A stretch of DNA of 40,180 bases. Source: Acidimicrobiia bacterium. GTDB taxonomy: Bacteria > Actinomycetota > Acidimicrobiia > Acidimicrobiales > AC-14. Below are positions 1 to 40,180 of this stretch, piece by piece (within the stretch, counting starts at the first letter, position 1; the number at the start of each line of letters is the position of its first letter). The position numbers were made by a program, and so were the translations under genes. The notes beneath the pieces were generated by a model, which saw only the letters and a list, made by a program, of their open reading frames with translations, had not been told where the DNA came from and did not search any database. The DNA lies in assembly GCA_023265025.1 (NCBI GenBank), contig JAHFUP010000045.1:1-40180 (forward strand), read 5' to 3'.

Positions 1-36
1 CCGGCAGGCATCGCGTACAAGTTTCGGAGGATTTTC

Positions 37-1251
37 GTGACGAAGACTAAGCCGATAGCGTCGCCGACCGCATGGCGGAACCGCATCACGGGACACGGGG
101 AAGAGGCACCGGACCAGCTCCTGGCGAACCCGAAGAACTGGCGCATCCATCCGAAGGCTCAACAGGACGCGCTCGCGGGGCTGCTGACCGAAGTCGGCTG
201 GGTACAGGACGTGATTGTGAACCGGCGCACGGGGCACGTGGTCGACGGTCACTTGCGCGTGAGTCTCGCGATCAGCCGTGAGGAAGCCGCTATCCCGGTC
301 GTCTACGTTGACCTGAGCGAGGCTGAGGAGGCGCTTGTCCTGGCGAGCCTGGACCCGTTGGCCGCGCTTGCGGGAACGGACCAGGATGCACTGGCGCGAC
401 TGTTGGGGGAGGCCGAGACGAACGACGCGGCGCTGAGGGCGATGCTCGACGGGCTGGGTGGGGGGGGGGGCGTGAAGGACGGGCTCACCGACCCGGACGC
501 CGTGCCCGAGGTCGTCGAGCCGCGGAGTAAGCGCGGGGACTTGTGGCTCCTCGGGGACCACCGGGTGCTCTGCGGGGACGCGACGAACGCCGACGACGTA
601 GCGCGGGCGCTCGACGGGGCGGTGCCGTTTATGTGTGTCACCGATCCGCCCTATGGAGTGAGTTACGATCCCGCTTGGCGCTCGGAACCTGGGCTGTTGG
701 CCTACGCGGCTCGCCGCGTAGGGCAAGTGACGAACGACGACCGGGCGGACTGGCGCGAGGCCTGGGCGTTGTTCCCGGGCGACGTGATGTACTCGTGGCA
801 CCCGCCGGGTGCCACGAGTCTTGTCCACGCTGCGGCTATCCAAGACTCGGGGTTCGTGCTGCGAATGCAGATCATTTGGGCCAAGAGCAACTTTCCGATT
901 GGCCGCGGCGACTATCATGTGCGCCACGAACCATGCTGGTATGCGGTGCGAAAGGACAAGCCAGCCCACCGTACGGACGATCGGACGCAGACCACGTTAT
1001 GGGAGATCAACCTCGATAAGAACGTCGAGGGCGGCCATTCAACCCAAAAGCCAGTCGAGTGCATGGCCCGCCCGATTCGCAACCACGAACCCTGTGATGT
1101 CTACGACCCCTTCCTCGGTTCCGGCACGACCGTCATCGCCTGTGAGCAGCTCGGCCGGCGCTGCTTCGGGCTGGAGATCGAGCCGCACTACGTCGACGTC
1201 ATCGTCGCCCGGTGGGAGTCATTCACGGGCGGGAAGGCGGTGTTGGACTGA
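37..1251 (+). CDS. ParB-like domain fused to site-specific DNA methyltransferase
   Basis: This 404-residue protein transfers a methyl group to an amino group of adenine or cytosine in DNA. Residues about 25-115 form a ParB/sulfiredoxin-like N-terminal domain with the typical VDGHLR segment. A Gly-rich linker follows at about 140-148. The methyltransferase domain has catalytic DPPY at 203-206 (motif IV) and FLGSGTT at 359-365 (motif I, AdoMet binding), so motif IV precedes motif I as in the beta class. The GTG start has a CGGAGG ribosome site at 25-30. The terminase small subunit starts on its stop codon. No restriction partner is nearby, so it is probably an orphan protective or regulatory methylase. 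The linker is encoded by an 11-G run that could slip. The family is certain; the target base and sequence are unknown. Confidence 0.93.
   Translation: MTKTKPIASPTAWRNRITGHGEEAPDQLLANPKNWRIHPKAQQDALAGLLTEVGWVQDVIVNRRTGHVVDGHLRVSLAISREEAAIPVVYVDLSEAEEALVLASLDPLAALAGTDQDALARLLGEAETNDAALRAMLDGLGGGGGVKDGLTDPDAVPEVVEPRSKRGDLWLLGDHRVLCGDATNADDVARALDGAVPFMCVTDPPYGVSYDPAWRSEPGLLAYAARRVGQVTNDDRADWREAWALFPGDVMYSWHPPGATSLVHAAAIQDSGFVLRMQIIWAKSNFPIGRGDYHVRHEPCWYAVRKDKPAHRTDDRTQTTLWEINLDKNVEGGHSTQKPVECMARPIRNHEPCDVYDPFLGSGTTVIACEQLGRRCFGLEIEPHYVDVIVARWESFTGGKAVLD
460..470 (+). repeat. 11-base poly-G tract in methyltransferase linker
   Basis: Eleven consecutive G residues encode part of the Gly-rich linker between the ParB-like and methyltransferase domains. 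Gain or loss of one G would put the catalytic domain out of frame. An in-frame GTG follows directly at 472-474 and could in principle re-initiate the catalytic half. Confidence 0.85.
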
Positions 1252-1733
1252 TGGGACTCCGAGGCCCTCTCCCGAAGCCTGTCGTCCGCCGCCGCAACAA
1301 GCGGGTGGTCCGAGGCACGCTCACTATGAAGCGGCCTGCGATGCCGCGGGACTTGCCTCCAGAAGCCAAGGCCGAATGGGGCCGCGTGGTCCACATCCTG
1401 GAGGAGATGGGCGCGCTGCACACCGCCGACCGCGCTCTCCTGGTTCGCTACTGCCGGGGATGGGACGAATGGTGTTCACTCGATGCTGACCTGGCCCGGA
1501 CGGGGAGGGTGATCAAGGGGCGCGACGGGAACGTCGTCCGCAACCCGCTCTGGCTCATGCGGCAGCAGTCGGGGCAGGCGCTGAACGAACTGTCGTCGGC
1601 TCTCGGGATCTCGCCCTCGGCGCGCCTGCGGAGCGGGATCAAACATCAACGCCCCGACGAGGGCGAGTCCGCCGGAGACATCACCGCTCCGACGGCGATC
1701 GACGACTACCGGGCGCGATTGGGGGCGCAATGA
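1251..1733 (+). CDS. terS: Terminase small subunit, P27 family
   Basis: This 160-residue protein resembles the P27-like small terminase subunits, which recognise phage DNA and start packaging. It has the family pattern of a basic N-terminus rich in Pro and Lys, then LPPEAKAEWGRV, a D-x-x-L-L-x-x-Y-C region, and near the C-terminus LGISPSARLR. The ATG at 1251 uses the last base of the preceding stop codon. An upstream in-frame GTG-type extension would overlap the methylase by 40 bases and was rejected. It overlaps the large subunit by 4 bases (ATGA), so the two are translationally coupled. The call rests on pattern and position; DNA-binding specificity cannot be read. Confidence 0.88.
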   Translation: MGLRGPLPKPVVRRRNKRVVRGTLTMKRPAMPRDLPPEAKAEWGRVVHILEEMGALHTADRALLVRYCRGWDEWCSLDADLARTGRVIKGRDGNVVRNPLWLMRQQSGQALNELSSALGISPSARLRSGIKHQRPDEGESAGDITAPTAIDDYRARLGAQ

Positions 1734-3391
1734 CGGCGCCGACGGCTGTCCAGGGGGTGCGCATCGGGCCGGAAGGGCTGCCCGAACACACGCTCGGGTG
1801 GCAGATCCTCGGCTGGATCACGGACAACCTGCAGCAGCCGGACGGTCCGCTGGCCGGGCACCCCTTCCGCCTCACCGACGAGCAGGCGCGCTTCCTCCTC
1901 TGGTGGTACGCCGTCGACGCCCAGGGGCGCTTTCTCTATAGCAAGGGCATGTATCGACGGATGAAGGGGGCGGGGAAGACGCCGCTGGCGGTGGCGATCT
2001 GTTGTGTGGAGTTCGTCGGCCCGTGCCGGTTTTCGCACTGGAAGGATGGGAAGCCGGTGGCGGCTCCTCACCCTTCGGCGTGGATTCAGATCGCCGCCGT
2101 CGCCCGGGAGCAGGTGAAAAACGCCATGACGCTGTTCCCGGGGACGCTCGGCAAGATGCCGGCGGGGCAGCAGCAGGGCCGCGCGATCGAGGAACACTCC
2201 ATCGACCTGGGGAAGGAGATCATCTACGCGCACCAGGGGCGCTGCCGCATCGAGGCGGTGACGAGCTCCCCGCGCGCGCTTGAGGGAGGCAGACCGACGC
2301 TCACCCTGAAGGAGGAGCCGCACCACTGGTTGTCGTCCAACGAGGGCCACGCGATGAGCGAGGTCATCGCCCGGAACGCTGCCAAGAGCCGCGGCGGTTC
2401 GAGCCGGGTACTGGCGTTCTCGAACGCCCACAACCCCGGCGAGGATTCGGACGCGGAGCGAGACTACGAAGCCTGGCTCCAGATGGAGGCCGGGAAGACG
2501 CGTGGCCGGGGGTTCCTCTACGACAGCCTGGAGGCGCCGCCGGACATCGACCTGGCGGACCCGGACTCGCTGCGCGCGGGGTTGCTCGCGGCCCGGGGCG
2601 ACTCTGAGTGGCTGGACATCGACCGCCTCGTGGAGGAGATTTACGACCCGCGGACGCCGCCGAGCGTGGCGCGCCGGTTCTACCTGAACCAGATCATCGC
2701 CGCGGAGGACGCCTGGCTGTCGCCGCAGGAGTGGGACGCGTGCGCCGCCGCCGGCGTGGTGGTCGACGCGAAGGAACAGGTCACGCTCGGGTTCGACGGT
2801 TCGAAGTCGCGGGACCATTCCGTGCTCGCGGCGTGCCGGGTGTCGGACTCGTACCTGTTCCCGCTGGGCATGTGGGACCCGGCGACGTTCGCGGACAACC
2901 TGATTCCGACGGCGGACGTGGACGCGGCGGTGCGGCGGGCCTTCGAAACCTATGACGTCGTGGGGTTCTACTCCGACGTGAACGAGTGGGAGAGCTACAC
3001 GGACACCTGGGAGCAGGACTTCGGCGAGCAGCTATGTGCTCGCGCGGCGCAGGCCCATCCCATCAAGTGGGACATGCGGCGGTCCCGGGAGGCGGCGATG
3101 GCGGCGCAGTCCTACCACGACGCCATCGTGGAGCGGGACCTGACTCATTCGAACGACCCGGGGGTGAACCAGCATCACTACAACGCGCGGCGGCGGATGA
3201 CGAACATCCCGGACGTGGTGACGTTCGCGAAGGAATCAGCGTTCAGCTCGCGGAAGGTGGACGCGGTGGCGGCGTATCTGCTGGCGAGGAAGGCGCGCCA
3301 GGACTACCTGGTGCTGCCGGAGAGCCGGCGGCGGGCGATGTCGCCGGCTCCATCGGTATATGAGTTACGGGGCGTTCTGTCGTTTCCGTAG
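1730..3391 (+). CDS. terL: Terminase large subunit
   Basis: The 553-residue packaging motor hydrolyses ATP to pump DNA into the prohead and cuts the concatemer. A Walker-A-like segment (RRMKGAGKTPLA) lies at about residues 73-85. A hydrophobic stretch ending in Lys-Glu-Glu at about 190-197 fits Walker B plus the catalytic Glu. The C-terminal nuclease domain begins with GFDGSKSRDHSVLAAC at about 353-369, whose first Asp is the expected metal ligand of the RNase H-like fold. Length is normal for HK97-like phages. It starts inside the end of the small subunit gene. The family is clear; packaging mode (cos or headful) cannot be decided from it. Confidence 0.95.
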   Translation: MTAPTAVQGVRIGPEGLPEHTLGWQILGWITDNLQQPDGPLAGHPFRLTDEQARFLLWWYAVDAQGRFLYSKGMYRRMKGAGKTPLAVAICCVEFVGPCRFSHWKDGKPVAAPHPSAWIQIAAVAREQVKNAMTLFPGTLGKMPAGQQQGRAIEEHSIDLGKEIIYAHQGRCRIEAVTSSPRALEGGRPTLTLKEEPHHWLSSNEGHAMSEVIARNAAKSRGGSSRVLAFSNAHNPGEDSDAERDYEAWLQMEAGKTRGRGFLYDSLEAPPDIDLADPDSLRAGLLAARGDSEWLDIDRLVEEIYDPRTPPSVARRFYLNQIIAAEDAWLSPQEWDACAAAGVVVDAKEQVTLGFDGSKSRDHSVLAACRVSDSYLFPLGMWDPATFADNLIPTADVDAAVRRAFETYDVVGFYSDVNEWESYTDTWEQDFGEQLCARAAQAHPIKWDMRRSREAAMAAQSYHDAIVERDLTHSNDPGVNQHHYNARRRMTNIPDVVTFAKESAFSSRKVDAVAAYLLARKARQDYLVLPESRRRAMSPAPSVYELRGVLSFP

Positions 3392-3435
3392 TTCGCGGTG
3401 GATACGGAGGCGCGCCCAAGGGGCGTTCTGTCGTT
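3369..3435 (+). repeat. 16-bp direct repeat, two copies 51 bases apart
   Basis: GGGGCGTTCTGTCGTT occurs at 3369-3384 and again at 3420-3435. The first copy is inside the last codons of the large terminase gene, the second just before the ribosome site of the next gene. This looks like a local duplication or a pair of protein-binding sites. Confidence 0.8.
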
Positions 3436-3449
3436 CTAGGAGGTGGAGA

Positions 3450-3674
3450 TTGACGATCCGGAGTATGCTGTTGACAACGGCGCATGTGAGTAGGCGCATT
3501 GCCGGTTTATTCTCAGTCGCGACGGTGACGACCCTCATCGGGTTGGTGCTCATGACGTACGGCCTGCACGCGATCTATGCGCCGTTGGCGTGGATCATCC
3601 TGGGAGCGGGGCTGCTGATTGGCGGCCTCTGGCTCGCGGGTCTTTCCTTGCCCCAGCGGCGAAGGGAGCGGTAG
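3450..3674 (+). CDS. Small two-helix membrane protein between terminase and portal
   Basis: A 74-residue protein with two strongly hydrophobic segments (about residues 16-36 and 42-62) separated by a short polar turn, and an Arg-rich C-terminus; it should sit in the inner membrane. I chose TTG at 3450 because a strong AGGAGGTGGAG ribosome site lies at 3438-3448. A longer version starting at 3360 would overlap the terminase end and add an Arg-rich tail with no motif. The stop touches the portal start. No family was recognised. Small membrane proteins at this place in the head module are uncommon; a superinfection-exclusion or membrane-docking role is possible but not shown. Confidence 0.62.
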   Translation: MTIRSMLLTTAHVSRRIAGLFSVATVTTLIGLVLMTYGLHAIYAPLAWIILGAGLLIGGLWLAGLSLPQRRRER

Positions 3675-5201
3675 ATGCCGGGACTTCTCGAACGGGTCAT
3701 CTCGAACCGGGTCCGCGCCGACAACTCCGCCGACGAACGCATGTGGTCGGGAAGCGTGAGCAACTCCGCCGCGGGGGTCAACGTGACGCCGGAGGTGGCG
3801 CTCACCTACTCGGCCGTCTACGCCTGCACGGCCGTCATCGCTGAAGACGAATCGACTGTCCCGCTGCCGGTGTTCCAGAAGCGGGCCGAGATGCGAATCT
3901 CGCGGAACGATCACCCCCTCCACTACCTGCTGAACATGCAGCCGAACCCGGACCAGACCGCCCAGGAGTTTCGCGAGTGGATGACGGCCGTGGCGGCGCT
4001 CCGGGGTGAGGCGCTGGCGGAGATCGTCGCGGGGCGGCGCGGGTTCGCTGACCAACTGAAGCCGCTCGACCCCAACCGCACGAGTAAGGAGCGGCTGCCG
4101 TCGGGCGCCGTCCGCTACAAGCACCGGCCCGAGGGTACTGGCCAGGAGAAGACGCTGGACGCCGAGGTCGTGTTCCGGCTGCCGGGGCGCCTCGGGCTCT
4201 CCGTGGTGACGCTGGCCCGGGAGACGATTGGCTCGGCGATCGCCGGTGACCGGTTTTCCTCGGCCATGTGGAAGAACGGGATCAAGCCTCGAATGGGGCT
4301 GCAGCACCCGGGGACGATGTCTGCCGAGGCGCAGCAACGCCTGGCGGCGTCGATTGACCAGGACCACGGCGGTGCGGCGAACGCCGGCCGGACCGTGATC
4401 TTCGAAGAGGGGATGCAGTGGGTCAAGATCGGCGTGGACCCGAAGGATGCGCAATTCTTGGAGTCCCGGCAGTTCTCGGTGGAGGAGGTGTGCCGGTGGT
4501 TCCGCGTCCCTCCTCACAAGGTCGCCCACCTGTTGCGCTCGACGAACAACAACATCGAGCACCAGGGCATCGAGTACGTCACCGACACCCTCCGTCCATG
4601 GTGCGTGCGCTGGGAGAACGCGATCGCCGTGCAGCTGATCATCGAGACTGACCTGTTCGTCAAGCACAACCTGGACGCGCTGCTTCGCGGCGACGCGATC
4701 ACCAGGGCACAGTCTCTCGAGATCCAGCGGCGGAACGGCGCCCTCAATGCGGACGAATGGCGGGCCATCGAAGACCGCAACCCGCGAACCGACGCCGGCG
4801 GCGGAGTGTTCTGGGATGTGCAGCCCGGCACCGGCAGCGGCGGCAGCGACCCCGGCGGCAAGACTCCCAGCCGCGCGCGTGCCCTCGCCGAGACGGCCGC
4901 CCGGAAGGTCGTGGGCCGGGAGAAGGCGGCGATCGCGCGCAAGGCGCCGAGATTCGCGGACGCGGACCCGAAGAAGAACCCAGAGGCGTTCGACGCATGG
5001 CGGTCCGAGGTGGAGGGGTTCTATGGCGAGCACCGGGCCTACGTCGCGTCGGTGCTCAACCTGAGCGACTTCCTCGCCGCGGCGTACTGCGCGGAGAAGG
5101 CGGCGGAAGTCCTCGCCGGCGGACTGGCCGTGATGGACGAATGGGACGCCCGGGACGTTGCCGGGTTGGCAGACATGGCTCTAGGAGGCGATGCAGCATG
5201 A
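3675..5201 (+). CDS. Portal protein, HK97-like
   Basis: A 508-residue portal subunit. Twelve copies normally form the ring at the capsid vertex through which DNA passes. Recognisable family features are the early YSAVYACTAVIAEDESTVPL helix, a central PHKVAHLL segment with STNNNIEHQGIEYV, and RRNGALNADEWRAIEDRNPR late in the core. The last 110 residues form an Ala- and Arg-rich extension predicted to be helical and not part of the usual core. The gene follows the terminase module and overlaps the protease gene by 4 bases (ATGA), the standard packaging-head gene order. The C-terminal extension may contact scaffold or protease, which is inference. Confidence 0.93.
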   Translation: MPGLLERVISNRVRADNSADERMWSGSVSNSAAGVNVTPEVALTYSAVYACTAVIAEDESTVPLPVFQKRAEMRISRNDHPLHYLLNMQPNPDQTAQEFREWMTAVAALRGEALAEIVAGRRGFADQLKPLDPNRTSKERLPSGAVRYKHRPEGTGQEKTLDAEVVFRLPGRLGLSVVTLARETIGSAIAGDRFSSAMWKNGIKPRMGLQHPGTMSAEAQQRLAASIDQDHGGAANAGRTVIFEEGMQWVKIGVDPKDAQFLESRQFSVEEVCRWFRVPPHKVAHLLRSTNNNIEHQGIEYVTDTLRPWCVRWENAIAVQLIIETDLFVKHNLDALLRGDAITRAQSLEIQRRNGALNADEWRAIEDRNPRTDAGGGVFWDVQPGTGSGGSDPGGKTPSRARALAETAARKVVGREKAAIARKAPRFADADPKKNPEAFDAWRSEVEGFYGEHRAYVASVLNLSDFLAAAYCAEKAAEVLAGGLAVMDEWDARDVAGLADMALGGDAA

Positions 5202-6268
5202 ACTTCGAACACATCAGGACGCTGGTGTACGACCAGCCCTGGTCGATCACACTCGACAAGTTGGCGGCGATCCAGCAACTCCTCGCGATGCGGCTCTCCG
5301 GCCAGAAGCTGGAGGCGGAGGACATCCGCGACCGCATCGGGGCCGTGGATGCCCGCCGTAACACCGTCCGCAACGGCGCGATCGCGGTCATGCCCATTTA
5401 CGGCGTGCTCCTCCAGCGGCTGGACATGCTCTTGGAGATGAGCGGTGGGACGTCCACCGACCGGCTCGCGAAGGACTTCCGGGCGCTCATGGGAGACCCG
5501 AACATCGGGACTATCGTCCTGGATGTGGATTCGCCTGGCGGCGGCGTCTACGGCATCGGCGAGCTCGCGGCGGAGATCTTCGCCGCCCGGTCTGAGAAGC
5601 GAATCGTTGCCGTGGTGAACTCGATGGCGGGGTCCGCGGCTTACTGGCTGGCGACGGCGGCCCAGGAGGTCGTGGTGACGACGGGCGGCGAAGTCGGGTC
5701 GATCGGCTGCTACATGATCCACGAGGACTGGAGCGGAGCCTACGAGATGGCCGGTGTGAAGCCGACGCTGATCAAGTTCGGCGAGCACAAGGCCGAGGGG
5801 AACGACATCGAGCCGCTGAGCGAAGAGGCGCGCGACTACATCCAGAAGCGCGTCGACGGGTACGGGATGGACTTCGTCCGGGACGTGGCGAAGAATCGGG
5901 GGGTCGACCCCGCGCGAGTCATGAAGGACTGGGGCCAGGGGCGGATGTTCCGGGCGCGCGAGGCCGTGAGGCTGGGGATGGCGGACCGGGTGGGCACGCT
6001 CCAGGAGACGCTGCTGAGGCTCTCCGGGCGAACCATGACGGCCGGTGCGCGCGCCATGGCACCGGGACACGATACCGGTACGAACCTGCGCGGACTCCTG
6101 GAAGCCATCGAGCTCGAAGAGGGGCAGGCCGGCACGGTCACGGGCGATGGTTCAGGCGAAGCGCTGCCACCGTTTGATGGTGACGCCTACGATCCGGCGG
6201 CGCGCGTGCTCGCACCCGAGCGTGCGGCCGCGCAACGGGATCTCGCCCTGGCACGCTTCCGGGAGTAA
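5198..6268 (+). CDS. Head maturation protease, S49 (SppA-like) family
   Basis: A 356-residue serine peptidase expected to cleave capsid precursors during head assembly. The core shows LDVDSPGGGVYG at about 108-119, the nucleophile Ser146 in NSMAGSAAYW, GEVGSIG at 164-170 and Lys198 in GEHKAEG as the likely catalytic Lys of the Ser-Lys dyad. The C-terminal 70 residues are acidic and less ordered, which suits a scaffold-like or capsid-binding tail. The start at 5198 lies inside the portal stop (ATGA); open frame upstream of it is only a shadow of the portal gene. It sits directly before the capsid gene as in HK97 and lambda-type head modules. Confidence 0.92.
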   Translation: MNFEHIRTLVYDQPWSITLDKLAAIQQLLAMRLSGQKLEAEDIRDRIGAVDARRNTVRNGAIAVMPIYGVLLQRLDMLLEMSGGTSTDRLAKDFRALMGDPNIGTIVLDVDSPGGGVYGIGELAAEIFAARSEKRIVAVVNSMAGSAAYWLATAAQEVVVTTGGEVGSIGCYMIHEDWSGAYEMAGVKPTLIKFGEHKAEGNDIEPLSEEARDYIQKRVDGYGMDFVRDVAKNRGVDPARVMKDWGQGRMFRAREAVRLGMADRVGTLQETLLRLSGRTMTAGARAMAPGHDTGTNLRGLLEAIELEEGQAGTVTGDGSGEALPPFDGDAYDPAARVLAPERAAAQRDLALARFRE

Positions 6269-6282
6269 GTGACGATCGCCAG

Positions 6283-6312
6283 TTGACACGCATTAGCACT
6301 TTGTGCTTCGAT
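6283..6312 (+). promoter_or_regulatory. Possible promoter upstream of the capsid leader
   Basis: A perfect TTGACA occurs at 6283-6288 in the gap after the protease gene. The best -10 candidates 17-18 bases downstream match TATAAT at only three positions. A small inverted repeat, AGCAC-TTT-GTGCT, lies at 6295-6307 and could be an operator. Weak evidence, reported because a terminator follows 135 bases later. Confidence 0.3.
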
Positions 6313-6450
6313 GGCGTCGTCTAAGGGCAACGCCATCCGGCTCCGTTGAGACCGGGGAGCGTGGGCCAACAGTAACCTGAGCACCTCTGACGAGAGCGCA
6401 GGGCTACTCGAATCCGACAGAACGTCGGGGCGAGGAGCCTTGCGCTTTTT
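6310..6450 (+). ncRNA. Structured leader or small RNA before the major capsid gene
   Basis: This non-coding stretch folds by eye into consecutive helices: GATGGCGT (6310-6317) with ACGCCATC (6330-6337), GCTCC (6340-6344) with GGAGC (6356-6360), and a 10-bp stem 6396-6405/6436-6445 enclosing CCGAC/GTCGG (6414-6418/6424-6428). It ends in a T-run. It could be a short RNA released by termination or a 5' leader controlling capsid expression. No known RNA family was recognised: hammerhead core and group I intron signatures were looked for and not found. Confidence 0.45.
6396..6450 (+). terminator. Rho-independent terminator or attenuator before capsid gene
   Basis: GCGCAGGGCT (6396-6405) pairs with AGCCTTGCGC (6436-6445) over ten positions, one of them G-U, followed at once by five T residues (6446-6450). 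The 30-base loop holds its own 5-bp hairpin. A competing helix, GGGGCG (6427-6432) with CGCCCC (6462-6467), would break this stem, so an attenuation switch is conceivable. The capsid start lies 36 bases downstream. Confidence 0.6.
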
Positions 6451-6485
6451 GGTTTGCCTCCCGCCCCACCAGCGAGGAGGCACCA

Positions 6486-7805
6486 GTGCTCCGGAAGAAG
6501 CTCCTGAACGAAAAGGCCGAGGCCACCAACCGCGGCGAAGCGATTGTCGCAGCCGCCCAGGCCGAGGATCGCGAACTCACCGCCGAAGAGATGGCGGAAA
6601 TGGCGACGCTGAAATCGCGGCGGGCGGCCATCGACGCCCAACTCTCCGTCATCGAAGACCAGCGCGAAGCCGAGCGGACCATGGCGGGTGCGGGCACCCA
6701 GGGTGGCGCCGGCGCGGCTCCTCCCATCATCCGCATCCACGACCTCGCCGAGGACAAGCCGTGGGCGACGCGGCCCGGGACCAGTGGCCTTGGGGAGATG
6801 CTCCAGGCTGTCGCGCGGGCCGAACTCGGCGGAGAGCGCGACCCGCGCCTCATCCGCGCCGCCGCGACGGGCGCCAACCTGGGGGTTCCCTCCGAGGGTG
6901 GCTTCCTCGTCGGCACGGCCCAGAGCGATGCCCTGCTCGGGCGGGCACGCGAAGAGTCGCCCATCCTGGCCATGTGCCGGGAGATCCCCATCGGCGAGGG
7001 GATGGACAGCCTCGAACTGCCGGTGATCGACGAAACCAGCCGGGCGACCGGCTCCCGCTGGGGCGGCGTCCAGGTCTACCGCAAGGCCGAGGCCGCGACC
7101 GTCACGGCGACGAAGCCGGCCTTCGGCAAGCTGCGGATTTCGAGCTCCGAGATCATGGGCCTCGCCTACGCGACGGATCGGCTGCTCAGTAATGCGGCTG
7201 CCATGGAGCGCGTCTTCGGTGACGCCTTCGCCTCCGAGTTCGCGTTCAAGCTGACGGACGAGATCATCCGCGGCGGCGGTGGCGACGAGTGCCTCGGCAT
7301 CCTCGGCAACGCCCCGACGATCGACCAGGCGAAGGAGACGGGGCAGGCGGCCGCCACCATCGTCTCGGCCAACATCTCGAAGATGTGGATGCACGTGGCG
7401 GCGCGGTCGAAGGCCCGCGGTGTCTGGCTCCACAACGCCGAGTGCGGGCCTCAGCTCGACGAACTCAGCATCCCGGCCGGCACCGCCGCCCTGGAGCCGC
7501 GCTTCGTCAGCTACGACACGAACGGGGCGCTCCGCATCAAGGGCCGCCCGGTCCTCGAGCTCGAACAGTGCGCCGCCCTTGGCACGACCGGCGACTTCAT
7601 CTTCGCCGACTTCAACGAGTACATCGTCTCGCCGAAGGGCGCGATCGACGCCCAGCAGTCCATGCACGTGCGCTTCATCTACGGCGAGATGGCGTTCCGC
7701 TGGACCTACTACATCAACGGCCGCCCGGCGTGGCTGAGCTCCATCTCGGCCTACAAGGGCAACGCCAGCCAGTCGCCGTTCGTGACCCTGGCGACGAGGG
7801 CCTAG
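6486..7805 (+). CDS. Major capsid protein, HK97 fold
   Basis: A 439-residue capsid subunit. The first ~110 residues are charged and helical and match the scaffolding-like delta domain that the protease removes. The HK97-fold part begins near GANLGVPSEGGFLVG and continues through LPVIDE, GSRWGGVQVYRKAEA, KLRISSSEIMGLAYATDRLL, the DEIIRGGGGDECLGIL region and the C-terminal FIFADFNEYIV strand. The GTG start has a strong GCGAGGAGG site 5 bases upstream. It is preceded by the structured leader and followed by two hairpins, fitting separate control of the most abundant protein. No chemical crosslinking residues can be assigned without a structure. Confidence 0.95.
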   Translation: MLRKKLLNEKAEATNRGEAIVAAAQAEDRELTAEEMAEMATLKSRRAAIDAQLSVIEDQREAERTMAGAGTQGGAGAAPPIIRIHDLAEDKPWATRPGTSGLGEMLQAVARAELGGERDPRLIRAAATGANLGVPSEGGFLVGTAQSDALLGRAREESPILAMCREIPIGEGMDSLELPVIDETSRATGSRWGGVQVYRKAEAATVTATKPAFGKLRISSSEIMGLAYATDRLLSNAAAMERVFGDAFASEFAFKLTDEIIRGGGGDECLGILGNAPTIDQAKETGQAAATIVSANISKMWMHVAARSKARGVWLHNAECGPQLDELSIPAGTAALEPRFVSYDTNGALRIKGRPVLELEQCAALGTTGDFIFADFNEYIVSPKGAIDAQQSMHVRFIYGEMAFRWTYYINGRPAWLSSISAYKGNASQSPFVTLATRA

Positions 7806-7821
7806 TGGCCTAACGACCAGC

Positions 7822-7885
7822 CGGGGAGGGCACTGAACCCCCCTCCCCGAGCCAAGTATCCCGCCGGCAATGAACCCCCGGCGGG
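7822..7885 (+). terminator. Two hairpins after the capsid gene
   Basis: CGGGGAGGG (7822-7830) pairs with CCCTCCCCG (7841-7849), and CCCGCCGG (7860-7867) pairs with CCGGCGGG (7878-7885). Neither has a T-run, so they may stabilise the 3' end of the capsid message or pause transcription rather than terminate it. Confidence 0.55.
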
Positions 7886-7900
7886 GGAAGGAATCAGACC

Positions 7901-8404
7901 ATGGAAGCCCTCGGCCGACTCTTCGACATCTCGATCGCACTCGCCCCGGTTGACCTCGCGACGGCAGGCATGACCGGCAAGCGGGTCAGCATGAAGCACT
8001 GCAGCGGCATCTCGATCGTGCTCCTCTACGGCGCGGGCACGGACGGGGATGACCCTGTGCCCTCGCTGCAGCAGCACACGGCCTCGTCCGGCGGCACGTC
8101 CGCGGACCTCACCGTCCTCGATCACCTCTACCACAAGGCCGAGGCAACCCTGGACGGGGACGAGACCTGGACGAAGGCCACCCAGACGAATGCCGCCATT
8201 CTCACGGCCATCGCAGACCACGCGCAGGTCCAGAAGATCTACGTGATCGAGGTTGCCGCTGAGCAGCTCGACGCGGGCTACGAGTACATCTCCGTCAACC
8301 AGGCGGATCTCTCGAACAACGCGCAGCTCGCGGCGGCCATCTACATCATGCACGGGCTCGCCGTCCAGCGGGCTCCCGCCAACATGGCGGCTCCCCTGAG
8401 CTAG
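7901..8404 (+). CDS. Minor head protein, unassigned
   Basis: A 167-residue protein with no signal peptide or membrane segment. The N-terminus EALGRLFDISIALAPVDL and regular alternation of hydrophobic and polar residues suggest a beta-rich fold. It lies between the capsid and connector genes and has its own ribosome site (AAGGA, about 7888-7892), flanked on both sides by strong hairpins. This placement suits a head decoration or minor capsid protein made in high amounts. No catalytic motif is seen. Function is inferred from position only. Confidence 0.7.
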   Translation: MEALGRLFDISIALAPVDLATAGMTGKRVSMKHCSGISIVLLYGAGTDGDDPVPSLQQHTASSGGTSADLTVLDHLYHKAEATLDGDETWTKATQTNAAILTAIADHAQVQKIYVIEVAAEQLDAGYEYISVNQADLSNNAQLAAAIYIMHGLAVQRAPANMAAPLS

Positions 8405-8419
8405 CCACCCCCCGCTCCT

Positions 8420-8448
8420 GGGGGAGGGCTCTCGACCAGCCCTCCCCC
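8420..8448 (+). terminator. Perfect 11-bp hairpin in the head operon
   Basis: GGGGGAGGGCT (8420-8430) and AGCCCTCCCCC (8438-8448) form a perfect stem with a 7-base loop, again without a T-run. It closely resembles the first hairpin after the capsid gene, so the two may be a repeated regulatory element. Confidence 0.6.
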
Positions 8449-8512
8449 TCCCTCCACCTAGCGGAACCACCGCTGCCAACGACGAAACCCCACGGGGTAT
8501 GGAGACCAGGAA

Positions 8513-9034
8513 ATGCCCGTTACGAACGTCAAGACCGGATGGGTCGGCGGCGACCTCTACTTCTACGACAAGGCCGAGAACGAGATCTTCCATATCGACG
8601 GGACGAATCGCTCCCTCGTGTTCCCGGCGGGCTCGCTCCTGGATGTGGCCGCGATCCTTGACGGCACCGCCGCGAAAGTCGGGGCGAACGCCAACGTGAT
8701 TGGAGCCCTCCCCGTCCTCCACCGCGTCGACATCACCGCCGGCGTCCTCGGGAACACCGACGTTGTCCTGACCCACAAGACCAGGGTCATCGACGCCTGG
8801 CTGGTCCTCAGGGGGGCCGGGGTCGCCACCACCACCCTGCAGGTCAAGAACGGGGCGGCGGCAATCACGGATGCGATGGCCGCAAGCGGCTCCGACCAGG
8901 CGGTTGTCCGGGCGGCCACCATCGACGACGCCGCCCACGAAATAGCTGCCGCGGGCACGCTGCGGGTGACGAGCGCGACCGGCGCGTCCCAACCGAACGC
9001 GACCGTATACGTGCTCGGCGTCAGGGTGGCCTAA
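8513..9034 (+). CDS. Beta-rich virion protein, head fibre/decoration-like
   Basis: A 173-residue protein of a type seen often in siphovirus head modules. The C-terminal two thirds has repeated beta-strand patterns: LPVLHRVDITAGVLGNTDV, then THKTRVIDAWLVLRG, then TLQVKNGAAAITDAM and ATIDDAAHEIAAAGTLRV. This is typical of a trimeric or decoration-like beta fold. The N-terminal 50 residues may attach it to the capsid. It starts 8 bases after CAGGAA in the sequence gagaccaggaa, and is followed 2 bases later by the next structural gene. No enzymatic residues are visible; the decoration role is inferred from position and fold pattern. Confidence 0.75.
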   Translation: MPVTNVKTGWVGGDLYFYDKAENEIFHIDGTNRSLVFPAGSLLDVAAILDGTAAKVGANANVIGALPVLHRVDITAGVLGNTDVVLTHKTRVIDAWLVLRGAGVATTTLQVKNGAAAITDAMAASGSDQAVVRAATIDDAAHEIAAAGTLRVTSATGASQPNATVYVLGVRVA

Positions 9035-9036
9035 CC

Positions 9037-9426
9037 GTGGCCGGCACCGTCACCCTGACCCACTACACGCTCGGGAACATCCGGCGCGTCAAGTTCGAAA
9101 TCACGGCCGACGCCGCCAACGGCACTGTCCCCGACACCGCGCTCCCCACGTTCCAGGGGAGGCTCCTGGGGCTGCACACCAACCCTGGCGCAACGGCGCC
9201 GACCAACCTGTACGACATCACCCTCGTCGACGGCGACGGCCTCGACCGTCTCCAGGGCGTGGGACTAAACCGTGCCACGGCCACGAGCGAGCAAGTGCCT
9301 GTCGTCTACAGCGGCACGTCCGTCAATCCGCCAGTGAGCATGGACGAAACGCTCACGCTGACTTTCGCCAACAACTCCGTCAACGGCGCCCTCATCGTCG
9401 GAAACCTCTACTACCAACTGGGGTGA
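9037..9426 (+). CDS. Small beta-rich head protein
   Basis: A 129-residue protein beginning at GTG two bases after the preceding stop. The sequence alternates short hydrophobic strands with Gly/Asn turns (TVTLTHYTLGNIRRVKFEI, YDITLVDGDGLDRLQG, ETLTLTFANNSVNGALIVG), so an all-beta fold is likely. It has no Cys, signal peptide or membrane helix. Sitting between a decoration-like protein and the connector, it is probably a virion component, perhaps a partner of the 8513-9034 product. No family was recognised. Confidence 0.7.
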   Translation: MAGTVTLTHYTLGNIRRVKFEITADAANGTVPDTALPTFQGRLLGLHTNPGATAPTNLYDITLVDGDGLDRLQGVGLNRATATSEQVPVVYSGTSVNPPVSMDETLTLTFANNSVNGALIVGNLYYQLG

Positions 9427-9427
9427 C

Positions 9428-10303
9428 ATGAACCGTCTGTGCCGTCTCTCGCACGTCAAGCGCGACCTCGGAGGTGTGTCCAGCCTGGAGAACACCACCG
9501 ATACCGTGCTGGGCATTCTCCAGGCCATGGCCGATGTGAGCGGCGAGATTGTGAGCGAGACCGGGCGGCACTTCCACGCGCAGCTCGCTACCAGGTACAT
9601 CACCGTGCCGCGGGCGTGCGAGGCGAACAACTGGGGCCGCCAGCTCTGGCTGCCGTTCGACCTCATCTCGGTGACCAGCCTGAAAGTCGACGACGACGCG
9701 GACTGGACGTACGGGCTGACGCTGGTGGAGGGCACGGACTTCGTCCTCTGGCGCGGCGAGGATGAGGCGGCGTACACCCCGTACGTCCGCATCGACCTTC
9801 ACCCGGAGAGCACGCTCCTGAGCACCTGGCAGCGGAACTCCCGGGGCCGGGAGATCCAGGTCGTCGGGCTCGCCGGGTATTCGAACGAGACGGAGGCGGC
9901 CGGGACGCTCGGCACAGCCATCACAGACGCTACAGCCACCTCGGCCACCATGACCGCGGGCCACTCCGTGGAGCCGGGGGACACCCTTTGGATTGACTCG
10001 GAGCAGATCGAGGTCACGGCCGTTTCGACCAACACCCTGACCCTGGTGCGCGGCATCAACGGGACCACGGCGGCCACCCATCTCATCAACGCGCCCGTCA
10101 CCCGCCGGCGCTACCCGCGCGACGTGGAGATGGCGGTCAAGGAACGCGTGACCGGTCTCCGCTGGGACACCCAGGGCGGGATGTCCGCGCAGGCGACGCT
10201 CGTGGGCGACCTTTCCGTCGCCGCCGGGACCTCCACGATGCGGGCCTCCTACGCCCGCTGGCGAAACACCGTGAAGCGCTACAAGCGCTGGGCGATTGCG
10301 TGA
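9428..10303 (+). CDS. Head-tail connector protein with inserted beta domain
   Basis: A 291-residue protein matching the gp6-like connectors that sit below the portal. Helical N- and C-terminal parts (LGILQAMADVSGEIVSETG; YPRDVEMAVKERVTGLRWD) flank a central strand-rich part with WLPFDLISVTSLKVD. Residues about 155-220 look like an inserted Ig-like module (TAGHSVEPGDTLWIDSEQIE, TLTLVRGINGTTAATH) not present in short gp6 proteins; its ILVRGINGT-type pattern is common in virion adhesion insertions. It overlaps the next gene by one base. The role is well supported by order; the insert function is unknown. Confidence 0.8.
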   Translation: MNRLCRLSHVKRDLGGVSSLENTTDTVLGILQAMADVSGEIVSETGRHFHAQLATRYITVPRACEANNWGRQLWLPFDLISVTSLKVDDDADWTYGLTLVEGTDFVLWRGEDEAAYTPYVRIDLHPESTLLSTWQRNSRGREIQVVGLAGYSNETEAAGTLGTAITDATATSATMTAGHSVEPGDTLWIDSEQIEVTAVSTNTLTLVRGINGTTAATHLINAPVTRRRYPRDVEMAVKERVTGLRWDTQGGMSAQATLVGDLSVAAGTSTMRASYARWRNTVKRYKRWAIA

Positions 10304-10719
10304 TGCCGAGACGACCGAACCCCTACATCGAACTCGACGGGCCGCTCTTCGACCCGAACGTCATCCGCAACTTCAAGCAGGCGGTCGCGGAGGGCATCGA
10401 GGAGCTCGCCGAAGAGGGGCAGGACGTGATGATGGCGCAGATCAGCGCGGGAGGGTTCATCCGCACCGGTGCGTTCCTGCGGTCCGTCGACGTCGTCTTC
10501 GTCCGGTCGAGCCAGGACGTGATCGGCTACGCGAAGATCCTCCCGACGGCGACCTGGCCCGACAGTGACCGGCCGACGCGCACGTGGATCGCCCGCGGGC
10601 TTCGCGGTGGAGTGAAGATGCGAAAGAGCTTCGACATCTTCGCGCGGACCACGAACGTGCTCCGCCAGATGCAGCCCCAGGAGCGGATCGCGAAGCGCGT
10701 CCAGGCGGTGCTCGAATGA
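10303..10719 (+). CDS. Tail completion / head-tail joining protein, HK97 gp10-like
   Basis: A 138-residue protein in the position of HK97 gp10-type proteins, which help join tail to head. It has a helical N-terminus (FKQAVAEGIEELAEEGQDVM), a strand pair around IRTGAFLRSVDVVFV, and a C-terminal helix RIAKRVQAVLE, as in that family. I chose ATG 10303, which reuses the last base of the previous stop; the GTG one codon upstream is less likely. It overlaps the next gene by 4 bases (ATGA). Confidence 0.75.
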   Translation: MPRRPNPYIELDGPLFDPNVIRNFKQAVAEGIEELAEEGQDVMMAQISAGGFIRTGAFLRSVDVVFVRSSQDVIGYAKILPTATWPDSDRPTRTWIARGLRGGVKMRKSFDIFARTTNVLRQMQPQERIAKRVQAVLE

Positions 10720-11210
10720 CGGAGCAAGTGCCGGTCTGGGCGACGATCTTCACGGCCATCGATGACGAACTCACGGCGGTGCTCAACACGGCCGGTAACG
10801 CGGCGTTCGCCGACGTGATCCAGGGCGAACCCATCGGGCTGCCCCTGGGAGGCCCGTACGCCTGTTTCTGGTATCTCGGCCGCACCGACGCGGGCGCGGG
10901 GAAGCTGACGCTCGGCAACGTCATGTATGCCGCGCGCATCCAGATCCTCTGCCTCTGGCCGATGCAGGCGGAGAGGGCGACGCTCGGCTCCTGGGAATCG
11001 GACATCGCCACCATCGACACGTCGATCCGGAGGCGCTTCCGGGCGAACAGCGCCATCAACAGCAACCTGACGGACCTGGACATCGGGGACTCGCAGCTCG
11101 GCTACGCGGACTTGCCCATCGCGAGCGGTTCGAACACGCGCGGGCTCTACCGGGTGCTCTCGATGGAGCTCCAACTGGACAACCTCGAAGGGGAGGCGCT
11201 CAGTGCCTAG
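10716..11210 (+). CDS. Tail terminator protein
   Basis: A 164-residue protein placed between the gp10-like protein and the tail tube, where tail terminators (lambda gpU-like) are encoded. The pattern fits: N-terminal helix IFTAIDDELTAVLNTAG, a central strand RIQILCLWPM, then a helix SDIATIDTSIRRRFRAN and a C-terminal strand YRVLSMELQLDN. It overlaps its neighbours at both ends (4 bases upstream, 8 downstream). The family is a judgement from order and secondary-structure pattern, not from a unique motif. Confidence 0.7.
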   Translation: MTEQVPVWATIFTAIDDELTAVLNTAGNAAFADVIQGEPIGLPLGGPYACFWYLGRTDAGAGKLTLGNVMYAARIQILCLWPMQAERATLGSWESDIATIDTSIRRRFRANSAINSNLTDLDIGDSQLGYADLPIASGSNTRGLYRVLSMELQLDNLEGEALSA

Positions 11211-11364
11211 CAAGAAATACGTGGCCGAACGCGGTGTGAGCTGGCGCAAGGGAGACGGGTGGGTCGACCGCAACGCCGGAGACGACGTGAGCGATGCGCC
11301 AGCGAGCGCCATCAAGGATTGGCTCTCCATCGGAGCCGTGAGGGAGGTCGACAGTGAAAAGTAA
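11203..11364 (+). CDS. Small tail-module protein, 53 residues
   Basis: GTG at 11203 overlaps the preceding stop and encodes MPSKKYVAERGVSWRKGDGW and onwards, ending 11 bases inside the next gene. Its composition is soluble, basic at the start and acidic in the middle. It has no Cys or membrane helix. It lies upstream of the tail-tube gene, in the place where several siphoviruses carry a short protein of unknown function. GAGGCGC upstream is a modest ribosome site. The conserved spacing and frame support coding; no family was recognised. Confidence 0.62.
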   Translation: MPSKKYVAERGVSWRKGDGWVDRNAGDDVSDAPASAIKDWLSIGAVREVDSEK

Positions 11365-12121
11365 CGGGCTCGGCGATCTGCTGTTCGTCGGGGGCTACAA
11401 CCTCAGCGGCGACATCGCCTCCATCAGCTCGCTCGGCGGTGGGCCTGCCTCCATCGACGTGACCGCCATCAACGCCAGCGCGCATGAGCGCATTGGTGGA
11501 CAGCGCGACGGCATCATCGACTTCGCGAGCTACTTCAACGACAACGGCGCGGCCAACCGCGCGGCCGGGGCGGGGTCTACCCATGTCGTCCTGAGCGCGC
11601 TTCCCACGGCCGACGTACATCTCCTCTACTGCCGTGGAGCAACCCTCGGCAATGCCGGGATTGCGCTCATCGGCAAGCAGGCCGACTACAAACTCAGCCG
11701 GCCGGGTGACGGTTCGCTCGGGTTCAACGTCCAGGCTCAGGCGAACGGCTACGGCATCGAGATGGGCGAACTGCTCACCGCCGGGCTTCGCACCGACACG
11801 GGCGCCACCAACGGTGCCAGCATCGACCTCGGGGCCGTCTCCACGACGTTTGGCCTGGCCGCCTACCTCCAGTGCACGAACATCACCGGCACCGACGCCA
11901 CCGTGAAGCTCCAGGATTCCGCCGACGACGCGGCCTGGGCGGATGTGACCGGCGGCGGGTTCACCCAGATCACCGCCGACAACATCGCCGAGCGCATTCA
12001 GACGAGCCTGACGCTCACCGTCCGCCGCTACCTGAGGGTGGCCACCGTCACCACGGGCGGGTTCACCAGCCTGTCGTTCGTCGTCGTCGTCGTCCGGCAC
12101 AAGACCGCGGTGGCCTACTAA
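11354..12121 (+). CDS. Major tail tube protein
   Basis: A 255-residue protein typical of siphovirus tail-tube subunits: N-terminal LLFVGGYNLSGDIASISS, then a segment SIDVTAINASAHERIGGQRDG that resembles the conserved tube-protein turn, then IIDFASYFND. The C-terminal third (residues about 155-255) is a separate beta domain with VKLQDSADDAAWADVTGG, like the discoidin- or Ig-like surface domains often appended to tail tubes. The GTG start has GAGGGAGGT upstream. A second tail-tube-like protein is encoded after the inserted HNH gene, so which one builds most of the tube is open. Confidence 0.82.
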   Translation: MKSNGLGDLLFVGGYNLSGDIASISSLGGGPASIDVTAINASAHERIGGQRDGIIDFASYFNDNGAANRAAGAGSTHVVLSALPTADVHLLYCRGATLGNAGIALIGKQADYKLSRPGDGSLGFNVQAQANGYGIEMGELLTAGLRTDTGATNGASIDLGAVSTTFGLAAYLQCTNITGTDATVKLQDSADDAAWADVTGGGFTQITADNIAERIQTSLTLTVRRYLRVATVTTGGFTSLSFVVVVVRHKTAVAY

Positions 12122-12585
12122 TGCCGCCCGTCATCCACATCCCGAACCGGCCGCTCCCGGGGATGCAGCAGGCGGGTTTCCACCAGAAGTTCCGCGTCGG
12201 CACCTGCGAAGAGGCCGACTGCGAATGGTTCCTGAACGGGAAGGTGGGATTCGACCAGGGGGAGCCATTCGTCCATCCCGCCGGCGTCGAGTGTGCCGAC
12301 ACGAAACGCTGCAAACCCTGTGTGAGTCCGCGTCCTTCGGGCGCTCTCTGTGGGCACTGTGAGCCGTGCAAAGCGGGCACGGCGAACTGTCCTTGCCCCT
12401 CCCGCGTTATGGCGCGGTCCGCAACCACCGGCAGAAGGGGTCACCTCGTGCCGGACTTTCAGATCGTACCCGTGCTCTCTCTTGCCGATGTGACCGGCGC
12501 GCGGCCCGTTGTGGTCGACGAATGGCTCACCCGGCTCCACGAAGGCACGGACGCGATCCAGTTCATCCGCACTAGGGGGCTTTAG
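12121..12585 (+). CDS. Cysteine-rich tail-module protein
   Basis: A 154-residue protein whose start shares one base with the tail-tube stop. Ten Cys residues sit between residues about 28 and 91 in C-x4-C, C-x5-C-x2-C and two further C-x2-C / C-x-C groupings, consistent with two or more metal clusters. Before them lies the pattern GTCEEADCEWFLNGKVGFD, which I associate with an uncharacterised protein that follows the tail tube in some high-GC phages. The C-terminus (FQIVPVLSLADVTGARPVVV) is Cys-free. Its last 14 bases overlap the end of the antisense HNH gene. Function unknown. Confidence 0.72.
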   Translation: MPPVIHIPNRPLPGMQQAGFHQKFRVGTCEEADCEWFLNGKVGFDQGEPFVHPAGVECADTKRCKPCVSPRPSGALCGHCEPCKAGTANCPCPSRVMARSATTGRRGHLVPDFQIVPVLSLADVTGARPVVVDEWLTRLHEGTDAIQFIRTRGL

Positions 12586-13219
12586 GTTGGGACCGCCGCT
12601 CCGCCCAAACGCGCTTCATTGCCTCCGATGTCTTCCGGCGGTGCTCCTCGCTCTGCCGGCGGCGGGGCTGCGAGGTGTGGTACTTAGCATGCTCGACCGG
12701 ATCCACCAGGATCAGGTTTTCCATTCGGTTGTCCGACCTCTCGTGGTTCAGATGATGAACATGTTCATCGGCCCGCAGCAGGCGGCCAAGGTGCTGCTCC
12801 ATCAGGTAGCGGTGTTCCATGACGTATCCGCCCATCGAGGCGGCCCGGGGGTGATCGGGCTTGCGGAGCAGGACGTACCCGTGGGTGTTCACGTAGCGGC
12901 CCGCTCCACGCTTCATGCCCTTGCTGTTGTGGCCGGAAATGAAGCGGCGCGGACGGCCGTGCCAGAGGCCGGCCATCTCGCCACATCCACACGCGCAAGG
13001 TTGGGGTTTCAAGCCGAGGCGTTTGTCGTGGCCCTTTACGAAGCGCACCTCGTTGTAGCGCGAGTTCACATTCCACTTCACAGGCTTACCGCACCCGCAC
13101 GCGCAGGGCGGCATGGTCTGACGGTGGCCGCGAAGCAAGGCCGGCTCGCGGTATCGAAACAGGTGTTTCGAGGGAATCTCCTCGCCGCACCCACAGCAAC
13201 ACAAAACTGGGCTGTTCAT
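12572..13219 (-). CDS. HNH homing endonuclease, antisense to the tail operon
   Basis: A 215-residue nuclease and the only convincing gene on the - strand. Three N-terminal modules of about 30 residues each begin with C-x-C-G-C-G and end in G-H (near residues 7-33, 36-66 and 72-98); they probably bind zinc and DNA. An HNH nuclease domain follows, with GRYVNTHGYVLLRKPDHP, GGYVMEHRYLMEQHLGR, VHHLNHERSDNRMENL and EHAKYH; the paired His are catalytic. The basic tail may add DNA contacts. It sits exactly between two tail genes, overlapping one by 14 bases. A recent mobile insertion is the simplest reading. Confidence 0.93.
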   Translation of the reverse strand: MNSPVLCCCGCGEEIPSKHLFRYREPALLRGHRQTMPPCACGCGKPVKWNVNSRYNEVRFVKGHDKRLGLKPQPCACGCGEMAGLWHGRPRRFISGHNSKGMKRGAGRYVNTHGYVLLRKPDHPRAASMGGYVMEHRYLMEQHLGRLLRADEHVHHLNHERSDNRMENLILVDPVEHAKYHTSQPRRRQSEEHRRKTSEAMKRVWAERRSQPKAP

Positions 13220-13236
13220 GCCCCCATGCTAACACA

Positions 13237-13668
13237 TTGCATGGAGAAGGGATAACTGTCATCGCTAAGGAAAATGGTTTGGGCGCCAGCATCTCGATCG
13301 ACGACAGCGGGGCCGTTGCCCGCGCTGTCACCAACGACGTCCGGGACGTCAACATCTCGACCCCTAAGGCGGTCCAGGACGTCACCGGCCTGGACAAGTC
13401 GGCCATCGAGCGGCTTCAACTGCTCGCGGATGGGCAAGTCGACATCAACGGCGTCTTCAACGATGCCGCCACTACCGGGCTCTTCACGGTGCTGAAGACG
13501 GTCCCTTCAACTTCCGTCATCCGGACGACCTCATTCGCGGTCTCCGGGCAGACGCTGGCGATGGAGATGTTCTACAGCGACATGAAGCTCTCCCGCGGCG
13601 GCGGGGGTGAACTCACCATCTCCAGTAGCGGCCAGCTCGGGGATGGGGCTGTCCCCACATGGGCCTGA
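13237..13668 (+). CDS. Second tail-tube-like protein
   Basis: A 143-residue protein with the pattern STPKAVQDVTGLDKSAIERL, ADGQVDINGVFND and LKTVPSTSVIRT, which I recognise from a common siphovirus tail-tube-like family. The start is uncertain. The only standard in-frame codon is TTG at 13237, but the ribosome-site-like GGAGAAGG (13243-13250) lies downstream of it and is 7 bases before a GTC and 10 before an ATC. Family members normally begin within a few residues of the KENGLG segment, so initiation at ATC 13261 or another non-standard codon is possible. The inserted HNH gene ends 17 bases upstream. Confidence 0.8.
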   Translation: MHGEGITVIAKENGLGASISIDDSGAVARAVTNDVRDVNISTPKAVQDVTGLDKSAIERLQLLADGQVDINGVFNDAATTGLFTVLKTVPSTSVIRTTSFAVSGQTLAMEMFYSDMKLSRGGGGELTISSSGQLGDGAVPTWA

Positions 13669-13671
13669 ATG

Positions 13672-13714
13672 ACTAGGTTCCTAGTTAGGCGTACTGGGCG
13701 TAAACCCAGACGCC
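13672..13714 (+). terminator. Palindrome and long hairpin after the second tail-tube gene
   Basis: ACTAGGTTCCTAGT at 13672-13685 is a perfect 6-bp palindrome with a 2-base loop. Directly after it, GGCGT-A-CTGGG (13688-13698) pairs with CCCAG-ACGCC (13705-13714) apart from one bulged A. There is no clear T-run; it may be a processing or pause site that lowers expression of the downstream chaperone genes. Confidence 0.55.
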
Positions 13715-13793
13715 ATGACGAACGCGCCCGGCACGGCTCCCGTCCCTACAACCGCGGGGGCACGGCCGGGCACCACACGAAAGGTTGTAGGCC

Positions 13794-14129
13794 ATGGGAT
13801 TCAATCCGTTCACGGCAGTGAAGTTCACGTTCGAGGGCAGCCGCTTCGCCGGCGCCGAGATCACGATGAACCTCGACATACCGCTCGGCGACGTCATCGG
13901 CTACCCGACGGAGCCCAAAACGAAGCTCGCGGATCAGTGGCAGTGGTTCCAGGCCCACGCGCTCATCTCGTGGAACCTCGAAGACCGGAAGGGTGAGCCG
14001 ATTCCCATCGAAGCGCCGGTGGAGAAGCTGCCCCGGGCACTGATCTCGCTCGTCATGCAGAAATGGTTCGAAGCCGTGGTGGATACCTCCACCCCTTTAG
14101 AGGCGCTGTCGCGAGGTGGCGTCACGTAG
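13794..14129 (+). CDS. Tail assembly chaperone, G-type
   Basis: A 111-residue protein made when translation ignores the slippery site. Between tail tube and tape measure, siphoviruses carry a G/GT-type pair that coats and delivers the tape measure during tail assembly. This protein has a beta-rich start ([20 protein letters not shown]) followed by helices around [14 protein letters not shown], fitting that class. Its end overlaps a second frame without a separate convincing start. The role is strongly supported by position and the frameshift signal. Confidence 0.83.
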   Translation: MGFNPFTAVKFTFEGSRFAGAEITMNLDIPLGDVIGYPTEPKTKLADQWQWFQAHALISWNLEDRKGEPIPIEAPVEKLPRALISLVMQKWFEAVVDTSTPLEALSRGGVT

Positions 14130-14308
14130 GCGGAGCCGTCGATTCGGAGGGAAACGTCGTGGGCAAGCCCCGGGAACTGGAGTGGGCAGAGATGGTGGAG
14201 GTCCTCGCGGTGCGCTATCACAAGCTGCCCAGCGAGATCCTCGCCGCGCCCGCTTCGAACCTGAGGCACCTGAAGCTCCTCAAGCTCGCCGGGGGTGACG
14301 GCGACTAA
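13794..14308 (+). CDS. Frameshifted tail assembly chaperone, GT-type fusion
   Basis: A -1 shift at 14093-14099 joins 102 codons of the G-type protein to 69 codons of the overlapping frame ending at 14308, giving a 171-residue fusion. The extension contains [18 protein letters not shown] and [12 protein letters not shown], which matches the T part of GT chaperones. It lacks a usable ribosome site of its own, so frameshifting is the natural way to express it. As in lambda, a minor share of ribosomes would make the fusion, which links the chaperone to tape measure and tube. The stop shares a base with the tape-measure start (TAATG). Confidence 0.8.
14093..14099 (+). promoter_or_regulatory. Slippery heptamer for -1 frameshift, C CCT TTA
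   Basis: In the zero frame the site reads C CCT TTA, which fits X-XXY-YYZ; after slippage the tRNAs re-pair on CCC and TTT. It lies 10 codons before the zero-frame stop, inside the overlap of the two frames. I could not identify a convincing downstream stem by eye. Confidence 0.78.
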
Positions 14309-17300
14309 TGGCCAACACTGTCAACGTACTCATAACGGCGAAAGATTCTGCTTCAGCGAAGCTCTCCGGCGTCACGAAGGCGTCGATCGGGCTGACCGCG
14401 GGGTTCGCCGGGCTCGGGGTTGCGTCCATCAAGATGGGGATGGACTTCGAGAAGGGGCTCGACCAGGTCGGCGCCGTCGCCGGGGCGACCGACAAGGAGA
14501 TGGACGCGCTCCGGAAGACGGCGCTCCAGCTCGGCGCCGACACCGCTTTCTCCGCTGGCGAAGCAACGGCGGCGATGGAAGAGCTGGCGGCCGGTGGGCG
14601 CTCGGTCGCGCAGATGGTGGGCGGCGAGGCGAAGGCCGCGGTCGACCTGGCAGCGGCCGGGAACTACGGGCTGGCGGACAGCGCCCGGACCATCGCGACG
14701 ACGATGGACATCTGGAAGGGGACGCAGCTCGAGACGAACGACGTCGTGAACCGTCTCGCGGGCGCGGCGAACGCTTCCCGCTTCGGCGTCGAGGACATGA
14801 GCGGGGCAATCGCCCAGGCCGGCGGGGTGTCGGCGCAGATGGGAGTCTCGTTCCAGGACCTGAGCACTGGCGTGGCGGCGACGGCATCTTCGTTCGCCAA
14901 CGGCTCGGACGCGGGCACGAGCTTCAAGACGTTCCTCCTGGGGCTGGACGGGACGACGGACAAGGCCAAGGGCACGATCGCGGAGTACGGGCTCGAGTTC
15001 CGCACCGCCACCGGCGAACTCAAGCCGATGAGCCAGATCGTCGACGAGCTGCACGGGAAGATCGGGACGCTCGGGGAGGCGCAACAGGTCGCGGCGCTGA
15101 AGACAATCTTCGGGAACGACGCCTACCGCACGGCCGGCGGCCTGATGAAGATGACCGGCGCCGAGTTCCAGGCGATGTCCGACAAGATGGGGGCGACGGA
15201 CGCGGCGGACGTGGCGGCCCAGCGGATGGGGAACCTGAGCGGGGACGTGGAGGCGTTGAAGGGGTCGCTGGAGACTCTCGGGATTCAGGTGGGGAGCGTG
15301 GCGATCCCGGTACTGAGGGAGCTTGCGGGCGGCGCGACGGCGGCGACCAACGCGTTTGGTGCGCTGCCGGGGGAGAGCCAGGGGCTGATCCTCGGGGTGG
15401 TTGGGGTGACGGCGGCGATGCCCGCGATGATCTCCGGGGTGAGCAAGGGCGCCCAGGCGGTCAAGCAGATGGGCGGGTTCATGCACACCGGGAAGGGGCA
15501 GGCCACGGGGCTCGCGCTCGGCATCGGTGCGGTGGTCATCGCGGCGGACATCGCGGCTCAGAAACTCTCCGGCCACTCGTTGACGGACCTCGTCTTCGGG
15601 GACATCGACAAGATCGAGGCGACGAACGCGAAGGCCAAGGAGCTCGGCGCGCTTCTCTCGGGCATCACTGACCCGGCCCAGAGGCTGGCGCTGGCCGAAG
15701 GGCAACTGGCGGCGGCGAGCGAGAAGGTCACCTCCGGGATCAGCGGGTTCTCGCGGGAACTGAGCGCCAGCGAGAAGGTCATGCTCGGCTCCGATGGGAA
15801 GTTCTTCGGCGTATCGACCTCCCTCTTTGGTGTGGGCAAGGGTGCGACCACCGCCAACAAGGACATGGCCGCGCTCAACGCGACCGTGAGGGCGGCCTTC
15901 GACGAGATGCAGTCGAGCGGAGCGAGCGTCCTTGATCTAGCCGCCGCCTATCAGAAGTTGCCCCCAGAGCTGCGTGCCGCCGCCGACGAGTCATCCGGCA
16001 TAGAAGCCGCGATGAGGACCCAAGAGTTCGCGATGGCTGAGGCCAAGACCATGACGGACCGCTGGTCGGGCTCTCTGGCGCAAGCGGCCGGTGCCGCGGC
16101 GGGCATGGCGACGGGCGTGGCGACGGAGCTGCCGAAGGCGCAGAAGTCCGCCCAGGACCTCGCCACCTACATGAGCGGTTCGTGGGGACCAGCCCTGGAG
16201 CAGGCGTTCGCGGGCGTGAATGAAGAAGGCAAGGAACAGCTCAAGGAGATGATCTCTTCGTTCCCGCCCGTGCAGATGACGGCGGAGGGTCTTGCCAAGT
16301 ACCTCGAAAACACCTTTGGGCCGGACGTGGCCAAGAGCTTCGAAACCCTCGTCGAGGCGACCGAGGAGAACTTCGGCTCCGTGAAGGAGGCCATCTCCTC
16401 CGTCCTGCCGTCGACTGACGAGACGTTTGAGAAGTGGAAGGGGCGCCTCGACCAAATGGTCAAGGATCAGCAGGCGTTCGACGTCAACCTGAGGCTGATC
16501 TGGCAGGGGCTGACAGCGGCTGGCGTTGCGATGCCCGAGACTATTCTCGCGGCCATTGCAGACAAGGGCCCGGAGTTCGTCGCGAAGTTCACCAAGATGT
16601 ACTCGGAGGACCCGGCGGCGGCGATCGCCGCGCTGAAGGTCGTCGCCCCGGCGGCAATGGGGGAAGCGTCCGACGCGGTTGTCGCGCGCATCATCGGCGC
16701 AGCGCCCGGCGTGACCACGGCCGTTGAGGTAGGCATCAACAAGCCTATGCGTGAGGGGCTGGCGCTGATGCAGGCGGAAACCGTGGCCGCCGCCGTTGCT
16801 ACGGGCGCTTCGATAACGGCCGGGCTGGGCTCCCAGGATCCGGTGGTCTACGGAGCCGGGGAGCGCCTCGGGGCCAGCGTGGTCGATGGGCTCGTCAGTG
16901 GGCTGTCCGGCGGCGACGCGATCGCGAGGGCGAAGGGCGCGGCGGCGGAACTGGGAAATGCGGTCATCGACGAGTTCGGGGTGATCGTGAGAGTTCAGTC
17001 GCCGTCGAAGGTGTTCCACACGTTCGGGACGTACATCACCCAGGGGCTCGCGGAAGGCATCGTCGAAGGGACGCCGGAGGCCGAGCAGGCAGCCCGGGCC
17101 GCTGCCATCGCTGCCATCGCTGCGATGGAGGAAGAGGCGTGGGCCGCGAACCAGGCGGGGATGAAAGTGGCCGCGGGATTTGCCGCCGGGGCCGCCGGCG
17201 CGGGATGGAGTGGCGGTTCGATCAACCCTCCTCCGCCGGGCGCGAAGGACCCGTACAAGACGACGATCCCGGCGGGGCCTCCACCGCCGTTCACCGGCCA

Positions 17301-17694
17301 GGGGGACGCCATCCCGGGGTACAACGACAAGAACAGCCCGCCGCCGGGCTACAGATCGCAGGGGACCAACCCCGCCGTGTACTGGGACGGGTCGACGTGG
17401 CGCTTCAACACGTTCCCGAACGATCCCGGCTGGGCCCCGGATCGGTTGAACGGTGGGATAACGCCCTTCGCGCGCGGGACCGACTACGTGCCGCGCGACA
17501 TGCTGGCGTTCATTCACAAGGGCGAGGCGATTATCCCGGCCGCGGAGAACCGGCGCGGGGGGCGCGACGGGGACGTCATCGTCAGCGTCACGGGCAATAC
17601 CATCACCATCTCCAACGGCGCGGACGAACGCGCGTTCTTCGGCGACCTGGGCTACGGCCTTCGCCGCGCTCTTCGCGCCCGGGGTGTCGCATGA
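14308..17694 (+). CDS. Tape measure protein
   Basis: A 1128-residue protein, the longest in the window, which sets tail length and is ejected ahead of DNA. The N-terminus has the tape-measure signature region ([37 protein letters not shown]). Two hydrophobic stretches near residues 335-380 and 400-415 may cross or insert in the membrane. Long Ala-rich helices follow. The C-terminal 200 residues are Pro/Gly-rich and include a WDGSTW-type segment and the [20 protein letters not shown] motif often seen at tape-measure ends. At about 0.15 nm per residue the tail would be roughly 165-170 nm, an inference from the usual ratio. Confidence 0.95.
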
Positions 17695-18530
17695 CGACGG
17701 CGCAGCGCTGGGCAGAGAAGTTCGAGAGCATCGACGCCACCCTGACGTATACGTTCCCGCTCAACCAGTACGAGTGGCAGTCGGAGCAGGGGTTGCGGGT
17801 CGCGTACGGCCATGGCGTCGGCGCCGACTACGCTCACGACTTCGCGGGGATCTCGTTGGCCCCGAAGTCCGTTGGGATAGAGGTCGTCCGCTTCATGATG
17901 ACCGGCTACGCCTCCCCGGCGGCGTTCGACACCGCGTTCGACGCGATGCTCGGCCAGTTGATGCGCATCGGCCAGGGGAAGCTCTTCACGAACGATTCCG
18001 CGGGCACCCGGCGCTGGTGCTACGCCAGGCTCACGGCCAGGCCATCAATCACCATCGCGGGCCTCAGCTGGCTGGCTCAGCCCGTCGCGCTGCACTTCAC
18101 GCGGCTGAGCGATTGGTTCGGGGCGAGCGCAACCACGGGCTCGCGCACGGTCACGGTCTCGCCGGACACGTTCACCATCAACAACCCCGGCAACGCACCG
18201 GCCAAGTTCATCGTGTTCCGGCTGCGGGCGAATGCCGCGGCGGGATTCACGAACCCTGCGCTCGCCAACCTCACGAACGGCTACAGCTTCTCCACCACCC
18301 GCGACTCGGCCTCAGCCGACAGCGAGATCAAGGTGGACACCGAGCTGGCAAGCGTGGAGTTCTCCACGGACAACGGCGTGAGCTACGCCGACGACTACGC
18401 CCTGTTCAGCCTGGGCGCCACCCAGGTCGGGTTCATGCAGCTCGAGCCGGGCAACAACAGCATGCGCGTCACCTGTGACGGCACGCCTAACTTCGATTTG
18501 GAGTGGAGTTTCTATGCCCCGAATCAATGA
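17691..18530 (+). CDS. Distal tail protein (Dit-like)
   Basis: A 279-residue protein following the tape measure with an ATGA overlap, the normal place for Dit, which forms the hexameric hub of the tail tip. The first ~140 residues have [20 protein letters not shown] and a [18 protein letters not shown] segment that fits the Dit core. The second half ([40 protein letters not shown]) looks like a galectin/beta-sandwich C-terminal domain. No enzymatic residues are seen. Identification is by position and fold pattern. Confidence 0.78.
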
Positions 18531-18795
18531 CCTGCAACGCTTCGACCGCGAGTGGAGAACCGGGAACCGGGACCGTGCCCGGCAGATGGCGCGCAACTAC
18601 GTCGCCTCCCACCGGGAGGAGATCGCCCCCGTGCTACAACCGCTGACGCTGGCGGAGATCGTCGTGCTGGTGGGCGAGTATCGCGCCAGGGGGCTGGAGA
18701 CCGACCGCATCATCGCCGACATGTGGCTGCTCACCGAGTACCCACCCCAACACATCACCGGGACCGTCAGTCTCGGCGCCGGGCAGGAGGACTAG
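18514..18795 (+). CDS. Small helical tail-module protein
   Basis: A 93-residue soluble protein that overlaps the Dit-like gene by 17 bases. The start at ATG 18514 follows TTGGAGTGGAG, a good ribosome site. The sequence is mostly helical and charged at the N-terminus (FDREWRTGNRDRARQMARNY) with a hydrophobic helix LTLAEIVVLVGEYRARGL. No family was recognised. Its place suggests a tail tip or assembly role. Confidence 0.65.
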   Translation: MPRINDLQRFDREWRTGNRDRARQMARNYVASHREEIAPVLQPLTLAEIVVLVGEYRARGLETDRIIADMWLLTEYPPQHITGTVSLGAGQED

Positions 18796-19224
18796 ATGGC
18801 GAACAACTTTAAAATCTCGAATGCGGTGGCCCAGGCGCTCGCCAACGCATTCGCCACGGCGCTGGACGCAGGCACGGCCGGGATAATCCGCATCTACGAC
18901 GGCGCCCAGCCGACGGACCCGGACACGGCCATCGGCGCCCAGGTGCTGCTCGCCGAGCTGACGTTCAGCGCCACCTCGTTCGGGGCCGCTGCCGACGCCA
19001 ACCCCGGCGGGCGCATCACGGCTAACGCCGTCACGAGCGACGCCAGCGCCGACGCCACGGGTACGGCCGCGTGGTTCCGGATGCTCACGCAGGCTGGCGG
19101 CTCGGTCATCTGTGACGGTTCGGTTGGGGCCTCGGGCGCCGACCTCAACATGAACACTGTGTCGTTCACGGCAGGCTCCACGGTGTCGATTACGTCGTTC
19201 ACCGTGACGATGCCCGAAAGCTGA
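18796..19224 (+). CDS. Beta-rich tail protein
   Basis: A 142-residue protein starting directly after the previous stop behind GGCAGGAGG. The N-terminal helix (ISNAVAQALANAFATALDAG) is followed by a beta-rich body with IIRIYDGAQPTDPDTAIG, then TGTAAWFRMLTQAGGSVICD and TVSFTAGSTVSITSFTVTMP. This arrangement is shared by a widespread, functionally uncharacterised phage tail protein. It probably decorates the tail tip or contributes to a fibre. No catalytic features are visible. Confidence 0.72.
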   Translation: MANNFKISNAVAQALANAFATALDAGTAGIIRIYDGAQPTDPDTAIGAQVLLAELTFSATSFGAAADANPGGRITANAVTSDASADATGTAAWFRMLTQAGGSVICDGSVGASGADLNMNTVSFTAGSTVSITSFTVTMPES

Positions 19225-19236
19225 GGGGTGTAGCAG

Positions 19237-19794
19237 ATGGTCGCTCAATTTCCTTCTGCGCAGCAGGTGTGGCCCGCCCTGGCGCGCGTCTACCCGTGGG
19301 TGGATATTGTCGCCCCTGGCCCATACCCCTTCGCTCCCTCTGGGGTGCAGCCGACCTCGGCCGCATGGGGAACAGCTAATCTGGCGCGGTTCATTCCGTT
19401 TCTGGTGTCGCGCCCCGTGACCGTAACCAACATTCACGTCTACAACTTCGCCACTATTGCCGGGAACGTGGACGTTGGGCTTTACGACATGTCCGGCAAC
19501 CGGCTGGTTTCAGGTGGCGGGGCCGCGCACTCAGGGGCGGATGCAATACAGACATTCAACATCACCGATACCCTCCTGTCTCCGGGCCGCTATTACGCGG
19601 CGATGGCGAGCGATAGTGCGACTGCCACGTTTGGGGCGTTTTTGTCGGTTGATATTGGTATGCCGTTGGGCGCGGCGGGGGCCGCAATGATAGGCATCAA
19701 GAGCATGGCTACGGCCTACGTGCTGCCCGCAACGGCCACACTTGCGGCGCTGACGGTGGACAACTTCCCCTTCATCGTGTTGGGATTGGCATAA
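19237..19794 (+). CDS. Putative tail-tip beta-sandwich protein
   Basis: A 185-residue protein with no signal sequence. Residues about 55-150 show a jelly-roll-like strand pattern (PVTVTNIHVYNFATIAGNVD, VGLYDMSGNRLVSGG, TLLSPGRYYAAMASD) like carbohydrate-binding-type domains in tail fibres. Two stretches of small hydrophobic residues near the C-terminus are probably strands, not membrane helices. Its GC3 is lower and more mixed than in neighbours, which fits a host-range gene that has been exchanged. It overlaps the next gene by one base. Receptor binding is inference. Confidence 0.68.
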   Translation: MVAQFPSAQQVWPALARVYPWVDIVAPGPYPFAPSGVQPTSAAWGTANLARFIPFLVSRPVTVTNIHVYNFATIAGNVDVGLYDMSGNRLVSGGGAAHSGADAIQTFNITDTLLSPGRYYAAMASDSATATFGAFLSVDIGMPLGAAGAAMIGIKSMATAYVLPATATLAALTVDNFPFIVLGLA

Positions 19795-20138
19795 TGGCAA
19801 TAACAGTAGCGGACTCAGGAACGCAGGTATGCACCGTCACAACGGAGCACTCACTGAGCATCCAAACGGCGGCGGGCGTCTACGTCCTCCAGCTCGACCT
19901 CAACGTCTGTGCCGCCGGTGACGCGTTCGAGGTGCGTTTCAAGACCAACATCCTCGCCGCAGGCACGGAACGTACCGCGTTCCTGTGGGGCTTCCGTGAC
20001 GACCGCCCCACGGACGAGGAGATCGTGCAGTCAGACCCGTTCGTCCATGACGCGACGGCTGCCAACTTCGAGGTCACCCTGAAACAGAGCCACGGGACGG
20101 GCCGTAGCGTCATCTGGAAGCTCCTCAAGGTCGCCTAA
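19794..20138 (+). CDS. Small virion-associated protein, unassigned
   Basis: A 114-residue protein beginning on the TAATG overlap. Strands dominate (QVCTVTTEHSLSIQTAAGVY, VYVLQLDLNVCAAGDAFEVR) with a C-terminal helix-strand around FEVTLKQSHGTGRSVIWKLL. Two Cys are present but no metal motif. It lies between a putative receptor-binding protein and the hub/fibre protein, so a tail-tip adaptor is likely. No family was recognised. Confidence 0.65.
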   Translation: MAITVADSGTQVCTVTTEHSLSIQTAAGVYVLQLDLNVCAAGDAFEVRFKTNILAAGTERTAFLWGFRDDRPTDEEIVQSDPFVHDATAANFEVTLKQSHGTGRSVIWKLLKVA

Positions 20139-20142
20139 CGCG

Positions 20143-22725
20143 ATGGCGTCGAAGATCCGTTTTCTGCCGCTGTACGGAGCCGGAGAGGTCCATTCGGGAA
20201 GTGGTGCTGCCACGCTTCCGAGGCTGGCAGCGAGCGGGTCAGGGACGCACACTCAGAACCACACCGGCACGGCCGCAGCGACCCTCCCCCACCTGACCGC
20301 CAGCGGCGCCGGGGTCATGCACCCCACGGGCACTGGCGCCGCAACGCTTCCGCACCTCACAACGTCTGGCTCTGGCGGCCAGTCCGTACCAGGCACGGCG
20401 GCGGCGACCCTCCCTCACCTCACGGCCTCGGGAGCGGGCATCCAGTCACACGTCGGCACGGGCGCGGCGACCCTTCCGAGTCTGACAGCGAGCGCGGTCG
20501 GCTTCCTGCCCTTGTTCTCTAACCGCATCCGCATCGAGGTTTACACCCCGGCGGGCGCCCTGGCTGGCGCCGGGCCCATCCTCACGGCGCTGACGTTCGA
20601 CTACTCCCAGGAACTTGACCGCATCGGGGCCTTCCATTGCGCCATCCCCGCCACCGACCCGCGCGCCGACCTCATGGACCAGGGCAACGAACTCCGCTTC
20701 TACCGCGAGGGCGAGGGGCTGGTGTTCCGCGGGATCATCGACCGGGCAGAGACGAACGTCGCCAACGATGGGCAGATCACCCTCGCCGTCCAGGGGTCGT
20801 CGGTCGCGCGCCAGCTCGTCTGGACGCCGATCATCGGCCGGTCGTTTTCGGGCGCCACGCTGGCCTCGGCCATGACCACGCTGCTCTCCGGCACGGGCTG
20901 GTCCGCGGGGACGCTGGATGTGCCGGCGACGACGCTCCTCCAGCGGATCGAGGTCGCCTCGGTGTGGGCGTCGGTGGAGGACGCGGCGAAGCGCTTCACG
21001 CTCCACCTCCGCGAAGACGTGCTCAACAAGGAGCTCGACGTTTCGGCCTTCGGGACCTCGAGCGGGATCACGCTGCAGAACCTCGAAGCGATCTCGGTCA
21101 ATCAGCGCGACAACCCGGCGCTCGTTCCGGTCGCGGGGCTGAAAGTCCTCGAAGAGTCGGGCGACCTCTGGAACAGCATCGTCCCCATCGGCGCGGGCGA
21201 GGGCGTGAACAAGCTCACCCTCCAGAGGGCGACCCGGGCGAGCCCCTACACCGTCCAGAACGCGGCCGGCGGGGATGGCGTTTCGTTCTACTACATCGAG
21301 GACGCGACGAGCGTGACGGCCTACGGGCGGCGGCGGAAGGCCCTCAGCGTGAAGGGCATCCAGCCTATCGCGAACACCCTGGCCGGCCACGTCGCGGCCG
21401 CGAACGCGCTCTACGATGTCGCCTCCACCGAACTGCTGCGTTCGAAGGACCCGCAGACGGCCTACTCGGTCAGCGTGGTGGGGATGAAGCACCTGGACTC
21501 GGCCGGCGCGCCGCGCTTCCAGGTGGGCGACAAGTTCAGGCTGGTGTACCGCGGCATCGTCGAAGACACCGACGGGACGGCCCGGGCGTGGAGGTCGGTC
21601 GACGCGAACCTCTGGCTGATGGGCTACAAACGGTCGTTCCACGAGGACGGGAGCGACACATGGGATCTGAAGGTGTCGACAGTCGACCGCCAGGAGCTCG
21701 ACGGCGACGCCCAGGTCGCGGGGGCGATCGAGGAGCTTCACTCGCTCCAGGTGTCGTTGCGGCCGTTCACCTACCGGGAGATCCACGGGCCGTCGCGGCG
21801 GTCGGTGGACGCGACCCACACCGTGACGTTCCTCGTGGACTACGACGCGAATGTGACCTACCTGCACTCGGCGAAGCTGTCGGTGACGGTGGCGGCGGTC
21901 CGGACGAACGCGACGGGCGCGGCGAGCGGCGGTGGGTCGACATCGAGCGCGGGGAGTGCCCACTCTCACTCGGTCTCCGGGGCGACGAGCGCGGCGGGCT
22001 CGTCTCACAGCCATTCTCTCTCCGGGGTGACGACCGACGCGACGGGATTGACGACCCCGATCTGGCAGCCGACGACTTCCTACACGGATACGGACAGCGG
22101 GCGCAGCTCCGGGGCGGCTGGGACGGGTGCAACTGGTGGCGGAACTGGCGGCGGTGGGACCTCCCATGGCCATGCTTCATCTGCCGCGAGCTGGTCGGTA
22201 GATGCAACCGCTCTTACGAACTCAAATAACGTCGACGCCCACACTCATACTGGCCCGAGCCACACACACACCCTGGGCACCCACAGCCACCTCCTGCAGT
22301 TGAGTGGTGGCAGCTTCGTCTACCTCCCGACCGACGCCCACACGCACGGCTACACCGCGCAGACGACCGCCTCCGAGGCATCGCACACTCACTCGGTGAG
22401 CGGGCAGACGGCGGCGGCGGAGTCGGCGCACACGCACACGGTCAGCGCCCACACCCACGCCATCACCTATGGCATCTACGAGGGGAGCGGGCCGACGGCT
22501 TCGGCAAACGTCACGGTCACCATCAACGGCGTCGACCGCACCGTCGCCCTGGGCGGCTCGTGGGACGCGACGTTCACGGACATCGACATCACGGCTTATT
22601 TGATAGACTCGGACGGGCTGCCGCTGCAGCAGCGAAACACCGTGGTTTTTGGGGCGGGCGAGCTGCTCGACCTGGAGATCGTGGTCAGGAGCATCGTCAC
22701 CGCGAGCGCGCTGGTGCCGGTTTAG
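20143..22725 (+). CDS. Tail hub / fibre protein with tandem repeats and His-x-His tip
   Basis: An 860-residue tail-tip protein in three parts. Residues 22-120 hold five tandem units marked by AATLP at 22, 45, 66, 87 and 108. Residues about 127-570 form a baseplate-hub-like domain (FDYSQELDRIGAFHCAIPAT, GEGLVFRGIIDRAE), as in Gp37-like or Tal-type tail proteins. Residues about 607-772 carry nine His-x-His motifs within Gly/Ser/Ala-rich repeats. In the T4 long tail fibre tip, His-x-His motifs bind iron in a trimeric needle. So one polypeptide may combine hub and metal-bound fibre tip. It is the best candidate for receptor binding. Confidence 0.82.
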   Translation: MASKIRFLPLYGAGEVHSGSGAATLPRLAASGSGTHTQNHTGTAAATLPHLTASGAGVMHPTGTGAATLPHLTTSGSGGQSVPGTAAATLPHLTASGAGIQSHVGTGAATLPSLTASAVGFLPLFSNRIRIEVYTPAGALAGAGPILTALTFDYSQELDRIGAFHCAIPATDPRADLMDQGNELRFYREGEGLVFRGIIDRAETNVANDGQITLAVQGSSVARQLVWTPIIGRSFSGATLASAMTTLLSGTGWSAGTLDVPATTLLQRIEVASVWASVEDAAKRFTLHLREDVLNKELDVSAFGTSSGITLQNLEAISVNQRDNPALVPVAGLKVLEESGDLWNSIVPIGAGEGVNKLTLQRATRASPYTVQNAAGGDGVSFYYIEDATSVTAYGRRRKALSVKGIQPIANTLAGHVAAANALYDVASTELLRSKDPQTAYSVSVVGMKHLDSAGAPRFQVGDKFRLVYRGIVEDTDGTARAWRSVDANLWLMGYKRSFHEDGSDTWDLKVSTVDRQELDGDAQVAGAIEELHSLQVSLRPFTYREIHGPSRRSVDATHTVTFLVDYDANVTYLHSAKLSVTVAAVRTNATGAASGGGSTSSAGSAHSHSVSGATSAAGSSHSHSLSGVTTDATGLTTPIWQPTTSYTDTDSGRSSGAAGTGATGGGTGGGGTSHGHASSAASWSVDATALTNSNNVDAHTHTGPSHTHTLGTHSHLLQLSGGSFVYLPTDAHTHGYTAQTTASEASHTHSVSGQTAAAESAHTHTVSAHTHAITYGIYEGSGPTASANVTVTINGVDRTVALGGSWDATFTDIDITAYLIDSDGLPLQQRNTVVFGAGELLDLEIVVRSIVTASALVPV
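20206..20502 (+). repeat. In-frame tandem repeats, about 63-69 bp, five units
   Basis: Five units coding for AATLP-x-L-(T/A)-(A/T)-S-G followed by a variable Thr/Gly/His segment. Spacing between units is 23, 21, 21 and 21 residues. The variable half differs in every unit while the AATLP half is kept. This may be a flexible shaft or a site of unit-number change. Confidence 0.75.
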
Positions 22726-22734
22726 GAGGGAAGC

Positions 22735-22977
22735 ATGAGGACGTTCACGGTACGCATCGACGGCGACGAGTACCCCGACCGCGCCTGGCTGGTGATGGGC
22801 ATTACCGGCGCCGGGGACCTGCTCATCGAGTCCGAGAACGGCGGCCCGCTGCGCGTCGTCTCGCTGGCCGCGTGCCATGTCGCGCAGGTCTACCTCAACC
22901 AGGACGAGCGCGAGTGGTGGCGCGGGCTGGCGGCGGCTCTCGCATCCCCGCCGGCCGAGGTTGGACATGAGCACTAA
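22735..22977 (+). CDS. Small protein after tail hub, unassigned
   Basis: An 80-residue protein with ribosome site GGAGGGA before ATG 22735. It starts with beta strands (RTFTVRIDGDEYPDRAWLVM) and ends in a helix with EREWWRGLAAAL. No membrane helix or signal is seen. It sits between the tail module and the lysis cassette and could belong to either. No family was recognised. Confidence 0.6.
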   Translation: MRTFTVRIDGDEYPDRAWLVMGITGAGDLLIESENGGPLRVVSLAACHVAQVYLNQDEREWWRGLAAALASPPAEVGHEH

Positions 22978-23021
22978 GGGCTCGCCGCGGCGGTTGGCTA
23001 CTATCGCCGGAGGAGGGCGCC

Positions 23022-23381
23022 ATGCCAGGGGGTGAGCCAATGATCGAGTCTTACGAGAGGTTGGTCCTGCGCCTGGTCGAGGAAATCGGCTCGCTGCGCG
23101 CGGAGATCAAGGGCCTGAGCATCAATACAACGGCGGAACTCAAGGTCACCTCCACCGAAATACGGGGGCTCCGCGAACAGGTCACGAAACAGAATGGGCG
23201 CGTCGGGGTCATCGAGGACTGGCGCCACGCCGTTCAACTTGCTGACGCGCACGACTCCGGCGTGGTCGAGGGCAAGGTTGGTCTGCAACGCCGGCAGATG
23301 GCGGCACTCGTGGGGATGGTGACGGTCGGCGGCGGGCTGGCGAGCACGGTGGCGACGGTGATTGCGAGGCTGGTGGCATGA
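23022..23381 (+). CDS. Coiled-coil membrane protein of the lysis cassette (XhlA/holin-like)
   Basis: A 119-residue protein. Residues about 10-60 form a heptad-type coiled coil (LVEEIGSLRAEIKGL, STEIRGLREQVTKQN). The last ~27 residues are one membrane helix (MAALVGMVTVGGGLASTVAT). This coiled coil plus C-terminal anchor is the layout of haemolysin XhlA-like proteins found beside endolysins. The start at 23022 has GGAGGAGGG at 23005-23015; ATG 23040 is a shorter alternative. It overlaps the next tiny gene by ATGA and so is coupled to the amidase. Confidence 0.72.
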   Translation: MPGGEPMIESYERLVLRLVEEIGSLRAEIKGLSINTTAELKVTSTEIRGLREQVTKQNGRVGVIEDWRHAVQLADAHDSGVVEGKVGLQRRQMAALVGMVTVGGGLASTVATVIARLVA

Positions 23382-23458
23382 GAACGGTAGTGCTGTTGGT
23401 CGCCGGGTTCATGGCGGGGGTGATTGCGGCGCTCCGCCGGCGGAGGCTGCTGCGATGA
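23378..23458 (+). CDS. 26-residue membrane peptide in the lysis cassette
   Basis: The frame MRTVVLLVAGFMAGVIAA followed by an Arg/Leu-rich end encodes one short membrane helix with a basic cytoplasmic tail. Its ATG overlaps the stop of the coiled-coil protein (ATGA 23378-23381) and its TGA overlaps the start of the amidase (ATGA 23455-23458), so all three are translationally chained. The size and charge pattern are those of small pinholin-, antiholin- or spanin-like peptides. It could instead be a coupling leader. No family can be assigned at this length. Confidence 0.6.
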   Translation: MRTVVLLVAGFMAGVIAALRRRRLLR

Positions 23459-24261
23459 CCACGATCTTCACGCGCTCGATCTGGCAGGACGTGCGGCCGC
23501 ACGGCTGGAAGTGGCGCCCGAGGTCGCAGGGTGTCGACGGGATCATCTGGCACTGCACCCGCGGCGGTCAGGGCTACGACGGCCGGACTGAGATGGGGGC
23601 GACGCTGAACTGGTTTCGCTCGCCGAACAATCGCGTCCACGACGTGCGCTTCGAGGACTACGCCGGGATGTCGCACGTTGTGATTGGCCCTGACGAGATC
23701 GTGGAGGTCGTCCCCATCGACGACTACCTCCCGGCGTGGAGCAGCCACCCGAGCGACGAGCACGCGATCTCGGTGGAGGTCGCGCAGTCGAACCTCGACC
23801 AGGCCATCGAGCCGGAGACGATAGCGAACTGCCGGCGGTTCGCGGCGTGGGCGTCCGCGCGGTACTCGTTCCCGCTGGAGAGGCGGTTCGGGACTGCGGA
23901 CGACTGGACGTGGACGGGAGAGATCGGCCACGAGGACACGGTTCAGGGCAAGGCCCAGGGGAAGTCGGACCCGGGCGCGGCGTTCTGGGCACCATACCTG
24001 GCACTGCAGGAGGACGAGATGACCGAAGCGCAGCTACTGGCCATCCTGGAGGCCCGAGGGCTGATTGGCCCCGGTGTCCCCACCGTGAAGCGGCTGGACG
24101 AGTGGGCCACGGAGGAATCCGGGGCGGTGCGTGACTGGCTGGAAGTACTTGCCCAGCGCCTGAGCGCAGTTGAAGAACGGCCCATCCCTATGGCGTCGCC
24201 GCCGATCGCTGGTGCGCGCGTGCGGGTCGCCGTCGAGGGTGTGGTCATCAGCGGGATCTGA
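23455..24261 (+). CDS. Endolysin, N-acetylmuramoyl-L-alanine amidase (Amidase_2)
   Basis: A 268-residue cell-wall amidase cutting between N-acetylmuramic acid and the stem peptide. The domain spans residues about 15-185: zinc ligand His33 in GIIWHCT, His159 in GEIGHEDTVQG and Asp172 in GKSDPG. The two His and the Asp near a conserved Lys match the T7-lysozyme-like fold. The C-terminal 80 residues are helical and charged and may bind wall or partner. There is no signal peptide, so release depends on a holin. The start at ATG 23455 overlaps the tiny gene upstream; longer frames upstream were rejected. Confidence 0.93.
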   Translation: MTTIFTRSIWQDVRPHGWKWRPRSQGVDGIIWHCTRGGQGYDGRTEMGATLNWFRSPNNRVHDVRFEDYAGMSHVVIGPDEIVEVVPIDDYLPAWSSHPSDEHAISVEVAQSNLDQAIEPETIANCRRFAAWASARYSFPLERRFGTADDWTWTGEIGHEDTVQGKAQGKSDPGAAFWAPYLALQEDEMTEAQLLAILEARGLIGPGVPTVKRLDEWATEESGAVRDWLEVLAQRLSAVEERPIPMASPPIAGARVRVAVEGVVISGI

Positions 24262-24279
24262 CTCCCATAGCTAGCGATC

Positions 24280-24304
24280 GTGGGGGCCGGCCCCCGCGTT
24301 TGTG
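24280..24304 (+). terminator. Terminator after the endolysin gene
   Basis: GTGGGGGC (24280-24287) pairs with GCCCCCGC (24290-24297), a near-perfect 8-bp GC stem with a 2-base loop that would open to four bases, followed by GTTTGTG. The T-run is short, but the stem is very strong. Confidence 0.55.
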
Positions 24305-24370
24305 AGGCGACCCGGCGCCGAATCTGGCAGCACCCCGGGATTGATGCTGCCAGCCCAGGAGGAACGACCT

Positions 24371-24541
24371 ATGAACTGGAAGATGCTGGCCGGGCTGGGG
24401 CTCGTCATCGTCGCGGGAGTGCTCGCGACGACCGGGTTTCTCTCGGGCGACCTGGCGAACCTCATCGCCGGGGCGGTGCTCGGCGGCGGCGGCGGCTACC
24501 TCGCGGGGAGCCGCGTGACGAACGGTACTTCCGGCCCCTGA
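24371..24541 (+). CDS. Holin-like small membrane protein
   Basis: A 56-residue protein with two hydrophobic segments: MLAGLGLVIVAGVLATTGFL (residues about 4-23) and LIAGAVLGGGGGYLAG (about 30-46), joined by a short turn. This hairpin layout and small size fit class II-type holins. I chose ATG 24371 because of CAGGAGGAA just upstream; an earlier in-frame GTG at 24302 lacks one and would run through the terminator tail. Position right after the endolysin supports a lysis role. Which of the three lysis-cassette membrane proteins is the true holin is open. Confidence 0.72.
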   Translation: MNWKMLAGLGLVIVAGVLATTGFLSGDLANLIAGAVLGGGGGYLAGSRVTNGTSGP

Positions 24542-24556
24542 GCCACCTCCCTTCGA

Positions 24557-24600
24557 CGGCGGGGTTCGCTCTCAACAAGAAGCCCCGCCGCCACCCTTTC
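24557..24600 (+). terminator. Terminator closing the late operon
   Basis: CGGCGGGG (24557-24564) pairs perfectly with CCCCGCCG (24583-24590) around an 18-base loop whose ends (TTC/GAA) extend the helix. CCACCCTTTC follows. It separates the late genes from the next regulatory region. Confidence 0.6.
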
Positions 24601-24703
24601 ACCCCGCCATACGGAGAAATGTGAGATCGGCCACACTACCGGCGTGGTGGGCGGCCGGGGGTTGGGATTTTTGCAGGAGGCGGCGAACGGGTATTGCGCT
24701 CCC

Positions 24704-24726
24704 CCGAACGACGTGGTAGCGTTCGG
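24704..24726 (+). promoter_or_regulatory. Perfect inverted repeat, operator candidate
   Basis: CCGAACG and CGTTCGG flank a 9-base spacer, 25 bases before the start of a small HTH gene. The 16-base centre-to-centre spacing of the half-sites would suit a dimeric repressor. A promoter could not be fixed by eye in this GC-rich DNA. Confidence 0.5.
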
Positions 24727-24750
24727 CAAACGGCAATTCGGGAGATGGGC

Positions 24751-24963
24751 ATGGCAACAACGGAGATGGGGATGCGGACGGAGGAGATCCTGAGAGAGCT
24801 GGAGGCTCAGGAGCGCACGGTGGCGTGGCTGTCGCGGAAGGTGGGGGTCTCGGTTTCGCACCTCCACCGGGTGCTCGTGACGCGGGAACGGGCGCTGGGG
24901 CCGGCTCTCGCGAAGCGCATTGCCGAGGAGATCGGCGTAGCTGGCCGTGAGGTGGGGGCGTGA
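24751..24963 (+). CDS. Small HTH DNA-binding protein (XRE-like)
   Basis: A 70-residue protein that is essentially one helix-turn-helix domain: REL...QERTVAWLSRKVGVSVSHLHRVLVT, where VAWLSRKVGVSVSHLHRVL fits helices 2 and 3, then ALGPALAKRIAEEIGV as helices 4-5. It could be a Cro-like regulator acting on the palindrome just upstream. GGGAG about 8 bases before ATG 24751 favours this start; a longer form from TTG 24694 (behind AGGAGG) would read through the palindrome and is possible. It is followed by a gene starting on its stop (GTGA). Confidence 0.78.
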   Translation: MATTEMGMRTEEILRELEAQERTVAWLSRKVGVSVSHLHRVLVTRERALGPALAKRIAEEIGVAGREVGA

Positions 24964-25319
24964 GCCTGTCATCGCCGCGGGAGACGTTCGTGCGGATGGC
25001 GCACCGGCGTTGGGGGCGGGCGGTGGCGACGGTGGAGGAGGTTCGCACCCACGGGTCCGGGAGGGGGGGCGCAGAAGCGGAGATCGCGGCGGCAGTCGCG
25101 GGCGCGTCTCTTCCCGGACCCGTGGGTGCGAGCGAAACAGGCGGCGGGGGTTCGTCCCTGCCGGCCGGGGTGGGAGTGGCGTGGGCGGTGGTAGTCAGCC
25201 AGCCGCCTGGTGGGCGCGCTCCCACCTCGGTCGGCGTGTTCGAAGGCGGCGCAAACGGCGAGCCCCCGGCGGGGATGCCAGGGGCTCAAGCCATAGCCAA
25301 TGGAGGGCTTCTCGAATGA
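24960..25319 (+). CDS. Low-complexity protein of unknown function
   Basis: A 119-residue frame beginning at GTG in the stop of the HTH gene and ending in the start of the next gene (ATGA 25316-25319). The first 30 residues are basic (RETFVRMAHRRWGRAVATVE); the rest is Gly/Ala/Pro-rich without motifs. Its GC3 is high, as in real genes here, but the DNA also contains a 20-bp inverted repeat and another hairpin, so part of the region may be kept for structure and not for protein. Moderate confidence. Confidence 0.5.
   Translation: MSLSSPRETFVRMAHRRWGRAVATVEEVRTHGSGRGGAEAEIAAAVAGASLPGPVGASETGGGGSSLPAGVGVAWAVVVSQPPGGRAPTSVGVFEGGANGEPPAGMPGAQAIANGGLLE
25043..25131 (+). repeat. Perfect 20-bp inverted repeat with 49-base loop
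   Basis: TCGCACCCACGGGTCCGGGA at 25043-25062 is the exact reverse complement of 25112-25131. Further G-C and G-U pairs extend it inward. RNA from either strand would form a very stable stem. It lies inside the 24960-25319 frame. Confidence 0.85.
25260..25287 (+). repeat. Hairpin before the 25316 gene
   Basis: GAGCCCC (25260-25266) pairs with GGGGCTC (25281-25287), and inside it GGC pairs with GCC. The stem ends about 15 bases before the ribosome site (GGAGGG) of the next gene and could modulate its translation or act as a weak terminator. Confidence 0.5.
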
Positions 25320-25903
25320 TAGCAGCAGTTGAACGCGGGGGCGAGGCCGGAGTTGCGGGCGCCGAGCCGGACGAGTGCCGGTACGAGGGTGGCGGGCGGG
25401 CGGTGGTGGGGCCGCTGGCGGTGCCCACGACGTCGGCCGAGGCGGCTGGTGGGGTGCTGGTGACGTTCGCGCCCTGGGGGAGGTTCCCGTACGCGCTGCG
25501 GCGGGCGGTGGCGACGCTGAGGTGGACGCTGGAGTGGCCGGGGCAACTGACGCCGACGGAGTTCGACCTGCCGGTGACGACGCCTGAGCAGGTGACGGCG
25601 CTGCAGCTGCTCCTGACGCGGGTCCAGGACGAGATGACGGCCGCGGGGATGTGGCCGAACCACCCGGACGAGGTGGACATGCTGATGCGGGTGCGGGATT
25701 CGCTGAAGGACTACGTGATCCCGCTGGAAGTGGCTCATGTCCAGCGGCAGTACGGGGTTATGCGTCGCGCCTCAGTCGATGCCGGGGAGCACGGTCCCGA
25801 ACTGGCTGGCCGGCCGAGTGGGGACGCCGAAACACCTCTCCGGGCGAACGGAGCGCACATCTCCGTGCCGTGCGCCGGCATCGACGTGGGGCTGTGGGAA
25901 TGA
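25316..25903 (+). CDS. Hypothetical protein of the early region
   Basis: A 195-residue soluble protein with ribosome site GGAGGG about 10 bases before ATG 25316. The middle (residues about 45-140) looks structured: GVLVTFAPWGRFPYALRRAV, then EFDLPVTTPEQVTALQLLLT, then DEVDMLMRVRDSLKDYVIPL. The C-terminal 50 residues are Gly/Pro/Ala-rich. No family was recognised. The alternative long frame from 24947 merely adds Gly/Arg-rich shadow sequence and was not used. The gene stops 17 bases before a tRNA. Confidence 0.7.
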   Translation: MIAAVERGGEAGVAGAEPDECRYEGGGRAVVGPLAVPTTSAEAAGGVLVTFAPWGRFPYALRRAVATLRWTLEWPGQLTPTEFDLPVTTPEQVTALQLLLTRVQDEMTAAGMWPNHPDEVDMLMRVRDSLKDYVIPLEVAHVQRQYGVMRRASVDAGEHGPELAGRPSGDAETPLRANGAHISVPCAGIDVGLWE

Positions 25904-25920
25904 ACGTGGAGGCAGACAAC

Positions 25921-25996
25921 AGCGGGATGGAGCAGCAGGAAGCTCGCGGGCCCCATAAGCCCGAGGTCGCCGGTTCGAGTCCGGCTCCCGCTCCCA
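25921..25996 (+). tRNA. tRNA with CAU anticodon (Met or lysidine-type Ile), CCA encoded
   Basis: A complete cloverleaf: acceptor AGCGGGA/TCCCGCT (7 bp), T8-G9, D stem GAGC/GCTC with loop AGCAGGAA, anticodon stem CGGGC/GCCCG with loop CCCATAA (25952-25958), variable loop AGGTC, T stem GCCGG/CCGGC with loop TTCGAGT, discriminator C73 and encoded CCA. All four stems are perfectly paired. Odd features are C33 in place of the near-universal U33, C73, and A11-U24, which is usual in initiators. The A1-U72 pair argues against a standard bacterial initiator. It may be Met or, if modified, Ile-AUA decoding; the sequence does not decide. Confidence 0.88.
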
Positions 25997-26129
25997 GCAA
26001 TCACCTGGAGGACCGTGGCTGTGCGGACTGCCGGACGGTGGTCGGCTGGCGAGGGTTGTTCCGGATCGGCCGGCGAGTCGCCTAGGGGCGAGTGCCGGGG
26101 GGTGTTGAGTCCAACCACGGGGGAGAGAC

Positions 26130-26672
26130 ATGGGATTGGCGATGGATTCGCAACTTTTGCTGGCGCCGGTGCGGCACCTGTACCGGGCACCTGCTCCTAT
26201 TGAGGACCGTTTCTGGCCGAAAGTTGACAAGAACGGCGCGGGTGGCTGCTGGTTGTGGACGGCCGGTTTGGATCGACACGGATATGGACGCCTTGGTGTC
26301 GCCAGGGGACTACCCAGCGTCAGGGCACATCGGCTCGCTTACGAGATGTTGGTTAGCCCCATTCCTGAAGGAATGCAGCTCGACCATCTCTGTCGCAATC
26401 GGGCTTGCGTGAACCCCGCGCATCTCGAACCCGTCCCCCAAAGGGAGAATATCCGCCGGGGAGAGGGACCGTCTGGCCTAAACGCCCAGAAGACGCATTG
26501 TGTTCACGGACACGAGTTCTCGGAGGACAACACCCGTCGGGACAAGAAGGGCAACCGTACATGCAGAACGTGTAAGCGCGCGGGGGATCGGGAATATATC
26601 AGTCGCCCGGAAGTCGCTGCCAGGAAGAGAGAAAACACGCGTCAGTGGCATGAGAGGAAGCGTGCGTCATGA
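26130..26672 (+). CDS. HNH homing endonuclease (HNH_3 type)
   Basis: A 180-residue nuclease. The first 95 residues have the classic order RFWPKVDKNGAGGCWLWTAG, HGYGRLGV, RAHRLAYEMLV, then the HNH core MQLDHLCRNRACVNPAHLEP with catalytic His and metal-binding residues. The second half has CVHGHEFSEDNTRRDKKGN followed by CRTCKRAGDREY, a zinc-binding DNA-contact module common in these proteins. GGGGGAGAG lies before ATG 26130. Selfish mobile gene or helper of packaging; it sits between the tRNA and a DNA-binding protein. It ends in an ATGA overlap. Confidence 0.92.
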   Translation: MGLAMDSQLLLAPVRHLYRAPAPIEDRFWPKVDKNGAGGCWLWTAGLDRHGYGRLGVARGLPSVRAHRLAYEMLVSPIPEGMQLDHLCRNRACVNPAHLEPVPQRENIRRGEGPSGLNAQKTHCVHGHEFSEDNTRRDKKGNRTCRTCKRAGDREYISRPEVAARKRENTRQWHERKRAS

Positions 26673-27010
26673 ACAATCCGCTGCAGATGACTCTCTCTCC
26701 TGTTCGCACGCTATACAGATCCTCCGATCCGCACACGAGCGGGGCGGCGGCGGACGGGCACGACGCTTCGGGGGGGCGGCTTCGGCACGCTGACCTGGTG
26801 ATGGCGGCGGTGGTGGCGGGCCGGGGGATGACGGCGGCGGAGTACGGGTCGCTGACGGGGCTGGGGCACATCGAGGCGCAGCGGCGGTTGAGCGACCTGG
26901 AGCACGCGCACCGGGTGAGGAAGGGGGCGGCGCGGGAGTGCCGGGAGAAGGGGACGCGGATGGTGACCTGGTTCCCGGTGTCGGTGGCGGGCGAAGGGGT
27001 GTGGCCGTGA
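26669..27010 (+). CDS. Winged-helix-like small protein
   Basis: A 113-residue protein. Residues about 45-90 fit a winged helix: DLVMAAVVAGRGMTAAEYGS, then LGHIEAQRRLSDLEHAHRVR, then a strand turn and MVTWFPV. The N-terminus contains SSDPHTSGAAA, which resembles the start of phage helicase-loader or DUF-type wHTH proteins. It may be a transcription or replication regulator. It overlaps neighbours by ATGA (upstream) and GTGA (downstream). DNA binding is inferred from the fold pattern. Confidence 0.65.
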   Translation: MNNPLQMTLSPVRTLYRSSDPHTSGAAADGHDASGGRLRHADLVMAAVVAGRGMTAAEYGSLTGLGHIEAQRRLSDLEHAHRVRKGAARECREKGTRMVTWFPVSVAGEGVWP

Positions 27011-27276
27011 CCTATCCAAACCCGCAGCTGATCGAGCCGCGCTTCAAGGCGGCGCTGGACCGATACGTGGAGGCGATGCTTCCAACCGGAGGATTCCTGA
27101 AGGCAGTCCTCGAAAACAACCTGATGGAGACGGTCCACCGCGCGGATCCCGGGGGGCTGTGCAACCTGCCTCACATCGTAAGCTACGTCTACAACGAACT
27201 GCCGTCCGGGGTGTGGGGGACGCCTGAGCGGGTTGAGAAATGGCTCGCCCTGCGGGCAGCGGAGGTGGGGGCGTGA
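27007..27276 (+). CDS. Conserved-type phage protein, unassigned
   Basis: An 89-residue protein from GTG 27007. It has the pattern GGFLKAVLENNLMETVHRAD, then LPHIVSYVYNELPSGVWGTP with a final ERVEKWLA. I recognise this as a small protein found in several siphovirus early regions, without known function. It is helical throughout and has no Cys motif or membrane helix. It overlaps the next gene by GTGA. Function not assigned. Confidence 0.7.
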   Translation: MTYPNPQLIEPRFKAALDRYVEAMLPTGGFLKAVLENNLMETVHRADPGGLCNLPHIVSYVYNELPSGVWGTPERVEKWLALRAAEVGA

Positions 27277-27653
27277 CGATCGTCGATGACTGCATGGCGC
27301 TGATGGAGTCCGTAAGGCAGGAAGGAATGGGACCTGCTCGAATTGCGACGGCCCTGGAGTGCACGAAACCTATCCCCATCGGGGACGTTGCGCGGTTTCT
27401 GCTGAGCACGGAGTCTCTGCTCAAAAAGATCACGAAGGAGAAGGTTCCCAACAAGCGCCTGGCGCGTGATCTCATCTGGTCGCTGGAGAGCATGCGCCGC
27501 GATGACCATCCCGACGGGGAGACATTTTCCCTGCGATTCCAGTTCTGCGGCGTCTCGGAGCCGTCGTTCGAGGCGGTAGCTGATCGCATAGCCAACGTGT
27601 ACGGAGAACTCGCCGTTCTCGCCAACCGTCCCTCTCTGGAGGGGATCTCGTGA
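27273..27653 (+). CDS. Hypothetical protein, early operon
   Basis: A 126-residue soluble protein from GTG 27273 on a GTGA overlap. The sequence is mostly helical: VDDCMALMESVRQEGMGPAR, VARFLLSTESLLKKITKEKV, then a lysine-rich linker and a C-terminal helix FEAVADRIANVYGELAVLAN. AT content at third positions is somewhat higher than in neighbours, suggesting separate origin. No family was recognised. The upstream extension to 27240 would overlap the preceding gene and was rejected. Confidence 0.66.
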   Translation: MTIVDDCMALMESVRQEGMGPARIATALECTKPIPIGDVARFLLSTESLLKKITKEKVPNKRLARDLIWSLESMRRDDHPDGETFSLRFQFCGVSEPSFEAVADRIANVYGELAVLANRPSLEGIS

Positions 27654-27763
27654 GCGCGGACCTGATCGTGGTGGCGGCGGCGACAGCGATTGTTTGCGGG
27701 GCGTACGCGGTCTTCGGCTGGCTTGGCCAGCGGGTCTTCGGGAAGGACGTGTGGGACCGATGA
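27650..27763 (+). CDS. 37-residue membrane protein
   Basis: GTG 27650 begins in the preceding stop and the TGA overlaps the next start (ATGA 27760-27763). The frame MSADLIVVAAATAIVCGAYA and following FGWLG form one membrane helix of about 20 residues, with a short charged C-terminus ending VWDR. No recognised family. Overlaps at both ends support real coding, as in the rest of this operon. Confidence 0.6.
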   Translation: MSADLIVVAAATAIVCGAYAVFGWLGQRVFGKDVWDR

Positions 27764-28221
27764 GCGCCGTAGCCCCGAGGTACGCCGTCGCCGATCTTGA
27801 GGATGCCGTCGAACGCCTGAAGCACGCCCGCAGCGAGTTCGCCAGCATCGATGCGGAGGTCACTGCCGGGATGGAGGAGTGGGAGGAGTCTCACCGCGAT
27901 CTCCTAGACGCGCGGTCGACAGCCCGGAAGATGCTGACCGCGATGGAGGAGCACGCGCGCGAGGTGGCGCTGGCGACTTGGCTGGAGGGTGACCAGGAGA
28001 GCAAGACGCTTCGTCCGGGCATCGGCATCCGGGAGACGACGGAAGTTGTCTACGACAAGGACATGGCGTTCGAGTGGGCGCGGGCCTCTGGGTACTGCCT
28101 GACGCTTGACTCCCGACGCTTCGAGCGGCTGGCGGTGGAGGACATCGCCGGGGTGCTCCCGCAGGGGCTGGCGAAGGTGGAGAAGCGCGCCACGGTGACG
28201 ATTGCGAAGGTGCTTCCGTGA
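27760..28221 (+). CDS. Coiled-coil early protein upstream of RecT
   Basis: A 153-residue protein. The first ~75 residues are one long charged helix or coiled coil (LEDAVERLKHARSEFASIDA, HRDLLDARSTARKMLTAMEE). The second half has VVYDKDMAFEWARASGYCLT, DSRRFERLAVEDIAG and VEKRATVTIAKVLP. This layout recalls small phage proteins encoded near single-strand annealing systems, including distant Gam-like host-nuclease inhibitors, but the match is by general pattern only. A role in protecting phage DNA ends would fit the neighbourhood; it is unproven. Confidence 0.7.
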   Translation: MSAVAPRYAVADLEDAVERLKHARSEFASIDAEVTAGMEEWEESHRDLLDARSTARKMLTAMEEHAREVALATWLEGDQESKTLRPGIGIRETTEVVYDKDMAFEWARASGYCLTLDSRRFERLAVEDIAGVLPQGLAKVEKRATVTIAKVLP

Positions 28222-28349
28222 GCGCGCCGGTGGACGAACGGCCGAAGCCGGGGGGGCTGGTCTGCGGGATCTGTGGGCATCGGCACCAGGGGCAGGCGTG
28301 CCGTGAGTGGCGGTGCGGCTGCTGGCTGTTCGTACCGGGGGTGGAGTGA
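28218..28349 (+). CDS. 43-residue zinc-ribbon-like protein
   Basis: GTG 28218 overlaps the preceding stop; the TGA shares its last base with the next ATG. The frame has GGLVCGICGHRHQGQACREW followed by CGCWLF: two Cys pairs (C-x2-C, then C-x5-C-x1-C) and two His give enough ligands for one or two zinc ions. It is probably a small nucleic-acid or protein adaptor. No family can be named at this length. Confidence 0.58.
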   Translation: MSAPVDERPKPGGLVCGICGHRHQGQACREWRCGCWLFVPGVE

Positions 28350-28489
28350 TGGCGTCGGCGAGGGTGGAGTGTTCGCGGTGCGGGGCGGTGTTCGTAATGG
28401 CGCCGGACGGCGAGGGGCCGATCACCTGGCTGCTGGGGCACTGGGAGCGGCGGCACGGCGGGGTGCCGGCTGTGGAGGTGCGGTCGTGA
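28349..28489 (+). CDS. 46-residue C2H2-type zinc-finger-like protein
   Basis: The protein has C-x2-C (CSRCGAVF) and, 18 residues on, H-x4-H (LLGHWERRHGG), the arrangement of a single C2H2-like finger. It starts on the last base of the preceding stop (TGATG) and overlaps the next gene by GTGA. A single finger usually binds a protein or DNA as part of a larger complex. Function unknown. Confidence 0.62.
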   Translation: MASARVECSRCGAVFVMAPDGEGPITWLLGHWERRHGGVPAVEVRS

Positions 28490-28911
28490 AGGTCTACCTG
28501 GCGGCGCGCTACTCGAGGAGGGAGGAACTGTGCGGCTACCGTGCCCGGCTGGAGGAGATGGGGCACGAGGTCACGTCGAGGTGGCTGCACGGGCAGCACC
28601 AGGCGCTGGACGAGGAGCTGGTGACCCGTCCGGAGCTGGCGGGGCGGCTGGCGGCGGACGACGTGGAGGACATCGAGGACTGCCAGATGCTGGTGGCGTT
28701 CACGGAGGTGCCCCGGGCGGGGCCGACGCGGGGGGGCCGGCACGTGGAGTTCGGGATCGCGCTCCAGCTGCGGCCGGTGATCGCGGCGGTGGTGGTTGGG
28801 CCGGTCGAGAACGTCTTCCACATGCTGGCGGCCGTGCGGTTCGAGACTGCGGAGGAGTGGCTGAAGGCGATGGAACGCTGGCCGGGGCTGTCGCTGGACG
28901 GTGCGGCATGA
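28486..28911 (+). CDS. Nucleoside 2-deoxyribosyltransferase-like protein
   Basis: A 141-residue protein. The N-terminal MKVYLAARYSRREELCGYRA is the signature start of the phage branch of nucleoside deoxyribosyltransferases (YtoQ/DUF4406-like), followed by MGHEVTSRWLHG, then DDVEDIEDCQMLVAFTEVP and RGGRHVEFGIALQL. The Glu in HVEFG is the likely catalytic nucleophile, and the Asp-rich EDIEDCQ segment supports substrate binding. Such enzymes move deoxyribose between bases or salvage nucleosides for phage DNA. The start at GTG 28486 overlaps the preceding stop. Confidence 0.85.
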   Translation: MKVYLAARYSRREELCGYRARLEEMGHEVTSRWLHGQHQALDEELVTRPELAGRLAADDVEDIEDCQMLVAFTEVPRAGPTRGGRHVEFGIALQLRPVIAAVVVGPVENVFHMLAAVRFETAEEWLKAMERWPGLSLDGAA

Positions 28912-29291
28912 AGGCGATGCCGAAACCGTACCCGAAGTACCGCTGTTCCGAGTGCGGCCGGGGGAGCATGGACGTCGTCTTGCGGGACGGTGTGGGGCCG
29001 GTGGCGCTGGCGTGCAGGGAGCACCCTGAGGCGCCGATGCTCGCATGGAACTCGGCGAGCCAGGCGGCGGGGCTCTGGCTGCACCGGGTAGGGGAGGAGA
29101 TGGCGCGGGAGGCGCTGGACGATGAGGTCGACCCCTCCAGGCGGGCGCTGCTCGTGGTGGCGCTGCAGATCATGGAGCCGTGGGGATACCAACTGCCGGA
29201 GTGGCGTCTGCCGGGGAACGTGACGCGGATTCGACCAGAGAACGTGACGCCGTTGGGCTTGTACGGCCCGACGGTGAGGAGGAACCAGTGA
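28908..29291 (+). CDS. Hypothetical protein with single Cys-x2-Cys
   Basis: A 127-residue protein starting on an ATGA overlap. It opens with a basic segment and C-x2-C (YRCSECGRG), followed by another Cys (ACREHP) and His, so one zinc site is possible. The middle is helical (ASQAAGLWLHRVGEEMAREA, RRALLVVALQIMEPWG). It lies immediately upstream of RecT, overlapping it by GTGA. No family was recognised. Confidence 0.66.
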   Translation: MKAMPKPYPKYRCSECGRGSMDVVLRDGVGPVALACREHPEAPMLAWNSASQAAGLWLHRVGEEMAREALDDEVDPSRRALLVVALQIMEPWGYQLPEWRLPGNVTRIRPENVTPLGLYGPTVRRNQ

Positions 29292-30289
29292 GCAACGGGA
29301 TTTCGACGGCGGCGACGGTGGTAACGCCGGGGCAGCAGGCTCTGTCGCGCGTGGGGGCATGGACTAACCGCGAGGCGGAGATCATCGCGACGGTGCTGGG
29401 CCGGGGACTCAGCCAGGACGATGTCCGGGCGTACGCGGCCATCTGCAAGCATACCGGGCTCGACCCGTTCAAGCGGCAGATCTACGCGTGGAAGGACGGG
29501 AACAAACTCACCATCCACATCGCGATCGGCGGGTGGAGGGGGCTCGCGGCGAACTCCGGGAGCTACGCGGGGCAGACTCCTCCGGAGTGGTGCGGCCCGG
29601 ACGGCCAGTGGCGGGGGGTGTGGCTCGAAGACGTCCCGCCGGCGGCGGCGCGGGTGGGAGTTTATCGTACCGGCGGCCCCGCGCCGGTGTGGGGAGTGGT
29701 GACCTGGAGGGAGTTCCAGCGGACCGGCGCGAAGAGGGGGAGCAAGTCCACGGTGTGGGACGAGAAGCCCTCCCACATGTTGGCGATCCGGGCGGAGTAC
29801 CAGGCGCTGCAGAAGGCGTGCCCGGAGGCATTCCGGGGGACCCAGGAGGTCATCGGGCAGTTCAACGTCTCGGTGGAGGCGGTGAGCGATGAGGAGATCC
29901 CGGTCGCGCGCCAGCTCGTCGACGGCGAGACGGGCGAGATCCTCGACGATGACGCGCCGTTGGGGGTGGAGGCGGAAACGGCTCCTGCGCCTGCCCAGGA
30001 GCCCGCCAGCGCGCGGAAGGCGGCGGGGCCGGTGGATGACTCGGGGGAGCAGCCGGGGCTCAGTGACGAACTGACGCCGCCGTGGATGGAGGAATGGAAG
30101 CGGGAGCGGCTGGCGGCGGGGCTGACGACGGCGGACATGGTGCACCTGGCGGCGGTGATGGGCTGCGCGCCGGGGGAGGTCAAGGCGAGCATAGGGCCGT
30201 GGCTTCAGGGCGAGAAAGGCAGGTCCATACGGATGTTGGTTTCGGGGGCGCTGGATCGCAAAACTGCCGCCTCCGAAGAGGAACGCTGA
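29288..30289 (+). CDS. recT: RecT-type single-strand annealing protein
   Basis: A 333-residue recombinase that anneals complementary single strands during phage recombination. The core spans residues about 25-215: LSQDDVRAYAAICKHTGLDP, FKRQIYAWKDG, KLTIHIAIGGWRGLAANSG, VWGVVTWREFQRTG, then KPSHMLAIRAEYQALQKACP, all in the usual RecT/Bet order. The C-terminal 120 residues are acidic and Pro-rich, then end in a helical module. No exonuclease (RecE or lambda Exo) is present nearby, so it may work with a host nuclease. The start at GTG 29288 has GAGGAACCA upstream. Confidence 0.93.
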   Translation: MSNGISTAATVVTPGQQALSRVGAWTNREAEIIATVLGRGLSQDDVRAYAAICKHTGLDPFKRQIYAWKDGNKLTIHIAIGGWRGLAANSGSYAGQTPPEWCGPDGQWRGVWLEDVPPAAARVGVYRTGGPAPVWGVVTWREFQRTGAKRGSKSTVWDEKPSHMLAIRAEYQALQKACPEAFRGTQEVIGQFNVSVEAVSDEEIPVARQLVDGETGEILDDDAPLGVEAETAPAPAQEPASARKAAGPVDDSGEQPGLSDELTPPWMEEWKRERLAAGLTTADMVHLAAVMGCAPGEVKASIGPWLQGEKGRSIRMLVSGALDRKTAASEEER

Positions 30290-30293
30290 GGCC

Positions 30294-30410
30294 ATGCCAC
30301 GCAGCTACACGCGAATCCCCCCGGAGGTCCGCCTCTGGTCCAAGGTTTCCAAGACCGCCGCCTGTTGGCTGTGGGAGGGACGCAAGGACGACCTGGAGGT
30401 TAGCCGCTGA
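30294..30410 (+). pseudogene. Truncated HNH_3 endonuclease remnant
   Basis: The 38-residue frame contains RLWSKVSKTAACWLWEGRKD, which matches the N-terminal signature of HNH_3 nucleases (compare RFWPKV...CWLWTAG in the 26130 gene). It then stops before the nuclease core: the paired His and the NP segment are missing. It fills exactly the space between RecT and the replication initiator, whose ATG uses the last base of its stop. It is probably a decayed homing gene whose first part survived as a linker. Confidence 0.7.
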
Positions 30411-31318
30411 TGGTGTGGGCACGACTGGACGAGAACTTCCCCGACCACCCGAAGGTGATCGGGCTGTCGGACTGCACCTTTCGGCTGTTCGTGGCCAGCC
30501 TCTGTTATGCGAGTCGGACGTTGAGCGATGGGGCCATCCCGAAGGCAGCGCTGGCACGCCTGGGGGGAAGCTCGCGCGCAGCGGTGCAGTTGGTTGAGGC
30601 CGGGCTGTGGGAGGAGACCGCGACCGGCTACGAGGTCCACGACTTCCTCTTGTACAACCCGTCGAGAGAAGAGGTGCTGGGCTCGCGGGCGGCGCGAAGC
30701 GAGGCCAGAGCGCTGGCTGGAAAGGCGGGAGGTAGCGAGGCGAAGCGCCGCGCCGGTATCGCCAGCGGTGTCGCACGACGAACAGCAAACGAACAGCAAA
30801 CGAACAGCAAACGAACAGCAAACGCGGAACACTTTGCTGTTCAGCGGGAACAGCAAACGAACAACCCCGTCCCGTCCCGTCCCGTCCCCTTAGAAGCTGC
30901 TGCCGCGCGGGAAGTCGCCGACGAAACCGAGGAGGCGGTCGGCCGGCTCTGCCGGGAGTGGGAACGGGCGACGGGGACGACGGTCACGGCGATGCTCGGG
31001 GAGACGTTCGCTACCTGGCTGAACACGGTGTCGGAGGAGTGGGTTGCCGACGCCATCCGGGAGACGGGGGCGGCAGGGGCGAAGTCCACCAAGTACCTGA
31101 AGGCCATCCTCGAACGCTGGCAACTGGACGGACGGGACACGGATCGGGGGGCGCCGGCGAAGCGTGCTCCGGAACCGGTGAAGGACGGCTCGTGGCTGAA
31201 GCAGCACGTTGTCCCGCCCAGGGCGACGCCGGAGGAACTGGCGCGGGGCGAGGCGGAGTACGAGGCGAACCGTGAGGCGCGGAAGGCCGAGATGGCTGCC
31301 CTGGGGGTGATCGAGTGA
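30410..31318 (+). CDS. Replication initiator, DnaD-like
   Basis: A 302-residue replication protein. Residues 1-100 form a winged-helix region typical of phage initiators (MVWARLDENFPDHPKVIGLS, DGAIPKAALARLGGSSRAAV). The middle (about 120-165) is low complexity and encoded by the iteron array. Residues about 165-235 match a DnaD/DnaB_2 module: VGRLCREWERATGTTVTAML, then EEWVADAIRETGAAGAKSTK with YLKAILERWQ, which usually loads the helicase. The helicase gene follows with a GTGA overlap. The arrangement is that of lambda O and P, with an origin inside the initiator gene. High confidence in role. Confidence 0.87.
   Translation: MVWARLDENFPDHPKVIGLSDCTFRLFVASLCYASRTLSDGAIPKAALARLGGSSRAAVQLVEAGLWEETATGYEVHDFLLYNPSREEVLGSRAARSEARALAGKAGGSEAKRRAGIASGVARRTANEQQTNSKRTANAEHFAVQREQQTNNPVPSRPVPLEAAAAREVADETEEAVGRLCREWERATGTTVTAMLGETFATWLNTVSEEWVADAIRETGAAGAKSTKYLKAILERWQLDGRDTDRGAPAKRAPEPVKDGSWLKQHVVPPRATPEELARGEAEYEANREARKAEMAALGVIE
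30778..30863 (+). repeat. Iteron array inside the initiator gene, origin candidate
   Basis: Four head-to-tail copies of the 11-base unit ACGAACAGCAA lie at 30778-30788, 30789-30799, 30800-30810 and 30811-30821. A reverse copy of GAACAGCAA is at 30834-30842, a further direct copy at 30848-30856, and a partial copy follows to 30863. Eleven is not a multiple of three, so the repetition is at DNA and not protein level. By analogy with lambda oriλ in gene O, this is the best origin candidate. Confidence 0.85.
30866..30888 (+). repeat. CCCGT pentamer repeats next to the iterons
   Basis: Four tandem CCCGT units (30866-30885) end in CCC. The strand asymmetry (C-rich top strand) directly beside the iterons could help single-strand formation or be simple slippage. 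It encodes Pro-Val-Pro-Ser-Arg-Pro-Val-Pro. Confidence 0.7.
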
Positions 31319-32700
31319 GCGCGGCGACGGGAATCGACCGGCTGCCGCCCTTCGACGGGGAGGCCGAGGACGCGGTGATCGCGTCGCTCATGGTGCAGCC
31401 CGAGCGTATCCCGGACGTCGTGGGGCTGGGACTGACGCCTCGCGAGTTCTTCCACGAACGCAACGGCTGGGCCTTCGAAGCGGAGCTCGCGGTGTACGAG
31501 CTGAGCGGCTCGGCGGGCGTCAACGTAATCACGGTGGCGTCGGAAATGGCGCGGGTTGACCGGCTGGAAGCCGCGGGCGGGCAGACGTGGTTACACCAGA
31601 TCATCCGGGAGCTGACGACGGCCGAGGGGGCGCCGTACTACGCGGGGATCGTGGAACGGACGGCACGCTACCGGCGGCTGATCCACATGCTGAGCAGCGG
31701 CCTGCAGCTCGCCTACACGGCGCCGGACGACTACGAGGCGGTGACGCGTCGGATCGTCGAGGGCGTGATGCGGACGGGTTCGGGCCGGGTGTCGGGACGC
31801 GCGGCGACGGCCTCGGAGACGCTGTACGACGGCGGCCTTGCGGGGTGGATCGAAGGTCACATGGATGACCCGCGGCGGCTGGCGGGAGTGAGCACGGGGT
31901 ACTCGGAACTGGACGACCTGGTGGACGGGCTGCAGGTGGGAAACGTCTACACGCTGGCGGCGGAGACCTCGGCGGGGAAGTCGCTCATGGCGCACAACCT
32001 GGTTCGAAAGCTGGGCTCGGACGGTGTGCCGATGCTGCTGTTTTCGACGGAGATGAGCGCGCGGACGGTAGGCCGGCGGATGGTGTACCTGGAGGCGGGG
32101 CTGGACCCGCTGGTGCCTCGCAAGAGGGGGTCGTACTGGACGGGGGAGAGGGACGCGGTACGGGATGCGATGGAGTGGTACGACGCGCTGCCTCTGACGG
32201 TGTACTCGGGGCCGCTGTCGTTTCCGGCGCTCCTGGGGGAGGTGCGAAGGGTGAAAGCGTCGAAGTTGGGCTGTCAGGTGGTGTTCGTTGACCACGTTGA
32301 CCACGTCGGGGGCGGCGCGCAGAACCGGGTACAGGAACTGGAGGCGCTCATGCGCGACCTGAAGACGCGGCTGGCGCTGGGCGAAGAAGTGGCGCTGGTT
32401 ATAGTTTCTCACATGAGCCGCGGACTGGGCGGGAAGATGGGCCGCCTGAAGAACTCGTCTTCGAAGGAGCAGGATTCGGACGTGGTGATGTTTCTGCAGC
32501 CGGTGCGGCGCGGGGACAACGGGGAGTGGGTGGAGATGAGCCAGGATGAGTCGGCGATGGAGAAGGCGCGGTCGACGCGGCTGTTCTACCGGCTGGAGGT
32601 GTTCAAGAACAGGGAGGGGAGCACGGGGTTCGTGCCGCTGATGCTGTCGTGGGAGCACGGGGGGCGGTTCTACCCACTGGCGCGTGGGGGTGGGGAGTGA
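31315..32700 (+). CDS. Replicative DNA helicase, DnaB-type
   Basis: A 461-residue helicase. The N-terminal domain (residues about 10-125) has the DnaB start FDGEAEDAVIASLMVQPERI. The RecA-like domain includes GVSTGYSELDDLVDGLQVGN, Walker A variant ETSAGKS at about 217-223, LLFSTEMSARTVGRRM, and Walker B-type CQVVFVDHVDHVGG with EVALVIVSHMSR. It ends in the strand-rich part with DSDVVMFLQPVRR and RLEVFKNREG. It unwinds DNA at the fork after loading by the DnaD-like initiator. The ETSAGKS loop deviates from the classic GxxxxGK[ST] only in its first residue, as in many DnaB proteins. Confidence 0.93.
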   Translation: MSAATGIDRLPPFDGEAEDAVIASLMVQPERIPDVVGLGLTPREFFHERNGWAFEAELAVYELSGSAGVNVITVASEMARVDRLEAAGGQTWLHQIIRELTTAEGAPYYAGIVERTARYRRLIHMLSSGLQLAYTAPDDYEAVTRRIVEGVMRTGSGRVSGRAATASETLYDGGLAGWIEGHMDDPRRLAGVSTGYSELDDLVDGLQVGNVYTLAAETSAGKSLMAHNLVRKLGSDGVPMLLFSTEMSARTVGRRMVYLEAGLDPLVPRKRGSYWTGERDAVRDAMEWYDALPLTVYSGPLSFPALLGEVRRVKASKLGCQVVFVDHVDHVGGGAQNRVQELEALMRDLKTRLALGEEVALVIVSHMSRGLGGKMGRLKNSSSKEQDSDVVMFLQPVRRGDNGEWVEMSQDESAMEKARSTRLFYRLEVFKNREGSTGFVPLMLSWEHGGRFYPLARGGGE

Positions 32701-32718
32701 CGGCGACGACGAAGCCAC

Positions 32719-32832
32719 GTGGAGTCGGTCGTCAGGAGATTCCGGTTGCATCCAGGGGAGTACGGGGCGGTAGCGACGCCCTTCGACGAGGGCACGGTGC
32801 CCGCCAGCGCAAAGGGACGTTGTGAGACGTGA
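32719..32832 (+). CDS. Possible small ORF after the helicase gene
   Basis: The gap between helicase and the next gene can be read two ways. The frame from GTG 32719 gives 37 residues (FRLHPGEYGAVATPFDEGTV and a Cys near the end) with about 78% G/C at third positions. The frame from GTG 32697 overlaps both neighbours by GTGA and stops at 32825, but is Arg/Gly-rich with about 62%. I favour the first by composition and protein character; the second by overlap style. Only one is likely real. Confidence 0.38.
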   Translation: MESVVRRFRLHPGEYGAVATPFDEGTVPASAKGRCET

Positions 32833-33463
32833 ACAACTTCGGTGGCTCTGGCCGCTCTGCCTCTTCGCCGTATCGGCCGCCACGGTTGTGGTCGCAGGTC
32901 GATCCACACACGGGGCTGTTGACGTTGCTCCCTTACCGGATGGCCAGGCCACGGCCGTGGTGGGTGCGGCTCTTCAGGAGCCTGCGGTGAGCGCGCCGGT
33001 GTTCGTGCCAGGGGTGGCGCGGGATGGGGTGCAGGTCGTGCCGCTGCCGGGGGTGCCTGGGGAGGTGCTGGCGCAGGGTGTGGACGCGCGGGTGGCGGGG
33101 GTGAGCCGAATCCTGGCGGGGAGGCCGCTGGAGCCGTGGTCGGGGGCGATCGTGTCGGCCGCGGGGCGGTATCCGGCGACGGACGCGCTGATGGTGGCGG
33201 CGATCTCGGTGTGGGAGTCGGGCGGGGGAGAGCATGTCTGCGGCTTCAACGCGTGGGGGTGGGGGTCGTGCCTGGGGGACAATTTCGGGTCGTGGGAGGA
33301 GGGGATCGAGCGGGTGGCGCGGGCGCTGAGCGAGGCGCCGTACGCGGGGCTGGATGCGCGGGGGAAGCTGTGCATGTGGCAGTCGGGGGACGGGGGGTGT
33401 GGGACGGAGGAGGGGTCGGCGTACGCGGCGCGGGTGATGGCGACGATGGAGGTGGGGCGGTGA
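32822..33463 (+). CDS. Exported or membrane-anchored lysozyme-like protein
   Basis: A 213-residue protein. Residues about 5-26 are a signal anchor (LRWLWPLCLFAVSAATVVVA) after a basic start. The next 70 residues are Val/Pro/Gly-rich. The C-terminal 110 residues look like a glucosaminidase or lysozyme-like domain: DALMVAAISVWESGGGEHV with likely catalytic Glu132, then CGFNAWGWGSCLGDNFGSWE, EGIERVARALSE, and a Cys-rich end (CMWQSGDGGCG). It is placed in the replication region, far from the endolysin. It may remodel wall or act outside the membrane; the enzymatic role is inference. Confidence 0.75.
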   Translation: MRREQLRWLWPLCLFAVSAATVVVAGRSTHGAVDVAPLPDGQATAVVGAALQEPAVSAPVFVPGVARDGVQVVPLPGVPGEVLAQGVDARVAGVSRILAGRPLEPWSGAIVSAAGRYPATDALMVAAISVWESGGGEHVCGFNAWGWGSCLGDNFGSWEEGIERVARALSEAPYAGLDARGKLCMWQSGDGGCGTEEGSAYAARVMATMEVGR

Positions 33464-33774
33464 CGGCGGCGGACGCGGGGATGACGGTTGCGCAGCCGGT
33501 GAGATGGGGTGGGACGCGGCTGCACGAGATGGAGACGGTGTACGGGAGGGACCGGCGGGAAGTGATGGCGGCGGCGGCGAACCTGATGGCGTCGACGGGG
33601 GGGTGGACGCCTGGTGCGTGGGCGTCGGTGCTGGTGTTCCCGTTCGAGGGGCGGTGGGCGGCGACGGTGACGGTGGTGTCGCGGGCGTTCGCGGCGGTGG
33701 CGGCGATGCAGGCGGGGGTGCCTGCCCTCCCTGGCAGTCGGACTACGGACGTGGCGGGGGAGGCGGCGTCGTGA
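33460..33774 (+). CDS. Hypothetical protein downstream of lysozyme-like gene
   Basis: A 104-residue protein from GTG 33460 on a GTGA overlap. Residues about 15-80 look folded: VRWGGTRLHEMETVYGRDRR, EVMAAAANLMASTGGWTPGA, WASVLVFPFEGRWAATVTVV. No signal peptide; the hydrophobic strand stretch is too short and polar to be a membrane helix. It may be the partner or regulator of the preceding product, but no family was recognised. Confidence 0.6.
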   Translation: MTAADAGMTVAQPVRWGGTRLHEMETVYGRDRREVMAAAANLMASTGGWTPGAWASVLVFPFEGRWAATVTVVSRAFAAVAAMQAGVPALPGSRTTDVAGEAAS

Positions 33775-34673
33775 GCGCGTGGACGGCGGGGGAGGTGGCG
33801 CGGCTTGGGGAGATGGTCGCGGTGGGGGATTCATACGAGACGATCGCGGCGGTGCTCGGGCGGTCGGTGAACGCGGTGACGCTCAAGCGCCGGAGGGGGT
33901 TCCCTCCTCCGCCGGCGAAGGGGCCGCGGTGGATGGGTTCGCCGCTGGGGAACCGGCGCTGGTGGACGGCTGAACGGGTGCTGGAGGGGTTGCGGGACTT
34001 CGCCGCGAAGCACGCGGCGTTGCCGACGAGCGACCACGAGTACAGCGCGCTGAAGCGGGGGCACATGGAGTGGCCCACGGCGGCCCGGGTGCTGGAGTTG
34101 CACGGGACGATGGCGGACGCCTGGGCGGCCATCGGCAAGAAGGTGTCGCGGCAGTGGGTGCCCTGGACGGTTGAGGAGGACGACTACCTGCTGGAGACGG
34201 CGGGAGCGTTCACGCTCCGGATCATCGCGCGGCGGCTGCGGAGGTCGGCGGCGGCGTGCAGGCGGCGGCTGTACGACCTGGGGGCGGGGCGGGCGCGGGA
34301 TGTGAGCGGGGACCTTTCGGCGATGCAGGTGGCGAAGCTGTACGACTGTCCGCTGGCGCGGGTGAAGCGGTTCATCGCGACGGGGAAGCTGCCGGCGCGG
34401 AAGGTGGTGGGTGGGCACTACTGGCGGATCGACCCGGGGGACTGCGAGCGGATCAAGGGGGAGCTTTCGGCGCCGAAGCGGCATTCCTACCGGACGTCGG
34501 CGGTGTCGGACCACGGGGATTACGAGCGGCGGTACGGTCTGCGGCGGGTGGTTGTGGGGGGGAAGACGGTGCGGGTGACGGCGAACGTGGCGCGGCGTGA
34601 TGCGGACGGGATCCATGTGCTGGCGACGCGGTTCCGGCCGTACGTGCGGCGGTTCGGGGAGGTGGGGGCGTGA
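33771..34673 (+). CDS. Multi-helix-turn-helix protein with HNH-associated repeat
   Basis: A 300-residue protein joined from four DNA-binding-like parts. Residues 1-43 resemble a Myb/SANT-like helix set (VARLGEMVAVGDSYETIAAV). Residues about 63-122 match the homing-endonuclease-associated repeat (RRWWTAERVLEGLRDFAAKH, MEWPTAARVLELHGTMADAW). Residues 131-170 are a second Myb-like part. Residues 180-230 fit a MerR/excisionase-type winged helix (SAMQVAKLYDCPLARVKRFI, GHYWRID). There is no nuclease core. It could be a transcription factor for late genes or derive from a homing protein that lost its nuclease. Confidence 0.75.
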   Translation: MSAWTAGEVARLGEMVAVGDSYETIAAVLGRSVNAVTLKRRRGFPPPPAKGPRWMGSPLGNRRWWTAERVLEGLRDFAAKHAALPTSDHEYSALKRGHMEWPTAARVLELHGTMADAWAAIGKKVSRQWVPWTVEEDDYLLETAGAFTLRIIARRLRRSAAACRRRLYDLGAGRARDVSGDLSAMQVAKLYDCPLARVKRFIATGKLPARKVVGGHYWRIDPGDCERIKGELSAPKRHSYRTSAVSDHGDYERRYGLRRVVVGGKTVRVTANVARRDADGIHVLATRFRPYVRRFGEVGA

Positions 34674-35101
34674 GCGCGCTGTCGTTTCGAGTCCTTGGGG
34701 TGCCCGCGCCACAGGGGTCGCTCAGGGGCTACATCCGGGGCGGGCACGTGGCCCTGACCAGCGACAACGCGCGGCTGCGCCCGTGGCGCGACAGCGTGGC
34801 GTGGGCGGCACTGGAGGCGATGCGCGACGCGGGGCTCCCGCTGTTCGACGAGCCGGTGGAGGTGCAGGTCCTGTTCTACTTGCCTCGCCCGAAGGCGGCG
34901 CCGAAGAGGGTGGCGTACCCGGCGAAGAAGCCGGACCTCGACAAGCTCCTGCGAGGGTGCCTCGACGCGATGACGGGCGTGGTGTTCCGGGACGATGCGC
35001 TCGTGGTGTCGCTCTGGGCCTTGAAGGTGTTCGCAGGCGCCGGGGATCAGCCCGGGGCGCGCGTCCAGGTCACAGGTTTCGACACAGAAAGGGGAGGTTG
35101 A
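34670..35101 (+). CDS. rusA: RusA-type Holliday junction resolvase
   Basis: A 143-residue nuclease that cuts four-way junctions. It has the N-terminal strand LSFRVLGVPAPQGSLRGYI and the family core KKPDLDKLLRGCLDAMTG followed by VVFRDDALVV. Asp89, Asp91 and Asp108 are the expected metal-binding residues, and a conserved Lys lies between them. Together with RecT and DnaB it should resolve recombination intermediates before packaging. The start at GTG 34670 lies in the stop of the multi-HTH gene. Confidence 0.92.
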   Translation: MSALSFRVLGVPAPQGSLRGYIRGGHVALTSDNARLRPWRDSVAWAALEAMRDAGLPLFDEPVEVQVLFYLPRPKAAPKRVAYPAKKPDLDKLLRGCLDAMTGVVFRDDALVVSLWALKVFAGAGDQPGARVQVTGFDTERGG

Positions 35102-35102
35102 A

Positions 35103-35288
35103 ATGAACCCAAGAACAGGCGAGATCATCATGGTGAAAGACGGCGAGCCCATGCCCGATGGATTCGTGGCCGTGCCGAAACACGTCGCGGAAGCGCAGCT
35201 CATCGGCAAGCGGGTGTTGGCGTCACGGTCGCTTCGACGACTCCGAAAGATCGCGCGCCAGAACAGAAAGGCAGGGCGTTCACGATGA
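35103..35288 (+). CDS. Small basic protein
   Basis: A 61-residue protein with a good ribosome site (GGGGAGG about 8 bases upstream of ATG 35103). The N-terminal half is mixed (TGEIIMVKDGEPMPDGFVAV), the C-terminal half strongly basic and helical (KRVLASRSLRRLRKIARQNR), so nucleic-acid binding is likely. It overlaps the next gene by ATGA. No family was recognised. Confidence 0.65.
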   Translation: MNPRTGEIIMVKDGEPMPDGFVAVPKHVAEAQLIGKRVLASRSLRRLRKIARQNRKAGRSR

Positions 35289-35986
35289 CCGAGGCGATGG
35301 GTTCGAGGGAGATCCGGGTGCCTGGTTCGGGGGAGTTCGGGGAGTACGACTTCCTGGAGGCGCCTGACCTGTGGGCTCTTTCGGAGGACCTGATGCGGCA
35401 CTGGCCGGAGATGGACCATCTGCGGCTGTTCCGGGGCCGGGTGCTGTGGCGAAAGAAGGGGTCGATGTCGGGCGGCCGGGCGGTGTTGGCGAAGTGCCAG
35501 CTTACGAGCGGGCTGCTACGGCACTTCTGTGACGCGGACTGGATCGTGACGGTGGCGGCGGACTTCGCGCGCCAAGGGGAGAAGGACGGGGGTTGGTTCG
35601 AGGCGCTGCTGTACCACGAGCTGGCGGCGCTGGAGCTGGTGATGGAGGATGACGAGGACGGGGAGATGGTGGCCGTGGAGCCGCCGCACCTGAGGGCGCG
35701 GGCGCACGAGTTCGAGGGGTACGTGATGGAGCTGCGCCGGTATGGGGCGTGGGAAGAAGGTCTGGAGGCGGCGAAGGTGGCGTTCGAGGAGCCGATGCTG
35801 CCGGGGTTCGGGAAGGAGCCGAAGCCGGCGAAGGATCGCGTCGGTTACATCCGGCCGGGCGCGGACGCGGACTTCAAGGAGGTCGTAGCCAAGGCGTTCG
35901 AGGACGCGGGGGCGACGGTCGACCGAAAGACGGGGGAGATCCGGGAGCGGGGGAAGGCGAAGACGGCTGAGGCGGTGACACCGTGA
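35285..35986 (+). CDS. Phage metallopeptidase-like protein, active site degenerate
   Basis: A 233-residue protein. Residues about 30-165 follow the plan of the putative phage metallopeptidase family: VLWRKKGSMSGGRAVLAKCQ, then DADWIVTVAADFARQ, WFEALLYHELAALEL and HEFEGYVMELRRYGAWEEGL. In that family the helix carries HExxH; here it reads H111-E112-L-A-A115, so the second metal-binding His is missing. The C-terminal 70 residues are acidic and variable. It may be a regulator that kept the fold only, or use other ligands. It lies between RusA and the J-domain gene. Confidence 0.75.
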   Translation: MTEAMGSREIRVPGSGEFGEYDFLEAPDLWALSEDLMRHWPEMDHLRLFRGRVLWRKKGSMSGGRAVLAKCQLTSGLLRHFCDADWIVTVAADFARQGEKDGGWFEALLYHELAALELVMEDDEDGEMVAVEPPHLRARAHEFEGYVMELRRYGAWEEGLEAAKVAFEEPMLPGFGKEPKPAKDRVGYIRPGADADFKEVVAKAFEDAGATVDRKTGEIRERGKAKTAEAVTP

Positions 35987-36504
35987 GCTACAACCCGAAT
36001 CCTCAGAATCAGGGGTGGGTGACGTGCCGGGATCGGCTGCTGGCGACGATTGCCAAGTGGCAGGGTCTCTACAGTTCCCAGAAGCCTCAACGCGTTGTCA
36101 TCGACTGTGCGGCCGCCCCGCGCTACGGGAGCAGCTTTGCCAACCCGGAGGATCGGGCGGTGAGTGTGACGTTCACGGCGGGCAAACACGTCAACCGGAC
36201 GGTGACCGTCGACAAGTTCCCGCGCCCGGTGGACAACCTCTGGGCGCTTGCTGTGGGCCTCGATGATATCCGGATGAATGAGCTGCGCGGCCTCGACACG
36301 GTCGCTGCTCAGGTCTACCAGCAGATCGCGGCGCCGAAGCGGGAGCGTGACCCGTTCGAGGTGCTGGGGGTGCGTGCGGACGCGGACCTGGACGTGATGG
36401 AGGCGGCGTACAAGGCGAAGGCGCGGCGTTTGCACCCGGACGCGGGTGGGAGCGTGGAGGCGATGACGGAACTGAACGCGGCGTGGGAGAGGGTGAAGGC
36501 GTGA
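35983..36504 (+). CDS. J-domain protein, DnaJ-like cochaperone
   Basis: A 173-residue protein. Residues about 123-173 form a J domain with DPFEVLGVRADADLDVMEAA, the HPD motif at 151-153 (RLHPDAGGS) and a final helix NAAWERVKA. The HPD loop is the part of J proteins that stimulates Hsp70 ATPase. The N-terminal 115 residues are a separate, unrecognised domain (VTCRDRLLATIAKWQGLYSS, DRAVSVTFTAGKHVN). The phage may recruit host DnaK for assembly, replication or host takeover; target inferred only. It starts at GTG on a GTGA overlap. Confidence 0.85.
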   Translation: MSYNPNPQNQGWVTCRDRLLATIAKWQGLYSSQKPQRVVIDCAAAPRYGSSFANPEDRAVSVTFTAGKHVNRTVTVDKFPRPVDNLWALAVGLDDIRMNELRGLDTVAAQVYQQIAAPKRERDPFEVLGVRADADLDVMEAAYKAKARRLHPDAGGSVEAMTELNAAWERVKA

Positions 36505-37430
36505 CGAAAATCGAATGGGCGGATGACAGTTGGAATCCTGTGAAAGCGCGACGGCGGGTGGTGGGACCGACGGGTGAGAACGTGAAGTACGGCCACGCGT
36601 GTGTGCGGGTGTCGCCGGGGTGTACCCGGTGCTATGCGGCGACCATGAACCGGCGACTCGGGACGGGGCTGGACTACACGGTGCCGGCGATGGAGCAGGT
36701 CGAGATGTACCTCGACGAGAAGGTGCTGCTGGAGCCGTTGAGGTGGCGGAAGCCGCGCCGGGTGTTCGTGTGCTCGATGACGGACCTGTTCGGGGAGTGG
36801 GTGCCGGACGAGTGGCTGGACCGGATCTTCGCGGTGATGGCGCTGACGCCGGCGCACACGTTCCAGGTGCTGACGAAGCGGGCGGTGCGGATGGAGGCGT
36901 ACGGGAGCCCTGGTCAAGTCCGGGACGTTCGAGTGGTCGATGCAGCGGCGGCCATGGGATACGCCTTGCCGTTGCCCCACATGTTTCACTGGCCTCTCCC
37001 GAACGTGTGGGCGGGGGTGAGCATCGAAGACCAACCAGCGGCGAATAACCGCATCCCGCACCTGCTGAGGACGGTCGCGGCGGTACGCTGGGTGTCTGCC
37101 GAACCGCTCCTCGGGCCGGTGGATTTCACCAGAGTGCGGTGCCCTGCCGATGATTGGGCAGAAACTTGCAATGCGCTCAGCGGAACGTGGCAGAACATTG
37201 CCGGCGACGATTGGCCGACCAAGGATGGAGCCCGCATCGATTGGCTCGTCACGGGTGGTGAGAGCGGGCCGGGGGCGCGGACGCTTGACCTGGCATGGGC
37301 GAGGAGTCTGCGGGACCAGTGCGCCGTGGCGGGAATCCCGCTCTTCGTAAAACAAGATTCCGGTCCTCGACCGGGGATGCAAGGACGGATTGAAGACGAC
37401 CTCTGGCGAGTCAAGGAGTTTCCGCGATGA
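36501..37430 (+). CDS. Gp37/Gp68-like protein (DUF5131)
   Basis: A 309-residue protein of the phage Gp37/Gp68 family. It begins MTKIEWADDSWNPVKARRRV, with Cys34, Cys41 and Cys44 (C-x6-C-x2-C, ending PGCTRCYA) near the N-terminus, then RVFVCSMTDLFGEWVPDEWL, QVLTKRAVRM, NVWAGVSIEDQPAANNRIPH, RWVSAEPLLGPVDF, WLVTGGESGPGARTLDLAWA and FVKQDSG. The three clustered Cys and barrel-like repeats recall iron-sulfur enzymes, though the spacing is not the usual radical-SAM one. Substrate is unknown. Length and motif order are complete for the family. Confidence 0.88.
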   Translation: MTKIEWADDSWNPVKARRRVVGPTGENVKYGHACVRVSPGCTRCYAATMNRRLGTGLDYTVPAMEQVEMYLDEKVLLEPLRWRKPRRVFVCSMTDLFGEWVPDEWLDRIFAVMALTPAHTFQVLTKRAVRMEAYGSPGQVRDVRVVDAAAAMGYALPLPHMFHWPLPNVWAGVSIEDQPAANNRIPHLLRTVAAVRWVSAEPLLGPVDFTRVRCPADDWAETCNALSGTWQNIAGDDWPTKDGARIDWLVTGGESGPGARTLDLAWARSLRDQCAVAGIPLFVKQDSGPRPGMQGRIEDDLWRVKEFPR

Positions 37431-37492
37431 ATGCCAACCCCAGGGCTATCGACTTCGTCACCTGCCACCAGGCATGGGAGGAATCGAAATGA
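37427..37492 (+). CDS. Possible 21-residue peptide bridging two genes
   Basis: The frame from ATG 37427 to TGA 37492 (MNANPRAIDFVTCHQAWEES) overlaps the stop of the DUF5131 gene and the start of the next gene by ATGA at both ends, the coupling style of this genome. It fills exactly the 62-base space between them. It may be a coupling peptide or remnant. Coding is plausible but not proven. Confidence 0.4.
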   Translation: MNANPRAIDFVTCHQAWEESK

Positions 37493-37752
37493 CCACTGCT
37501 GACCCGGCCAACGAGAGGCTGAACGAGGCCGTGGCACTGGCGATGGGATGGACGCTGGAAAGCGGAACCAGCAGTCATCGCCTATGGCATCGCCCGAAGG
37601 AATCGGGACATATCTGCTCTGACTACTGCTTTGAGCACGTCAGCCGTTTGCCCTGGGCCACGGATGTGCAGGCCTGCATCGACGACCTGCTCCCGGTGAT
37701 GCGGGCGAAAGTGCCGGGGAAGATGCTCTTGCTGGAGGACGACTCGTGGTAA
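37489..37752 (+). CDS. Small phage protein, unassigned
   Basis: An 87-residue protein with ribosome site GGGAGGAA before ATG 37489. It opens with a helix (DPANERLNEAVALAMGWTLE), then a His/Cys part (SHRLWHRPKESGHICSDYCF) that could hold one metal, then a helix with WATDVQACIDDLLPVM. The pattern matches a small helical protein often encoded near methyltransferases in phages, without known function. It overlaps the next gene by 7 bases. Confidence 0.66.
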   Translation: MTTADPANERLNEAVALAMGWTLESGTSSHRLWHRPKESGHICSDYCFEHVSRLPWATDVQACIDDLLPVMRAKVPGKMLLLEDDSW

Positions 37753-38048
37753 GCCATACTCATCACCCTGCTGGATGGAGAGCCGCAACGTGGGCCACGG
37801 AAGGTGACAGCGGCCAGTCTGCCCGAGCCGCCATCGAAGACCTGCGAGCCAGGCTCGAACCCCCACCGGCACCGCCGCCGAAGCACGAGCATGTGTGGCA
37901 ACCGTGGGAGACGATTTGGGACACTCGGGGTGCGTTCAGTGATTACCGGCGCCACTGCCGCATCTGCCCCTTATGGGAGACAACGGACGCGCTGGCGCCG
38001 GCGGGGGCGGTCTCACGGTCGGACGACCTGGGGGCGGGGCGTGACTGA
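37746..38048 (+). CDS. Small His/Cys-containing protein before the C5 methyltransferase
   Basis: A 100-residue protein from GTG 37746 behind GGAGGACGACTC. It has a helical middle (QSARAAIEDLRARLEPPPAP), then KHEHVWQPWETIWDTRG and YRRHCRICPLWETTD, in which His, His, Cys and Cys could bind zinc. It ends inside the methyltransferase start (8 bases shared) and its TGA overlaps the ATG of the second reading frame. No family was recognised. Confidence 0.62.
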   Translation: MVSHTHHPAGWRAATWATEGDSGQSARAAIEDLRARLEPPPAPPPKHEHVWQPWETIWDTRGAFSDYRRHCRICPLWETTDALAPAGAVSRSDDLGAGRD

Positions 38049-39273
38049 TGTGGGTGTACTGCCCGAACGCATCCTCTCCCTCTGTTCCGGGGCCGGCGGA
38101 CTCGACCTTGGCGTACACATGGCCCTGGGCGGACGTGCTCGCACAGTCTGCTACGTGGAACACGAGATCACAGCCGCCGCAGTCCTGGCGGCGCGCATGG
38201 AAGATGGCTCCCTGGATGCAGCACCTGTTTGGACAGACATCCACGCCTTCGACGGTGGCCCGTGGCGCGGAAGAGTGGAGGGAGTCATTGGTGGTTTCCC
38301 CTGCCAGCCCTTCTCCGTCGCCGGAAAGCAGCGGGGTGAGGCCGATCCCCGGCACCTCTGGCCTCGCATCGCAGAGATCGTTCGAGATGTTCAACCCCAA
38401 TGGTGCTTCTTCGAGAACGTGCGAGGGCATGTGCGGATCGGACTGCGAACAGTGCGAAGTGACCTTCTCCGCATGGGTTACTCAGTTCATGCAGGCATAT
38501 TCTCGGCGGCGGAAGTCGGCGCGCCACACCAGCGGGAACGGCTCTTCATCTTGGCTTACTCCCGACACGGAGATGGATGCGGGACCGAATGGGCAAGCTG
38601 GGCTGAATCAGCAAGTCGCCAAGAACTGGCCGACTGCGATGGGTTTGGGAGCCGGGTCGAAGCCGGAGAACAACCTGCCGGACAACTCGCCGCTTCACCG
38701 GGCCGCCAAGAACTGGCCTACCGTGACAGAGGACGACGCGAGCAATCTGAAGAGGACCAGCGGAGGGTTCAATTCATTGACCCGGACAGCCTCGCAATGG
38801 CCGAGTCCGCACGGGAACGCATCGACGGGGGCCGGGGCGCAGGGTCGCGACGGGGGGCTGAACCTGCAAACGGCAACAGCGCACTGGCAGACGCCCGCTT
38901 CGGACAGCTTCCGCAGCCGTGGTGGCGACCGGAAAGCCGAGATGGGACTGGATCAACAGGCTCGCGCGATGTGGCAGACACCATCGGCGAACGAGGATGC
39001 GGCAGGGACGCTGGATGGCAAAATGCAGTTCATGCTGACCCACCAAGCCCGTTCCCACCTGGCCCCGGAGACCTTGCAGGATGGCAGCGAGTCCTTGCCG
39101 AGCGGCCAGACCTCGCCCCGGCGCTTGCTCAACCCGAGATTCGCAGCCTGGCTGATGGGGTGGGACCCGGCATGGACCTCTCTCGCGCCGCTCAGCTCCG
39201 CATCATCGGGAACGGAGTCGTGCCCCAACAGGCCGCCTACGCCCTTCGGCGACTGATGGAGGCGCTGACATGA
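38041..39273 (+). CDS. dcm: DNA cytosine-5 methyltransferase
   Basis: A 410-residue C5 methyltransferase that moves a methyl group from AdoMet to cytosine. Visible motifs are I (ILSLCSGAGGLDLGVH, about 11-26), IV with catalytic Cys88 (GGFPCQPFSVAG), VI (FFENVRGHVR, 123-132), VIII (HQRERLFIL) and X (RIIGNGVVPQQAAYAL from 387). Between VIII and X lies a target-recognition part with repeated LAD/VAD triplets, unusually low in third-position G/C. The same DNA encodes a long frame shifted by +1. No restriction partner is present. The catalytic identity is certain. Confidence 0.93.
   Translation: MTDVGVLPERILSLCSGAGGLDLGVHMALGGRARTVCYVEHEITAAAVLAARMEDGSLDAAPVWTDIHAFDGGPWRGRVEGVIGGFPCQPFSVAGKQRGEADPRHLWPRIAEIVRDVQPQWCFFENVRGHVRIGLRTVRSDLLRMGYSVHAGIFSAAEVGAPHQRERLFILAYSRHGDGCGTEWASWAESASRQELADCDGFGSRVEAGEQPAGQLAASPGRQELAYRDRGRREQSEEDQRRVQFIDPDSLAMAESARERIDGGRGAGSRRGAEPANGNSALADARFGQLPQPWWRPESRDGTGSTGSRDVADTIGERGCGRDAGWQNAVHADPPSPFPPGPGDLAGWQRVLAERPDLAPALAQPEIRSLADGVGPGMDLSRAAQLRIIGNGVVPQQAAYALRRLMEALT
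38048..39256 (+). CDS. Overlapping +1-frame protein within the methyltransferase gene
   Basis: A 402-residue frame that runs inside the methyltransferase gene for nearly its full length. It starts at ATG 38048 on the stop of the preceding gene and has repeated W-(P/Q)-T elements (KNWPT, HWQTPASDSFRSRGGDRK, MWQTPSANE) and a C-terminal LLNPRFAAWLMGWDPAWTSL. I recognise these as recurring in an uncharacterised phage protein type. In two 60-base samples of the second half its third positions are 16/19 and 14/19 G or C, against 11/20 and 8/20 for the methyltransferase frame, so it behaves like a coding frame. Function unknown; expression unproven. Confidence 0.55.
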   Translation: MWVYCPNASSPSVPGPADSTLAYTWPWADVLAQSATWNTRSQPPQSWRRAWKMAPWMQHLFGQTSTPSTVARGAEEWRESLVVSPASPSPSPESSGVRPIPGTSGLASQRSFEMFNPNGASSRTCEGMCGSDCEQCEVTFSAWVTQFMQAYSRRRKSARHTSGNGSSSWLTPDTEMDAGPNGQAGLNQQVAKNWPTAMGLGAGSKPENNLPDNSPLHRAAKNWPTVTEDDASNLKRTSGGFNSLTRTASQWPSPHGNASTGAGAQGRDGGLNLQTATAHWQTPASDSFRSRGGDRKAEMGLDQQARAMWQTPSANEDAAGTLDGKMQFMLTHQARSHLAPETLQDGSESLPSGQTSPRRLLNPRFAAWLMGWDPAWTSLAPLSSASSGTESCPNRPPTPFGD

Positions 39274-39389
39274 CTGACACGCCCTACCACGATGACGGCC
39301 AGGCGCGGTCCTACCTGGGGGATGTGCGTGCGGTGCTGCGCGAGATGGCGACGCGGCGCATCGGTGAGCAGCTGGGGCTGATGGCATGA
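39270..39389 (+). CDS. 39-residue protein
   Basis: ATG 39270 overlaps the methyltransferase stop and the TGA overlaps the HNH start (ATGA at both ends). The frame MTDTPYHDDGQARSYLGDVR and following LREMATRRIGEQLGLM is short, helical and soluble. It is the linker gene between methyltransferase and packaging endonuclease. No family was recognised. Confidence 0.58.
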   Translation: MTDTPYHDDGQARSYLGDVRAVLREMATRRIGEQLGLMA

Positions 39390-39709
39390 CGCGCCGCCGG
39401 CCCTTCGCCTCGGTCGCCCGCCCGTCGTCGTCCAGCGCGCAAGGCTACGGGGCGGCTCACCGGGCGTGGCGGACGGCTGTGCTCGATCGCGACCCGTTCT
39501 GCCGCTGGCCGGGCTGCGCGGCGTTGGCGACGCACGCGGACCACATCGTGCCGTGGCGCCAGGGTGGGGCGCAGTTCGACGTGGCGAACGGGCAGGGGCT
39601 GTGTGCAGGGCATCACAATGTGAAGACGGCGCTGGAGGTGGCGTCGCGGCGTGGCGGTGGCGCTGGGCGTAGCCGGCCGCGCGAGGCGCACCCGGGTGCG
39701 GTGCCGTGA
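39386..39709 (+). CDS. HNH endonuclease of the packaging module
   Basis: A 107-residue nuclease. Residues about 19-80: QGYGAAHRAWRTAVLDRDPF, CRWPGCAALATHADHIVPWR with the catalytic His pair, then ANGQGLCAGHHNVKTA. The Cys pairs C-x4-C and C-x2-H fit the zinc-stabilised HNH of HK97 gp74 type, which works with the terminase during DNA packaging. In the circular order it lies two genes before the methylase and small terminase, which supports that role. No sign of being a mobile insert: it keeps the operon overlaps. Confidence 0.9.
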   Translation: MTRRRPFASVARPSSSSAQGYGAAHRAWRTAVLDRDPFCRWPGCAALATHADHIVPWRQGGAQFDVANGQGLCAGHHNVKTALEVASRRGGGAGRSRPREAHPGAVP

Positions 39710-40122
39710 CGCTGGAGATCATCGTGATGATGGGGCTGCCGGGCTCAGGCAAGACGACCTGGGCGATGCGATGGATAGCTGCCCATCCTGACTACGTTCG
39801 AATCAACAACGACGCCATCCGCTGGGCGCTCTTCCGCGAGCGTTACAACCCGGAGACGGAGACAGCCATCAAGCAGGCCCGCGTTCGGCTCATGCGCGAG
39901 GCGCTGGGCCAGGGCAAGAGCCTCGTCATCGACAACTGCAACATCACGGTGCCTTCGAAGCGTGAGATCATCGCCATAGCCGCGGAGTTCGGCGCTACGA
40001 CCCGCGTGGTGTCGCTGTTGGGGGTGGACGTGAGGGAGTGCATCCGCCGCGATCGACTGCGGCCATACCCCGTAGGAGCGACGGTCATCAGGATGTTCGC
40101 GCGCACGGCGGGTGTCGGATGA
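39706..40122 (+). CDS. P-loop kinase, polynucleotide-kinase-like
   Basis: A 138-residue P-loop protein. It has Walker A GLPGSGKT at residues 10-17, then YVRINNDAIRWALFRERYNP, a helix KQARVRLMREALGQGKSLVI with DNCN, and a lid-like RRDRLRPYPVG near the end. This is the plan of the T4 polynucleotide kinase N-terminal domain and related phage kinases that phosphorylate 5' ends of DNA or RNA. No phosphatase domain is fused. It may repair cut tRNA or nicked DNA; substrate not shown. The start at GTG 39706 overlaps the HNH stop. Confidence 0.85.
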   Translation: MTLEIIVMMGLPGSGKTTWAMRWIAAHPDYVRINNDAIRWALFRERYNPETETAIKQARVRLMREALGQGKSLVIDNCNITVPSKREIIAIAAEFGATTRVVSLLGVDVRECIRRDRLRPYPVGATVIRMFARTAGVG

Positions 40123-40180
40123 TGGATGTATCCCCCCCGGGGGGCGGTCTATTTCTTTGTAGACGCTCGCGCACGGAGAG
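40119..40180 (+). CDS. Small frame running off the window end (joins base 1 if circular)
   Basis: ATG 40119 lies in the kinase stop (ATGA) and the frame MMDVSPPGGGLFLCRRSRTE stays open to the last base. Continued from base 1 it runs without a break to a TGA at 38-40, which overlaps the GTG start of the methyltransferase (GTGA), giving 33 residues. Coding value is modest, but the join is strong evidence of circular continuity. Confidence 0.45.
   Translation, partial: MMDVSPPGGGLFLCRRSRTE
40131..40164 (+). repeat. C7G6 palindrome and short hairpin near the ends
   Basis: Seven C and six G residues (40132-40144) form a GC palindrome, followed by GTCTA (40147-40151) pairing with TAGAC (40160-40164) around an 8-base loop rich in T. 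This lies between the kinase and methylase genes, in the packaging module, and could be a terminator or a terminase recognition/cut element. Confidence 0.5.

Follow-up and report, generated by a model that had tools for sequence, protein, structure and literature searches.

Lee, Kam and Shaw reportedly placed, in 1995, the β polypeptide of the methyltransferase M.EcoHK31I in an alternative frame inside the gene of its α polypeptide. As described in the excerpted text of PMC3404938, α of this enzyme has motifs I to VIII and X, motif IX being carried by the second, smaller polypeptide, and the catalytic and specificity parts of M.AquI are split over two polypeptides. At the level of translation, the excerpts of the work of Kohl and co-workers (PMC9841429) report that AUGUG can initiate both frames in E. 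coli.

The locus described here lies in a contig of 40,180 bases (the window, meaning the whole stretch of DNA that was analysed) from an assembly of 5.45 Mb. The window has a GC content of 67.5% and carries the genes of a tailed phage, including those for terminase, portal, head and tape measure proteins. At the sequence level its α has motifs I to VIII and X and a second polypeptide has motif IX, as in M.EcoHK31I, and in this locus and its relatives the second polypeptide is likewise encoded in an alternative frame within the α gene. The M.AquI type of organization, with motif X joining IX on the second polypeptide, is absent from the window and is found in the related loci L039, L076 and L078. 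The product of the window locus is most probably a phage cytosine-C5 DNA methyltransferase of two subunits, each read in its own frame from one shared piece of DNA. α, in frame 0, would provide the cofactor and catalytic motifs I to VIII, a linker and then motif X, and β, in the +1 frame, would supply the target-recognition region (TRD) and motif IX.

The α and β reading frames

The initial annotation of this DNA drew attention to two full-length reading frames at 38041-39273, the +1 frame having 402 codons, and both are indeed open. The features of the locus are the following:

38041..39273, + strand: α (frame 0), proposed catalytic subunit of a C5 methyltransferase (open frame, PF00145, AlphaFold model, match to M.HhaI)
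38048..39256, + strand: β (+1 frame), 402 aa, with TRD and motif IX, proposed specificity subunit (phrog_1008 and profile matches)
38048..38052, + strand: ATGTG, in which the β ATG (38048) overlaps an α-frame GTG (38050) (sequence; same register in relatives)
38077..38112, + strand: α motif I, SLCSGAGGLDLG (located in sequence)
38290..38316, + strand: α motif IV with the catalytic Cys, GGFPCQPFS (located in sequence)
38413..38421, + strand: α motif VI, ENV (located in sequence)
38530..38547, + strand: α motif VIII, QRERLF (located in sequence)
38552..39118, + strand: β TRD with repeated W(P/Q/L)(T/S) elements (profile score; +1-frame evolution in relatives)
39052..39270, + strand: α C-terminal part, from FPPGPGD to motif X (profile score)
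39119..39184, + strand: β motif IX, RRLLNPRFAAWLMGWDPAWTSL (comparison by eye with E. coli K-12 Dcm)
39199..39222, + strand: α motif X, RIIGNGVV (located in sequence)

The α product is 410 residues long if initiated at GTG 38041, or shorter if initiated at GTG 38050. Its match to PF00145 (E 2.5e-32) covers residues 10-174 only. The segments that we take to be motifs I, IV (PCQ), VI (ENV), VIII and X stand on this one chain, as expected of a C5 methyltransferase; motif IX and a conserved TRD are missing from it. The initial annotation had credited frame 0 with all main C5 motifs up to the final RIIGNG, which is correct for the five named here but not for motif IX: a comparison by eye did not find it in frame 0, and it is present in the +1 frame. 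The predicted fold of α is HhaI-like, its AlphaFold model aligning to M.HhaI (2uyc_A) with Z 21.4 and an rmsd of 3.4 over 216 aligned residues of 327. The model is confident at about residues 11-170 and at 391-410, with pLDDT below 50 at 196-240 and 265-331. Residues 341-410 score 61.0 bits against the frame-0 profile of relatives, and the variable region of frame 0 scores 12.9 bits against the frame-0 profile. The α linker reads LAD/VAD opposite the W(P/Q/L)(T/S) elements of β and is poorly conserved.

The β frame begins at ATG 38048, and its stop is at 39254-39256. The tryptophan-containing elements first described in it as W-(P/Q)-T were located as six W(P/Q/L)(T/S) elements at 38552, 38627, 38714, 38798, 38885 and 38972, and a recount of G/C at third codon positions gave exactly the figures reported initially (16/19 and 14/19 in the +1 frame against 11/20 and 8/20 in frame 0). 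The C-terminal end of β, RRLLNPRFAAWLMGWDP, resembles by eye motif IX of E. coli K-12 Dcm, RRLTPRECARLMGF; the terminal stretch RRLLNPRFAAWLMGW is similar to this Dcm motif and no counterpart of it is seen in frame 0. L361, N362, P363 and L369 of β do not vary among 87 +1 proteins, which had been chosen in part through motif IX. The β sequence matches phrog_1008, a family labelled 'DNA methyltransferase' (E 4e-16), and more weakly three further families. None of the Pfam and NCBIfam models matches β, its sequence gives no match to solved structures at E <0.04 and its predicted fold is poor (pLDDT 56, pTM 0.30). The structure alignments had 87 and 61 rows, picked from the fetched loci.

Profile comparisons led to a proposed function of β. 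The profile of the other +1 proteins gives 74.4 bits for the variable region of the window's +1 frame, and leave-one-out profiles, the majority of whose rows come from the set selected through the +1 frame, recognised at 15 bits 86 of 86 β variable regions and 9 of 54 frame-0 ones. A profile of 453 columns was built from 14 single-chain methyltransferases related to gp68 of Mycobacterium phage VRedHorse; a profile of 87 β proteins matches its columns 266-436 (probability 97.9%, E 3.3e-13), and the α profile its columns 1-189 (probability 100%, E 1.3e-55). Since the two align to successive parts of the single-chain profile, α and β are consecutive pieces of one enzyme. The second protein, which the initial annotation had left without a known role, is thus one that aligns with the TRD and motif IX of single-chain methyltransferases; its N-terminal part has no alignment to these enzymes. 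The layout varies among relatives. In L039, L076 and L078, the α frame closes after motif VIII, leaving TRD, IX and X to β. A simple two-subunit model leaves unexplained L015, L022 and L026, where motif X, in frame 0, comes only after many stops.

Spread of the overlap and selection on the two frames

The overlap had been considered rare, a view that its relatives do not support: β is found at the +1 of α in 91 of 91 loci gathered by β similarity (with an internal stop in the β frame of L070) and the arrangement is present in nearly all relatives selected through frame 0. The 91 loci comprise 80 viral contigs, 7 phage records, 3 plasmid records and the window. The contigs were obtained with the family profile A1, which yielded at least 143 relatives, found among the 600 pattern matches listed in viral contigs, 80 of them being kept; as these 80 loci were chosen through similarity in the +1 frame and a motif in that frame, they inform on anatomy rather than on frequency. 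Seven further phage loci with the arrangement belong to phages of Escherichia, Rhodobacter, Komagataeibacter, Tunturiibacter and Cylindrospermopsis, and the same +1 arrangement is found in L230 and L231 (Lacticaseibacillus, methanogen plasmid), named methyltransferases taken as yardsticks for motif IX.

When the window proteins were searched with tblastn against 50,697 phage records, relatives of α were found in 1354 and relatives of β in 8, and β of another locus had relatives in 45. Among 296 genomes of the window's phylum, α is found in 3 (its own included) and phrog_1008 in 6, at a threshold at which the latter misses the window's own β and gives 0 of 14 in control genomes. The window +1 protein alone had no match in the viral contigs searched, and the 43 stretches matched by the α protein in a scan of genome contigs include no relative. 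In 18 annotated phage or plasmid loci with the arrangement, the gene listed is the α frame in 10 and the β frame in 8 (L002, L003, L007, L011, L012, L096, L097 and L098). Since databases keep a single frame, the entries for such phage cytosine methyltransferases would lack half of the enzyme.

Synonymous shuffles of frame 0 of the window gene have on average 2.86 stops in the +1 frame and none in 1.9% of cases; the single +1 stop counted in the gene itself, TGA 38042, precedes the +1 ATG. Taken alone, the window gene excludes chance openness only weakly. Across relatives picked by frame 0 alone, openness of the +1 frame beyond chance is strongly established. These relatives form two sets free of bias from selection through the +1 frame. 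One is the best 80 of 498 viral contigs matching an α protein of an Escherichia phage, in which 16 loci without the motif pattern were counted separately (15 unique) and 6 duplicates were removed from the other 64; the other consists of 6 loci, close to one another, found with the window α. The +1 stops amount to 83 against 339 expected in the 58 unique genes, of 56-64% GC (+2 frame: 1072 against 901), to 36 against 105 in the 15 further unique rows (+2 frame: 227 against 205) and to 0 against 22.9 in the 6 relatives of the window gene (+2 frame: 86 against 67.6). Two of the 58 genes, L162 and L167, have a +1 stop within the variable region.

The reciprocal shuffle, in which the +1 codons of the variable region were exchanged synonymously, gives 0 frame-0 stops against 102 expected in 51 loci (third frame: 295 against 289), 7 of the 58 having been omitted, 5 for want of landmarks and 2 because of a +1 stop. 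In 77 loci of the window's family, 14 of 91 being omitted for lack of a landmark or as too short, there are 57 frame-0 stops against 343 (third frame: 468 against 454), all 57 in six loci. As α stops are so far below expectation in the variable region, most loci keep α open there with its amino acids mattering little; L213 has an α stop in this region. The AlphaFold model of α, poorly predicted at 196-240 and 265-331, is in accord with this. Between motif I and approximately motif VIII, the +1 frame of 74 loci has 48 stops against 181 expected (+2 control: 490 against 507), 17 of the 91 loci having been left out of the analysis of starts and upstream stops as devoid of landmarks. The 63 of these 74 that were conditioned on a +1 frame open before motif I contribute 1 stop against 117, and the other 11, whose +1 frame opens later, 47 against 64.

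The single-chain VRedHorse-like family has no overall deficit of +1 stops (274 against 289 expected); its +2 stops (273 against 342) are in deficit for no known reason, so the shuffle null is imperfect, and the counts of all these analyses are not independent events since the sequences are related. The initial annotation had counted free +1 stops beside an intact methyltransferase as evidence against a second gene. Such stops do occur in the VRedHorse-like family, but there frame 0 encodes TRD and motif IX, and they therefore fit the role proposed for β.

Isolated substitutions were counted according to codon position, which gives dN/dS-like ratios that are not derived from a likelihood model. 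The ratios for frame 0 and the +1 frame, respectively, are 0.04 and 8.6 in codons 0-90, 0.34 and 0.46 in codons 90-180, 2.16 and 0.13 in the variable region, 0.44 and 0.40 in codons 390-420, and 0.09 and 1.74 at the end. The variable region thus favours the +1 frame and both ends favour frame 0. Among disjoint pairs, each sequence being used once, the +1 pattern is seen in 24 of 24 for the variable region, in 12 of 24 for codons 90-180, in 0 of 25 at the start and in 0 of 23 at the end. In the α-selected family (946 pairs), 84-95% of changes in the first 90 codons and 79-82% of those at the end fall at α position 3, and 77-91% of changes in the variable region fall at α position 1, which is β position 3; codons 90-180 and 390-420 are mixed. 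The pattern in the window's family, where 35 of the 91 loci lacked landmarks as query, has the same shape: changes are at frame-0 third positions in 85% of cases between motifs IV and VIII, at α position 1 in 76% in the variable region and at α position 3 in 73% at the motif-X end. Frame-0 third positions account for 74-97% of changes across TRD, IX and X in the single-chain control family.

Both frames are under selection, on different parts of the enzyme, with constraint on the two of them near the junctions. The initial proposal that both are constrained holds in that each is genuinely coding across some 1.2 kb, but equal double coding over the whole length is ruled out by the position-specific substitution patterns. 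The N-terminal part of β shows little amino acid constraint though it is open, which is odd for a translated domain. A separate observation concerns single-chain genes, in which short +1-constrained stretches persist around motif VIII.

Start signals and alternative explanations

The β start overlaps the stop of the upstream ORF 37746-38048 as TGATG, in agreement with the initial annotation, and a second α-frame GTG is found at 38041. A canonical Shine-Dalgarno sequence was not found upstream of the ATGTG at 38048..38052, where the stretch is G-rich. Of the 63 loci of the window's family in which the +1 frame is already open ahead of motif I, 54 have starts that overlap or almost touch, of the form (A/G)TGTG in 38 and NTG-N-ATG in 16. 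A Shine-Dalgarno pattern is counted in 42 of 54 in this family, which is weak evidence because the pattern is loose and also counts GGGG and GGTG. The register of these starts is specific: of 65 loci, 42 have (A/G)TGTG in the expected register, compared with 1 and 0 in the other two, and for NTG-N-ATG the figures are 17, 0 and 0. In 56 of the 58 genes of a second family, the ATG of β follows at 8 nt a GGAG contained in frame-0 codons; Arg AGG is used at this site in 44 of the 58, compared with 142 of 1597 elsewhere. Several more loci, though not all, have a similar internal start signal.

Start codons that overlap or nearly touch (ATGTG, NTG-N-ATG) imply that one ribosome-binding site can feed both frames. 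The conserved start signals of its own suggest that β is translated independently, both proteins being presumably made from one mRNA, and it is on account of these signals that independent translation of two subunits is preferred over frameshifting. α and β would then come together as a single enzyme with an ordinary fold, with β carrying the target specificity, and the assembled enzyme would probably shield phage DNA from restriction. If this two-subunit reading is true, α expressed alone would look inactive.

Programmed frameshifting is an unlikely alternative. Frame-0 ribosomes would shift to +1 near motif VIII to produce one chain with the order I-VIII-TRD-IX, followed by X in some loci. 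Single-chain relatives show this same order, one +1 shift after motif VIII would complete the enzyme in L039, L076 and L078, and codons 90-180, around motif VIII, are under constraint in the two frames alike. Such a mechanism would not, however, readily account for a +1 frame that is kept open upstream of any shift, as the stop deficit of the 74 loci indicates, nor for the conserved start signals of that frame. It would also require a second, backward shift for motif X, which is only in frame 0 in most loci. The sequence data are thus read here as pointing to two subunits rather than to a frameshifted fusion.

The great length of β relative to its TRD/IX part, the N-terminal part that does not align to single-chain enzymes and the lack of a Pfam or NCBIfam match would also suit an overprinted protein that is not a subunit and has a job of its own, like regulation of the methyltransferase or countering of host defence. 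We hold this to be improbable, as the C-terminal part of β aligns with the TRD/IX part of single-chain methyltransferases and frame 0 has no visible motif IX or conserved variable region. That there is no second gene, the +1 frame being open by chance through composition or methyltransferase codon use, draws on the high GC of the window and on the shuffles of its gene without +1 stops, and is very hard to sustain against relatives of lower GC, which rule it out by their stop deficits relative to synonymous shuffles with a +2 control and by their +1-type substitution patterns.

The two-subunit reading may be extended, and we lean towards this extension with some reserve, to overlapping-frame methyltransferases as an ancient class across phages, plasmids and prophages of Bacteria and Archaea. 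Their subunits would share DNA and often one start site, recognition modules would be exchanged in β while α only stays open, and the single-chain phage enzymes would be re-fusions or ancestors. If so, many database entries for a single 'DNA methyltransferase', whichever frame they list, contain half an enzyme. To our knowledge, few long same-strand gene overlaps selected in both frames exist outside small viruses; the present overlap is large and recurrent and its second protein has a likely function. It would also be a conserved natural case of two-frame initiation at ATGTG, of which the 2022 E. coli study names few examples in its excerpted text (PMC9841429).

Comparison with known systems

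The window resembles M.EcoHK31I (YGGCCR) in having motif IX on a second polypeptide and motifs I to VIII and X on α, a likeness at the level of motif layout, and would function in the manner of this enzyme and of M.AquI. In the excerpted text of PMC3404938, the predicted TRD of M.EcoHK31I is in α, whereas the variable region of window-type loci evolves in the β frame. Unlike in M.EcoHK31I, the window-type β spans nearly all of α, the starts overlap and many phages carry the arrangement. The division in L039, L076 and L078, with motifs I to VIII on α and TRD-IX-X on β, is at a point similar to that of M.AquI; the window-type locus differs from M.AquI in that the two proteins come from overlapping frames, and motif X of the window stays on α. 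The single chains like VRedHorse gp68 (L008; L180-L211) are homologous to α at their N-terminus and to β at their C-terminus and, unlike the window, have TRD, IX and X in frame 0.

The ambiguous AUGUG/GUGUG starts of E. coli include the ATGTG found in the window, and both frames are translated in some genes; the sites named in the excerpts of PMC9841429 are those of pqiA, tamA and narQ, the alternative pqiA frame having 15 residues. The second frame of window-type loci is, by contrast, a long conserved protein. A search of open-licence PubMed Central papers gave no account of this overlap in phage methyltransferases, and the excerpts of PMC3711429 and PMC5009743 contain no such case. As far as this literature search shows, the features that are new with respect to M.EcoHK31I are the breadth of the arrangement, the near-complete overlap, the TRD in the β frame and the conserved dual start.

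Neighbouring genes and public annotation

Three predicted products accompany the methyltransferase locus in the window:

36483-37430, phrog_2045 protein
39386-39709, HNH-like protein, with a score slightly under the Pfam cut-off
39706-40122, polynucleotide-kinase-like protein

Among the methyltransferase loci fetched from phages, viral contigs and plasmids, public records call a gene in the +1 frame, that of the proposed specificity subunit beta, at L002, L003, L007, L011, L012, L096, L097 and L098, and some of these +1-frame annotations bear a methyltransferase label.

Stops in the frame-0 reading

In L213, a relative of the window gene, the frame of the methyltransferase alpha (frame 0) has a stop within the variable region, and beta is intact. 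This stop may be a real loss or a sequencing error. The variable region of three further loci (L015, L022 and L026) is rich in frame-0 stops, downstream of which motif X is still found in frame 0, with an ATG just upstream of it. These loci possibly encode a three-piece enzyme.

Single-chain and plasmid methyltransferases

The VRedHorse-like single-chain methyltransferases (L180-L211) retain, around motif VIII, short segments in which substitutions follow the +1 frame. The dN/dS-like ratios of isolated substitutions in alignment columns 160-200 and 280-360 are 0.08 and 0.31, respectively, for the +1 frame, and 23 and 1.5 for frame 0. Two 'dcm' genes for proteins of about 260 aa, on a Lacticaseibacillus plasmid (L230) and a Methanomethylovorans plasmid (L231), have a similar +1 partner frame carrying PTP and MGxP motifs.
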